From Tulasnella sp. 424 (Eukaryota > Basidiomycota > Agaricomycetes > Cantharellales > Tulasnellaceae), in contig WSUB01000178.1 in the NCBI GenBank assembly GCA_019633425.1, positions 1 through 64,000 of the forward strand: a stretch of DNA of 64,000 nt, read 5' to 3'. Every line of letters starts with the position of its first letter. The first letter of the stretch is position 1. The position numbers were made by a program, and so were the translations under genes. The notes under the pieces are model-generated. The model did no database searches and was not told the DNA's origin. It was given only the letters and a program-made list of their open reading frames with translations. Shown piece by piece: positions 1 through 64,000 of the stretch.

Positions 1-77
1 GGGACAGGGTGTAAAATTAGCGGGCGGATGGGGGGGTCGGGACACGGGACATCCGCTAACACCGAAATAGTACAGTA
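1..77. other. Non-homologous sequence abutting the K1 C-lobe
   Basis: In K2, the codons for SPEDY are followed by PELPAANPLWDIM. In K1 the match stops at about position 78, and the remaining bases to the window edge are G/C-rich with a run of seven G (about 30-36). They encode no recognisable kinase sequence. This could be the end of an inserted element or a rearrangement breakpoint. The flank needed to decide lies outside the window. Confidence 0.55.
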
Positions 78-3000
78 GTCCTCCGGCGAAGGGGTTTCAT
101 CGTTCATAATGGCCATGACGATCATCGGTTCTAGCGAAATTTTAAAGAACGGGTGCCTATTTGTCATTACCTCTGAAAGCGAAGGACGTCAGGGACTTCA
201 TCCTTTCCATGTGAAAAGAGTAAGACTGGCCAACGGACATACCCAGGGCCAACATGCCGAATGCAAATACGTCACTCATCACTGAATTCTTGCCCGCGCA
301 CAAAAGCTCCTTTGCAGAGTAACGCAATGTAAAGTTGGCACTTTTGGTCGTCGTAAATCCAGATGGAGTGTCCATCATGAGTTCTAGTTGAATTGAAGCA
401 GCCAGAGAAATCAGATCGAAGCGCCCATCGAGTGAACTTGAATACGCACTACTGATCCCAAAATCACAGATCTTGGCGTCTCCAGATTCATTAATAAGAA
501 CATTAGCCTAATAGATAGCATGTTGAGTAGGAATTCCTGGGCTTGCTCGAAAGAACCTTACCGGCTTCACGTCCGAATGAATCACAGGTGGATCGCGGCC
601 ATGCAGATACACCAGTCCTTCGGCTACTTGAATTACCTTAGGGAGAAGGTATTAATTGCTCTTCATGCGAATTCAGTGAGAGAGGAACGCACCATTTGTC
701 GTCGGTTTTCATTGGGATTTTTCTTCAGGTGTTCCATGATATTACCGTTCTCGCACCTTCAGAAAATCACCCAACATTAGCGCTGATTCGATCACGAAAC
801 TTGATGATATAGTCTCCACCAGGGGCTGATGAGGCATGGAATCCCTTCAATATAAGCATAACCTAGGAGCTCGAGGACACGAGGATGCTGGCACTCCATC
901 CAGATAGTGAGCTCCCTATCGAACCGCTATTTGTCTTCAGATTAAAAGTTGCAGGTAACGAGAGTATCGAAGCTGAAACACACTTTCCGAAGACGAACTG
1001 ATTGCGGATCATCTGGATTACCGACGCTCGCCACTCGGAGTACTTTAATGGCAATCTTAAGGAGAGGTGGGGTTGTTAGTTTAAGAGGCTCCTGGAGGAG
1101 GAGCGATCGAGGAGCTTACAGGCTTCCCTGTTTCGGTTATCTCTCCCTTCCAAACGTCGCTGAATCCAGCCAAAGCGTGCGCAGCATCTCCCTGTTTTCG
1201 GATAAACCGACTCAAGTCCACCACTTCGGTCGTGAATTTGAGTTGGCTGGCTTTGGCAGTGAACTGTAGTTGAGCGAGACTATCTCGCGCGGAGCCAACT
1301 GCCGCGACGACGGAGATGCAATTATTCGCCAAGTTACTAGTTAGCTGACCTATCACGAAGATCACGTACCTACTCGCGTCTCTGCCGTATAGATGCACAG
1401 TCTTTTGTCTAAATATCCTCCCACGACGACGAGTCGTGACCCAAGTGTCAAAAGGACCTCGCCGGCGGTAGGAGGCGGGCTATGACCAAGTAGCGCCAAG
1501 CTCCGCCACGTCTGATCTGAACGTGAAACTCATTTCAACATCCGCAAATCTCGGGGGGAGAAACCTGACGAGATACCCTGGAGATTCAAAACGTACGCTT
1601 GGTCGGTTCGCCGAAACCCGTCATCGTGGGCCTTCAATGGGGTCCAACCTCCAAATGTAATCATGTTACCTCCAATAAGCGTTACGCCTGCAGCTGAGCG
1701 CGGTTCTGGAAGCAGGCCGTGGCATGATATTTTAGTCCAGGTTTCGGCCCGGATTTCGAATTTCCAGACATCGTTTTTGACTGTCTGCACTCCTTCGCGA
1801 TCCGTACCTTCACCCGCAAAACTGGATATTTTTAATAAGAGATGCAGTAGCAGCCATTCAGCACTCACAGGTACAGAGATCCGCCATAGTGCACGGTAGA
1901 GTGATACGACCGAGCATCTGGCCAGGGTTCTTTCTTCGGTAGTTGTCTCCACTGAACGTATTTAATGTCATCTGTCGGGAAAATGCATTGAAGCTGGTCC
2001 TGATCTTCCGTAATATCCTAAGCTTACCACTTCCGAAGTTGATGCACCACATATCATCCATTGTGGTCTCTCTTAGGTCGCCACCGAAAAGCCAAATTGT
2101 GTTATCCACGAGTATAAATGATTGTCCATAACGAGGACCAGGAAACGGTGCTGGTGGTCTGAGCTTTGACCATTCGCGAGTATCTACAGAAAAGTATCAT
2201 ATGCAAGAGGAAGGGATTTCGCCCAGAAAATACGGACCAAGGTTTAGAAAGTGCAAATGGCTATCATTTGTATGGCCACCAAACACCACGAGAACGCGTC
2301 CAGCAATGACTGCTCCATGACGCGTTCTGGCCTCAGGTTTTATACCGTTTGTTTCCAGGCTGGTGAGTGACATATCCGTTGTTGACAGAAGGAAAACATC
2401 GTTCGTCCGGGGGTCTTTATCTCCGTCTTGGACTGTACCGCCAAAAATGATGAACTCCCCATCAGAGTTCGGGATAGCCGTACAGGAGTGTTCAAAACGG
2501 GGCAAGACGCGGTAGTTAACGTCGCCCATGGAGTCATCAGACTTAAGGGCTTCTCTCAGGTCATGCTCCGTCCATGTCAGGGCATACGGCACCTCGGGAT
2601 TGACCTCTGGCTTTTTGAGCCCTTTAGCTGTGAGAATATTCGTGGTGCCGTCGGCTATGGCTCCATTACTTGCGGTTAAGCGAGAGGTATTTCCTGAAGT
2701 CTAAGATCGAGTATCAGAACCGGATTTATGGGAACATACCGATTACTGGTGCTTACAGCGTTAAAACCCCCCAAAGTATATATTTCCTGGGGGGCTGTAG
2801 CTTTGTAGATCGTCGGGGGAGGTGAGCCAAATCTGCGGTTCACGTGACTGTGGGTCGTGAGGCTTCCAGTCGTATCTTCAACTGGGCTCTCTGGACGACC
2901 CTCACGACTGGGGTGAAATGGCGATACTTCATGATGTGGCTGATCAGCAAGGGGTGTAGAGTGGATGGCCTCGACGTCTTCAGGTCGTGTCCGACGATCA

Positions 3001-3086
3001 ATGATCCTTGAGGCCAACCGTGATTTTTGTTGAAAGGGGAGACTCAAGTCCAGCGTTTTTAGCCATTCCCGAAGGCGGTCGAACAT
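1..3086 (-). CDS. Kelch-TKL kinase paralog K1, C-lobe broken
   Basis: Predicted cytoplasmic signalling protein: Kelch propeller followed by a Ser/Thr TKL kinase. Start ATG at 3086 opens a basic amphipathic N-terminus (MFDRLREWLKTLDLSLPF). A TTGSLTTHS motif follows, then Kelch blades ending in FGG/VGG at about 2590-2200, 2150-1990, 1860-1640 and 1500-1390. The linker (KFTTEVVDLSRF, about 1230) leads into a glycine-loop region HALAGFSDVWKGE. The ATP-binding lysine (IAIKVL, about 1045), catalytic loop VIHSDVKP (about 575) and CDFG (about 460) are visible, as is the SDVFAFGML segment (about 270). The C-lobe matches its paralogs up to SPEDY (about 78), then changes to unrelated sequence, so the PELPA...PLW region and the rest of the C-lobe are missing. 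Several introns are implied, and the junction near 2680 is not resolved. Truncation makes activity doubtful. Kelch-kinase identity is secure from motifs; pathway is unknown. Confidence 0.75.
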
Positions 3087-3556
3087 TTAGCTTCTATAGG
3101 AATTCCTTTTAGAACTGGTACAAGTTACTAGATCTACTGGACGAACCTTTGACAGGCAGCAACAAAGCTCCCAAACGGAAGTAATGCGAAGCGGTGGCAG
3201 GTGGTATGTCAAGATTACGTTCCCGCGACCGCCACGAGGTTGCAGCATTGCATAGTTGGTACCAAAGCCACACTCTCCCAGGGTAGTTCTTATTTGGAAG
3301 CTCCATTCACCGAAAGGTTTTCTGACTTAGCAGGCTAACTACTAAAGAAGACAATCAACGTGTCGGGGGGGTCGGAAGATGCCTGAACATTTGTTCTATG
3401 AGGGAGACCCTGTTGCAGTCCTCAGGCTGAGTCGTACATAACATGTCATCAGAAACAGCACCGTGCCAGGTAAGAGAATGTTTCGGCGAATCGATTCATC
3501 CAGAAGTGAGGCGGTGGTTCGTAACCTAGTGGTGGCGCGCGACCCGGTCCGACACG
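3087..3556. other. Intergenic, upstream of K1
   Basis: About 470 bases between the K1 start codon and the forkhead remnant. It should contain the K1 promoter and leader. A G-run at about 3362-3370 is present. I see no gene, TATA-like element or repeat with strong support. Confidence 0.4.
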
Positions 3557-3965
3557 TTATCGAATGATCGTGGAGTAAGGGTACGGCGGTCGACCGTTGG
3601 GTCCTTCAGGACCGTCCGCCAACGAATCGAGGTTGCCTGGTTTGTAGATGGTCGAAGGTGAACGCGGTTTGCGGTTCGGTTTGCTCGCTGGGGGCACCGA
3701 GGACGAGCTTCCTGGTTGCTGAGGCGGAGGCGGCTGCAGCATGGATCCCTTGGGAGGTGGGGGAGGGGTGATTGGCATAGGGTCGTGGTCTGCGTCGTAG
3801 GCCTGAGGTTGGGGTGGGGGGTAAGTTGGCGCGTAAGGGACCGTGTTTGGATTACCCATCGCCGATCGAGGATAGTATGAACGAGGATGCGGGATGGGAG
3901 CACCTGGATGAGGTGGTGGTGGATGTGAGTACGCAGCTGAGTGCTGGTGAGGCCGGTGGGGAGTA
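3557..3965 (-). pseudogene. Forkhead-factor N-terminal remnant
   Basis: One minus-strand frame encodes a His/Pro-rich stretch (PPPPHPGAP, then PPPQPQAYDADHDPMP). It continues into KPGNLDSLADGPEGPNG and RPPYPYSTIIR, where it meets a stop. The last segment resembles the first helix of fungal forkhead DNA-binding domains, which typically begin (K/R)PPY(S/P)Y..(L/I)IR and continue for about 90 more residues. Nothing downstream on this strand supplies the rest of the domain. I therefore read it as the 5' part of a forkhead transcription factor gene cut off just inside the DNA-binding domain. The upstream start is not determined, and the frame remains open into a TTCGA-rich tract. It could instead be a proline-rich orphan protein with a chance resemblance. 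Confidence 0.45.
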
Positions 3966-3979
3966 GTGTTGCCGCGGAG

Positions 3980-4300
3980 TCCGAAGTTGTCGAAGGAGGT
4001 TTCGACAAACAGGCAACTTCGACCAACTTCGACCTATCCAAGTGATGTCGAAGGAGGTTCCGAAGCGCTTCGATCCTCTTGGGAAGTCGGTTCCCATCAC
4101 AGATGGAATGGAGTGGTCCTTAATTGTTCGAATCACATAATGTTCTTGGACATTCGGACCCTCGCTGCTGAGTCGGCTTCGAGTCGGAGTGTGGCGGAGG
4201 ACTTTGGAGGACTTCGTTACTTCGCTTCGATCCACTTCGAGTCTTCGAAGTTTGTCGAAGTTGACAATTCGATCTCCTTCGCTTCGTTCCGCCGCAACAC
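3980..4300. repeat. TTCGA/CTTCG-rich degenerate repeat tract
   Basis: The hexamer family CTTCGA/TCGAAG recurs many times in about 320 bases, for example TTCGACAAAC, ACTTCGACCAACTTCGACC, CTTCGAGTCTTCGAAG and CCTTCGCTTCG. Spacing is irregular, so this is not a clean tandem array. It lies just upstream of the forkhead-like fragment. No coding potential is recognised. Confidence 0.5.
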
Positions 4301-4524
4301 TAGTGGGGAGGGCCGGGGGATGATAAATGTGGGTTTCAGCATATGATGAGTTAAAGTCGGACGTGATCTCTCACAAAATGGTCCCCGCCATTTCCCGCGC
4401 CATCAAACGTGGCCCCTATCCAAAACCCACAAGCCACCACTTCAATGTAAACCGACGGAGAAAGGCTAAAAGCAAGCGCTAATTTGACTTGAACCCTTTC
4501 TTTCCCTGTCCTTCGAAAAGACGC

Positions 4525-5000
4525 CACGAGGTACCGCGGTAGGGGAGAAGCTGGGGGCGGGGGGAAGCGGACACTGACCACAACAAAGAACAACCCCTTC
4601 TAACAAAATCCTCTCTTTCCTTCCCAGCCCAATTGGTCAATCTCAGCCTCCCCTTCACTCAACTCCTTTGTTTTCTCATTGTCGATCGTCGCGTCAATCT
4701 CAAAATCGGGTTCTCTCGCCAAGCTTTCATTATATCCCACAGATTCCTCGATCGAACACTCACCCTCTTCTATTTGCAAAGCACCAGGGCCAACTTCTTG
4801 ATCATAGCTAAAAAGCCGGTGCAGTTTTCACACCCCGGGCATCCTCCGTAAGCGGACCGATGACGATCAGCCCCCAAAACCAAGGTTAACATGGAAACCA
4901 TTCACGACTAGTGTGGGAGATAGGGGAGCTAAATGCGGGGTTCACCCAGCATTGGTGATTTGACAGTCCTTCTATCTGTTTCGGGGTTGCCAGCTGCAGA
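4525..5000 (+). repeat. Direct repeat copy A (about 480 bp)
   Basis: Starts near CACGAGGTACCGCGGTAGG and ends near TTCTATCTGTTT. It is closely similar to 8587-9070 in the same orientation. Shared segments include CAACAAAGAACAACCC, TCGATCGTCGCGTCAATCTC and ACCATTCACGACTAGTGTGG. The copies differ by small indels and substitutions. The two copies bracket the bZIP-kinase chimera. It contains CT-rich leader-like sequence but no recognised protein. Confidence 0.75.
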
Positions 5001-5702
5001 CGCTGGCGGCGTGCCAGTAGCGCCAATGCACCCTGAGTTTCCTCATATGGCGATTCCTTTATTCGCCGTCAACGCTTCATGTGGTCCGGAACTCGCGTGC
5101 CCAGGGGTAATGACCATTGTCCCAACCCTTCGATTGACGTCTGATGACATATAAACCACGACTCTGCAGTCCCTGAGTTTCCTTTTCTGACCAACCCGAA
5201 ACACGATTACCACCCGAATGAGTGCCCTCGGTCGGAGAACTATATATGGAGACCTACTTTATATTCTCGTAGTAGATCGCATGATACCTAAATCAGGAGT
5301 CGTCGAATATAATGCTACCCATCCACTTTCGGTAACACCCGAGGGGTCAGGCAATCTCATCTGAATTTCAAGGGTGCATATGTCATTCTCGGCGTCTTCC
5401 ACGCCCCTCCACAACCAACGCATCATCATAGATTCTATTCATGCCTTCGATATCATCACGAACGGCGCAGTGCCAGGTGGGAGAACATTTTGGTGAACCG
5501 TTGAGACGGAACCAACATCTTCGTTCGTTTCATCGTCCAAAAGAGCCCTAGAAGCAATGACACCATGTGCTTGACCAAAACTACTGTTCAGGTCCGTCAC
5601 CCGTCAATATCTCCATCTCAGCGCACTCACGGAGCTGGAGGAAGAAGACGTCGTCATGAATACCCTGAAGCGACCTAATGATAGGGATGAAGAACATACA
5701 CA
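5001..5702. other. Intergenic, downstream of the chimera
   Basis: About 700 bases between repeat copy A and the stop codon of the bZIP-kinase gene. It presumably includes the 3' UTR of that gene. Short open frames are present but none has recognisable family features. Confidence 0.35.
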
Positions 5703-7837
5703 CTACCCATTCAGCAGGCTAGCCATTGTCGGTCTCTTATTTGGATCCTCATTCCAGCATCTTAGCATCACGCCCCAATATGAGTCGGTGGACGGTAGCT
5801 CGGGATAGTCCGCCGGCGCAGGCGTCTTGCCGTTCATAATCGACATGATGATCGGCGGATCTGTACAACATTTGAAATATGGGGCTTTACCGGTCATGAC
5901 ATCTATTAAATATGAATTTTACTGTCATGGTTAGCTACATGAAGAGGAAGAATGGGAAGTTAGGAGACGTACGGAGCATTAACATCCCGAATGCATAAAC
6001 GTCGCTCATCGTCGTGTTCCGAGCCCCTTCCTCTAGAAGCTCTTTGGAAGAGTATCTCACAGTGCATTTAGCAGTAGCAGTGGTCGTAAAGCCGGATGGA
6101 ATGTCCATCATAAGCTCTACGTCGGAGGTTATGCGTACCACATTGAGTAAATGAATATCAGAAAGGGTCAAGACATCATAATATGCACCACGCACTGCTA
6201 ATCCCGAAGTCGCATATCTTAGCATCCCCTTCATCGCCCACGACAATATTTTCCTAAGATAAAAAGCAAAACTTAGTTTAGATTGCTGTCCGGCGTGGCG
6301 CAGGGTCTCACAGGTTTGATATCTGAGTGAACAACCAACGGTTCACGACCGTGGAGATAGACGAGTCCTTCCGCGACCTGAATTATCTGAAAGACGGAAC
6401 GACTTCGGTTTCTTAGCTTTATTATTAGGTGTTAGAAAATCTCACGAGCCGTCGGCGGTCGGCATTTGGATTCTTGGCGATGTATTCCATAATGTTGCCG
6501 TTCGAACACCTTATTTGATCCTGTCAGTGCCAGAGTCTGTAAAAAGCATATCAACAGAGCCGCCGTACCAAGGACTAATGAGACATGGAACCCCTTCAAG
6601 AGTAGCAAATCCTAGGAGTTCAAGGATACGAGGGTGCTGGCACGCCATCCAGATAGTAAGCTCCCTCTTGAATCGCTATGGTCCTCAGATTAGAGGTCGA
6701 ACGGAACGAGAACAACGAAACTAAAACACACCGTCCGAAGACGATCTGATTCCGGATCATCTGGTTTATTGGTGCCTACCACTCGGAGGACTTTGATGGC
6801 AATCTTGGAAAAGAAAGGGGGGAAAAAGGGGTGGGGGGAAGGTGAGGGGGTGTTATGGCGACTGTTAGATTCGGAGGCTCCTGGGAGCTACTAAGACAGT
6901 GCTCGGCTTACAGGCTTTCCAGTCTCAGTCATCTCTCCTTTCCAAACGTCGCTGAACCCAGCCAAAGCGTGCGCAGCATTTCCGCGCTTCCGCACAAGAC
7001 GACTCAAGTCCACCGCTTCAGTCGTGAATTTGTGTGAAACGGTGGGCATCGTGGTTGATGATTCCCTCAAGGGATTAGCATACAAGATAAGACTAGGATC
7101 CGAACCAACTCCGGCGAGAGGCTGATCGAGTGCCGCGTTTTGGAAGAATTGGTCCCAAGCGCTGAAATCGGTATAACTACTGTACATGGGGTTAGAGGCC
7201 AGGCTGGTGTAGGGTGAAGGTACGGCATCGGCTGGTGGGGGAGAGAAGAACGTTAACCTTGTAGGGCTGTTGTTGTATATGTTGTTGTTGCTATTGCCTA
7301 GGAATGTGCCCATCGACATCGGATTGTCGGTGCTACCCAGAGAAGGGAACGATAGGAGTGACGTGTAACCGGTGCCATTGGAAGTGGATCCACCGGCTTG
7401 TTGCTGGGAATTGAAATATTCGGGAGTTGCGCTAGGTACAGTTGACGGAGACCAGTATACTGGGGATGTGGCCGCAGTGGGATTTGTTCGGCTATTTGAT
7501 ACGGTGGGCGTCGGGGTACTGCGAGGGGTCTGAGCGGAGTTGAATTCGAACGAGAAGGCCGATTGCTTCAGCATTAAGTTCTCATTTTGGAGGCGTCCCA
7601 GAAGCTCTCGCAAGTTCGCATTCTCCACTTCCTGGGCAGATTTACTTTGCTCCAGCGTGGCGACTTGGTGCTCGAGCTGACATGCGTGAGTGAGTGCGAG
7701 AAATGCGATGGAAGATAGCGGGTGGGGGAGCAAATTAGTAACGGCCTCGGTTACGCGAAAGGACTTCGGCGGTGCTGATAAGGAGATTTCCTCACATCCC
7801 GAATACGCTTCTCCGACTGGGACAAACCGCGTTCCAT
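5703..7837 (-). CDS. Chimera: bZIP zipper and TF region fused to TKL kinase
   Basis: The 5' part encodes a leucine zipper (LEHQVATLEQ, then ENANLRELLGRLQNENLMLK). A Ser/Thr/Pro/Asn-rich region follows, typical of AP-1/Yap1-like fungal bZIP factors. The basic DNA-binding region (NRAAQRAFRERK type) is not found. In the same exon the protein switches to the array's kinase at KFTTEAVDLSRLVRK (about 7030-6990). It continues with HALAGFSDVWKGE, IAIKVL (about 6795), VVHSDIKP (about 6325) and CDFG (about 6215). It ends RPTMASLLNG. All key catalytic residues are present, so the kinase may be active, with the zipper giving dimerisation (inference). Proposed start ATG at 7837 (MERGLSQSEKRIRD) with an intron at 7795-7677; this 5' exon is tentative. 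It replaces the Kelch module of its neighbours. Confidence 0.7.
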
Positions 7838-8586
7838 GTTCGAAGGTGGGGAAAGGGAGAATTCTTCTCTGGCGGGAGGGACGGCCCCCTTTTTGATTGG
7901 TCTGCTTGGCTAATATTATGCTTTAGGCTGGGATAGATTGGGTGGGCGCGGCTGTGGGATTCGAGAGTTGCTTGCTAAGAAACTTGGATTCGTCGAGATT
8001 GGTGATTTGCTGAGAGATAGAGGTGGTATGTAGAAGTTCCAGAGATTACGAGGAAAATCCACAGAGAGCGGAAGGAGGAAGGAGATGGCGTGGTGGTTGT
8101 GAGAAAAGCTAAGGGGGACCCGGTATCCGCAGGTGTTTTTGTCTTGCAAAGGGGTTTAAGAATATCTGCTAGGATCGTGAACTAGACAGTGGGCTGAGGA
8201 TATGAGTGGGAGGGTGGCTCGGGAGGGGAACAAGGTATGGCGCGGAGAGTTGGTGGTAGATGGAAGCAGGGAAAGGTTATTTACGCAGATCGATGATCAT
8301 CTATCCTTTGTGTCTTACAATCTGGATCCAGTCTGTCATGCGCTCGACCTTAGCTAATTGACTATAACCATGGGTACACTGTGCGGACGACTAACACAAC
8401 CCGAAAGGCGGCAAGGTTCTCTGCTCGAAAGCTATCTTGCAATGTGGCTGCTCGGTGATCGGTCTCCATTCGAACTCCGCCGCAACCACCACCAATGAGT
8501 GGCAGGGCCCTCAGCGTCAACTGTCCTCTGAATGACGAACCAGCACCAGAGATGGAAATCAGGATTGCAGTGCTTAGTATAGACCC
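7838..8586. other. Leader/promoter region of the chimera
   Basis: On the minus strand this is pyrimidine-rich leader-like sequence with short frames and no bZIP basic region. No gene is recognised between the proposed ATG at 7837 and repeat copy B at 8587. The parent bZIP gene's 5' coding part is therefore absent here. Confidence 0.4.
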
Positions 8587-9070
8587 CACACGAGGTACCG
8601 CGGTAGGCAGAAGCTGGGGCGGGGGGCGGGGGCGGAAGCGGACAGTGACGGTTGACCACAACAAAGAACAACCCTTCTAATAAATTCATCCCATTCCTTC
8701 CCAGCCCAATTGCAATTGGTCAATCTCAGCCTCCCCTTCACTCATTTCCTTTGTCTTTTCATTGTCGATCGTCGCGTCAATCTCACATCGGGCGTTCATT
8801 ATAACAAAAAAGGTCCCATAGATTCCTCGATCGAACACTCGCGCTCTTCTATTTGCAATGCACCAGGGCCGACTTCTCACCGTTGAAAAGCCGGTGCATT
8901 TTTCACACCCCCGGCACCGTAGCGGACCGATGACGATCAGCCCCCAAGACCAAGGTTAACATGGAAACCATTCACGACTAGTGTGGGAGATAGGAAAGCT
9001 AAATGCGGGGCTCACCCAGTATTGGTAATTCTGACAGTCGTTCTATCTGTTTTGGGGGTACCATCTGACG
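8587..9070 (+). repeat. Direct repeat copy B (about 480 bp)
   Basis: Second copy of the 4525-5000 sequence in the same orientation. Small differences include an extra AATTGC near 8710 and a shortened segment near 8920. Similarity fades after CTATCTGTTTT near 9050-9070 and before CACGAGGTACC near 8590. Confidence 0.75.
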
Positions 9071-9735
9071 CCCGAGACACGTACACTGGCTCAAGAATGT
9101 CCTACAAATACCGGTTCTCTTTGCGTTGAGCTCTTCTTCGTTCCGAGCAGAGACCACCGCTAAATGCGCATCTATATTCTCGTCGTGGACGCGCTTCATG
9201 AAGTCAGTTCCTGAGTGCTTGCCAGCGGGTTTCGACGCGTTGGCGATCGGCTGGCACTGCAGAGTGTCCTTCAATCGACGACATCAATCAAAATTACAGC
9301 ATGTACATGCAAGCATACGAAAGACTGTGTGCGACATATTAACAACATACCATTGCTCCTACAAAAGTATCCTCTCCGGGCAAGACCAAAGTAGGAACGG
9401 TACTCTTCGGGTTCCTTCCATCCCCCGGGCGGTCCAAGTTTTAGACATTCACAATCACTCACGAAAGGAATGCGACTGACTATTTTTAGAAGCTTCGGAT
9501 CAAAGTTGGCTCCTACAGCGAGGTCGACATCCTCAATGTCTATAACGTCGTCGTAGCCTTGTGCGATGACGGCGAGCCATGGTGCGGATGGCCAACTGGC
9601 TTTACTGTATTCGTAGAATATCTTTCTATCTGGGCTCATGAGCAGATCTGCAAATACCACTATGTGAGATGGACGTCGAGCTGGAAAAGTTGTGAAAGGG
9701 AATTGGAGATAGGCTCCTGTTAGGGAGGATCGATC
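9000..9735 (-). CDS. Hypothetical protein, possibly partial
   Basis: Not recognised. The minus-strand frame at 9735-9370 reads plausibly as protein (ADLLMSPDRKIFYEYSKASW, APWLAVIAQGYDDVIDIEDV). A GTATGT donor near 9350 and an acceptor near 9270 (CTCTGCAG) would join it to the frame containing FMKRVHDENIDAHLAVVSAR. The end overlaps repeat copy B. No ATG is found at the upstream edge, so the 5' end is missing or lies in an unresolved exon. It may be a gene fragment. Confidence 0.3.
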
Positions 9736-9955
9736 GAGGCAGTGAGCTGGAGCCACAGCCAACCAGCCCGTGGGGAGCTTGGCTTAGGGAGAATCACATT
9801 CCATGAGGAGCCATGCATAATCTCAACGAAACATAGAGCCAATTCTGTTATTCAAGTCACTGAAATGTGTCTTCTTTGTCTTGTAGACTTCCTAGAGTTG
9901 TTCGGTTCGGGCGCACTCCCGAAGCTGGGTAGATTTGCAACGCCGACAGTCTCAG

Positions 9956-12900
9956 TCAGAAAAGACCATGGGAGGTAATGGAATCACGCACTTTATCTAG
10001 CACCTCAACCATTGTTGGCCGCTTTGTCGGCTCTGCGTCCCAACATTCTTTCATTATGTCCCAAAGTGGATTTGCGGCAGGCAGCTCAGGATAGTCCTCT
10101 GGCGAAGGGGTTTCACCGTTCATAATGGCCATGACGATCATCGGTTCTACCGAAATTTTAAAGAACGGGTGCTTGTTTGTCATTACCTCTGAAAACGGAG
10201 GACGTTAGGGAGAGGCTTCATCCTTTCCAAGAGGAACGATCCAGACCGCACAAGGACGTACCTAGGACCAACATGCCGAACGCGAATACGTCACTCATCA
10301 TTGAATTTTTGCCTTCACGCAAAAGCTCTTTTGAGGAATAACGTAATGTCCATTGGGCGCTTTTGGTGGTCGTAAACCCGGACGGAGTATCCATCATCCA
10401 TCATAAGTTCTAGGATCCACGCCCAGAAAAATCAGCTAGAATAGCACATTGATTTTGAACTTGGACACGCACTGCTAATCCCAAAATCACAGATTTTGGC
10501 GTCTCCAGAGTCATTAATAAGAACATTGGCCTAATAGATAGGATGCTGAGTAAGAAACCCTGGGCGTGCTCGAAAGAAACTTACCGGCTTCACGTCCGAA
10601 TGGATCACGGATGGATCGCGACCATGCAGATACACAATTCCTTCGGCTACCTGGATCACCTTGTGGAATTGATATTAGGGTTTCTTCCGATAGATCCGGC
10701 GGGAGAGGAACACACCAGTTGTAGTCGGTTTTCGGCGGGGTGTTTCTTCAGGTGTTCCATGATATTACCGTTCTCGCACCTTTAGACAATCACCCACCAT
10801 TAGCGCTGAGCCGAGCATGAAATCTGTAGACCCCACCAGGGGCTAATGAGACATGGAATTCCTTCGATATAAGCGTAGCCTAGAAGCTCCAAAACACGAG
10901 GATGCTGGCATTCCATCCAGATACTAAGCTCTCTGTCGAATCGCTACCAACCACACTACTTTTTAGCATTAAATGCATCAGAAGGTAAACGCACATACCG
11001 TCTTCAAACGATTTGACTCGGTGGGGCACAACTTGCCGGGGTTTGTAAACCGAAGAACTTTGATAGCAATCTACAGGAAAATGAGGCGATGGTTTAACGC
11101 CTCATCATGATCGTTGAGCAGAATGGGGCTTGAACTCACAGATTGTCCAGTATCTGTCATTTCTCCTCTCCAGACATCACTATACCCAGCTAAAGCGTAT
11201 GCCCCATCTCCCTGCTTTCTCACAAAGCGACTCAAGTCTACCACTTCGGTTGTAAATTGGCGATGGGTGGTTTCGGTAGTAAATTGTAGCTTGACAATGC
11301 TCTCCCTCATGTCGCAGGCTGCACCACGCGGTTGAAGATGAGCACATTGGCTGGAACGACGAGCGGACCATATTAAGAGCATACCGGATTGGATTTCCGC
11401 CACATGAATACGCATGTCCCAATTTTCGTAACCCCCCACGAGTACAAGTCGCGATCCAAACGTCGACATAGTCGCTGCGCATGTGGTACGTGGGTGACGG
11501 CCCTGCATGGCTAAGCTTCGCCAAGTATGGTCTAAAAGGGGTCATTTCTGCCATTTAGATGTCTTGAAAGAAAGATATATGGATGAAATATCATACTTGT
11601 TAAATTGAACACAAATGCATCGTTTAGCCTGACGAGCATTTTGTCTCCTCTCGTTTTTCGCCCTACGCCACCATATATGAACATATTGTCCCCAATTACC
11701 GCTGTGCTGTGGTACCATCGCTCTTGGGGTATCGAGCCACTGCATTGAACTTCAACCCAAGCTTCGGTATGGATGTTAAATTCCCAAATTTCGTTGTTTC
11801 CGACGATACCATCAGGCTCGTATCTCAAGCCGCCAAAACTAATGATTTATTAGTAAGGGTAGTGTCAGGTGCGATTCAACGCTTACATATAAAGGGATCC
11901 ATTATGATACTCGGTAGAATGGTGCATTCGCGGCTTCGGCCAAGGTTCCCGTCGGGAAACCTCTCTCCATTGGAGGGCATCTTTATCATCGACTAGCCAT
12001 GGAGCGCGGCTTTAGAGCCATTGCTTACTTCGAAACCTCGTCCAAAAGGCTTACGATGGACCAAGTCTATACGCCACATATCATCAGAGGCTGTACCGTC
12101 CACGAATTCGCCGCCATAAACCCAGATTGTGCTGTTCACAAGGATTAAAGAATGACCACAACGGGGATCAGGATATGGTGCTGATGGCCTAAAATTCGTC
12201 CATTCTCGAGTATCTGCGCAATATCGATATTTTTACGAAAGGATATATGCTCCAGGAGGAAAAAAACTTACCAAGGTGGAGAAAATGCAAATAGTCATCA
12301 TCGAAATCGCCCCCGAATAGCACCAAAACTCGCCCAAAGATGGCCGCCCGATGAGTATGTCTCTCGTTTGGCTTGTCCCCACGTGTTTCCAGTGGGGTAA
12401 GCGATTTCTCTGCTACACATAGGAGGTATGTCTCGTTTATCCACGGTCTAGGCGTGTCAGGTAGATCTGTGCCACCATCTATTATTATGAACTGCCCTTC
12501 AGAGCCTGGAACCGGTGTGCAAGAGTTTTCGACCCCAGCAAAAGCGTCTTGCGTTATTCCCTGGAACTCAGGGCTCTTCGGAAGCCCCACCTCTAGAGGG
12601 TTGGCGGTCCATTTTAGAGCGTACGGCATAAAGGATCCCGCATCGTAATCTAGTTCATCGCCAACAATCGGATGGCTAGTTGTCCCTCCTGGAGAGCCCC
12701 GGTGCTCATTTGTTCCGCTGGCTCTCGGCTGCGCGGGACGAGTAGCAGCACGGAAACTATCATTGTATTCGATTTTTGTAAGGATGTCGAGATGATGTGT
12801 ATTTGTCCCTTCCGCACCCCAAGACGCTAGTGGCATTAGCGGTGGAGCCATAGCGTTTGCAGAAAAGTTGCCGGAGTTGATAAGGCTATTCAAGAGGCTA

Positions 12901-13106
12901 CGGCCAGTGAAGGGTGCCGTTATAACTTCCTCTGAGGTCCCAAAATTCGCATCCGTTGAAGAAGCACCTGCCGCAATGGATGGAGCAGTCCGTCGTTGTT
13001 TGTTAATGCGGGAGGATGGATGGATCGCTTCCGTTCCTGTATTGCGATCATCCAGACATGTAGGAGACGACGACCTTCGTTTCCGTTTCCCGTGATGCTC
13101 CGCCAT
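9956..13106 (-). CDS. Kelch-TKL kinase paralog K2 with basic N-terminus
   Basis: Start ATG at 13106 gives MAEHHGKRKRRSSSP, a strong NLS-like basic cluster, with a second cluster INKQRR. This suggests nuclear location, unlike its paralogs. A 150-residue Ser-rich leader precedes MPYALKWT and the Kelch blades. The first blade is degenerate (FIIIDGG instead of FIIFGG); later ones end LVLFGG, MFIYGG and LVLVGG. The linker has the doubled element QFTTETTHRQFTTEVVDLSR. Then come the glycine-loop region YALAGYSDVWRGE, VIHSDVKP (about 10590) and CDFG (about 10490). The C-lobe is complete (SPEDYPELPAANPLWDIM, then KRPTMVEVLDKV), ending at 9956. All catalytic residues are seen. Several 50-70 nt introns are implied. 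Function of the family is not established. Confidence 0.8.
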
Positions 13107-13697
13107 TATACTTCGAAGGAGCGGTTGGATCTTCACAGCGTCGGGATGAGCGATAAGCTGTAGTCAGATTCAAATAATCAGGATTTTAGTCTCGAGGTTG
13201 ATTAAACGGCGGCGGGAAGCGCAAAAAACCTTGTTCGGATGTGGTCGCCGATGCAACCGAATTGGGGAGGGCAGAGGGTAGGGGCTGCTGAGAGTGGTTT
13301 GATCGTAAAGAGGCCCGGTGGTGGTGCAAGATCAGCTTTGGCAAGTCTAATCGATCGGAAGGGGTGCTGACTAATTCGGAGTGAGGCAGTGTTCCTGTGG
13401 CGGGAAAGTCCGAGCGATCTCAGGAGCCAGGGAGAGGGGATGCAGCACCGTCAACCGACACGTCTTCGTCGGACGACAGAACGGGACCTAGCTGGAGGGT
13501 GACGAGAGAAATAAATGGAGAAAGGGAAGACGCTAGTCCTATCCATCGAAGCAGATGACCAGAGTCGTCAAATCCGAGGAATGACAAGGTGGGGAATTTG
13601 TCTTCGCGGGGCTCATATCCAATCACAAACAAAGATGTAGAATAAATGTCACTGTTTACAGCACCGCAGTTTAGTTTTTTCAATCTCGCAGAAGTTA
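13107..13697. other. Intergenic between K3 and K2
   Basis: About 590 bases holding the K2 promoter and leader and the K3 3' UTR. A 100-codon minus-strand frame at 13722-13420 has no family features and mostly lies beyond the K3 stop. I see nothing else. Confidence 0.35.
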
Positions 13698-16661
13698 CTA
13701 TGCCTCTTGGGTCCGGGTACATCTTCGAAGCTAGACAAAAAGAGCATCAGTGGACCAAGAAGAGCTCGAGTGAAGGGGGGGTGGGGCAACGGCATACCTT
13801 ATCAAACACATCGACCATTCCGGGCCTCTTGGCTGGATCATCGTTCCAACATTCTCTCATTACGTCCCACAGTGGATCCGTGGCGGGGAGCTCGGGATAG
13901 TGTTCCGGTGGAGGTTTCTTGCCGCCCATTATCGCCATGATGACCTTTGGGTCCGACAAAGCTCCGGCGTATGGCAACTTGTTTGTCATGACATCTAGAG
14001 AGAGAGCGAAATGTCGGATGCATAACCCTTTATGAGAACGGAGATCATAGAAAACAAATGGGGCGACGTACGCAAGATCAACATCCCAAATGCCCAAACG
14101 TCACTCGATGTCGTGCTCATCCCGTCAAGATCTAGCATCTCCGGGGAAGAATACCTCAGCGTTCCCTTTACGGACGCAGTTGTAGTATACCCGGATGGGT
14201 TCTCCTGCATAAGTTCTAATGCATCCGTCAGATGGGTTTGGCGTGCCTTGTGTCAGAGATTCGAAGTAAACTACTTACTGCTGATCCCAAAGTCACATAT
14301 CTTGGCATTTCCTTCGTCGCTCACGACAACATTTGCCTGAGATATGAAAGCGAAAGTTAGCCCAGACTGTTATCCAACGTGGCGTGGTGTCTCACAGGTT
14401 TGATATCCGAGTGAACAACCGGCGGTTCACGGCCATGGAGATAGACGAGTCCTTCCGCGACTTGACTTATCTGAAAAATGGATCGACTTAGGATTCTTGG
14501 TTTTAGTGCTAGGTATCAGGAAAACCTACCAGTCGTCGGCGGTCGGCATTTGGATTCTTGGCGAAGTATTCCATAATGTTGCCGTTGGCACACCTGATTC
14601 ATTCCTCTTAGTGTTAGAGTCGGCGGAAAGCATCCCAACAGAGACGCCGTACCAAGGACTGATAAGACATGGAACTCCTTCAATATAAGCGTAGCCAAGG
14701 AGTTCAAGAACACGAGGATGCTGGCACTCCATCCAGATAGTAAGCTCCCTATCAAACCGCTATTTGCCTTCTGATTAGTGGTCGTTGGGAACGAAAACAA
14801 CAAAGCTGAAACGCACCGTCCGAAGGCGACCTGATTGCGGATCATCTGGACTACCCGTGCTCGCCACTCGGAGGACTTTAATGGCAATCTTAAAAGGGGT
14901 GAATACAACGACTGTTCATCCAGAGGCTCCTACAGAAGCGAAGACGAAGCTTGGCTCACAGGCTTCCCAGTTTCGGTCATCTCTCCTTTCCAAACGTCGC
15001 TAAATCCAGCCAAGGAGTGCGCAGCATCTCCCTGTTTTCGTACAAAGCGACTCAAGTCCACCACCTCGGTGGTGAATTTGAGTTTGTTGGTTTCGGTGGT
15101 GAACTGCAGTTTAGCGAGACTATCTCGAACGTAACCCGCTATGCCATAAGGAAGATGAGATGAGATTAATGTGATTGATTAATGATGATCGCATACCTCC
15201 TCGGGTCTCTGCCGTATGAATGTGCGTTTTGTTGCCTGTCTGTCCCCCCACGAGGACGAGTCGTGACTCGAGCGTTAGCAGGGTCCCGCTTTTGGTAGTA
15301 ACGGGGCAACGACCGAGCATCGCCAAGCTTCGCCAGGTATGATCTAGACATAAAAAATCATTTCAACGTCCGTGAATTCAGGAGCGAGACACATAACGAG
15401 ATACCATGGAAATTGAAAGCGAACGCGTGGTCCGTTCGAACATACACGCCTTCCTTGTCTCCAACGATCACACCACCAAATGAAAACATGTTATCTCCGA
15501 TAACCGTCGCGGTATGAGATGTTCGCGGTTGGGGAAGCATGCCGTGACATTGTGTTTCAGTCCAAGTTTCGGTGCGTATCTCAAATTTCCAAACGTCGTT
15601 AAAGTACTTCCTCCGGTCCCCATCGTCGGCGGCCTGACCCGCGAAACTAGATATTCCTTAATAAGAACCGCAGCAAAAACCATTCAGCACTTACATGTAG
15701 AGACATCCGTCATGATACACAGTCGAGTGATACGACCGAGGCTGTGGCCAAGGTTCTTTCTTAGGGATTTGTCTCCACCGAACGTATTCAATACCATCTA
15801 GTGGAAAAATGCATCAGAACTTTTCCTGATATTCTACATAATCCCTAAAGCTTACCAATTCCGAAGTCGATGCACCACATGTCATCCAGTTTGGCCCCTG
15901 TTAGTCCGCCACCCCAAAGCCAAATCGTGTTATCCACAATGATCAATGAATGTCCAAAACGAGGACCAGGATACGGCTGTGGTGGTCTGAGGTTCGACCA
16001 TTCTCGAGTATCTAGGCAAGGCATTAGACTTTGTAGGAAAGGACTTTCCGCACAGAAAGCGCTTACCGATGTTTAGAAAATGCAAATAGCTGTCGTCAAC
16101 ATTGCCACCAAACACTACAAGCACGCGTCCAGCGATGACTGCCCGATGACCCGTCTTGGCTTTCGGATTCGCACCACTTGTTTCCAAGCTAGTGAACGAC
16201 ATGTCGGTTGTTGACAGGAGAATAACGTCGTTCGTCCAGACTTCTGCCTTTTCAGGTGTGGTCGTACCGCCAAAAATGATGAACTCGCCGTCGGCATTCG
16301 GGATAGCCGTGCAGGAATGCTCCCAACGGGGAAAGACCGATTTCGTCTTTCCAAGGGACTCCGAGCCCTTCAAAGGCTTTACTGGCTTAAGCTCCGGTTC
16401 GTGCTCGGTCCATGTAAGGGCATACGGGACGAAGGGGCTAGTTTGCTTGGATTTATCGCTGTGCGACGGGGAAGAGCCATCGTTCACCGTAGTACTATTA
16501 TCACGTGAGCTGACGTTGCTGCGGGTGGTGAAGGCAACTCCCTCCAAGGGTTTGGTTACTCCTTCTGGGGATAGTGGTTCAGAGCTAGAGGTGGTGGATG
16601 GATCGTCCTGTCGCAGCTCGATACCAGAAGCGGAGGGGCGGGTGGCGCCGGAAGCTTCCAT
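13698..16661 (-). CDS. Kelch-TKL kinase paralog K3
   Basis: Start ATG at 16661 (MEASGATRPSASGIEL), followed by a Ser-rich leader. The Kelch module follows: PRWEHSCTAIPNADGEFIIF, RVLVVFGG, NTIWLWGG, NMFSFGG and LVLVGG. The linker LQFTTETNKLKFTTEVVDLS leads to HALAGFSDVWKGE. Kinase landmarks are IAIKVL (about 14880), WMECQHPRVLELLGYAYIEG (about 14730-14670), NGNIMEYFAKNPNADRRRL, VVHSDIKP (about 14410), CDFG (about 14290) and GTLRYSSPEML (about 14150). The C-lobe reads EHYPELPATDPLWDVM, then KRPGMVDVFDK. A final intron (GTATGC to TCTAG) leads to a short tail LRRCTRTQEA ending at 13698. K5 ends in a comparable LR-C-T tail, supporting this model. It appears intact and is the closest relative of the damaged K4. 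Confidence 0.82.
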
Positions 16662-17762
16662 TTCTACTTTACGTTCCCGGCTCGGTGTGAGAGAAAACGA
16701 TCTTTGTTGAAATGGGAATTACGATAGGAGGCTCGTTGGAAGGTGGCGCTGATCACGCAAAGTTGATTGGTTTGGGGAGGATGACTTCGGACCGAATTTG
16801 AAATTGGGACGGCAAGTCTGGACTGAGTCCCAGAGTACTGAGATTCAGAGGGGTCTGATTGAAAGAGGCAAAACTAGTTCACTTACTTGAAAAAATGTTG
16901 TGTGGTGACTCTGAGGCCAATTGGTTCGAGCGTTGATCTAGGAGTAACGGTGCGGTCTTCCTTGGAGACAGCCCGAATATGGGACTCGCTTACCAATCTT
17001 TCGCTTAACTCCGCCGTATAAACAAGCTCGTCTGCACCATGCGCGAATTATCATGGCGTGCGGGGGCCGTTCTACCGACTTTAGTTGTGGTTAGCGAGGT
17101 AGCACGGGCGTACTGGCAATTGAGAATGGGCTTCGCGCGTTATCAAGCTCTCTCTGGACAATCGGTGATCAATTGCAGCGCCTTGGTTCCAACGATGTCG
17201 GCTGGATTGCTTGACAATTTTTTTTGCCGCGTAATTTTGCAATTGGCACAGGTTTAAGGTGCTAGTTATGTGTCGCTTGTCCGAGTGAAGGTCTTGAACG
17301 TTTGCATCCACCTGTTGTGACCACCAAGACCTTGCTCACCCCTCCCGTGCAGAAAAAGCAACCGCGAAATGATTACTGACCCTGGCCGGATCGCAGGATT
17401 CATATCGCAAATCATGATAGCAATGAATACTTTGAAGTAATGAGACCGGATACTTAGATAGCTGAGTGATCTGTGAGACAGCGGACAACATCAATGCTTC
17501 CGGATACGTATACCCGACGTTCAGCGAGTGGAGGGCGGTCCCTCTCCTTCGCAGCTCGTAACAGAGGGGGACTATTCAAAGGTGAGCGCGGCCGTGACGG
17601 CTAGAAGAAATGAACAATGATGCTATTTCTGGTAATTGGGCCACGGCACGGAGAAGCGGGGCGAGCGGAGGTGACGGCGGAAAGGACCGGGTATTTGTGG
17701 CCCGGATCGCCTGATTTTATATAAAACTCTCCCTCTGGCTTCTTTTCATCAAACAGTCGAGT
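14651..17762. repeat. Tandem duplication unit A (K3 5' part plus upstream)
   Basis: This segment is closely similar to 18180-21242 in the same orientation. It covers the K3 N-lobe, linker, Kelch module, start codon and roughly 1.1 kb upstream. The right boundary is sharp near CTGGCTTCTTTTCATCA followed by AGTCGAG (about 17762). The left boundary coincides with the deletion junction in the K4 kinase. Confidence 0.75.
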
Positions 17763-17944
17763 ATCGGTATTTTAAAGAAAAATAATGTAAATGATGTATA
17801 AATATCGTTTGCAAGTGAATGGGAGAATGCAAAGGGCATTTCAAATACGCAGCTATAAACTTGGGCTAAAAACTATCAAAATCACATTTATTTGCCGGTA
17901 TATATAACCGCATAGTTGTATGTTATGTTGCTCACATTGCTTAT
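16662..17944. other. Intergenic upstream of K3, with AT-rich spacer
   Basis: 16662-17762 belongs to duplication unit A and matches the region upstream of K4. Its frames are short and differ between the copies, so I do not call a gene. 17763-17944 is a distinctly AT-rich, single-copy spacer separating units A and B. No terminal repeats were seen. Confidence 0.4.
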
Positions 17945-20156
17945 CTAGCACAAGAAAGGGACTGTGGAGGAAGGAGGTGCAGCTCCGTGCCCGAAATGAA
18001 GGACCCTGGAGCTTCCGATCGAGCTCTCAGGCTTTGTCAGCCAGTCGATCGGAAGGGGTTTCGCGATAGGGGTTCTCCTAGGGGTTTCCAAATAGTTTAA
18101 TCGCCCAGAGTCGGTCAGTAACAGGCAACTCAGAGTAGTCTTCCGGCGACAGAAGGCTGTGGTCCGAGTCCATGATGGCCATAGACGTGGAACTCCTTCA
18201 ACACAAGCGTAACCTAAGCGTTCAGGAGCACGAGGATGCTGGCACTCCATCCGGATAGTAAGCTCCTTGTTGAACTGCTATATACTTGCCTTCTGATGAG
18301 TGGTCGTCGGGAATGAAAACAACAAGGACGAAACACACCATCTGAAGACGACTTGATTACGGATCATCTGGACTACCCGTTGTCGCCTCTCGGAGGACTT
18401 TGATGGCATATCAATAAGGGGAAATACGATGACTGTTACATACAGAGACTCCTACAGGAGCGAAGATGGAGCTCGGCTTACAGGCTTCCCAGTTTCGGTC
18501 CTCTTGCCTTTCTAAACGTCGCTAAGTCCAGCCAAAGATTGCGCAGCATCTCCCTGATTCCGTACAAAGTGACTCAAGCCCACCACTTCGATCAGGAATT
18601 TAAGCTAGTTGGTTCCGGTGGTGAACTGCAGTTTAGCGAGACTATCTCGAACGTAACCCGCTACGCCATAAGGAAGATGAGATGGCATTAGTTTGACTGG
18701 TTGCGATGGGCGCGTACCTGCTCGGGGCTCTGCTGTATGAATGTGCGTCTTGTTGCCTGTCTGTCCCCCCACGAGGACGAGTCGTGACTCGAGCGTTAGC
18801 AGAGTACCGCTTTTGGTAGTAACGGGGCAACGACCGAGCATCGCCAAGCTTCGCCAGGTATGATCTAAACATGAAAATCATTTCAACGTCCGTGAATTCA
18901 GGAGTGAGACACATGATGAGATACCATGGAAATTGAAAACGAACGCGTGGTCCGTTCGGACATACACGCCTTCCTTGTCTCCAACGATCACACCACCAAA
19001 TGTAAACATGTTATCTCCAATAACCGTCGCGCAGTGAGATGTTCGTGGTTCGGGAAGCATGCCGTGACATTGTATTTCAGTCCAAGTTTCGGTGTGTATC
19101 TCAAATTTCCAAACGTCGTTAAAGTATTTCCTCCGGTCCCCATCGTCCGGGGCCTGACCCGCGAAACTAAATATTCTTTAATAAGAACTGCAGTAAAAAC
19201 CATTCGGCACTTACATGTACAGACAACCATCATGATACACGGTCGAGTGATATGACCGAGGCGCTGGCCAGGATTCTTTCTTATGGATTTGTCTCCACCG
19301 AACGTATTCAATACCATCTAGTGAAGAAATGCATTAGACGTTTTCCTGATATTCTACATAATCCCCAAAGCTTACCAATTCCGAAGTCAATGCACCACAT
19401 GTCATCCAGTTTGGCCCCTGATAGTCCGCCACCCCAAAGCCAAATCGTGTTATCCACAACAATCAACGAATGTCCAAAACGAGGACCAGGATACGGCTGT
19501 GGTGGTCTGAGGTTCGACCACTCTCGAGTATCTAGGCAAGGAATCAGACTTTGTAGGAAGGACCTTCTGCCCAGAAAGCGGTTACCGATGTTTAGAAAGT
19601 GCAAATAGCTATCGTCAACAGTGCCACCAAACACCACAAGCACGCGCCCAGCGATGACTGCCCGATGACCCGTCTTGGCTTTCGGTTTCGCGCCACTTGT
19701 TTCCAGGCTAGTGAACGACATGTTGGCTGTTGACAGGAGGATAACATCGTTCGTCCAGACTTCTGCCTTTTCAGGTGTAGTTGTACCGCCAAAAATGATG
19801 AACTCGCCGTCGGCATTCGGGATAGCCGTGCAGGAATGCTCCCAACGGGGGAAGACCGGGTTCGGCTTTCCAAGGGACTTCGCGCCTTTTAAAACCTTTA
19901 CTGGTTTAAGCTCCGGTTCATGTTCAGACCATGCAAGGGCATATGGGACGAAGGGGCTAGTTTGCTTGGATTTATCGCTGTGCGACGGGGAAGAGACGCC
20001 GTTCGCCGTATCACGTGAGCTGGGGGTGGTGAAGGCAACTCTCTCCAAGGGTCTTCCTTCTAGGGATAGTGACTCAGAGCTGGCGATGGCAGATGGATCG
20101 TCCTGTCGTAGCTCGATACCCGAAGCTGAGTGGTGGGTGGCGTCGATAGCTTCCAT
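17945..20156 (-). pseudogene. Kelch-TKL paralog K4, kinase half destroyed
   Basis: Start ATG at 20156 (MEAIDATHHSASGIEL). The Kelch half is nearly identical in layout to K3 and appears open: WEHSCTAIPNADGEFIIFGG, RVLVVFGG, NTIWLWGG, NMFTFGG and LVLVGG. In the glycine-loop region the conserved Trp codon of SDVWKG is TAG (18514-18512), stopping translation before the catalytic lysine. Further on, sequence matching the N-lobe (ECQHPRAPERLGYACVEGVP, about 18250-18190) joins directly at about 18180 to C-lobe sequence (MAIMDSDHSLLSPEDYSELP). The catalytic loop, DFG and activation segment are lost, and the joint is out of frame. K4 can at most make a Kelch-only protein ending near 18515. The end at 17945 is the last stop of the decayed region. 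Confidence 0.8.
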
Positions 20157-21242
20157 TTCTACGTTGACGTTCACTGGTCACTGTGAGAGAAAATGATCGT
20201 TTTTGAATAGGAATTGTGATGAGAGGCTCGTTGGGAAGCGCTACTCACCACACTTAGTGGATTCGTTGCGAGATGATGACTGGGGTTCGAAATTTGAAAT
20301 TGGGTCGGGCAAATCTTGAACCGGATCCCGAAGTGTTGATCTTCAGAGCGGTTTGAAGGACGCAGGAAAGCAAGGTCACTGGCTTGGTAAAATGCCGTCT
20401 CGTGAGTGTACGGAATCAAATGGTTCGAGCAGCGATCTCAGGGTAACGCGGTGCGGTGTTGATTGAAGAGGGAATACCCTTTGACTCGCTTACCAATCTT
20501 ATTATTAAACTCCGCCGTATACACAAGCTTGTCTGCACTGTGTGCGTATCGTAACGGTGTGCGGGGACCAGTTCCACCAGCTCTTGACGTGGTTAGGAAA
20601 GCAATACTGCATCTTAATCGTGGAAGCACTTGTAATTGATTGGGAACGGGCTTCGCGCGTCTCCCTGGACGATCGGTGATAAATTGTGGCGTCTCGGTTC
20701 CGGTGGGACAATTTTTCTGCTGCGCAATTTAGAAACTGGTACATGTTTAAGGGGCTCTAGTGACTGAAATTTGTCGCTGAAGGCCTTGTTTTCATCCACC
20801 CGTCGCGAGTCGCGACCACCGAGACCTTTAAGAGACCTTCCCATACGTACAAAGAAAGCAACCCCGAAATGATTGGTGCCCTCTAACTGGTTGACATGGT
20901 TCATATCCAGAACTACGATAGGAATAACTATTTTGAAGTACCGACACCGGATGGACAGCTGAGTGATGCAACTTGGTTTGTGAGCCCGAGGACAACATTT
21001 CCGCTTCCGAAAACCCCAACCTCAGCGAGCGGAGGGCGGCCGGTCTCCTTGGCAGCTCGTATCAAGGGGGACTTTTCGAAGGTAAGCGTGACTGTGACGA
21101 TTAATTAAGAAAAGGATGGATTGCTGTTTTCGGTAATTGGGCGGGCACGAGAAGCGGGGCGAGGCGGAGATAACGGCAGAAGGGATTCGGTTATGGATCG
21201 TCTGATTTAAGACCCTCTGGCTTCTTTTCATCATGCAGTCGA
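18180..21242. repeat. Tandem duplication unit B (K4 plus upstream)
   Basis: Direct copy of 14651-17762 with scattered substitutions and small indels. It ends at the same boundary sequence (CTGGCTTCTTTTCATCA, about 21238). Divergence looks lower in the Kelch exons than in the upstream part. Confidence 0.75.
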
Positions 21243-22598
21243 GGACAACACCTCCCCCTCCCTCGATCCGCATACGTATTCCAACTAATTGCAGAACCGG
21301 AAACCTCCTACCACATACACTCCACTCAGGGTCTGCCCCACTTCCCGGCCACCTATCAAACATTTGCCCGGCTCTTACCTGCCTATATAAATACTTTCTG
21401 GTGGCGCTTGGGCTCCTAGGGCATTCTCTTGGGTGTGGATGCGGTTGGTTGGCACTGAATTCGAACTTCGGGGTGGGCGGGAAGTGAGGCAGACGGTCCG
21501 CTGACCCTGAGAGAAGTGTGTGGTAGGTCTCCGGTTCTGCAAATAGCTGTCATCCCTGCGGTCCTACCATTGGGAAACCTATGTGACAAACTCTTATAAA
21601 TTTTATTTTATGTAGTTGGTATAAGTTTTTCCCAAGTGGGGCACGCCCCAAGCCGTCGAAGACGAGGGAAGGTGGGAATTGTCCTGGCTGAGAACCTTCA
21701 CAGGAGCTCGAGGAAGGAAAGAGATGGTGTGAATTCTAACCGAGACACGTTGCTAAATACCATGGTCCATCTGATGGATATTCGTACTGAACCGGCGGGT
21801 GATCGCTTCAAGATTAGAGCCGGTTTCTACTCAACGTATGTCTGCCGCTTGCGTTCAACCTGGACATTACCTCACAACCGACCCTATAGTTGAAGGGGAT
21901 TGGTCTTGTCAAGAAACCAGGAGAAGCACGCCACGATACCCTACCAGTCATCAGGCTTCTCAGCGCTCTTGAGCTCTTTGGCTATGGGACGAGCCTCGTG
22001 CAACACTCTCGGACCCCGAAGCAGAACATGTAGTACCTCATCCAACGCCTACATGCACCAACCAGCCTCAACCCCATCTCCTACATTCATTTATTAAGGC
22101 GCCTTCGGAAGACTTGGCTCAATTGATTACCCGGCGGCATCGTTGACGTATTTGGTGTGCTGGCGTTGCAGGCCAGGAACGCGGCGCATCACATGTGCAC
22201 AACGAAGCGCCTAATTTCAACTGCATCTTAATGTAACCTCCGAATAAGAGACCGAGTAAGAATGGGCGGATTCCTTCGCAGGTGAATGCCTACAGACATT
22301 CCCAGGTCCGATGACACGGCGCTTCCAAAGGCGGAAATTCAACAGTACCGGTTACTGCGGAGGTTCAAGAAGCAATGTCGTGTCCGGATAATCGTGGGCG
22401 TCACGCTTCAGGTTCACCCTCAAGCGCTAAGCATCATCCTTAGGCCCATGTCCCACAGTAGTATAAAAGTCCACCACAATCGACGGAACATCGAGCCTCA
22501 CCATCCCACACCCCCCATTCCAAGTCTCCGCCACTGAGAGTGGCGATCTCAACACTTTGTTCGATCTCCTCCCACCCATTTTAACGTCTCGTTGTGCC
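21243..22598. other. Intergenic between unit B and the 641-aa gene
   Basis: About 1.35 kb with several short plus-strand frames, none with recognisable domains. The last 150 bases before 22599 should be the promoter and leader of the plus-strand gene; a pyrimidine-rich stretch (about 22500-22590) precedes the ATG. Confidence 0.35.
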
Positions 22599-24820
22599 AT
22601 GTCCAGCGGTATCACATCTCTTGACGGCGACGCCGACAAGTATGCTGCGATTGTCAAGGCTGTCTATCAGTCGGCTCTAAAAGAACAGGATACCGACGCC
22701 ATAGTCATTGAGAAACTCTCGCCCACCAAGCCATCCGAACCGGCCTCCAAGATGAGCGAAGAGGAGCTCAATAAATACATGATCTTTGCCCTCAAGAAAG
22801 TCACCGGGGTTTTAGCCGCCGCTGTCACTGGGGACATCACGTCGACGCATACTGACGCCGTCATCGATTTCTTGGTCTCAGCCGCCGGCATAAAACTCCC
22901 GAAAGATCAACAAACTGTTGTTATCGATATGCTCGGCGACATCACGAAGCGCCTTGACCAGGTCCTTGAGGGTCAAAGAGCCGGCGAGGAACACACCACC
23001 CGGACCATGAAAATTCAGAAGATAAATGATGTACGAGTCTCAAGATTCACACTCTAGGGAAAAATTCAGCTGAAACCAGCTGTTTGTAGCTTCTCGTCAC
23101 GACCAACACCATCTGGACGACTCTCCGCCTAGCCATCGAGGTAAATTTTGGAGTCGAAACCGTAATTGTGCAACAGCTTACGATTCTACGTTTTATTTCC
23201 TCTTTTAGATCGGCGATCCTCAACGCGTCTTTGAGCAAATCGAGGGTATCGACACGAATCAAGTTAAAATCAAACTAAACGCTATGCGTATGGCGCTGCG
23301 AGACCCAGACGTCTCGGGCAGCGACGGCCTGGCGCGCAGCGTGCAGCAACTGTACAAAACCCAGCTGGAAGATACACATAAATCGTTTACCTTCGACGCC
23401 CGGACGTACCTCGAGTATGTTCATCAATGGAACAACCTCGTATCCTCCGTTGACCGCATGAGCACCGCCCTACTCGTTCTTTACGAGCAATGCCGTGAAG
23501 TCGAGGTTAAAGTCCGCCAATCCTGGCAGCAGCAATACAAGAATGAGAGTCAATCCTTCCTGGACACCATGGGAATGACGTTCCTTGGTGATATTGGGTT
23601 GTGGCCGTCGACGAAGGCACTCGCGGAAGCGGCGTCAGTGGACTACGGCAAGCAGTTCCCGCAGGTATTCGAACTCCACACTGGTTCTAGGCACTCGATG
23701 TTCGTCGAGGATATAACCATCCTGCCCTTTGGTGCAGAGCAAGCCTACACCGTGTATGGCTTCAAGGAGGACGAAAAGGACTCTTCCACGCCGGTCAATA
23801 GAGCGTTCGCTTTCGAGTCGCAGGACCGCGTCTGGCATATAAAGGCCAATCGTAAAATCCAGAACTCGTCGGACTGCTTGTTTTTTGGTCGCTGGGAGAA
23901 GCTAAGAAACAACGACGACGACGACTATCCTCTCGTGGCGAGGAGCGGGGAGTAAGTATCATCTCTTCTCGGTCATCTCGTCTGTGGACAAGAACTGATG
24001 ACTCTATGAAGTGAGGCAACCTTCAAGATCATCCCACTGGAGCACGCAGACGAGTGTCGCGTGAAGCTTGTCTGGCTCAAAAAGGATCGCAGTGATAACC
24101 GAAAGATCCTAGAACCCATCACCATGATACGCTCCAATCTGTCGTACCCGGTGTTTGGCCATCCACAAGGGCCAGACTTCAGTGGGCTCCGTGAGTTCAT
24201 CGGCAGCAAGTCGGGCCAAAAGTTCCACTGTAACGTCGGGAACCGCACGTCCGACTTGGTAATGGTGCTCGACGATGCCTACGCCGATGGCACGTATCAC
24301 TATAGAAACACAGTTTGGCTCCCTGGCGACAACTATCACGTTGGAGCCTGGAGCAATAATAATGTTGGGGCATGCTTCCGCTTCGCGATCTACAAGGTTC
24401 GGGAACTCTCATATGCATATTTCTGAGTACTCGACACTAAGCTCGCACTCACAGGTCAAAGACTCGTCCAGTGACAAGGAAGTGCTTCGCAGTCGTGTCC
24501 AGGAACTCTTCGGACAGCTTCCTTTAACTGGACGGCTCGGCCTCCGAGCGGGCGGCGCTGAGTTGATCAAGTACATCTGGTTGCGACCGGAAGTGCCTAA
24601 GTGGGGGAAGAACTCGATCAGCGTTGCGGAGTTCCGGTCGGATGACGAGAACAAGGATATCATCGGCTGGAAGACGCCGAGGGGCCTCTCGGGCTGGCTA
24701 GACAACTTCACCACCACCACCGATGAGACAAAGTGGTTCGAATGGAGCCTGTTCAAGGCTGAGGTTAGAATAGGTGGAGGTGATTTTCCTGGATCGTTCT
24801 GCAATATTTATACAAAGTAG
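22599..24820 (+). CDS. Unknown 641-aa protein inside the kinase array
   Basis: Not recognised. Four exons fit one frame: 22599-23030, 23209-23951, 24012-24396 and 24455-24820. Introns are GT-AG; the first is unusually long at 178 nt and the others are 60 and 58 nt. The ATG at 22599 is preferred over the frame's upstream extension. There is no signal peptide. The first third is predicted helical, with a hydrophobic Ala/Val-rich segment (KVTGVLAAAVTGDI). A second helical stretch contains SVQQLYKTQLEDTHKSFTFD and EQCREVEVKVRQSWQQQY. The C-terminal half looks beta-rich with many aromatic residues (YHYRNTVWLPGDNYHVGAWS, RVWHIKANRKIQNSSDCLFF). A helical N-domain plus beta C-domain recalls many fungal cytosolic defence and membrane-active proteins, but this is only architecture. 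It is the only convincing plus-strand gene in the array. Confidence 0.7.
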
Positions 24821-25107
24821 CTCTTTGACTTTGGGTTTTTCGAGCTGATATTCGGAGGAGTAGCATTTTTCCATGGTTGAAATGTAGAATTTGTAGCCCA
24901 GGATGTGCGCAAGGTCACGACTCATGTGTGTCGTGTGTTTCCCCGCTTTTGTCCAAGGGACAGGATAATTCTTATGCTGTTATCCTGAAATTGGAGTTCC
25001 GAAGGCGATGGGCACGGAGGCTACCACTCGAACTATCCCAGAACTTATGAGAAAGGAAGCATTCATTCTGCTGCATACACATGATCTATAGATCCTTTTC
25101 GAGTACA
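24821..25107. other. Convergent spacer between the 641-aa gene and K5
   Basis: About 290 bases between two converging genes, expected to hold both 3' UTRs. Nothing else was seen. Confidence 0.35.
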
Positions 25108-28100
25108 CTAAACTGTTTGATCCGTTGTGCACGCGCGGAGCTAGCAGAAAAATGTCGTCAAAGGACCGAAGAGCCGAAGACCAAAATAAAACAATGTACC
25201 CTTTCCAAAACGTCAACCATCGTCGGTCTCTTTGTTGGATCCTTGTTCCAACATTCTTTCATGATGTCCCAGAGTGGGTCCGTGACAGGCAATTCGGAGT
25301 AGTCTTCCGGCGACGGAAGGCTGCCATCCATGATGGCCATAATGACTTTTGGGTCGGAAGTGATCTTAGCATACGGTATCTTGTTTGTCATAACATCTGG
25401 TGAAAAGTAAGGTAGTCAAATGTCATTGCTATTTCCACGGCAAAGCAGAAAGCAGCGGATTGGTGGACAACGTACGCAAGACCAACATCGCGTATGCCCA
25501 GATATCACTCTCTGTGGTGCTGTGGCCATCAAGGTCTAGCATCTCGGGTGATGAGTACCTTAACGTTCCCTTCACAGATGCCGTGGTCGTAAATCCCGAT
25601 GGATTCTCCGACATAAGTTCTAATGTGAGCTTCGAGTTAGCTCGCTCGTTAGGGCTTCGAAATCAAATACGGACTGCTAATCCCAAAGTCGCATATCTTG
25701 GCGCTTCCTTCATTGCTCACCAGAACGTTTGCCTGAAATTTACATGCGAGAGTTAGCCTTTGTTACCGTCCGAAGGGGCGCGATTTCTGACAGGCTTGAT
25801 GTCTGAATGAATTACCGATGGGTCTCGGCCGTGTAGATAGACGAGTCCTTCCGCTACTTGTGTTATCTGAAAATGTGTTGGCCAATGTTTCCCGCAAACC
25901 TTAGCGCAAAGGCGCTTACTAGTTCTCGACGGCTGGCGTTGGGATTCTTGACTACGTACTCCATAATGTTACCATTCGAGCACCTTTTTTACAGTTGTCA
26001 GTAATCGAACCGGCCGAAGTACATAAAGTGTTCAATCGTACCAGGGACTTATAAGACACGGAATGCCCTCGATATACGCGTAGCCTCGGAGCTCAAGAAT
26101 GCGAGGATCCTGGCATTCCATCCAAATTTTCAACTCCCTATTAAATCGCTACATCCCGCGCGTTAGATGTGAACGAGGACGGCTTAGGATGAACATACAG
26201 TCCGAAGCCGACCTGACTGGGGATCATCTGGGTTACTAGTGCTTGCAATCCGGAGTACCTTGATGGCAATCTAGGGGGCGGTACCATCACGTTTAGAAAA
26301 TATCCTCGGCGTTCAAGGTAAGAGGGTGATTCGGCTTACAGGCTCTCTGGTTTCAGTCATCTCTCCCCTCCAAACGTCACTGAACCCAGCCAAGGAATGT
26401 GCAGCATCGCCTTGTTTTCGGACAAATCGAGTCAAGTCCAAAGTGTCTGTTGTGAACTTCAGGCCTGTTGTCTCGATCGTGAAATGCAGTTTAGCGCGAC
26501 TCTCAAACCAGTCATCTGGCTCGGAAAGTTAGTACATGACGGACAAAGATCATACTAAGTATGTGTCACGGATGTACCTTGTTGGGTATCTGCCAGATAA
26601 ATGCATGGTCTTTTGTCTTGATATCCCCCTACGGCAGCCAGTCGTGAACCTGCTGTTGACAATGTTCCCCTGTTGGCTGGAGGAGGAGTTTCCCCCAGCA
26701 TCCCTAAGCTGGTCCAAATCCCACCTAAAGAAAAAATAAACTAGGGACTGAGAGATGCTAGATTTACCTCGAGTGCATGCAGATCGCGTACTTTCGATAC
26801 TGAAAACGAATGCATCATCCGAGATTATTGGCAAATTATTGCTACGCTGAGATCGTTTGGCTGCCCCTCCAAATACAAACATATTATCACCAATTAAGGT
26901 TGAAGAGTGTCCTGAGCGTGCTGGAGGGATCGAACCACGGCATTGAACGTTCGTCCAAGCTTCTGTATGAGTGTTGAACTCCCACACGTCACCGAACGAG
27001 ATTGGCTGTTCCCCATCCTCGCATGCCGCTCCTCCAAAACTGGAAATTTTAACTGAGATCTAGGATTAGAATTATCATTTGTACTCACATATAGAATTTA
27101 TTTCTGTAACGGATAGCGGAGTGGTACGCGCGAGCTGTCGGCCAAGGCTCTCTCTTGGGTACTTCCCTCCATGAAATACGCTCTGTACTGTTAGCTATAC
27201 GATCCGCTCAATTACTAATGTATAGGCTCGAGATTTAAAAAAAAAACTTACATGCTCCCAGATTGAGGCACCATAGATCGTCGAAGCAATAAGCCGAAAC
27301 AAAGTCCCCACTAGTGCCAATGGTTCGGCCACCGAAGAGCCAAAGCGCATCATCTGTCGCAATGATGGAGTGTGCTAGACGTCCTTCAGGAAAAGGATAC
27401 GGGGGTCTTAATTTTGACCAAACCCGGGTTTCTGCAAACATTCAGTGAACAGTAGGGGCGAAGGTAGAGCTTGTTCGAAAGACTCACCAAGGTCGAGGAG
27501 ATACAAAAAGCTATCGTCGTTATTCCCACCCAGAACAACTAAGATTCTGCCGACGATGGCTGCTTGATGGACCTCTCTCGCAGGGGGTACGGAGCCGGTC
27601 GTTTCAAGTTGTGTCAGGGACATATCTTCTGTTGAAAGTAGGAAGATATCGTTGATAACCCGGGTGGTATATGGACTATAGTCACCGAACATGTTGTGCT
27701 CCTGATCGGAATCTGGGATAGGAGCGCCCGAGCGACCACCGAAAATGATAAATTCATGATCGGAATTTGGGATAGGAGAGCATGTGTGACCATCCAAAGG
27801 AAAGGGATTCTTTGTAGTTCCAGGAGAGTTAGAGCCCGGAAGGGTCTTTACAGGCTTCAATGCCAGTTCGTGTTCAGTCCATTTTAGGGCATACGGAACG
27901 CAGGAAGCCATTTCGCTGCTTAACGTTAGGGAATTGCCGGGGTCCCCGGATCCTGATCCTCTTTCGATGGCGGCATTATTTTCAGACAGCGAGGTCTTCT
28001 GCACGAACTGAGATCCGGTCTGTTAATCGACTTCGGCGGAAAGCTCCGACGGCTGTTTCCACTTACACTCTGGACTTCCCCCTTGGCCTTACTTGCCGTA

Positions 28101-28390
28101 TCGTCCTCCCGAAGGACTGTAAAGCTGTCGGCGCCAACAGCACGGGAGGTCACGTTAGGGTCTAATCGGCTATGGATGGTAAGGCTCCCAGTGGTAGCTT
28201 CCTCGGGAGTGGTAGGCGTTCTCTCGGATTGGGAAGGGTGGGCGTCAGCCGAACCCACACGCTCGACCGGTGACGTATCGATGGTCTTTCCTATCCTTGA
28301 TGCTTGCCGATCGCCGTTATCTGAAGAAGAGAGCGATTTTCGTCCAAAACTGAGCCTTTTGAGCGGCCATTTCCAAAGCTTCTCCGACAT
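25108..28390 (-). CDS. Kelch-TKL kinase paralog K5
   Basis: Start ATG at 28390 (MSEKLWKWPLKRLSFGRKS), a basic Trp-rich amphipathic N-terminus. TTGSLTIHSR follows, then an intron region and VPYALKWTEHELALKPVKTL. The first Kelch blade is partly duplicated: PIPNSDHEFIIFGG is followed at once by a decayed copy PIPDSDQEHNMFG. Later blades end LVVLGG, ALWLFGG and MFVFGG. The linker has diverged (FTIETTGLKF, then LDLTRF). The glycine-loop region is followed by VIHSDIKP (about 25805) and CDFG (about 25690). The activation segment GTLRYSSPEMLDLDGHSTTE and SDIWAYAMLVL are seen. The C-lobe reads SPEDYSELPVTDPLWDIM, then KRPTMVDVLER. A last intron leads to LRACTTDQTV, ending at 25108. It appears catalytically intact. 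Confidence 0.8.
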
Positions 28391-28925
28391 CTGGCTGCAA
28401 CGACTCAATGCCGACAGTCAGTGGATCATATGGGCGCTAACCGAGATCCGACGTATTACATGTTTTCCTAAACTTAGATATGCTAAGCCTTCCGGGTAAG
28501 AGTTGGGGGATGGGATTGAGCAACGACGACCGGAGGAAGGGGATTTAGTGTTCGCAGGCTGTATGACGCGTTATCTCGTCAGGTATATCTTTCAATTCGG
28601 CTGAAGCACGGCATCCAGGGCGCTACTTCTACTGACTTGTCCCTTACCATCACGATAAGGCTCTTCAATTGAATGGATCTAGTCTATATTACCTCAGCTC
28701 ATGGCTTCCGTACTAAACCGGTTGAAGTATAAAAGGTATAGCCCGGGTCGCTTGCGAATCACGTCGCTCGCCATATCGAAGAGAACAAGTCCGCCTCCAC
28801 TTGTGCTAACCTATCGAGAATTATGGAAGGCATAAAAATTCAAAGCCTAGATATATTAGCACCTACATCATCAATAGCCGCGCTAATAACGGATGCTTTG
28901 ATGAAGGTTCGGGGAAGCCTTGTGA
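28391..28925. other. Intergenic between K6 and K5
   Basis: About 535 bases with the K5 promoter and K6 3' UTR. TATAAAAGG-like sequence at about 28728-28738 is on the plus strand and so does not serve K5. No gene is seen. Confidence 0.3.
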
Positions 28926-31900
28926 CTAAAACCACCTAAGGTCCGAAAGCCCCTTCATCGTTTGGCCAGCACAGAGAGCTGAGAACTGTGTGTCAGAAGA
29001 CCAGGCGCGCGAAAGAACTGAGAGGAAAATGGCCGCACCTTTGTCACCAAACCTTCCATTGTAGGTCTCTGACTTGGATCTTCATCCCAGCATTCCCGCA
29101 TAACGCCCCAAAGGGGATCAGAAGCGGGCAGCTCCGGATAATCTTCCGGCGATGGGGTGGCACCATCCCAAATCGCTTTGATTACGCCCATATCAGAGTT
29201 GAAATTGATGTACGGTAATTTCCCGGTCATGACCTCTGCGAATCATAGGGAGTGTGAGTCTCAAAAAATCTCGAAAACGGGTTGGGAGCACGCGAAGGAC
29301 CAATACGCACGTAGAATAAGCGAGCCGAAAGCATAGACGTCACTCATCGTAGTGCTTTCCGCGTCTTCCTGTAATAGCTCTTTGGCAGAGTATCGCAACG
29401 TTCCTTTGATACTCGCAGTGGTCGTGAAGCCGGACGGAGCATCCTGTAAGAGTTCTTTATAGCAACTATTAGCCACCGTCAAAGCTCCGCCCCAGGTGAC
29501 ACGCCAGTACTTACTGCTAACTCCAAAATCGCAGAGCTTCACGTCCTCTTCGTCATTAACCAACACATTAGCCTAGCATAAATCAACGTAATCCAGCATC
29601 AGCTCTTCGTCCTTTGAAAAAAACTGGGTTATTCCCGATGTTACATACGGGCTTGATATCAGAGTGAACAATTACTGGGTCATGTCCGTGCAGGTAGGCA
29701 AGACCTTCGGCTGCTTGTATGATCTGCCCAAACCGTTCACCATTTGACAGAAAGACACTAAATCGGGGTTACGTACCAAGCGTAATCTATCTGCATTTGG
29801 TTTACGGATCAGATACTCTGTTACGTTTCCGTTGGCGCACCTAAAGAAACCTCAATTCCAGCCTTGGGTCGTTGAAGAAACCAAGCCTGATTGCCACATA
29901 CCATGGACTAATGAGACAAGGAATGCCCTCGATGTACGCGTAACCTAGTAACTCGAGCACCCGTGGATGTTGGCATTCCATCCATATAAATAGCTCCCTG
30001 TCAAACCGCTTTTTTACACGAGTCAGATAGTGTCTAACTCGCTGAAGGTCGTAGACAACCGACCTTCCGCAGTAAACCTGATTGAGGGTTGTCTAAATTA
30101 TTCGTATTGGCGACTCGCAGTATTTTGATTGCGATCTAAGAGGGAGGTAGAGGTGATTAGCGGAGGGCCGCAATTTCACCGTAAAGAGCATTTGCCGACT
30201 AACAGGCTGCCCAGTCTCCGTCAACTCTCCCTTCCATACATCGCTAAAGCCAGCCAGGGAATGAGCTGCATCACCCTGCTTTCGAACGAACCGACTCAGG
30301 TCGACCGCTTCCGTGGTGAACTTGAGGTTCGTCGTTTCCGTCGAAAATTGCAGTCTGGCGAGGCCGTCCGACAGCGAATCGGCTACGGAAGTGCGGGAGG
30401 TCAACTGTCGCCCTAACGAAGTTTTGTAACCGTCATGACGTACAAGGGTTGGTTTCGGCCATATGAATATGCGGTTTTGTGGAGAGCAAGTTTGGGCCTT
30501 TACCACCCAAGACCATCAGCCGGGTGCCAGCCGGCACCATCGTTCGATGTCGACCAGGAAGAGGGGTCGGCCCCATCATAGCGAGGCTTGTCCAAGTATT
30601 ATCTGTTCAATCCATAATGTGAGTGGAGTGCGCGTTGGAAAACCAAGGAACCTTCGTACCGGCGAAATTGAAGACAAAAGCGTCGTTGATGAAGGTACCG
30701 CTGAGGTCTTTGGCCCGGTCCCATTCATCCGGCTTGCGAAACCCAGCGAATATGAACATGTTATCTCCAATAACGGTGGCACAATGCGCGTCGCGCTCTT
30801 CGGGAAGTAGTCCGTTGCATTGGACTTGTGACCATGTCTCCGTGCGGGTATTGAACTCCCAGAGGTCGTTGAAGCTCGGGATGAGACCATCGTCATGGCC
30901 TCCAAATCTGGCGGACACATTAGAGAAGGTTCGGAAATAATGATGCTCATACTAACATGTAGAGACCGTCATCATAATGGACGGCAGAGTGATATGCTCG
31001 CGCTGGCGGCCAAACGTCGCGTTGGGGTATCCGTCTCCAACGGACGCGCTCCATGGCCTTTACTAAAGAGACGCATCAGGGATGGAGTAGGCGACGAGGA
31101 TAACATACTCACGAGAGCCCAATTCGATGCACCAAAGGTCACCAAGTATCTTCTTGCCATCTCGGCCACCGTAAACCCAAAGGGTGCTGCCTACGGCGGT
31201 GAGGGTATGCCCTTCACGAGAACCAGGGAACGGTGCCGGTGGTCGGAACGATGACCATGCCCGAGTATCTTATTATATTGTCGGTTTGTAAGTTAGGAGT
31301 ATCATCATGAGCGGAAGAAGTCTCACCGAGGTCGAGGAAGTATAGATTGCTGTCCACCGTAGTTCCGCCAAAAACGACCAACACCCGTCCAACAACAGCG
31401 GCCTGATGACCGCATCTCTCTTGGGGCGCGGCACCACTGGTCTCTAAACGAACCAAGGACATGTCCGCCGTCGACAAGAGGAACGTGTCGTTTGTCTCGT
31501 CTCCAGCAGCCTTCTCCGCAGCGTGCGCACGACCACCAAAGATGACGAACTCTTGTTTTGAGGTTTGAAGGGGCGAGCATGTGTGAAGTTGAAGAGGAAA
31601 CGGGGATTGAGTCGGTTCGTCAGGCTTGGAGCCCATCAACGATTTGACGGCTTTAAGTTCGAGAGGGTGTTCGGTCCAGGGGAGCGCATAAGGGATATAG
31701 GAGCTGACTGTGGATTTCCGCCTGCTATGAAGAGTGAGGCTTCCTGTAGTTTCCCCTCTTAAAGTACCAGAGTTATCTTGCGCTTCAGAAGATGGATTCG
31801 GCAAGGTAGGAATCGAGGGCTCCTTTGAAGGCTCCTTTGAGGGCTCCTTTGGGGGTTCCACGCTGACTGAAGGAATGTCGGCCGCTTTTGGTGCTGGTGG

Positions 31901-32002
31901 TTCGCGCGTACCCACCCTCGCAGCTGATGAAGATGAAGAGGCACGCCCCAAACCAGAGTCGGATTTGGATTTTTTGAACGGGTTCCAAGGCAATTTCGCC
32001 AT
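28926..32002 (-). CDS. Kelch-TKL kinase paralog K6
   Basis: Start ATG at 32002 (MAKLPWNPFKKSKSDSGLG), again a basic Trp-containing N-terminus. A Ser/Pro-rich leader contains three KEPS repeats, then ETTGSLTLHSRR. The Kelch module starts at YIPYALPWTEHPLELKAVKS with blades EFVIFGG, RVLVVFGG, TLWVYGG, MFIFAG and RLMVLGG. The linker LQFSTETTNLKFTTEAVDLS is canonical. Kinase landmarks are HSLAGFSDVWKGE, IVHSDIKP (about 29650), CDFG (about 29525), GTLRYSAKELL and SDVYAFGSLIL. The C-lobe reads SPEDYPELPASDPLWGVM, then QRPTMEGLVTK. A final intron gives a tail ending at 28926. Most divergent of the six but apparently intact. It marks the right end of the array. Confidence 0.82.
31805..31860 (-). repeat. 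12-nt tandem repeat coding KEPS
   Basis: The plus strand repeats a unit like GGCTCCTTTGA/G about four times with drift. On the coding strand this gives PPKEPSKEPSKEPS in the K6 leader. A slippage-prone, in-frame minisatellite. Confidence 0.7.
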
Positions 32003-32348
32003 CAAATCGTACAACAACTACGCATAGGACCCCCCGGCCAAACACGGGTCAGTTTGTCAGGGACCGGAGAGCCAAAGCAATGGCACTGCGAACGTGCTGG
32101 AACTCACTTTCAAGATACTACAACTCTCAGATTCAACAAGAAAATTCGATACAACGGGAGAGTTGCTGGATGGATCCGGGGGAATGATCAAAAGGGGGGA
32201 TGACGAAGGGTGGAGCGTTCTCTGTGTTTGGTGTCGCCATGCAAACAAGAATCCAGAGCTTCGGTGCTTCGGGGATTCGGGATCATGCCCGAATGACGAA
32301 GCCCATCACAAAAATAACACAAGGACAAAGGAGATTTCATTCTGCACA
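32003..32348. other. Intergenic between the G-patch gene and K6
   Basis: About 345 bases forming the K6 promoter and leader and the 3' UTR of the G-patch gene. This is the border between the accessory array and the conserved block. No gene is seen. Confidence 0.35.
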
Positions 32349-34435
32349 TCAACGACGACCGTTATAATACCCTCTGCTACCAGACCCGTAACTATTATTG
32401 TATCTGTTGCCATAGTTTGAGGATCCGCGTGATGAACCATAACGCGGCCCATCCCGTCCATCGCGGTCACGCTCCCCGTCAAACGAACGATCACGCCCTG
32501 GATCATTTGAGCGATAATCATCGTACGAAGGGTCAGGCCGACGACCTCCAGCGCGTGGAGGGTAGTCTCTGTTCGGCGGTCGGTCGTTGTATGAACGATC
32601 CCGATTTGCATAATAATCGTCGCGGGCGCCATATCTACCATCAGAGTCTCTCAGTGTGAACGAAGATGGATGGAAGCCTTGAGGTTCGTCAAGCGGCGGT
32701 GGCGGAGGCGGTTCTTTGTTTGGTGGAGGTGGAGGAGGTTCCGTGTTTGGTGGAGGTGGTGGAGGTTCCATGTTTGGTGGAGGTAGAGGCGGTGGCGATG
32801 GCCCGGACGGAGGCGGTGGTTGGGCCGGTTCTGGGGGTGGTGGAGGTGGAGCGGACAAGGACGCCCAACCACTCGATTTCGAGCTAATGCTAATTGAAGA
32901 CCAGCCACCGCGGCTTGAAGACGGGGGTGAATCAACGTCCATTGGGGATTTCGGTCGCGATCCTGGGGTCTCGGTGGTTTCTAATCGAGTGAAACCTCCT
33001 GATACGAAGCTCGTATTGCCCTTGGCGCCAGCTGCAGACGTGGGTGCAACGGATTCCGATGCAGAAGTTGTTGCCGTTACAACAGACCAGCCTCCTGCCG
33101 TCTTCGGCTCGACCGGTTTAACCGCCGCCCAGCCTCCAGCTGACCCCGAGGAGCCTGCGACCGAGCTTGCAGCAACCGGAGCCCATCCTCCTTTAGGGGC
33201 CGCTGGAGCTGGTTCTGGGGCAGCTGAGACTGCTGCCCATCCAGATTTTCGCTCCTGCGTAGCACCAGCGACCACCGGTGCCGAGCCACCTGCAGATGGC
33301 GTTGGAGCCGCCGCAGCAGGCTTGGCGAGTTTGATTCCGGCAGCTGCAGCCAGCTTGCGCATCTCTTTCTCTTCGCGTTTGCGCTCCTTTTCTTTCCGCT
33401 TGTCCAGGTCCGTTCTTAGGCGCTGAGCTGCAGCCTGCTCCTTCAACCGCTGTCGTAAAAAAGAGTCCGTGAGATGGATCGTAAGGCGGAAGGGGAAAAG
33501 AAAAGCGCGCCAACTTACCACTTTGTGGTTGTGCGAGTAACCACGACAGTGTTCTTCATATTGCGCGACGTTCTGGTACTGCCGGTCGCACGTCTCACAG
33601 TAGAATGGCTTCAGTACGGTTTGCACTTCGACCTTGATTGCTTCTCGCTGAGCGACGAGCGCCTACGATTTCCCACCCAGTTCAGTCAAAGGGGCAATGT
33701 GTACGCCAGGACAAATAGGACGGACCTCTCTGTTAGCTCTTTGCTCCCCGGTCTCTTTGCTTTGCCGTTCGGAATCGAGTTCTCGACGGCTTGCAACCTA
33801 AATGCGAATGGTGCTATGAGCGTGGTTGATAGTTTACGGAGTAAACTCTGACCCGTACAGTTTCTTCAATGATGCGAAAGTCTTGGGCAGCCTTCCCAAT
33901 ACCCGTGCTGTCGTTCTTCACCGTAAAGGGAATGGGGTCCGCCCGACCTACAAGATCGTTGAATTAAACCCCGAGCTACATATGACCTAGAGCGGCGAAA
34001 TGCATACCTTGTCCCGAGAGTCCCAGACCCGACCCTTCCGTCCATCCCATCTTCTTGAGAAGAGCGAACCCAACATTGGTCGCTTTAATCTTGGTTTCCA
34101 CCGTGATGACTTCTCGAGCGGATCCTCCCATATGTTCCGCGTACCACTCCGTTCCGGTTTTCCCGCTCGTATCATCCACGGGGGCAGGCGAAGGCGACCT
34201 TGAGACGAGCGAAACGCCGTCGTCTTCATCGTCGTCGTCGTTGTCATTGGCAGCGGCCGCGTCCTGAGCCGGGTCTGTGGGTCTAGGCTGGGAAGTGAGA
34301 AAACAGGAAAAAGACGAAAGAAAGGGGGTAGCAAAAGTTGCGTTGAATTAGATAGGAGTAACGTTTCTTGCTCACCTCTGGGTCTTCCCTGTTTAGTGGG
34401 ATGGCGTTCCAGCGCGCGACTGTGGACGCCGACAT
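32349..34435 (-). CDS. G-patch and C2H2 zinc-finger RNA-associated protein
   Basis: Probable nuclear RNA-processing factor of the GPATCH8 type. Start ATG 34435 (MSASTVARWNAIPLNREDPE); an intron follows, then an acidic Asp-rich stretch. The G-patch reads VGFALLKKMGWTEGSGLGLS, then GQG (about 34080-34015). After introns come RADPIPFTVKNDSTGIGKAA, SRRELDSERQSKE and a C2H2 finger FYCETCDRQYQNVAQYEEHC with a second His in YSHNH (about 33610-33510). A Lys/Glu/Arg helix (KRKEKERKREEKEMRKLAAA) follows. The long C-terminus has WA/GGW repeats, poly-Pro and an Arg/Asp/Gly/Tyr-rich tail ending at 32349. One 69-nt intron (about 33507-33439) contains no stop and is a multiple of three, so its retention would add 23 residues. 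G-patches usually activate DEAH helicases; the partner here is unknown. Confidence 0.85.
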
Positions 34436-34719
34436 TGCTGCAGAACGATCGAGGGACTAAATATCAGGGCTTGTGCAGTACAGATCGCGGTCCAAGAAAG
34501 AGCAAGGTATTGTTGTTTTTGAGTAGCGATGGTTTGAGATATACGCAAAGATGGAGGAACCAACGACCCAGCGAGGCCGCCAGTGGTTGGGATGCGAACT
34601 TGAAGCGAACAAAAGTTTGGTGCTGTTGTTCGATAGGTGCTTTCCGTTTCGACTAGTCCCTGCGTCGCGCTCGATACTCTCTCTACTACTTTATTCCTAT
34701 ATTGCCAGTTACACGAAGC
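34436..34719. promoter_or_regulatory. Bidirectional promoter of G-patch gene and ClpP
   Basis: The start codons of two divergent genes are 284 bp apart, so this interval must serve as promoter and leader for both. No specific elements were identified. Confidence 0.5.
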
Positions 34720-35842
34720 ATGATCTCTAGAATACTGGCACGAAGCTCCAGGACGGTCTCAAGATGTCCCGCTACTCTCGGACGCAGCAATCTTTGGACC
34801 GGCGCACCCAGTATGGGCTCGCCCAGCAATTCAACGTCGACAGCTTCCCCCCACCGCTCATCATTAGTACCGATAGTCATCGAACAAACAGTAAATATAG
34901 TATAATCGTTTCAATGCAATTGTTAGTGACCGAGGCGGTTATTCAGAGCAGAGGAGAGCGCTCCTACGATATTTTCTCCCGATTATTGCGGGAACGCGTT
35001 ATTATGCTCTCTGGTCCTGTAAGCACTTGGCATCGAGCGCAAACGACAACCGAAACTAAACCTATCATATTTCTTCAGGTAACCGACCATGAATCTGCAT
35101 TACTCGTCTCGCAATTACTGTTCCTTGAAGCTGATGAATCGTCAAAACCCATCCACCTTTACATCAACTCCCCAGGCGGGCATGTAACTGCAGGAATGGC
35201 CATTTATGATACTGTATGTTCCCATGAACCATTCATAAGACTTTCTCATACTTATACTTTCCCGTCAGATGCAGGTTAGACAGTTGACTATTTCCGCAAG
35301 ATTTACCATCTGAAACGCGTCTCTGCACTCGTCGCAGTACATCTCGTCCCCGATTCATACATATTGCATCGGCCAAGCCTGCTCCATGGGCAGTCTACTA
35401 TTAGCAGCCGGGGCTCGTGGTTTCAGGCATGCTCTGCCTAATGCTTCCATAATGATCCACCGTAAGTCAGCTCATTCGACTTTATTCGAAGGTCCAAGAT
35501 CTCAAGAACTTTCCCGTTAGAGCCGTCCGGCGGTGCCTCTGGTCAGGCGTCTGATATCGCTATTCACGCCAGGGAAATATTAAGAGTGAGGGAACGATTG
35601 ACTGCAATCTACACGAAGCACTGCAAAAAGGAAGCCGAGACTGCCGAGGAAGGGATGGCTCGATTCCGTGAGTGGACCGCCTGTGGCTGAACGTCGCTCT
35701 TGGCTCACAATATTAACCCTCGGCAGAAACCGCATTGGAACGGGACTACTTCCTTACTCCCCAGGAAGCTTTAGAATTCGGGATTGTCGATAAGGTCCTG
35801 GAGAGCCGTAAGGATGTGGGAGCAGGGTCGACGTCTGGCTAA
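34720..35842 (+). CDS. CLPP: Mitochondrial ATP-dependent Clp protease proteolytic subunit
   Basis: Serine peptidase of the ClpXP-type complex in the mitochondrial matrix. The ATG at 34720 gives an Arg/Ser-rich presequence ([20 protein letters not shown]), then [10 protein letters not shown]. Seven exons give an uninterrupted 256-aa frame: 34720-34890, 34947-35018, 35079-35213, 35269-35274, 35338-35461, 35521-35667 and 35727-35842. The catalytic Ser is in GQACSMGS, the His in MIHQPSGG and the Asp in [15 protein letters not shown] and the helix [10 protein letters not shown] are also family hallmarks. The fourth exon is only six bases (Met-Gln) and is needed to restore the conserved YDTMQYI. 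The gene diverges from the G-patch gene. Identification is secure. Confidence 0.93.
35269..35274 (+). other. CLPP: 6-nt microexon of CLPP
   Basis: ATGCAG is preceded by a CAG acceptor (CCCGTCAG) and followed by GTTAGA. It splits what would be a 124-nt intron into 55-nt and 63-nt introns, both typical for this genome. It encodes Met-Gln, conserved in ClpP between AIYDT and YI. Confidence 0.75.
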
Positions 35843-36360
35843 ACGCAAAGGGTTTGCCGAGAAGCTGTTGGTTAACACGTCGACGATACTTTTACTGTTC
35901 GGGCTGTTGCTGGGTCCAGAATGGAGAGGATTAGTAGAACCCCTCATTCCGAATGCCGCATATATAAAAATCTCTGCTTAGTCACCGACTACAGTCCGAA
36001 CTTGACCATTTTTTCGTGTTAATAAGAAGCCAATAGCTGCGAATGTCTCAGAGGCTCAAACAGAAGGCCTATCCACGCGGAGTTATCCGAGACACAAGAC
36101 TTGTTGTTATGGACGGCTAAATGTTTTACGTGTGGCTTTGTTGAACTGATAGAGTCTGAACTTCCCGCTCCCGCGCCGACCGAACCTCTAGACACACAAT
36201 CTCCTTTATCTCTCACTCCGACCACGCCAAAGAAACCAAAGACCGACAAGCCAGATCATCTACAACTTGTTTTTGACTGAAGGGAGACCAGTTCCGTTAG
36301 ACACGTCACCCTCCGAACAAGAATTGACAAAACTCACCACGAACATTCCACGCGGCACTA
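35843..36360. other. Convergent spacer between CLPP and the BTB gene
   Basis: About 520 bases between the CLPP stop and the BTB gene's stop. A 76-codon minus-strand frame lies here but has no family features. Mainly 3' UTR sequence is expected. Confidence 0.35.
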
Positions 36361-37522
36361 TCAGATCGTTCGCTTAAGAGTCTCCCACTCTCGGATCATT
36401 TGTGTCGTCCTTCTCTGGCAGCACTCCCTGCAACGAGGGCAAGCGGTTCGACCCCGAACTGGGCCGAAGGCGATAATCAAGTCGGTGGTTGTCGTCCGCT
36501 GTGGAGCTGGTTGGAGTATGATCGAACCCGCCGCCTCTCGCCATGCCTCCACAAGCTTCTGCTGGCCCGCTGATGTGCACGACTTGTTGGGGTCGTGAAG
36601 AGAAGGCAGATTGGCCAGGAGCCGCTTGAGGGTATCGAGGACGTTCGTGTGCAGAAGGAACAACCGCAAAAGATAGACCGCTCCCATCCGGAGTGCGTCT
36701 GCCTCCGATACAGTATCCATCGTCACCTGGAACGTGAACTGGCTGGTTGCAACGCAAATGGCCTCTAAGCCTAGGGATGCTGCTAGGCCGTATGCCCGGA
36801 TGGGAGCCGACGGGGCATGCTTGAGGATCATCGCTCCGATGCCGGAAGGGTCACCAGCCCCAATGGTCTGAAGGCCGTACCTAGGGAAGCATGACTCTAG
36901 GATGTGTGCTATGACGTCGAGGTTTGGAGCATAGCGCTCGCAATTCCTGCAGCGTAGCAATGAGCTGGCGGCTATGCGCTATCGAGTCAATCAACTTACA
37001 ATCCATATAGGATGTGAAGCAGTATGTTCAAGACTTGTGAACTTTCTTGGATTGCAATGGTGCGCAACTGGACTACGGCGGGCTTTCGAAAGTGTGGCGT
37101 AGGCGGTGGAGCCCGTCAGCGCTTTCCGTTCACGTTCCTTTGCTTCAAGCGTTAGAACTTACAACTAGCCCGCTTCCTCCTCCCTGGCTTGGCAAAAGAC
37201 CGCCAAAGTTGTTTGAAGAGTATTGCTGGAGGCTGCTGATATGAGTGTAGAAGAACACCCCGTCGCTGCGTGTCATCGGGCCAATCAGCCCAAACCACCA
37301 CTCGGCTGGACGCTGCACCTGTACCGACCTGGCATACATAATTAGATCTGCTTTTGCTCCTCCAGTTCCTGGAAGCAGAGCTGCTGGGAAGAATGTCGTT
37401 GACACGCTGATCTGGGTCTGGTAGACGATCACCGTGGTTTGCCCCCCATGGTTAGTCTGCTCTGCTGCAACCGATTACCAATGATGCTATTACGCGACAC
37501 CACTTACCCCTTGTGAATACAT
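36361..37522 (-). CDS. BTB/POZ-like conserved fungal protein
   Basis: Matches the layout of a large basidiomycete family of BTB-like proteins of unknown target. A tentative first exon starts at 37522 (MYSQG). The next exon carries ADLIMYARSV and SDGVFFYTHISSLQQYSSNN FGGLLP, a BTB-core-like segment (about 37300-37190). A short exon follows (AIQESSQVLNILLHILYG), and then NCERYAPNLDVIAHILESCF, helical repeats (IRAYGLAASLGLEAICVATS) and a Cys-rich end (CPRCRECCQ) with terminal KRTI. Introns use GTAAGT donors. In this family the SS.VLN..LH..YG motif marks the end of the BTB fold and a CxxC pair occurs near the C-terminus, as here. Substrate-adaptor function is a family-level guess. Confidence 0.65.
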
Positions 37523-39052
37523 AATCAAGACTATCCTTCAAGAGTGTTTCGAATCCGATACGGCTTGGTTAGGCTGTTAGTCAATGCTGGGTGAAGGCTA
37601 CTTGGTTCGTTTTGCAACGTTACAGGATGATGCAAGAGAACGCGGATTCCTACCCTTATACAACGAGGAATCAAGAACTTGCAACCCCTACGTGGCTCAA
37701 GTCACCGCGAATTCAAACGACCGAGCCGGATACTCTCCCCGACAGACCTTCCCCCATCAACAAACTCGCCCATATCTCTACACCGCCAGACCGATATGAC
37801 CACGTAGAAATGTAAATAGGCGCTAGAGCTCGGATTCTGTAAGCTGCTCGAGGCCGCTGTGTCTCCACAAGATCGACGGCTTCCGCGGTTGTCCGATGCA
37901 TCGCTATCAACTTGTCGCTCAGCAATTAGAAGGCAAAGAAGTTAGTCTAACTGTCATAGCAGTTCATTTTCCGTGTGCCTGTGTGGCAGTTGTAGGCCAC
38001 GGGGAGATAGCGCGGGTCAGGTCCCCTTTTGTCTGCATCTTTTCCCCTTATCAAAGAGTGTGAACCTTCTGGCATTCTGTCAGGCGATGAACCATTTGTG
38101 TAAGCATTATTGGAATTTCTATAGGACGTCGTCGCAAGTTTCTGAAGACCGGAAACACTTGACCAGCATTTGACGGTCATCGGAGACCGCGAGCTGGATT
38201 ATAGTCTGTGGGGTAACGTATGTTCACGTCGATACTGGATTCCTGTGTATACGCACTGACGCTTTGTCCGGTTTTTAGTCTAGCAGAATGTTGGTTAGAG
38301 GCACGAACCAGCGTTGCGGGCGGGGCTTTGATTCGCTCTCAATCTGAAACCCCGGCCCCGATTCCCCTAGTAACAGTCAGCATCGCATATTTTCCCAGTT
38401 TATCAATGCTCTACTATGCACGTTCCCACTTGTCCGAACCGCACGCGATTTCTGCGACGGAGGTTAAGCCGTCGGTATTGGCCGATATCCCCAAGTGGGG
38501 TACGTCCCAATTGGAGAATCCGCAATCGAAATAGGCGCAGGGGCATGGCTTAGATAACCTATCCAGTGATGGCTCCACTCCTGGGGGTCCCTCGAAAATC
38601 TCTGGGTGGTGAACGATCGCCGATGTCCCTCGCCACTCGGATGCTCTGCTTAGCCCATCCATTGCTCCCCCCGATCGCTTTGTAATACGTTCCACTTGCC
38701 GAAAATAATTATTAGAGCCGAATTTGTCATATCGACTTACTGTACCTTTGTATGGCGCTGTAGAAGAACTTCGGTGGGTTCACGCTCCACACGGGGCTTA
38801 ATTCCGGGGACTATACCCGAAACGCATCAACACGCACGAGGAGGATCAAAAAACCATTTGCAATAATTGAACTTGTGTACAGAGTGCAATAACGAGGGAT
38901 CAAATAACAGAGTAATGACAGACAATCCGACCGGCGACCGCCAAGTCGATTCCATGGGAACGAACGAACGGGAGTTAAACAAAACCAAATGCAAAAACAA
39001 GAATGGGTTGAATATGTAGCTGAGAAAGCCAGTAAAGTACACGCCGAAGATC
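37523..39052. other. Intergenic, no convincing gene
   Basis: About 1.5 kb upstream of the BTB gene and downstream of the seven-TM gene. Frames of 66-104 codons exist on both strands but show no domains, biased composition or splice continuity. The right part (about 38830-39052) is AT-richer and probably 3' UTR. Confidence 0.4.
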
Positions 39053-41693
39053 TTATTGCCGACCCCAGTCATAACTTCGGGACCGGCGAGTGATTCCAGT
39101 GGAGTCCGAAGTGCTAACCGAGTGATCGAAGGACACATTCGTCGGGCTCCGAAGGTTGGTTGCTGACGCAACACCTATTGGTGGATCGGCGCTTGTCTGC
39201 GCGCCTCCAGGTGGTCGCCCTCGACGAGGAGCACGAGGCGGCGACTCTGATAAAGGAGAGGGGGATGTAAATTCGAATGTGAACGCCGGAAGTTCCGGGC
39301 TGGTGGTATCGAGCCGAGGTACTTGCGGTCGCAGCCGTGAGTCCACATGCGAGCTTTCTTCGACTTCGATAGGTCGGTGTATATCACTCCAGGCCGTCGG
39401 AGGTAGCGGGGGTCTGTCGATGTCTTCCCCGGTACCGACCGAATCTGCCCTCGGTCGAGATGGTTTCCCGTCATTTTCGCGACTCGGTTCGTGGGTGACC
39501 ACAGATTGGAGGTCGTGGAATGGGTTGGAATACTCATGCGCAATACCCATGAAGGTGTTGTTCGAGAGCGCAGTTGGTTGCCGGCGATGAGTGGGGCCAA
39601 GGCGGTCTTCGTCGAGGGAATAGCCCTGTCTCCAGGTACTCCGCGAGCTTAAGGTACTCACGGAGTGGCGGTCCCTCCAGAGACCAGGTCTGGTCACATC
39701 TGCAACCGCCGCATTGCCTGTGAGGAACGGTTCTTGAAGGATCTTTTCCCGTTCGTGGCGTTTGACCACTTGGTCGTAGCTTCTCATGACAAGCCACGAA
39801 GTAACGGCCCAATTGATTTGAAGCCATACCAGCGGGTCGAAGAGGAGGTTGGACCGTGCTGCTGAGGATACGATGATGGCAGATACGACGCAGGAGAAGG
39901 TAACTGCAGTGGTGTAGAATAACTGAAAAGGGGCAAAAGTGAGGAACCGCCCTGGTTAGCTTTCAAACAAACAAACTTACCTCGTTCCGAATGACACTGC
40001 GAAGCATGTTGGGCAGTCTTTTGCTCCACCGAGTTTCCACCGACGTGGTATGGTCAGGGGTGAAGCGAACGAGCGGGCCTCGAGAGAGCGGCGATGCTTT
40101 CTCTCGGGGTGGGGGAGCGGCGTCGCGTGGCGGTTGAGGAAGTGGGTATGGGCCCAGTGTTGAGGGCTTTCTAGGGTATGTATTTTGCGGTGGGCTCCTC
40201 CAGACGTTCGACAATAGCTTTAGCAAGAATTGTCGGAACCTCCCGCGGATGGCTTGTCGGGGCGGGGTAGGTCCGTTGAGAATGGGTACACCAGAATCGC
40301 CGCTTTGGACCCGCTCCAAGGGCGACAATTGATCCATCGCCGGCCGAGCCTTAGCCTGTGGTCCCAACGGCGCTGTTGGCACATAATCCCACCAGCCTCT
40401 GCGCCCGTCCTCATCTCCAATTGAAAACCCGGAGATACTGATGTGTGACTCTGTTCCGGGTTGGGATAGGACTAGCGAAAGGCGGCCTTGAGCAGCTGGT
40501 GACTTTGACGATTTCCATGCAGCCAGAAGGACTAAAGTATTTCGTTGTTAGAGCTCTCTGGTTCAAATGCCATTAGATTCGGGCTCCTGAACTTACAGCA
40601 CAAGCTCAGGAAACCTGTCTCGCTAAACATGACGGAGATCCAAGCTGGGATGAACTCGGCGGCATCATTGTTCATGGCGCACGTTCCTACGGAAATAGTG
40701 TCAATAGGTAGAACTATATCGAGTAATGCCACGAGGACTGACCGTTGAAAGCTCGGACGGAAGAAGTTCGGACAAGGTCGAGGAGGAAAAGGACGATGGA
40801 TGCAACTTGAAGAGCCCATGTAATGAAGAGGACTATTTTCGACCTATTCAAGCACCGATACGCTGCCGAGAAAAAACTAAGTTAGTTGTGGAGTTGCTGC
40901 GGAACTCGGTTATAGAAACACCTTTGATTCCGAGGATTCCCGTCACCTGAGGAACAAGGGGGTTAAGCATTACCAAGGAGACTCGGTCACGTGCGTTGCA
41001 CTTACCAGCAAACTGGACGACGCCTCCATTGCGACCACGGTAAGGATGTTAATTCTGTGTTATCAGAAATTGATGAGTTCATAATATGACATGCAGGGAA
41101 GAGGGATATACTGACGCGGTGCATGACGCTTGGCTTAGAATGCCTGCGATAATTGCCGAGAACGCCACTGGTCCCCAAAGCTGACTTGCCAGAAGGAGGT
41201 AGAAGAGCGTCTTATCTCTTGCCCGGCCTCTCCGAAGGTAGTCGATCGCTACGAAGACGTTGCGAACGAAGATGGCCAATAATGCACCCATAAGGATGAT
41301 TCGGGCATGGTCATGCTTTGTTGCTGACTGGTAGACAGGTGTAATCAGGCTGCCGTCTCCTGTGGAAGCCCAGCCTGGTCGATATGTCTGTATTGGAGTA
41401 GGGATTGGATTCGGGAAAATGTCGACTATGAGGGTGGTATGGATTGGGACCGCAACGGTCAGTCGCGGGCCGTCGGCGCCGAACGTGTCGGGAGGCAGAA
41501 GAGTGGCGGATGGTCCCTGTGTACCGTCAATGACGGACATGGCCGCTGCTGATGAAGCGAGGATGATTGCGTTGTAGGTGGCGGTCGGGGTGTAGTTGGG
41601 AGGTAAGGAGCGAGTCGTCGAAGTGACGAGACCATTGGAGGCGGTTACTGGGCAAACGAGTTGCCATATTGTCGAGACAGATACTATTGACAT
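39053..41693 (-). CDS. Seven-transmembrane protein with long cytoplasmic tail
   Basis: Probable plasma-membrane receptor-like protein. Proposed start ATG at 41693 (MSIVSVSTIWQL) opens a Thr/Pro-rich ectodomain. Seven hydrophobic segments follow across introns: IILMGALLAIFVRNVFVAI, TLFYLLLASQLWGPVAFSAI, ILTVVAMEASSSLLLVTGIL, KIVLFITWALQVASIVLFLL, FIPAWISVMFSETGFLSLCL, LFYTTAVTFSCVVSAIIVSS and WLQINWAVTSWLVM. Loop 5-6 is very long (about 150 residues, Pro/Arg-rich). The tail (about 230 residues) is Ser/Pro/Thr-rich and ends SRSYDWGRQ at 39053. At least six introns with good GT-AG ends keep one frame. No signature of Ste3, opsin or PTH11 receptors was recognised. A different upstream exon at 41914-41700 could supply another N-terminus. 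Confidence 0.7.
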
Positions 41694-42492
41694 GATGGTG
41701 CCTCTCCGGGAGGCACGTCAAAGGTGCTGTCGAGCGTAATGAGCTCGGTAATTTTGCGGGACGGCGGGTGGGATGGCGATTGCGACCTGGACTGAAGATT
41801 CGCGCACGCAGACACCGGCTTGATGTCGACCGTTTCGTTTTGCGATGAAATGAATGTCAAGGCTGTAAAGAGTGTGGATGCCAGTTGGTGCACGTTGGGT
41901 GCTAAAGATGTCACAGGAAGGCCGACTGCCGCTGGACCGGCCGGGAAGGTTGAAGAGAGGGGAGAGAGTAAAGGGTTGGAGGACGAGGAGCGGATTTTGC
42001 TGGACAGTCTGTGGCTAAGAGGTTCCCGGGAACCACGACTAACGTGTCCCGAAAGGGTCGGCTGGGGTGGGGGCGTCGGGAGCTGGGGTTTTTCGAGAAA
42101 CCCCTACACCTGCGACATGAAAACCAACGCGGCGGGAGCTTCGAGCGCTCCAAGGTGGTCCGGGCTTTTGCTAGCCTATAGCATACAGAGCAAGTTTCCG
42201 GTGGATAATCCGAGGGGTTTCGCTGGGAACACTTTGGGGGGTGATGGAAGGCCGACCGGCGAAACTCCTGATTAGCTCGTAACCATGGCTCATTCCGGCA
42301 CTCGTTCCTTACGCACGCGAACCCAACGGAGACAGAAGCGTTGCAGATCCAGGGAGGTCAAATTACAGAAGCACCGAGAAGAGTCACCGAGCGCGCAACG
42401 CTTGAGGGACGCGGAGACGTTTCCCACCAAGTCGCCTTTTTGTCAGAATTTTTTACCCGGCAAGACCCAGCCAACCCCAAACCAAGGCACCT
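41694..42492. other. Divergent intergenic region between seven-TM gene and FAP7
   Basis: About 800 bases. A minus-strand frame at 41914-41687 starts with a signal-peptide-like stretch (VHQLASTLFTALTFI) and may be an alternative first exon of the seven-TM gene. The plus-strand frame 41820-42275 looks like its shadow. The rest is promoter. Confidence 0.35.
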
Positions 42493-43190
42493 ATGGCCGA
42501 CGTCGATAACAGCGAAAGGAGCTTGCCCAATATCGTCATAACGGGCACACCAGGCACAGGAAAAAGCACACACGCACAGCTCCTAATCGATACAAGTCCT
42601 GTGCCCTTGCAACACCTGAACGTCGCTGAAATTGTTAAAGAAAAGAAGCTTTACGAGAGCTACGACGACGAATGGCAAACCTACATCGTTGACGAGGAAA
42701 AGGCACGCCGACAGACGACGCGTTGCCCTCTCAGGTGGTTAATTCTTTCTCACTGGATATTGTGCAGGTCCTCGACGAGCTTGAACCTCTCGCTGCTGCA
42801 GGTGGCCAAGTCATCGACTGGCACACGTGCGATGTCTTCCCCGAGCGTTGGGTTGATTTAGTGGTTGTTTTACGTTGTGATCACACCCTGCTCTGGGACC
42901 GGCTGGAGAAGAGGTCAGCTTCTCTTCGGAACTATAACCTGAATTGTTCCAGACCCGGTTTGACCTTTTGTTTCAGGGGCTATTCTTTGAAGAAGATTCA
43001 GGAAAATAACGAGTCTGAAATCATGCAGACAGTCCTAGATGACGCTAAGGATTCTTACGCGGAGGAGATCGTCGTCGAATTGAGAAGCAACAGCACCGAA
43101 GATTTGGAGAACAATGTCGAAAGAATCGTGTCTTGGATTCAAAACTGGAGGCGGGACCGAGGCTTCTCAGACAACTCCACGCAGCCATAA
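42493..43190 (+). CDS. FAP7: Adenylate kinase isoenzyme 6 / Fap7
   Basis: Small nuclear P-loop ATPase/adenylate kinase that acts in late 40S assembly with uS11 (family knowledge). Three exons, 42493-42702, 42768-42913 and 42977-43190, give 189 residues. The Walker A is GTPGTGKST near the N-terminus. [20 protein letters not shown] follows, then the [13 protein letters not shown] junction. [14 protein letters not shown] and [18 protein letters not shown] carry the family's NMP and LID features. The end is [20 protein letters not shown], then [20 protein letters not shown]. The first intron has a GC donor (AAAG/GCACGC), while its acceptor and CTCAC branch site are good. It converges on NIP7 with 79 bp between stops. 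Confidence 0.92.
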
Positions 43191-43269
43191 GGGCTCAAGG
43201 CGTCTCTTAGGTGGTGTAACAGATGATGTACAGGGATCGGCGGTAGAAGGTTCGATAAGAGTACAGTAA

Positions 43270-44152
43270 TTAGAAGAGTGTATCCTAGGAATTGTAACCC
43301 TGTCAGCGTCTCGTCGTCGGAACCAACCGGTGCAGCCAAAAACGTACCTCGTCCCGAAGATACTCTCCAACGTCGCTGGAGCCGCAGACCATGAGCAACA
43401 AGAAATCGACGACTGTTCAATAAACTTACGCTTGATGGAAAACGATAATCCCTGTGGGATCAAGTTTGCGGGTATCCACCGTTGATCGAGCAGTAACGCC
43501 AAACCCCTAAGAAAAGAAGAGAATGTGAACTGTGGGTCGCGGGAGCGAAGTTGACGAGCGCTCACTAAAGGTACATCACTCATGCTGTATATTACCACAC
43601 CTTGATGCTCAGGTGTATCTTCTGTTATTCTTCCCAGATGGGCTTTGACGACATGGTTTCCGTAGAGAAACGGCATCTCGCCGTTAGCTTTTACCCAGAC
43701 CTAGAAGACGAAGACGGAGAAGGTCAGACCGATCGGTCGTCAAAGGAACCCCTTCCCCCCCTCCTTTTCACTTCCTCCAAGCTTGGTATTTTCCCATACC
43801 TTGTACTTGGCATACTGCGCAAGAATGTCTAGCGCCGTAATGTGCAGCTTAAAAACGCCACTTTTGGAAAATTTGCCTAGGCACGTCCCAACAGTGATAA
43901 GGTTCGGCCGTGCTATTGATATAGACATACGCATATTCGCTTCCGACACATAGTAGACCCGGTCTCTGTGTAGCCGAAAGCAATGTGGGTCGTCCGGCCG
44001 GTCAATTAAATGGACCAAGTTCTTGCCCTGAGAGGGGGAGTCGGTATCCCGTGAACATAGAAGCGACTAGGACTTCATATCATCAAACTCACAACGTAGT
44101 TGGCAAGCTTAGTGAAAACTGCTTTACTCTCATCTTCTGTTAGTGGACGCAT
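43270..44152 (-). CDS. NIP7: 60S ribosome subunit biogenesis protein Nip7
   Basis: PUA-domain factor for 27S/pre-60S processing in the nucleolus (family knowledge). Exon 1 (44152-44093) encodes [20 protein letters not shown]. The next exon (from 44027) encodes [20 protein letters not shown] and the PUA-containing part, with [20 protein letters not shown] and [11 protein letters not shown]. It then continues [20 protein letters not shown] and [20 protein letters not shown]. The last small exons encode DVGEYLRDE and DTLF with the stop at 43270. The length of about 180 residues and the order of motifs match the family throughout. At least four introns. Convergent with FAP7, another ribosome-assembly gene. 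Confidence 0.93.
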
Positions 44153-44486
44153 TGATGTGGAGAGTGGGCAGGGTAAAATTCCTTCGTTGGGGCTTGTTTG
44201 CTTCTCAGGAACCCACCGCGTGGGCAAGTCCAAATTCGGCGACCATCCCGTGTGTCCTTGCCGTGGTTTCCAGCGAGTAAGGCTGGGGTCCGCGTCGGAC
44301 GGTGTGCGTACTTATGTGGCTTGACAGTCATTCGCCAGACCCCCCAATTTCCAGCGGAGAAACTGTGAGGGTCTCTGAGCAAGTAAAACGGATAGCAGCA
44401 CTGCGCAAAGATTTCGGAGCCAAGCGATTCGTTTCATAATGTGCCTTTCTTTCGCCTAAAGTATCCGGGTACAAATGAAGACATAT

Positions 44487-46038
44487 TTAAGAGTGACCGG
44501 TAATAGCGCGGGGCTTGTAAATGTCATCAATAGACTTGATCTCCTCCTCAGTCAGCTTGACGTGAACACCGGCTATCACAGACCCGAGTGAGAACGGCAC
44601 CCGACGCTTGAATATTCAACATGGGACGAGAACTTACCAACAAGATCTTTGAGCTTCTCGATGGAGGTTGTACCGATGATGGGAGCAGTGACGAACGGCT
44701 TGGCCAGGGACCACGCAAGGGCGACTTGCGCCATGCTGATGCCTCTCTTCTGTGCAATTTCCGCAACCCTGTGGAGCTCATCTCAATCAGTCTATACCTC
44801 CGGGGCAGTGAATTTGATTTCCTCACCTCTCGTTAATGTCTGCAAGCCAAGGATCCTTCTCGGGATCGCCGTTAACGAACATGAACCTGAGACATATTTC
44901 AATCAGCACCACACGGATCTCATGGGGGAACCTAAGGTCCCTACCAATCAGTCTTGGCACGGTAAGATTCCTCTTTAATGCTACGGCAAAGGAATCCACG
45001 AGCCAGAGGAGACCACGGGATCATGCCGACGCCCATGTCCTGAAGCAAGGGTACCATTTCACGCTCGTCCTCGCGGTAGACCGCGTTGTGCAAGTTCTGC
45101 ATGGAGATGAACTCCGTGAGGTTGTGTTGACGTGCGTATGCTTGCATCTTGTGGACTGTAAAACAAAGGGAACGCGTCAGATTATGTCTCGGGAGACAGC
45201 GAAGAGAGCCCCCACGCACATTGCCAGGCATAGCAAGAAGACATGCCGATATACCGCACATAGCCTGCCTTGACTACATCATGTAAAGCTTGCATTGTTT
45301 CTTCGATCGGGGTGTCGTAGTCGAAACGGTGGCCTACGGAACGGTACGTGCGGTTGTCAGTCAACCTCTCGCTCATGGGCAAACGTGACAACGTACATTG
45401 CAACAGGTCCACATAGTCAAGCTGGAGGCGGTCAAGAGAGTGCTTCACGCTCTCAAATATGTGCTACGTTGAGGAATGGATTATAAGAATGGGCTCAGAT
45501 CCGATATAGGAAGGAATGTCACCTTTCGGCACAAGCCTCTCTGGTTCGTATAACGGTTCCTCTCAAAATCATCATTGTTCCAGCCCATTCCAGTGTCCGC
45601 TGGGGTACGTCCTACAGTTCCAAACACCTTGGTCATGACCACAATTTCGTCACGGGGTAGGTTGTGCTTCTTGATGGCTTTGCCGAGAATAACCTCGGAG
45701 AGACCAGCGGAGTAGACGTTTGCAGTATCGAAGGCGTTGATTCCGAGGTCGTAAGCAGCCTTGATATGTTCAATTCCTGTTATATTATTGATGAGTAAAC
45801 AGAGCTATGTCGTGATGAAGGGCGGGCATAGTGAGAGAGGCTCACCTTCCTCTTCACCAAGAATCCAACCAGACCAGTCAGGATGACCGTAGCTCATGCA
45901 GCCCCTGCACAGCAAGTTAGTTCAGCACATGCTAAATGTCGAGAATAAGAGACGATGGACTTACAGGATGATCTTGGAAACTTTGAGGCCCGACTTGCCG
46001 AGGCGAACATAGGGAACGCTAGATTCGGTAATAGACAT
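44487..46038 (-). CDS. Aldo/keto reductase
   Basis: NADPH-dependent oxidoreductase of the yeast Aad/Yakc type, predicted cytosolic; substrate unknown. Start ATG 46038 ([20 protein letters not shown]). Landmarks are [35 protein letters not shown] with the catalytic Asp and Tyr, and [14 protein letters not shown] with the Lys. [20 protein letters not shown] carries the His, its codon lying just after an intron. Later come [27 protein letters not shown] and [15 protein letters not shown], the C-terminal NADP-phosphate site. It ends at 44487 after AITGHS. About eight introns with conventional borders. All four catalytic residues are present. Confidence 0.88.
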
Positions 46039-47849
46039 GATTGATGATGCTTAGAAGATTTCTCTCGTTCTTGTTATAGCAAAGAGCAGTAGTACTGGTG
46101 ATTTGAGCTCCAACTCCAGAGCGAATCTTTTATACCGCATCAGCGTCGGGATTGCTTGCCCTGGGCGTGAAGCTTGGCTAAACACGGTCCACCGTCGCCG
46201 TCGACATCTTCCAGCTTTGGTAACCACAAGGTTGACAAAACCTCCACAGCATAAAGTGGAGGCATGTGGAGGTGTTCAACCACCAAAGTGGAGGCGAGGT
46301 GGAGGTCCATTCAGGTTACAGGCCACGTTAGATGCCAAGGAGGGGCTCGAGTGTGCTGTAGCTATCGTCGTGAACGTCGCGCAGTCGAAGGAGTTTGGAG
46401 AGCCAAAGGACTTATTTATGAGCACAAGCAGCATGAATTTCCTGAAAAGGCGCGATACGGCATTCTATGCCTTTGCAGAGACTACATACACCGTAGCACG
46501 GGCAGGGATCCATCGAACAAGGGAACCTTCCCATCGCTCCGCCATCCAGGCACCATATCTTCGATATGGTGGATAGAACCAGTCTCTGCATTCTTTCAGG
46601 GACTAAAGTGCTGAGGAGACTCACGCAGTCATTGGACGTCTTCTGGTGGTGGAGGAAGATGGAGTTGTCTTTACAATGTGGAGTAGATCTATAGACTTAG
46701 GCTATGGGCAGAATTGCCGTTGAAGATTGCGCGATCCACCGAGATTTTTTCCTCGAATTATGATTAGATAATTTGATTTGGAATCAAAAGCGAAGTTCAT
46801 TTTGATCGCACGAAGACTGAGGGTAGAGAGACGAGGTAGGAGGTTGAGGAAAGGTTCAGCTCCAGAACAACGGCTTCGCCATCAGAATAAGCAACCCTGC
46901 TCCCATCAATCCGCCGATTGGTCGCCGTTGCCCTTTCAACACTTCGGTATGTACAACCCGTATCGTATTTCTGCGACCCCTAGAGCGCTCTTGTAGTAGA
47001 CTAGGACGTCCTTGCTCTAGTTTATCCGACTCCCAAGGCTTGGCACGACCTGTTCCTCCACCCACATGAATCCGGAATTTCTCTGCCCGCACTCAATCGC
47101 TCTGGTTTATATTAACCTCCACCATTTAGGTCCATTAATAGATTCAGACTTTAAGTTAAAGATAGTGGATTGACATAAAGCCCTAATGATCGGATAATCT
47201 GCGAAAGGAAGCTCCGATTTATAGTGCAAAGTCGTCCCGGCATTGGCCTGCGCTGCCAGCTGCAGAGCTGTATGAAATACTCAAACAACCCAGTAAAAAG
47301 CGACGAAACGAGGTTCAAAATCAGACCTCTAGAAGTTTGAATCCAAGTATAACCACGAGGACTGGATTTCCCGTGCTTTGCTATATTCGTGCCACTGCTC
47401 AAGGAACCGCGCGTGGCGTAAGTTACATGTTCATTTCGGCTCTCAACGCAGGTCGTTTCAAAAACAATTTGGTGGAGGGTCTCGTCTCCTTGAAATGTAT
47501 TTACGTCCGATCATGAAGTAGATAGATTGCATTTGGTCGAGCGTCGGTCTCTTTGGCCAGACATTACTTGGGAGACCCGACACTGCACCGACCGGGCGGT
47601 GAGGGAAGTTGCGAGAAAAGGCTTCTATAAGCAGACAATAATGACGGAGTACTAGAATACCTTTAACGTAAAAACGGTCGGCATCGAGATTGCAAATACA
47701 GTGGTTGTGAGGGAGGGCAATGAGCTCTCATCACGGCGTCTTTCCTAGATCCCCGTGTCCTGGGAACCCAAGGCACGCCTCATTATTACCCTTTGGACCG
47801 AGAGCCCGCCGTCAACCACAATCTCATTCATCCGTAACAACGTGAGGAA
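46039..47849. other. Long intergenic region
   Basis: About 1.8 kb without a convincing gene. 46230-46320 holds a cluster of CCTCCAC/GTGGAGG heptamers in both orientations. A perfect short palindrome lies at 46551-46571. Frames up to 157 codons (46103-46576, plus) lack domains and look compositional. The right end is the CSN7 promoter. Confidence 0.4.
46551..46571. repeat. Perfect 9-bp inverted repeat
   Basis: CACCATATC-TTC-GATATGGTG forms a nine-base-pair stem with a three-base loop. No T-run follows on either strand to suggest a terminator-like structure. Function unknown. Confidence 0.6.
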
Positions 47850-49108
47850 ATGTCAGCCTTAGAATCCAGCGCGCGAAAGCTCGAACCATTTATGCTTATG
47901 GCCAAGTCCGCTAAGGGAGCGGCGGCGGCCAAGCTAGTCGAAAACGCGACGGCGGCTCCGGGTGTCTTCGTGTTCGCCGAGCTATTGGAACACCCTAACG
48001 TCCAGGAGGTGAGCTTTGACACGCCCATAGGGATTAGAGCCGGTGAACTGAGTGGCGATGGTGTTCCGTTTATGCTAGCTCGCGAACAACCCTCAACACG
48101 CGCCATACCTTGAGCTATTAAAGCTATTCTCGTATGGAACGTATGAAGATTATAAGCGTAAGTCCAGCTCGAAGTATGTAACTTACGCAATACCAACGAA
48201 GGATTATGTCCAGAACACAAGGATTCTCTACCACCGCTGAACCCTGCTCAATTGGTCAAGCTGAAGAACCTCTCCATCGTCTCCTTAGCAGAAAAGAGTC
48301 GCGTGAGTTCTGCACCACCCGCTCGTCATTACCAAACCCGACCTAATTAGAGCTGCGTGTGCATGAGGATAGATCTTGCCGTACGCTCAACTGCGAACCT
48401 ACTTGGACATCACCACGATCCGCGAGCTGGAAGATCTCATCATTGACGCCATGTATCAAGATGTACTCAAAGGGAGGCTCGATCAAAAGGAGCAACAGCT
48501 CGAGCTCGAGTACACCATGGGACGAGATATCAGACCTGGTCAACTAGAGCAACTTCTCGCGGCGTTGAAGAGCTGGTTCGTGCGTCCATCCACCGCGGAG
48601 AGTGGCAGTTTATAGAGATGCCTCCTCATTTCTTCTTCAGGTCTTCTCAAACCGAACAAGTCATCGACGCGCTAGATACCAAACTTACTCAAATCGCTGC
48701 CCACCAAGATCAACAAAAACTTGACACCGAATTGTTCATCGGGCAACGAAATCAAATGCTTATCGAAGTGGCCTTGCAGAAGAAACTCACCAAGCGGTCT
48801 AATACGGGAAGCGGGGTCGCTGACATAAACTCAATGATCAATGAACGCGGCGGTGGTGGAAGTATAGACGACATGGACATCGACTCGGGTTCCGCTGTGC
48901 AGCAACCTGGTGGTGGTGGAGGAGGAGGACTTGGCTCCTTCTTTGGGCTGAAAAAGAAGTGGGTTCTATCGTTCACTCTCGCACCCCGCTCTTGGATGCA
49001 ATACTGAAAGCTGCAATTATGATGACTAGGAGTGCTCCTGGTGGTCCTGCAGGGAGCTCTAACAGCGCGTCTGGTCCAGGCAACGCACGCAAGCGCAATC
49101 GGCCATAG
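47850..49108 (+). CDS. CSN7: COP9 signalosome subunit 7 (PCI domain)
   Basis: Subunit of the complex that removes Nedd8 from cullins. Six exons (47850-48008, 48079-48157, 48214-48302, 48373-48575, 48641-48958 and 49030-49108) make 308 residues in one frame. Helical N-part: FVFAELLEHPNVQ, HAPYLELLKLFSYGTYEDYK and LVKLKNLSIVSLAEKSR. The PCI winged helix follows: LPYAQLRTYLDITTIRELED, IIDAMYQDVLKGRLDQKEQQ and the RDIRP segment. A C-terminal helix (VIDALDTKLTQIAAHQDQQK) and a disordered Gly-rich, basic tail ending KRNRP complete it. This order is typical of CSN7/eIF3m-like PCI proteins, and the RDIRPGQ segment favours CSN7. Confidence 0.88.
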
Positions 49109-49294
49109 ACTTGGGATTTGTAGGCCTATTTCGATGATCGTGTATATGTTGAAGTTTTCCGCTGTCCTATGTCTCCGATCTCTGAGTTTCCAGTGTCGAA
49201 GTGGAATCATCATTAAATCATCAACGCCGTAGGATATCGAAAAGAGAGCGGCGGAGACAAGCTAAAGTGAGAGTCAAAAAAAAGGGAAAGGAAA

Positions 49295-51437
49295 CTACTG
49301 CTTTCGTTGAGTCGAAATTGTGTGCTTGCTACGTGCTCTCAGTCTCTCGCCGCGCAGGTAAATGTAGATGGGGAAGGGCCATCCAAGTACCACGGAAAGA
49401 CCAGCGATAAGGCTGTACCCGCCACCAATACCGAGGGTCGAGAACGTCTTGTCCGCGAAAAGAGGGAAAGAGAACCCAAACAATGATCGAAGGGTCTAGG
49501 ATGCGCGAACAGTTGCTCAGCATTCCGAGACTCTCTTTATCAATAATCCTTTGACTTACGGTGGCTGCGGCCGCCGCGCTAGCCGCGTATATAAAACTGA
49601 TGAAGCAAAGGGAACAATTAAGCAAAACCACGGTCCATAGAAATAGAGAAGAAGGTACCAACCTATCCACGAGATACACTTGAATTGCGAGGAAGCATAT
49701 CATCATTCCAACTCCGAAGATAGTGCCCCCGATAATGGGTAAAATCCAGTGGGCGTGTTGATCGGCGCACCATCCGTACCACCTTCAGAGGTGCAGCTTT
49801 GATTATCAGCGATCGGGAATAGTGATGAATCATCTAAGCTGACACTCACAGCAGACCCACAGGCATAATTAAGCTTCCAACTAGCATTGTCGGAATGCGG
49901 TATTCAGGCTGTCTAACGCCTCCATGTCTTTCCGCGAGCTGGATGATTGATGACAGTTGAGCATCAAATCCAGAGCGACTCCGCGCGTCATTGAAACACA
50001 CCTTTGTTGAGACGATTTCCCCAACTTTGACAAAGAATGCTGTGCCAACGATGAACCCAATTCCAGGGCCAATGTAGGCCTTAAGTATGTGGACAACTGT
50101 CAGAGGCTGCATCACACATGAATCGAGCAAATGCAAGCTCACGAGACCAGAGATCCCCGTTCCCCAGCCATACTCGTTGGTATAGAGATCCGGTAGAGTT
50201 ACTAGCATCATGTAAAGCGTTCCATAGATCCTAATCGGCCCCGGGATTTGATAAGCTTAGTTAATTGAACGGACAAGCAGCGTCAGAACTCACACAGCAG
50301 CGTACAAGCTTAAGCTCAAGCAAATGATGTCTGTGGTCAAGATGATGAAAGGTCTCGTCAAATGAACAGAGAGCATGCGGAACAGCGACTGTTCTTCGGG
50401 CGTCTGATCATCATTTGGTAGTCCTCTACCCTGCGCTTTGGCTTTCCTGGCTCGGATGACCGGGGCGTAGGTTTCTCGAAGGGTAGGGATTCCAACGACA
50501 CTACCTGCGCCAAGAAGGATGGCTAGAACCCAGAACACCCAGTGATAGTTGAGGTTCTGAGCAATGAATCCACCAGCGACGGGACCCTACGGGAATTTCG
50601 TGGTAAGTACCGGCTCGTACCCGACAACTGAGCAATGAATGATACGTACTATAGCCGGACCAACGACAGGGCCTAGGACAAACAGACCCATGGCCGCACC
50701 CCGATCCTTTTCATCCCAGAGGTCGGCTATCGAGCCAGAGCCCACTGCAAGGGGTGCCGCACCGCCCAATCCAGCTATAACGTCGAAGAAGCCAGTTATT
50801 AGGGAAAGAGGTGTACCGAGAAGTTGCCGAAAAAGACTTACCCAAGAATCGGAAGGCGATGAGGCTTCCCGTCGAAGGAGCAACCGCACAGGCAATTGTG
50901 AACACAAGGGCAATGAGATTCGCGACGTGAAGAACCCAAGTTCGACCGTAGAACTCTGAAAGAGGACTGGTACGATGTTAGTCTTGTTGCATGAACCTCC
51001 CACGGATACAGACTGACGCAAGAACGAGAGGGCCAAATGCATATCCTAGCACGAATGTACCGAGGGTAAGTGCGATTATCGTGGGGTTGGTGATGTGATA
51101 CCCCTCCGCTATCGCCCCCAAAGCAGGAGCCATCAGCGCGGTTGCAACCGGACTAGAAAACGAGACCAGTTAGCGCCAAGATCTATAGACAGGAGATACG
51201 TGCCCACCTAACAAACGCGTAATATGATATTACCCCTGCCATTCTCCACTTTTTACCTGAGGTCCAGTTTCGCGGGTTGTCGGGGTCGGCCTCCCAAGCC
51301 GCATCAGTTTCAGTTTTGTGGTCCGGGTCGGTGACGGCACCGACTGCGGCATCCTCGATGTCGACGAGCTCTTTTGAAAGAGTGGATTGGTGATGTGGTT
51401 GTGTCATGGGGATCGTTTCTACGCTCGAGCTTGTCAT
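49295..51437 (-). CDS. MFS multidrug/polyamine exporter (DHA1 type)
   Basis: Plasma-membrane proton antiporter of the DHA1 family (Flr1/Tpo-like); substrates cannot be read from sequence. Start ATG 51437 (MTSSSVETIPMTQPHHQSTL). The cytosolic N-end carries DPDNPRNWTSGKKW, the family's NPxNW signature. Twelve hydrophobic segments are spread over many exons, including GAIAEGYHITNPTIIALTLG, LSEFYGRTWVLHVANLIAL (motif A), GGAAPLAVGSGSIADLWDEK, RGAAMGLFVLGPVVGPAIGP, VFWVLAILLGAGSVVGIPTL and a final GGYSLIAGLSVVLGWPFPIY. The long central loop (RARKAKAQGRGLPNDD) is normal. It ends STQRKQ at 49295. GT-AG introns of about 50-70 nt appear throughout. It looks intact. Confidence 0.87.
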
Positions 51438-52569
51438 CCACGAGGGCGAAAAGGAGTTCTTGAGGAGTCATTACCAGTCTTGGCCTGGATGTACTTATAC
51501 GATCTAAAATTTGATTCTCCGGCGAAATCATGCCTTGAGGCTCAGAGCGAGATGGGCCGACTTTTTGCTCGGAGGGTGATCGCATGAGAGGCAGCGCCTA
51601 ATGTTAGTCCTTCATGATATCAGAGTTATCTGATAAGCGGGAGCCGCTGAGAGGGGGGATTACGTGTCGGCGCATAATCTACACTGTACACGATTTGAAA
51701 CTGCCGAACTTTTGCATCTTCCGGCAGGAAGGACACCTGCCGGCCGGCCACGCAATCCTCCTCATTCCGACGCGGACACGGTCTCGACCGAGATATTTCG
51801 ACCCTGTATGTTTGTCTGGCTTGGCACGGTAAGGATGTTTTGGAGTTGCGCGTGGCACGGGTATCGTCTCCGAGAAAATGCAAGGTTTTGCGGACTGCTG
51901 CCCCATTTGTGGTTCAGTCACGTCTACATTCCGGAAGACTGGTTCGCGGCTCTCCGCCGCAGTGCACCACGGCCATCCCGTTCTGCGGCATAGTTTATCT
52001 ACGGAATAATTCAACTCACCGCTCTTACCATACGCTTGCCGGAACACGCTCCCCTTTGGCTAGATCTAAGCGAAAAGTTCTCCTAGAATCGCCACGAGTC
52101 GTCAACAGACCACTCACCGCAAGATTGCCCCGCCCAGCAGAATCTGAAGAGATGGATCAAGTATGGCTAAAGCTCTCCGTCCGAGAGAAATGTAAGAAAC
52201 AGTCTTGCCGAACACCCAACAAGTTCATCTGTCAGTTCAACGATCTAACCCAGCCTCTGGTCCCAACAGATATCGTCAGTTCAAACCGGTAGAAAATTTC
52301 TCACCGCAACTATTGGCAACAACTTCGAGCTTTCAAACCTCAATCTGCTGTTCAGGTGCTCGAGAAAAGGCTTGGGCACTATCACCCTCCACCCTCTGGA
52401 AGCAATGAAACGACACCCCAGCCGAGAACTGTCCTCTTAGATCCAAACAAGCTCGTAACTGCATCTTGGATCCTATATTAGGACCCCAGTGCCCCAGAGC
52501 GGGCCGATCGACGAGAAATGCCACCCGAATAGTGAGCCTTCGACAGAAAACTGAGCTACTGTGCCTTCG
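51438..52569. other. Intergenic between the MFS gene and calnexin remnant
   Basis: About 1.1 kb. Short frames on both strands; none matches the missing N-terminal lectin or P-domain of calnexin. I see no other gene. Confidence 0.35.
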
Positions 52570-53181
52570 TTCTCGCGGTCGTTAGCGATAGCCTTGGCAG
52601 CGCAGTCGGTTACGAAATCTGGACCACGACAGAAGATATCATGTTCGACAACGCTTACGTCGGTCACTCGGTCGACGATGCCAAGAAACTCGCCGAGGAG
52701 CCTGGTACGTTAAGCGCAAAGTTAACAGGCCATCAGGGACGCCGATGCTGCCGAGACGAACGCCAAAGTTGAAGCCGAAGCCAAGGCTAAGAAGGCTGCT
52801 TCCAGCGACAACGTACTTGCCAGGCTTAAGGAGTATCCTCCTAGTTTTGTCAGGGAGAAGGTCATGGACTTTACTGGGGACGTTCAACAGGAAGGTCCCA
52901 TTGCTGCGCTCCAACCCAATCCTCAAGTCGGCGGAGCTATCCTCGCCTCGCCTCTCACCTTCTTCGGTGACATTGCAGCCATCTTCGGGATCGTCGGTTC
53001 TTCTGCCCCACCTGTTGTTAAGTCCGCCAAGAAGACCGACTCATCCCTCGCCGCTGCTGATGGTGCAAAGAAGACCCCCAACGATGTTCGCGCCGTCGTC
53101 GCTTCAGAGCCTCCCGCTACGGCTTCCTCGACTGCTATATCCAAATACACCACCGCCAAGAAGCGCAAGTACGCGGGTTGA
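52570..53181 (+). pseudogene. Calnexin C-terminal remnant
   Basis: The first part, GYEIWTTTEDIMFDNAYVGH then SVDDAKKLAEEP (about 52600-52705), is the lumenal end of fungal calnexin (family pattern IELWTMTEDILFDNIYVGHS). After a GTACGT donor the frame resumes with an Ala/Lys-rich segment (ETNAKVEAEAKAKKAASSDN). A hydrophobic membrane-like segment follows (PLTFFGDIAAIFGIVGSS), then a Lys-rich tail ending KKRKYAG at 53181, as in calnexins. The N-terminal lectin domain and P-domain repeats are missing upstream. The visible donor and acceptors cannot join the two parts in frame. I infer a decayed 3' fragment of an ER chaperone gene; a misjudged exon structure is the alternative. Confidence 0.65.
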
Positions 53182-53592
53182 TCAATTGAACGCTGGCTTG
53201 ATGTTCGTTCTCCTTTTATGGTCTTCTTCACATCCACTTTTACGCCAATCATCTTTATCTCATCTCGAATCTCGTTGGTAATTTTCCCTCGTTGACGAAA
53301 AATAATTAAAAGTACACGCCTTAGCCGAGGTACATAGTAGTACATCTAGATCATATCCCTTCTCGATCGGTTCTTTTCTTTTTCTGTTCGCTGCCTATCA
53401 TTGCTTTAGAGATGTATCTAGAAGTCAAAGGCATCCGCGTTTCTCGTGCCCCAGTCGGATCCTAAGTGCCCGACTCTGGTTGCGCAAGAAGTTTGATTAG
53501 TACTACCAAATTCACTGTCAGGGGTCCAGTCGCCTCGCCTTAATCAGCACCTCCACGTCCTCATCCCAGTCCTCTGCATCAAGATCGCTGCC
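53182..53592. other. Intergenic
   Basis: About 410 bases between the calnexin remnant and the first F-box gene's stop. The segment just below 53590 has a relative near 55510-55640, below the second F-box gene, so the duplication includes the 3' flank. No gene is seen. Confidence 0.4.
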
Positions 53593-55105
53593 TTAGTCCT
53601 CCTGACTGGAATCCGACATACTGGCATCCGACTCTTCATACTCCATGGTTTCGGTCTCTGGAGGCCCACCCACAACCCCTCGGGTTTCAGGCACATCGTA
53701 ACGTATCCGCTTCAATGGCTGTCCCAAAGACTTTCTGGTACGCGCAAACTCCAATATCAGGCCCTCCAGCTCCTTGCCTGCGATCGTGAGCTCCTCCAGG
53801 AGAGGACAAACAACTTGCTGTGGAAGAGATGGACGTCCTAGTTTTTGTCGGACCTCCTGCGAGGCAAATGGCAAAAGGTACTGAGACGCATTCATCTCTT
53901 CGTCGTAAGGAACACGAGGGAAGATGAGGTGGAGGCGTTTCAGCCCCACCAAGCTGCTAAAGAAGCGATCCAATTTGTCCAGTGACGGTGAGCGAATACG
54001 CGCAAATTTCAGAGACTCCAACAATGGAAAGCGACTTCCCAGACGCCCATCGTCGCCCGAGGTCAGGACTTCAATGCTAGGCGAGAAGTCGCTAAATTCC
54101 ATGTCGGCGATTTCGAGGTGCTTAAGGTTGGGCGCGTCGACCAGCCGAATGGTTTTGCTGAGCACATCCGGCGAATCGAAGCCCGTGTAGGTGAGCGCAA
54201 CGAGGGATGGCAGAAGACACGCGGGAGAGCGCTCGGATACGTCTTCGAGGTCTGCTCGCATTATTAGCCCGTCGGCGATTTGGAGGACCTCGAGCTGGGG
54301 TGAGGCTTGCAGCAAGTCCCGAAATTGGCCGAGGTTTGGCTTTGAACCTGATCTGACCATTAGTACCGCACCGCGAATCCACGATGACGAGACCTACGGT
54401 CAGGCATATAGCAGAGTTCCAGCTTCCGGAGGTTCTGGAAAGGATTGTTGTCCCATCCCAGTGGAATAGTCCACAGCGAGGCTGACCGCAGCCTGGGGAG
54501 AGAGCCTGGTCCGTCGAAGATCTCGTAGACCGGATAGTACCTTCTTATTAGATCATTTGAAAATGTAAACGTTTCCAGTAGTGGTGCTCGGATTCCCTTG
54601 AGCTGTGACAAGATGAAGTTGACTGCATGGTCGGAGTCACGTAGCATACAGTCAACCCGAAACCTGTGCCATCGCCGGGCTTCACTTGCTAGCAGGTACA
54701 TCATACCCTCGAACATCTCTGCGGTGCGTCTTGATAGCTTGACCCGAATATTAAGGGGTGCTTCTTTGGATAGACTGATCCGTTTCTGAAGCCATTTGAA
54801 TGCCGTCCGATCCGATATGTTGACACTCGCCCATACGGTAGGAGTTGTAAGGGCTACATCCTGCCAATATTTGCACACGCATGACACGAGCTATCAAGTC
54901 CGCCATCAGTCTCGATACCATCCAGCGTCACCCAAAGGGTTTGTCTCACCACTGGGAATTCCAGGTGGATACCTATATTTTCGTCGTCGAGCGTCGAGCT
55001 AGAGATCTTCTCAAGGTCTTGCCTGTACTGCTCCTGGATAAGCTCTACTTCAAATATGTAGGCGAGAAGCTCTCTTGGAAGCACTTGGTTGATCGTCATT
55101 GGCAT
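53593..55105 (-). CDS. F-box/LRR-like protein, tandem copy A
   Basis: Basidiomycete F-box family; presumed SCF ubiquitin-ligase adaptor, target unknown. Start ATG 55105 (MPMTINQVLPRELLAYIFEV) begins the F-box. An acidic insert follows, then LEFPV and an intron (GTGAGA to GATAG) to LVSCVCKYWQDVALTTPTVW, the second half. A helical/LRR-like region follows: LPRLRSASLWTIPLGWDNNP, then an intron at the PDRR/SGSKP joint. The last exon has LLQASPQLEVLQIADGLIMR, DAPNLKHLEIADMEFSDFSP, FPLLESLKFARI and LVGLKRLHLIFP. It ends in an acidic Ser tail at 53593. The start is chosen because the same Met and following residues occur in copy B, while upstream frames differ. It appears intact. Confidence 0.75.
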
Positions 55106-55645
55106 TAGGGAGGGGATGGTTGATGTCTTGTTGACTCTCTTGTGGAACAAACAACGGCAGGCATTGATCTCAAGACACGAGTCCCGCGCCAACTGTCGAG
55201 GCGGATTGTGCAAGACGCTCACGTCAAAGTGAGGAACAAGAACCGTATTTGTCCTCATGGAAGGGAGACAAATGTTGTTTTTACCTGTCTTAGAAGGCAA
55301 TCCGATAGAAACTGCAGGCTTCCCAGTTGGGAAAAAAAAAAAAAAACTTAGACGGGAGGAACGAAGTCGAAGCGGCTCGGGCATTTTCCGGTTCAGGACT
55401 TGCAATTCTCGATGCAAAGACGTCATGTAAGTAGCTAAGCGTATACTAGAGAATAACAGGAGGCGAGGGAGCACATGCATTCATCAGGGGGGACTTGCAG
55501 GGCTAGGCAGCCCAAGTACCCGACTCTGGTTGCACAAGAAATTTGATTAGTACTACCAAATTCCGTTGTCAGTGGTACAGTCGCCCTCGTCTTCATCAGC
55601 GCTGTCCACGTCTTCATCCCAGTCCTCTGCATCACGATCGCTGTC
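55106..55645. other. Intergenic between F-box copies
   Basis: Holds the leader and promoter of copy A and the 3' flank of copy B. A run of fourteen A lies at about 55329-55342. Sequence upstream of copy A (to about 55440) matches that upstream of copy B (about 57200-57500), so the promoter was duplicated with the gene. Confidence 0.45.
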
Positions 55646-57197
55646 TTAGTCCTCCTCACTGGAATCCGATTCCGTCAAACTGGCATCGGACTCTGAATAC
55701 TCCACGATTTCGGTCTCTGGAGGCCCACCCACAACCCTTCGGTATTTCTCACCCGCATCACGCACGTCGTAAAGTATCCGCTTCAACGGGTGTCCCAAAG
55801 ACTTTCTGGTACGCGCGAGCTCCAAAATCAGGCCCTCCAGCTCCGTGCTTGAGATCGTGAGCTCCTCCAGAAGAGGACAAACAACTTGCTGAGGAAGAGA
55901 CGGACGTCCCCGTTTTTGCCGGACCTCCTGCGAGGCAAACGGCAAAAGGTACTGAGACGTATCCATCTCTGCGTCGTAAGGAAAACGAGGGAAGATGAGG
56001 TGGAGGCGCTTCAGCCCCACCAAGCTGCTGAAGAAGCGATCCAGGATGTCCAGTGACGGTGAGTGAATACGCCCAAATTTCAGAGACTCCAACAATGGGA
56101 AGCGACTTCCCAAACACCCATCGTCGCCCGAGGTCAGAGCTTCAATGCTCGGAGAGAAGTCGGTAAATTCCATGTCGGCGATTCCGAGGTGCTTAAGGTT
56201 GGGCGCGTCGACCAGTCGAATGGTTTGGCAGAGCAAATCCGGCGAATCGAAGTCCGAGTAGGTGAGCGTGGCGAGGGATGGCAGATGAACTGGTTTAAGA
56301 CACGCGGGGGAGCGCTCGGATATGTCTGCGAGGTATACTGACATTGTTATCCCGTCGTGGATCCGGAGGACCTCGAGCTGCGGTGAGGCTTGCAGCAAGT
56401 CCCGAAATTGGCCGAGGTTTGGCTTTGAACCTGATCTGGCCATTAGTATCGCGCTGCAAAGCCACGATGACAAGACCTACCGTCAAGAATTTGCCAGAGT
56501 TCCAGCTCACGGAGGTTCTGGAAAGGATTACTGTCCCATTCCAGTGGAACATACCACAGCGAGGCTGACCGCAGCCTAGGGAGAGACTCTGGTCCGTCGA
56601 AGAGCTCGTAGAACCTTGGAGCTGAATAGAACCCTCCTATTATATGGTTAATTTTCAACGTTTCCAGTAGTGGTGCTCGGAGTCCCTTGAGCTGTGACAA
56701 GATGGGGTCGGCTGCAGAGCCGGAGTCACATAGCATACTAGTACAGTCAACTTGAAACCTGCGCCATCGCCGGGCTTCACTTGCTAGCAGGTACATCATA
56801 TCCTCGAGCATCTCTGTGCCACGTTTTGACAGCTTGACCCGAATATCAAGAGAGGTTTCTTTGGATAGACCGATCCGTTTTTGGAGCCATTTGAATGCCG
56901 TCCCATCCGATACGCTGACACTCGCCCATATGGTAGGAGTCGAAAGGGCTACATCATGCCAATATTTGCACACGCACGACACTAGCTATCGAGTCCGTCG
57001 TCAGCCTCGATACTATCCAGCGCCACTCAAAGGGTTTGTCTCACCACAGGGAATTCCAGTTGGATACCTTTTCCGTCGTCGGACTCCGAGTCAGAGTTCT
57101 CCTCAAGGTCTTGCCTGCACTGCTCATGGATAAGCCCTACTTCAAATATATAGGCGAGAAGCTCTCTTGGAAACGCCTGATTGATTGTTTTTGGCAT
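55646..57197 (-). CDS. F-box/LRR-like protein, tandem copy B
   Basis: Close paralog of copy A with the same exon plan. Start ATG 57197 (MPKTINQAFPRELLAYIFEV). After the acidic insert and first intron comes the frame with SCVCKYWHDVALSTPTIWAS. Then LPRLRSASLWYVPLEWDSNP, and the last exon with LLQASPQLEVLRIHDGITMS, DAPNLKHLGIADMEFTDFSP and LVGLKRLHLIFP. Compared with copy A it has small in-frame insertions (for example KPVHLP, and AGEKYR near the end) and a longer acidic Ser tail ending at 55646. Both copies are open, so both may be expressed. Differences cluster in the LRR-like half, where targets would bind. Confidence 0.75.
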
Positions 57198-58740
57198 TAG
57201 GGAGGGGATGGTTGCAATTGACGTCTTGTTGACTGTCTTATGGGACAAACAACGGCAGGCATCGAAACGAGTTCCACACCAGGTGTCGAGGCGGATTGTG
57301 CAAGACGCTCATGTCAAAGTGAGAAACGAGAGTCGTATTTGTCCTCAGGGAAGGGAGACAAATGTTACTTCTACCTAACTGCAGGCTTCTCGGTTGGAAA
57401 AAAAACTCCCGAGAGGGGGGAACGATGTCTAAGAGGCTCGGGCATTTTCCGGTTCAGGACCTGCAATTCCCGATGCAAAGATGTCATGTAAGTAACTAAG
57501 CGTATACTATAGCATCTCAGGAAGCGAAGGAGAGACTCGAGCAAGAAAGCATGAACACATGCACTCATCAGGAGGGACTTGCAGGGCCAGGCGGCCCTCG
57601 CCGAAAGCGGCGCATGGTGCATCAAATCACGCGTGCTCTTGCTTTGGAAAGTTGCATCGCCGATACCAGAGGCTTAATGTCATTCTTACCCCCGCTAATT
57701 CCCCAGCAAAACACGATAACAAAAGCATCGTCCAGTTTGCTCTCGGATTGAGTACATCCGTTGCCTCACTTCGCATTATCAAGTTCGTCCGCAACCCATA
57801 CTAGCGACAATTTCTCTCCTTCGGCCTTAACACCTGGGACATTCATTCACTCCCGAAGATCATCAGGGGCTTTATTTTGATCTCAGTGCGAGGTCGCCGG
57901 TCGTGGCGAGCACTTTACAGAGAATATGAAGCGTGCATCGCATAAGTTGATTTGACCTAACCTGCCACAATCTAAAGATCTGAGAGAGAAAAGGAGGGTG
58001 TGGAATACGTGTAAAATACTTTGGGCTCGGGAGACCACCACAAAGCGTTCCAACTCAGCGTCAGTCAGCACCACGTTTAACGCAGGCATTTCTTTGATGT
58101 AGGAAGTTTCGGGTGCAAGGAGAGAAAGTCTAATACGAGCCTTTGTGAGTGATGGAGTTTGTGATGGCCCCACCTGAACGAAGGCTTGAAAAGCGCATCA
58201 AAGGGAACTAGAGCTTTTGGCACCAGGAGACTTGATATATCCGCCTTAGCGCCGTGATACAATGACTGCCGTAGTTATTCTGAACTTCTGGAGGTTCGAA
58301 AACAGGGCCGCCGTCCCCAAGTGGCGGCTTGGCGGGGGCTCTGCTTTCGGTGAAACATACTGCCTGAAACGCCACCAATGAGGAAGTCTTCCGCCTCGTC
58401 CCGTAATGATTTGATCGCCTTGGCTCACGGCCAGCGTTGATCAAAGAAGACGCGTTTTCATTGACCCCGGGATTTTCGCCTCCGATCGCGAGTAGGTTGC
58501 CGAACGATTACCTTTCGGAAGGAGGGATTGCGTGCCTATATTGAGGGAGTGCTAGGTGGGGGGGCCTCTGCAGGATACAAAGCGCCTTCGACATAGCCTT
58601 GGGCTTTTGAGCCACAAGGAGCGGACAAGGCTTTTTTGCTGAGGGGGGCGCAGAGAATGAAAGCCGAGTCGGGGAAAGTCTCACGCGGCGGACCGGAAAT
58701 TGAAAGCTCAGGGACCCCGACTGCACCTCTCTCCCTCTTT
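57198..58740. other. Intergenic, possible gene fragments
   Basis: About 1.5 kb. Minus-strand frames at 58444-58208 and 58173-57883 might be exons of a small unrecognised gene, but no domain or clean splice pair ties them together. The left 300 bases are the copy B promoter. Confidence 0.3.
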
Positions 58741-58800
58741 TCTTCAATTCTCTCTCTCTCTCCATCCACTTCTCTCTCCCTCTTTCTTTTTTCTCTCTTC
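58741..58800 (+). promoter_or_regulatory. Pyrimidine tract before the multi-PAM2 gene
   Basis: About 60 bases almost entirely C and T (TCTCTCTCTCTCC-type). It lies about 160-210 bases before the proposed start codon, on the coding strand. CT-rich tracts near transcription starts are common in highly expressed fungal genes. A GTAAGT donor at 58866 and CTAAC branch (about 58919) with an AG at 58949 suggest a leader intron downstream. Confidence 0.5.
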
Positions 58801-58957
58801 CGCTCCTCCTTCTAAAAGCATCGCGGCGTCGTCTTTGTCGACGAAGCAGCCTAATACCCCTCCACGTAAGTCGCGTTCTTTGTGAGCTGGTCGTCGTTGG
58901 AAGGAGCCCCGTTTTTTCTCTAACGGCTTTGTTGTCGTGTCAATGACAGCGAGCACA

Positions 58958-61900
58958 ATGGCCCTCCCCCAGCCGCAAATTCCTCACCAGCAGCACCACC
59001 ACGCGCGTCAGCTCAGCCGTCTCAACATCAATGCCGCCTCTTTCAATCCAGGAGGTCCAGAGACCGCTTTGTTCACCCCTCACGGCTTCGCCACCGCAGG
59101 GCCCCAGTCTGCATTCCCATTTTCAGCCAACCCCATGCAACAGCAGCAGCAGCATCTTCAGCAGCAGCGAACAATAGGCCACCATGGTTCTCATCCCTCC
59201 ATGTCTATGTCCATGTCCATGCACCGTTCTCGTCCTAGTCTCGCAAACATCCCGGGTTTTATGCCCCCCATGTCTGCAGCAGTACCGATGACCGCGGGCC
59301 CCCATATGGCAAACTTCCCCGTCAATCCCTTCCCAGTCCCTCCAACCCCTGGAGGATCACAGCAGCAGTTCCCGAATCAACAACCTCCTCACCAGCAACC
59401 TTACAGGCAGCGTAGGCAGCAGTCCATCTCCATCGGTGGCCCTCCTCGCGCTGCTCTCGGCGGTCCACAACGAAAGGCCACAACACCGACTCCCGCAGCC
59501 GCCGCCACGTCTACCGTAGTCGAAGGAAAAGTCCGAAAAGTCGTCGTGAAACTCCCAAAAGAGACTTTAGAAGACGAACCCACGGAACAGGACCAAGAGG
59601 GAAATCCCGTCGCGTCCTCATCGCGTAGCAGACCGACGTGGGCCAGAAGCCCCATCCCACCCGATTCACTGCCAGAACAGGCCCTTCCAGCCCCACCACA
59701 AATCGCTTCCGTGGAAATATACCCTTCACATTCACCGGAAGAAGAGGAGGGAGGAGGAGATTCGGCGGAGTCTAGTACTGCTGCTGCGACTGTTGTATTG
59801 CCTCGTCGGGTAAGCCTATATCGTCACCTTCTCGAACGTGGCGTGTCGTATGCTCATCACCCTAATCACACGTAGAATGCCTGGGACGTCTACCGCAAAA
59901 ACATCATCGAGGAAAAACTCGCCAAACTCGGGGTGGAGCCCTCCGGCTTCCCTGGGTTGGGCCCTGCACTGCCAGTCAGAGCGTTGCCGCCTCAAGTACT
60001 CGTTCACCACCATAACCGCGCTTCATCGGTACGTCTAACTTTACTTCACATTTACTTTTCGCACAAAAAAAGCGCGGTGCATCCCGTTCTGGAGGGCACT
60101 TTCACAGTTTTTTTGTCATTCTGGCGAAATTTCCTTCGCTTCGATTTCACTGCCACCCGATTGCGCTTCTTGCTTATCGCGTGTGTGTGGCGGTCTTCGT
60201 CACATTTTCGTCCTTTCTTTCGGGCTCGCCGTTTTCAAAAAAAAAAAAACACTTACACACCATTCCCAACTTTGGCTTAGGTCTCGACGCCTGCAGATCC
60301 AGCATTGCTTGCCAGACACGCTTTGCAAGGAAACCGGCAAACGCCAAGTCCCCTCTCCGTCGCTCCCCCCCTATCCGCTCTCCCTACGCAAACTGGGGCT
60401 GCAGCCACTCCCACCGAATCACGGCCTCTCAATGCCCTCGCGCCTGCATTCAACTTTGGGGGTCAATCATCGTCTCCTCTTGGGCCTTCTCCTCGGTTCC
60501 AGGCATTACCTGGTGGACCACGGGGATTCCACGGCCACAGCTTGTCTCTTGCTGCACCATCGTTCACTCCGCCAAATCCTTATCTCGCACCTGGCTTCGG
60601 CATTGGTTCCACCAATCCATTTGGAAAGGGTGCTGTTTTGGGAGGGGACGGCAGTCAAGGTGTACCCAGTCTCAGCGTCAGCCCTCAGCCCGGGACTCTC
60701 CCGTCGGTATCAGAGTACGAGGAGGACGAGGAAGCTGCAGTGGAAAGCAGCAGTGCCGCCGAGGGTCCAAAGATCCATGCTCCCAAGCCTCTCGGGATGC
60801 TTCACCTCCGACCTGTGTTCGTGTCGCATCAGAGCTCCCCAGCACCGTCCTCTGCACCCGAAATCCGTGAAGATGGAAACGACTCTGCGGCACGACTTTC
60901 GCCTCCCGTTACTGCTACTGGTCCTGCTGCTCATGCTAGAGACCTGTCGACCGCGGACTTTATGCGGGGCTTTGGCATCGAGAGTGACTTGGAAGGCGAT
61001 GCGAACGACGAGGTTCCAGCGGAGGCAGAAGAAGTCAGCGCTGAGCCTTCCCCGCAACCTGGTCTCGGCTTGCCGATCGTCGCTGAAGTCGAACGTGATT
61101 TGCTGATCGCTGCGGAAGATACTTTGGCTTCCGGTCCTACTCCAACTGCAGCCCGCTTCCCCACCGACGTGGCTACGACTCAAGAAGAAGAGGAAGAGGC
61201 CATCGAAGAAGCCGTCCAGGCCGTCGACCCTGCTGACGATGCGGACGAGGAAGACGTCTCCTCCGAGCGTGGAGATGAAGCCGAGGAGGTCGATACCGAG
61301 CTTGAAGAGGAGGTCGCTGAAGACAACTACACCACACCTTCACACTCCCGACACGTGTCCAAGGTCAGCATGGCCCCGAGTCTGGCGGAGATGGGACCCG
61401 CGGCTGTCGCTGCTGCCGCAAATGCGGCGGCGAGCGGACGCGCTGGAATGCGGGAGTTCAGGTTCGGTGGTAGTGGCGTCAGAGAAGAGGAAGGCGAGGA
61501 ATTGGAGGAAGATGACCGAGAGGCGGGGTACCTCAACGAGGATGCTAGCGCGCCTGCTGCCGAAGGATGGACTGGCAGACTGGTTTCTGACGATGAGACC
61601 GAGGTACGTTTCGGTTTCGCGTGGTGCTATCCCATGTAGCTTCCGACTGACGTTTTCTTCTTTCCCGCAGAGCATCGGCGAATGGTCCAACCCATCTGAC
61701 GAGGAACGTGCCAGACAGGAGCAGATCCACCGACGCCTGCTTCGTGAACAGGCCAAGATCACCAGCCAGGATCTATCCGGCTTCGTTGCCCGCCCGGCGC
61801 CCTACGAAAACCACGATCTCACCATCCGCTCAGAGCAGAGCTTCGTCTCGAACCCGAGCAACGATCCTGATCAGTCGGACGACATCGTCTCGAACCCGAG

Positions 61901-64000
61901 CGACGATGAGTACGCCAAAGCCGGCATGACGTTTGGTGGTGGGATCCTCGCAGCAGCGCAAGTCCCTCGGGAATCAAACGTGTTCGCTCAGATTGGAGCC
62001 GACTTCAATCCCGTCGTTCAACGCCCTCTCCCACCTCTGCCGCATTCGCGCAACACGTCTGCGCAGTTCCCTCAGGCCGCTGCGTCGCCTTCGTCCCATC
62101 ATCACAGCCCCGCGCCGAGCACACACACCGCTACTCCCGTCGTCGTCAAGAACAACATTGGTTCACTCAATCCTCTGGCCAGGCCTTTCGTCTTTGGTGC
62201 TCGTCCAGGATCCGATTCGTTCAGCTTGCAATCCCCCTCCACCGCGCCTGGAACCATCCCGCTTCCGAACTCGGCTGGTCTGCACAAGCCGTCCCACTCT
62301 CGTCAGTTGTCGGTAACGTCCAAATTGAACATTGCTGCTCCGGAGTTCAAGCCTGGAGGAACTTTCATGTTCACTCCTATCGAAGGTGTTCCGAGGTTGC
62401 CGATGCCGGCCCCGGGAGACGAGAACGAGACGTCCCGTCCACTTCCCGAGGTACCTACTTCTGGATCACCTTCTTACTCTATGCAAGGACGTGAAAAGAG
62501 GCAAAGACTGGATGACTCGCCCAAAACGGCAACTTTCCAATTCCCTCGACCATGGTCTCCCTCTCAAGCAGGCGACGCCAAAGAGCCCGAGCAAGAGCCC
62601 GAATCAGCGGCCCCACTGGATTCATCGCTCGTCAACATCCACGCCAAGCCATTCACGATCGCTGGACTTGTTGCCCTCAAAGCCGAAGCTCCTATTCGAT
62701 CCCTTACCCTTCCCGAGTCCAAGTCCGAGCAGCAATCGCCGTCTCGTGGAAATTCTCCCGACCCTGAAGCGGCTCAAAGAGCCATGTCGATGCCCACTAG
62801 CACGCTTGCGTCACCACCACGTCCAGAGCAGGCCCTTCCCGGTGCTACGTCGGCGTTTGGTCGACCAAGCCCGAGGTTGCCGATTCCCGACTTCAGTCAC
62901 CCGACATCGTCGAACACGGTTCCCGCAGGCCTGTTCAAGGCCCTGCACGCCGACGCAGAGGGACCAACGCGACCTACTGTTCGGTCGAGGCTTGCTTCTC
63001 GCGACTTCTTCGAGCATGCTAACCGGCGGTCGTTGGACGATATCAACGTGCCACTCATTTCGAAGAAGATGGCATCCAAGGTCCCAGCACCTGCTCCCAG
63101 TGCGGCACCGGTCTTCAGCCTGCCCGCTCAGGAATCATCTGCACCTGCTCTGGCTCTCGCACCTCCTCCACGTGCAAAGGAACGTCGCTCCTCTGCTCCC
63201 GCACAGCAAACTGTCGTCGTGGAAGTCCGCGCACCTTCTCCTGCTCCTTTGGCTTCTCCTTCAATCACTTCTTCTATTGTTCGCGACTCTGGTGAAGCTG
63301 TCGAGCAATTCGAAGGTCGTATGGAGGACCTGCTCGACGACAAGATCAGCCAACTTCGCGAGGACATCGCTTCCCTCGCTTCGACAAAGAGCAAGGACGC
63401 TGACGACTTGGTCAACGCGGCAATCGGCCAGCTGGTGACTTCATTCAGGACCCAGATGATGGATTACATGAAGAAGGTCACGGAAACCAACATGAGCCGC
63501 GCCGACGCCCATGTCGAGCTGAACCAGGACCTTGTCAAGGCTGCTATCGAAGAAGGCCACGAGAACATTCGCGCTAGCGTTCTACGGGAAATTGAGCGCT
63601 TGCAACCCACTCAGCGAGCTGGTCCCCCGATGGAAGTTCTTCATGCGATCGAGGACCTGCGAAGCGTCGTCACTGAAACGACGAGCACGGCTACTCAGAC
63701 GCTCCTCGCACACGTCGATGCGACTGAAACCTTCGCGCAGCGACGACTCGGGGAGAACCATCAAGCTCTGCTTCGCGACCTCTCGGCCCTCATTCTCCCT
63801 CGTCTTGCAGCCATCCGTCCAGAGCCTTTCGATGTTGATGCTGTCACTGAACAGCTTGCCGAAGCTGTCAAGCCTCACATCTCGCAACTCATCGACCTTG
63901 CGTCGGACAAGAAGGAGACGGCAGTCCTCATCACGCAGCAACTATCACCTCTCCTCCACGCCCTTATACCTCGGTTCGATCTTGACTCGATGGCACATCA
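58958..64000 (+). CDS. Multi-PAM2, coiled-coil protein (Upa2-like), partial
   Basis: Start ATG 58958 (MALPQPQIPHQQHHHARQLS), chosen because a likely leader intron ends at 58949. Exons 58958-59809, 59876-60028, 60281-61603 and 61671 onward form one frame of about 1,552 codons to the window edge. The N-part is disordered. PAM2 motifs (xLNxxAxxFxP, binding MLLE domains of poly(A)-binding protein) appear as SRLNINAASFNPGG (about 59015) and SKLNIAAPEFKPGG (about 62319). PAM2-like sites are RPLNALAPAFNFGG (about 60422), GSLNPLARPFVFG (about 62160) and SLVNIHAKPFTIAG (about 62625). The visible C-part is helical and probably coiled-coil (DDLLDDKISQLREDIASLAS-like region from about 63320). This order matches Upa2 of Ustilago, a dimerising scaffold of endosomal mRNA transport; its C-terminal GWW motif would lie beyond the window. 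Other multi-PAM2 proteins are possible. Confidence 0.7.

Follow-up and report, generated by a model that had tools for sequence, protein, structure and literature searches.

In oncogenic fusions between a dimeriser and a kinase, a dimerising segment is joined somatically and in frame to an intact kinase, and in the mixed-lineage kinases (MLK3, DLK, ZAK) a TKL-type kinase shares one chain with a leucine zipper that, to our knowledge, was not taken from a bZIP factor. For MLK3, a TKL kinase, dimerisation through the zipper is needed for autophosphorylation, and the zipper of the MLK type lies C-terminal to the kinase, as set out in PMC4880868. The fusion gene described here likewise combines, in its gene model, a TKL-type kinase and a leucine zipper in one chain, but the zipper is N-terminal, and unlike the oncogenic fusions the gene is genomic and exists in five copies. 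With the AP-1/Yap1/Pap1 bZIP factors, to which its parent (P0016) belongs, it has in common the zipper, the tail that follows, the intron that precedes the zipper and the 5' leader, but it lacks the basic region and the C-terminal part of the parent (with its PAP1-like stretch) and possesses a kinase instead. With the Kelch-TKL kinases (for example P0003) it shares the kinase domain, exon structure and location, but carries a zipper and AP-1 tail where the Kelch propeller was. An expansion of TKL kinases in Laccaria bicolor has been published, and the words kelch, bZIP and fusion are absent from the main text of that paper, in the portion available (PMC2838846). A search of the open-access literature, with most subscription journals outside its scope, returned no paper on such a fusion.

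The locus is a natural example of a kinase that exchanged its targeting half for a dimerisation module of known source. Both the parent and decayed sister copies persist in the genome, which allows the birth of a chimeric signalling gene to be followed directly, step by step, and a sharp question is posed, namely whether the borrowed zipper addresses the kinase to the factor from which it came. The genome searched, that of an orchid-root fungus, comprises 46.8 Mb in 448 contigs; the window, meaning the whole stretch of 64,000 nucleotides that was analysed, lies on contig C88 (79,971 bp), and the other contigs compared are C209 (34,629 bp), C321 (14,235 bp) and C242 (25,227 bp).

Gene structure and the source of its two halves

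On the minus strand, positions 7837-5703 of the window form one frame of 508 amino acids in nine exons, stop-free and with GT-AG introns throughout in the spliced model, arranged as follows.

5703..7837, minus strand: whole fusion gene, ATG at 7837, stop at 5705-5703, 9 exons, 508 aa (spliced model)
7815..8214, minus strand: what is left of the AP-1 5' coding part, with the 5' leader and some 200 bp of DNA that precede the start codon in the parent (blastn; alignment)
7796..7837, minus strand: exon 1, MERGLSQSEKRIRD, the part of AP-1 exons 1 and 2 spared by a 314-bp deletion (parent alignment and spliced model)
7677..7795, minus strand: intron inherited from the AP-1 parent (parent alignment and spliced model)
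7676-6912, minus strand: exon 2, the zipper exon, open across the joint (spliced model)
7563..7676, minus strand: leucine zipper, LEHQVATLEQSKSAQEVENANLRELLGRLQNENLMLKQ (alignment with parent; heptads)
7035..7562, minus strand: AP-1 tail, Ser/Pro/Asn-rich, whose end at the joint repeats the PTVS motif in short form
7034..7035, minus strand: fusion joint within exon 2, placed to about a codon (21-nt comparison with copies)
6912..7034, minus strand: kinase N-lobe part of exon 2, HKFTTE...GKP (comparison with kinase copies)
6732..6803, minus strand: exon 3, IAIKVLR (spliced model)
6569..6675, minus strand: exon 4, RFKRELTIW...ISPW, skipped in deposited P0001 (spliced model; P0001 alignment)
6446..6509, minus strand: exon 5 (spliced model)
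6312..6386, minus strand: exon 6, HSDIKP catalytic loop (spliced model)
6196..6253, minus strand: exon 7, DFG (spliced model)
5973..6116, minus strand: exon 8, activation segment (spliced model)
5703..5902, minus strand: exon 9, end of the C-lobe and stop (spliced model)

Exon limits were set with the sister kinases in view, so the openness of the exons is partly by construction, which is not the case for the 765-bp exon that runs from zipper to kinase. An earlier, sequence-only reading had seen an in-frame exonic fusion there, and exon 7676-6912 does run stop-free across the joint. That reading put the joint near 7036; its location inside one exon stands, and its position is now set within about a codon of 7034/7035.

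By alignment, the first half of the fusion derives from a Yap1/Pap1-like AP-1 gene. The parent bZIP gene, which the sequence-only reading had suggested seeking elsewhere in the genome, is present intact on C242 (P0016, FRC04_006725), and the zipper part of the fusion is 76% identical to it over 206 amino acids (E 5e-86), which together with the heptads bears out the earlier recognition of a Yap1-like zipper. The parent protein matches bZIP_1 (E 1e-8), with a sub-threshold PAP1 match at 535-582, and its basic region (KRKEQNRAAQRAFRERKEKHVKD) sits in the exon immediately before the zipper exon. In the fusion the basic DNA-binding region is absent, as had been claimed: relative to the parent, a 314-bp deletion removes the last part of coding exon 1 together with an intron and almost the whole basic region, and a domain profile search found no bZIP_1 match in the fusion protein at E up to 0.1. 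Absent too is the C-terminal cysteine-rich redox region, since the fusion departs from the parent upstream of it. Blastn matches to C242 comprise window pieces 7815-8084 and 8137-8214. At the parent's ATG (C242:17753) the fusion has GTG and the parent frame is broken; the sole start codon of the fusion differs from that of the parent, as does its first donor. The intron at 7677..7795 has the acceptor CAG as in the parent and the donor GTGAGG as compared to GTAAGT. The normal PTVS motif is also kept, farther upstream than the short second copy at the joint.

PF07714 covers the kinase part (E 7e-38) from position 12 to position 255 of its 258, in line with the earlier view that it is apparently complete, and Lys, Glu, HSD and DFG are all in place. 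By position, IAIKVLR in exon 3 presumably holds the catalytic Lys, and RFKRELTIW...ISPW in exon 4 what we take to be the Glu of helix C. EGFR and RIPK1 are the best solved relatives, with CTR1 also among the matches listed. HSD replaces HRD in the fusion and in each of the 12 relatives, out of 15 compared, for which the catalytic-loop exon gave a match, and because of this replacement activation-loop autophosphorylation may presumably not be the switch of the fusion kinase. The proposed loss of the Kelch half also held, in that a domain profile search found no Kelch match in the fusion protein, while the array sister P0003 has Kelch (177-405) upstream of the same kinase (522-776). Other copies of the Kelch-kinase array occupy the first ~32 kb of the window; copy E (window 18000-18604) is decayed, with stops in N-lobe exons, and in copy D the intron that follows DFGIS may be of the GC-AG type (window ~14240-14280).

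The database entry for the fusion protein is FRC05_003302 (P0001), under Tulasnella sp. 425; it is identical to the spliced model at 473 of 508 aligned positions. The sole difference in the aligned part is that exon 4 is skipped, a few other residues standing in its place; the C-terminus also differs from that of the model. With exon 4 included the Pfam kinase match begins at 12 of the profile, and without it at 83, so P0001 is probably wrong at exon 4. The record is not demonstrably independent: the sp. 424 and sp. 425 records may be nearly identical, and P0001 is not counted as independent evidence. A search with the AP-1 half found 13 proteins, of which P0001 alone is listed with a kinase domain, and with the whole fusion as query it alone covers both halves among the best 120 of 534 proteins.

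Sister copies and a probable single origin

The zipper-kinase arrangement is not unique to the window. Four further copies, in each of which the zipper directly precedes kinase sequence, recur on two contigs as diverged pieces of 69-89% identity.

C209a, 0.85-1.44 kb: the zipper is joined at the intron that follows; the N-lobe exon is gone, and there is a one-base shift
C209b, 8.4-9.46 kb: one stop counted, in the N-lobe exon; those in the last two kinase fragments stem from misplaced matches and are left out of the count
C321a, 1.2-2.0 kb: zipper stop; kinase exons missing, the N-lobe exon alone present (44 codons)
C321b, 7.1-8.36 kb: kinase exons with a stop and several gaps that shift the frame; stops in zippers

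All four sisters are damaged, and the window copy is whole. The same 314 bp are missing, relative to the parent, from every one of the five aligned copies. In the 21 nt that end where the kinase part begins, C321b agrees with the fusion at 17 positions and C209b at 16, as compared to 7-9 for 11 Kelch-kinase copies, and the chance of at least 17 matches in 21 is ~1e-7 to 2e-6; C209a has no exon joint. On the kinase side, C209a (dS 0.26) and C321b (dS 0.33) are closest to the fusion. For eight intact Kelch-kinases dS is defined and ranges from 0.67 to 1.76, and for two it is saturated, dS saturation against copies C and G leaving no omega for those; copy E (dS 0.69), being damaged, was excluded from the intact-copy comparison.

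Because the deletion is common to five copies and the joint to C209b and C321b, a single fusion event that was then multiplied in the array is probable, with the common origin of C321a and C209a resting on the deletion and, for C209a, also on the kinase side. Against a single origin stand the joint of C321a, which at 9/21 is no better than controls, and the kinase sides of C209b (dS 0.58, from partly misplaced matches) and C321a (dS 0.79, over 44 codons), neither of which is close. Independent fusions at each locus are less likely than one event, given that the deletion is shared by all five and the joint by two. A retrocopy origin of the zipper is ruled out by the kept pre-zipper intron and 5' flank. 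Since that intron and ~200 bp of parent upstream DNA were carried along, the copy was made at the DNA level, and part of the AP-1 promoter may have come with it.

The sequence shows a real chimeric gene, in which an AP-1 duplicate without its basic region is fused, within an exon, to the kinase half that comes from a Kelch-TKL kinase gene. The unit of AP-1 leader, zipper and kinase is present five times, most simply through a single non-homologous join that was then multiplied in the array, and of the five the window copy alone stayed open. The second PTVS copy would be in keeping with a longer AP-1 piece set ahead of an older, shorter joint, as in C209b and C321b, whose zipper exons are in tandem.

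Those tandem zipper exons lie directly before the kinase at C209:8.8-9.46k (L028, two copies) and C321:7.36-8.36k (L031, three copies), with AP-1-intron-like sequence between them and stops or frame damage in both units. A repeat of ~500-600 bp flanks the fusion gene on both sides (window 8452-9067 and 4525-4996) and recurs on C209 and C321, where it is also found shortly before the zipper units. Contigs C209 and C321 may be neighbours, because P0009 (C209) and P0003 (C321) are both listed with one deposited contig of 49,361 bp.

Constraint on the open reading frame

Branch omegas were estimated with a small home-made codon model on fixed trees. For the zipper (64 codons, 5 sequences, two of them incomplete), omega is 0.36 on the fusion branch (p 0.02 versus 1), 0.05 on the parent and 0.80 on the other copies. 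For the kinase (218 codons, 6 sequences), it is 0.65 on the fusion branch against a background of 0.24 (2dlnL 7.5), and this 0.65 is indistinguishable from 1 (2dlnL 1.3). When the tail, with codons from the window and parent alone, is added to the zipper, omega is 0.58 (p 0.15 versus 1) with branch lengths free, and 0.42 (p 0.0001) if the parent and fusion branches are assumed to be equally long. The pairwise omega of fusion and parent, 0.27 (0.18-0.40), probably reflects the parent in large part. Across 199 columns the outgroups disagree at 23, and in the rest amino acid changes number 31 in the fusion only, 3 in the parent only and 2 in both.

Neutral divergence of 0.26 per codon was taken as 0.087 per site, a rate obtained from the kinase alone and applied to the entire gene. 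A neutral copy at this rate would have all 508 codons stop-free with probability 0.023 and all 32 splice bases untouched with probability 0.054; the corresponding values are 0.103 and 0.194 at 0.05 per site, and 0.003 and 0.017 at 0.12 per site. The joint chance of integrity is ~0.001 (0.00005 to 0.02 over the rates), before frame-shifting indels, and for the zipper exon alone the neutral probability of remaining stop-free is 0.04 to 0.27. On these estimates, the reading is that of a fusion gene kept open with relaxed or shifting constraint.

Zipper pairing and its possible consequences

The heptad register was placed by hand on the GCN4 pattern. All d positions are as in the parent (LLQLLL), and the core a positions change from VVSNLN in the parent to IVKNLN in the fusion, the e positions from EEARQK to EEERQK and the g positions from QKELE to QSELE. 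According to PMC4335062, a-a' and g-e' pairs matter generally in bZIP pairing, and Asn at a pairs with Asn or Lys. In a fusion homodimer Lys would face Lys at a3, and in a pair with the parent it would face Ser, while the Glu of the fusion at e3 (Ala in the parent) would face the parent's Lys at g2. Because of these changes at a3 and e3, few residues as they are, pairing with the parent AP-1 would be at least as plausible as self-pairing.

The reading preferred here, to which we give an even chance, is that of a chimeric gene whose product acts through zipper pairing on a partner, in place of Kelch-mediated targeting. A zipper without a DNA-binding region would bring the kinase onto that partner, most likely the parent AP-1, a second fusion copy or both, and the kinase would phosphorylate or titrate AP-1, or be activated by proximity. 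A fuller version, in which one germline fusion, then multiplied, gave a kinase that uses the copied factor's pairing surface to dock on and control AP-1, is put forward tentatively and as a whole is unlikely.

Other accounts divide the same evidence differently. Were the zipper to pair two copies of the fusion, the kinases could activate each other without a signal, and the parental d positions, the complete kinase domain and the precedent of MLK3 (PMC4880868) are consistent with such a constitutively active homodimer, as the sequence-only reading had proposed; it is nevertheless improbable, for the Lys at a core a position (Ser in the parent) would meet a second Lys, HSD stands for HRD in the fusion and its relatives, and constraint on the kinase is relaxed (omega 0.65). 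That relaxation, set beside the constrained zipper (0.36 against a drifting 0.65), speaks for a zipper-only antagonist, in which pairing with the parent AP-1 would keep that factor from binding DNA and the kinase would be a passenger in decay. The loss of the basic region from all five copies and the change of A to E at e3, which would face the parent's Lys at g2, also agree with an antagonist, but the kinase is still without stop, frameshift or broken splice site in the spliced model, and we consider this account doubtful.

It is possible, if still rather unlikely, that the chimera is non-functional, heading for decay and open by luck. The kinase omega does not differ from 1, four of four sister copies are damaged, and chance integrity reaches 0.02 at the lowest rate tried (0.103 x 0.194); weighing against luck are a joint chance of ~0.001 (0.023 x 0.054) at the rate estimated for neutrality, with frame-shifting indels uncounted, and a zipper omega below 1. 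An artefact of assembly or annotation, either two adjacent genes or misjoined reads, could be suspected where the case rests on gene models and array repeats are hard to assemble, and an assembly error was what the sequence-only reading had named as fatal to the fusion. It is very improbable, and assembly error was rejected, given that C209 and C321 carry further, diverged zipper-kinase copies, of which two share the joint; the same protein is also deposited under a second isolate, in the record labelled sp. 425, which may not be independent.

Elsewhere in the window, a tandem duplication joins segments 53461-55471 and 55511-57532, which are 85% identical, and one frame within 53461-57532 weakly resembles an F-box-associated LRR family, at a level below threshold.
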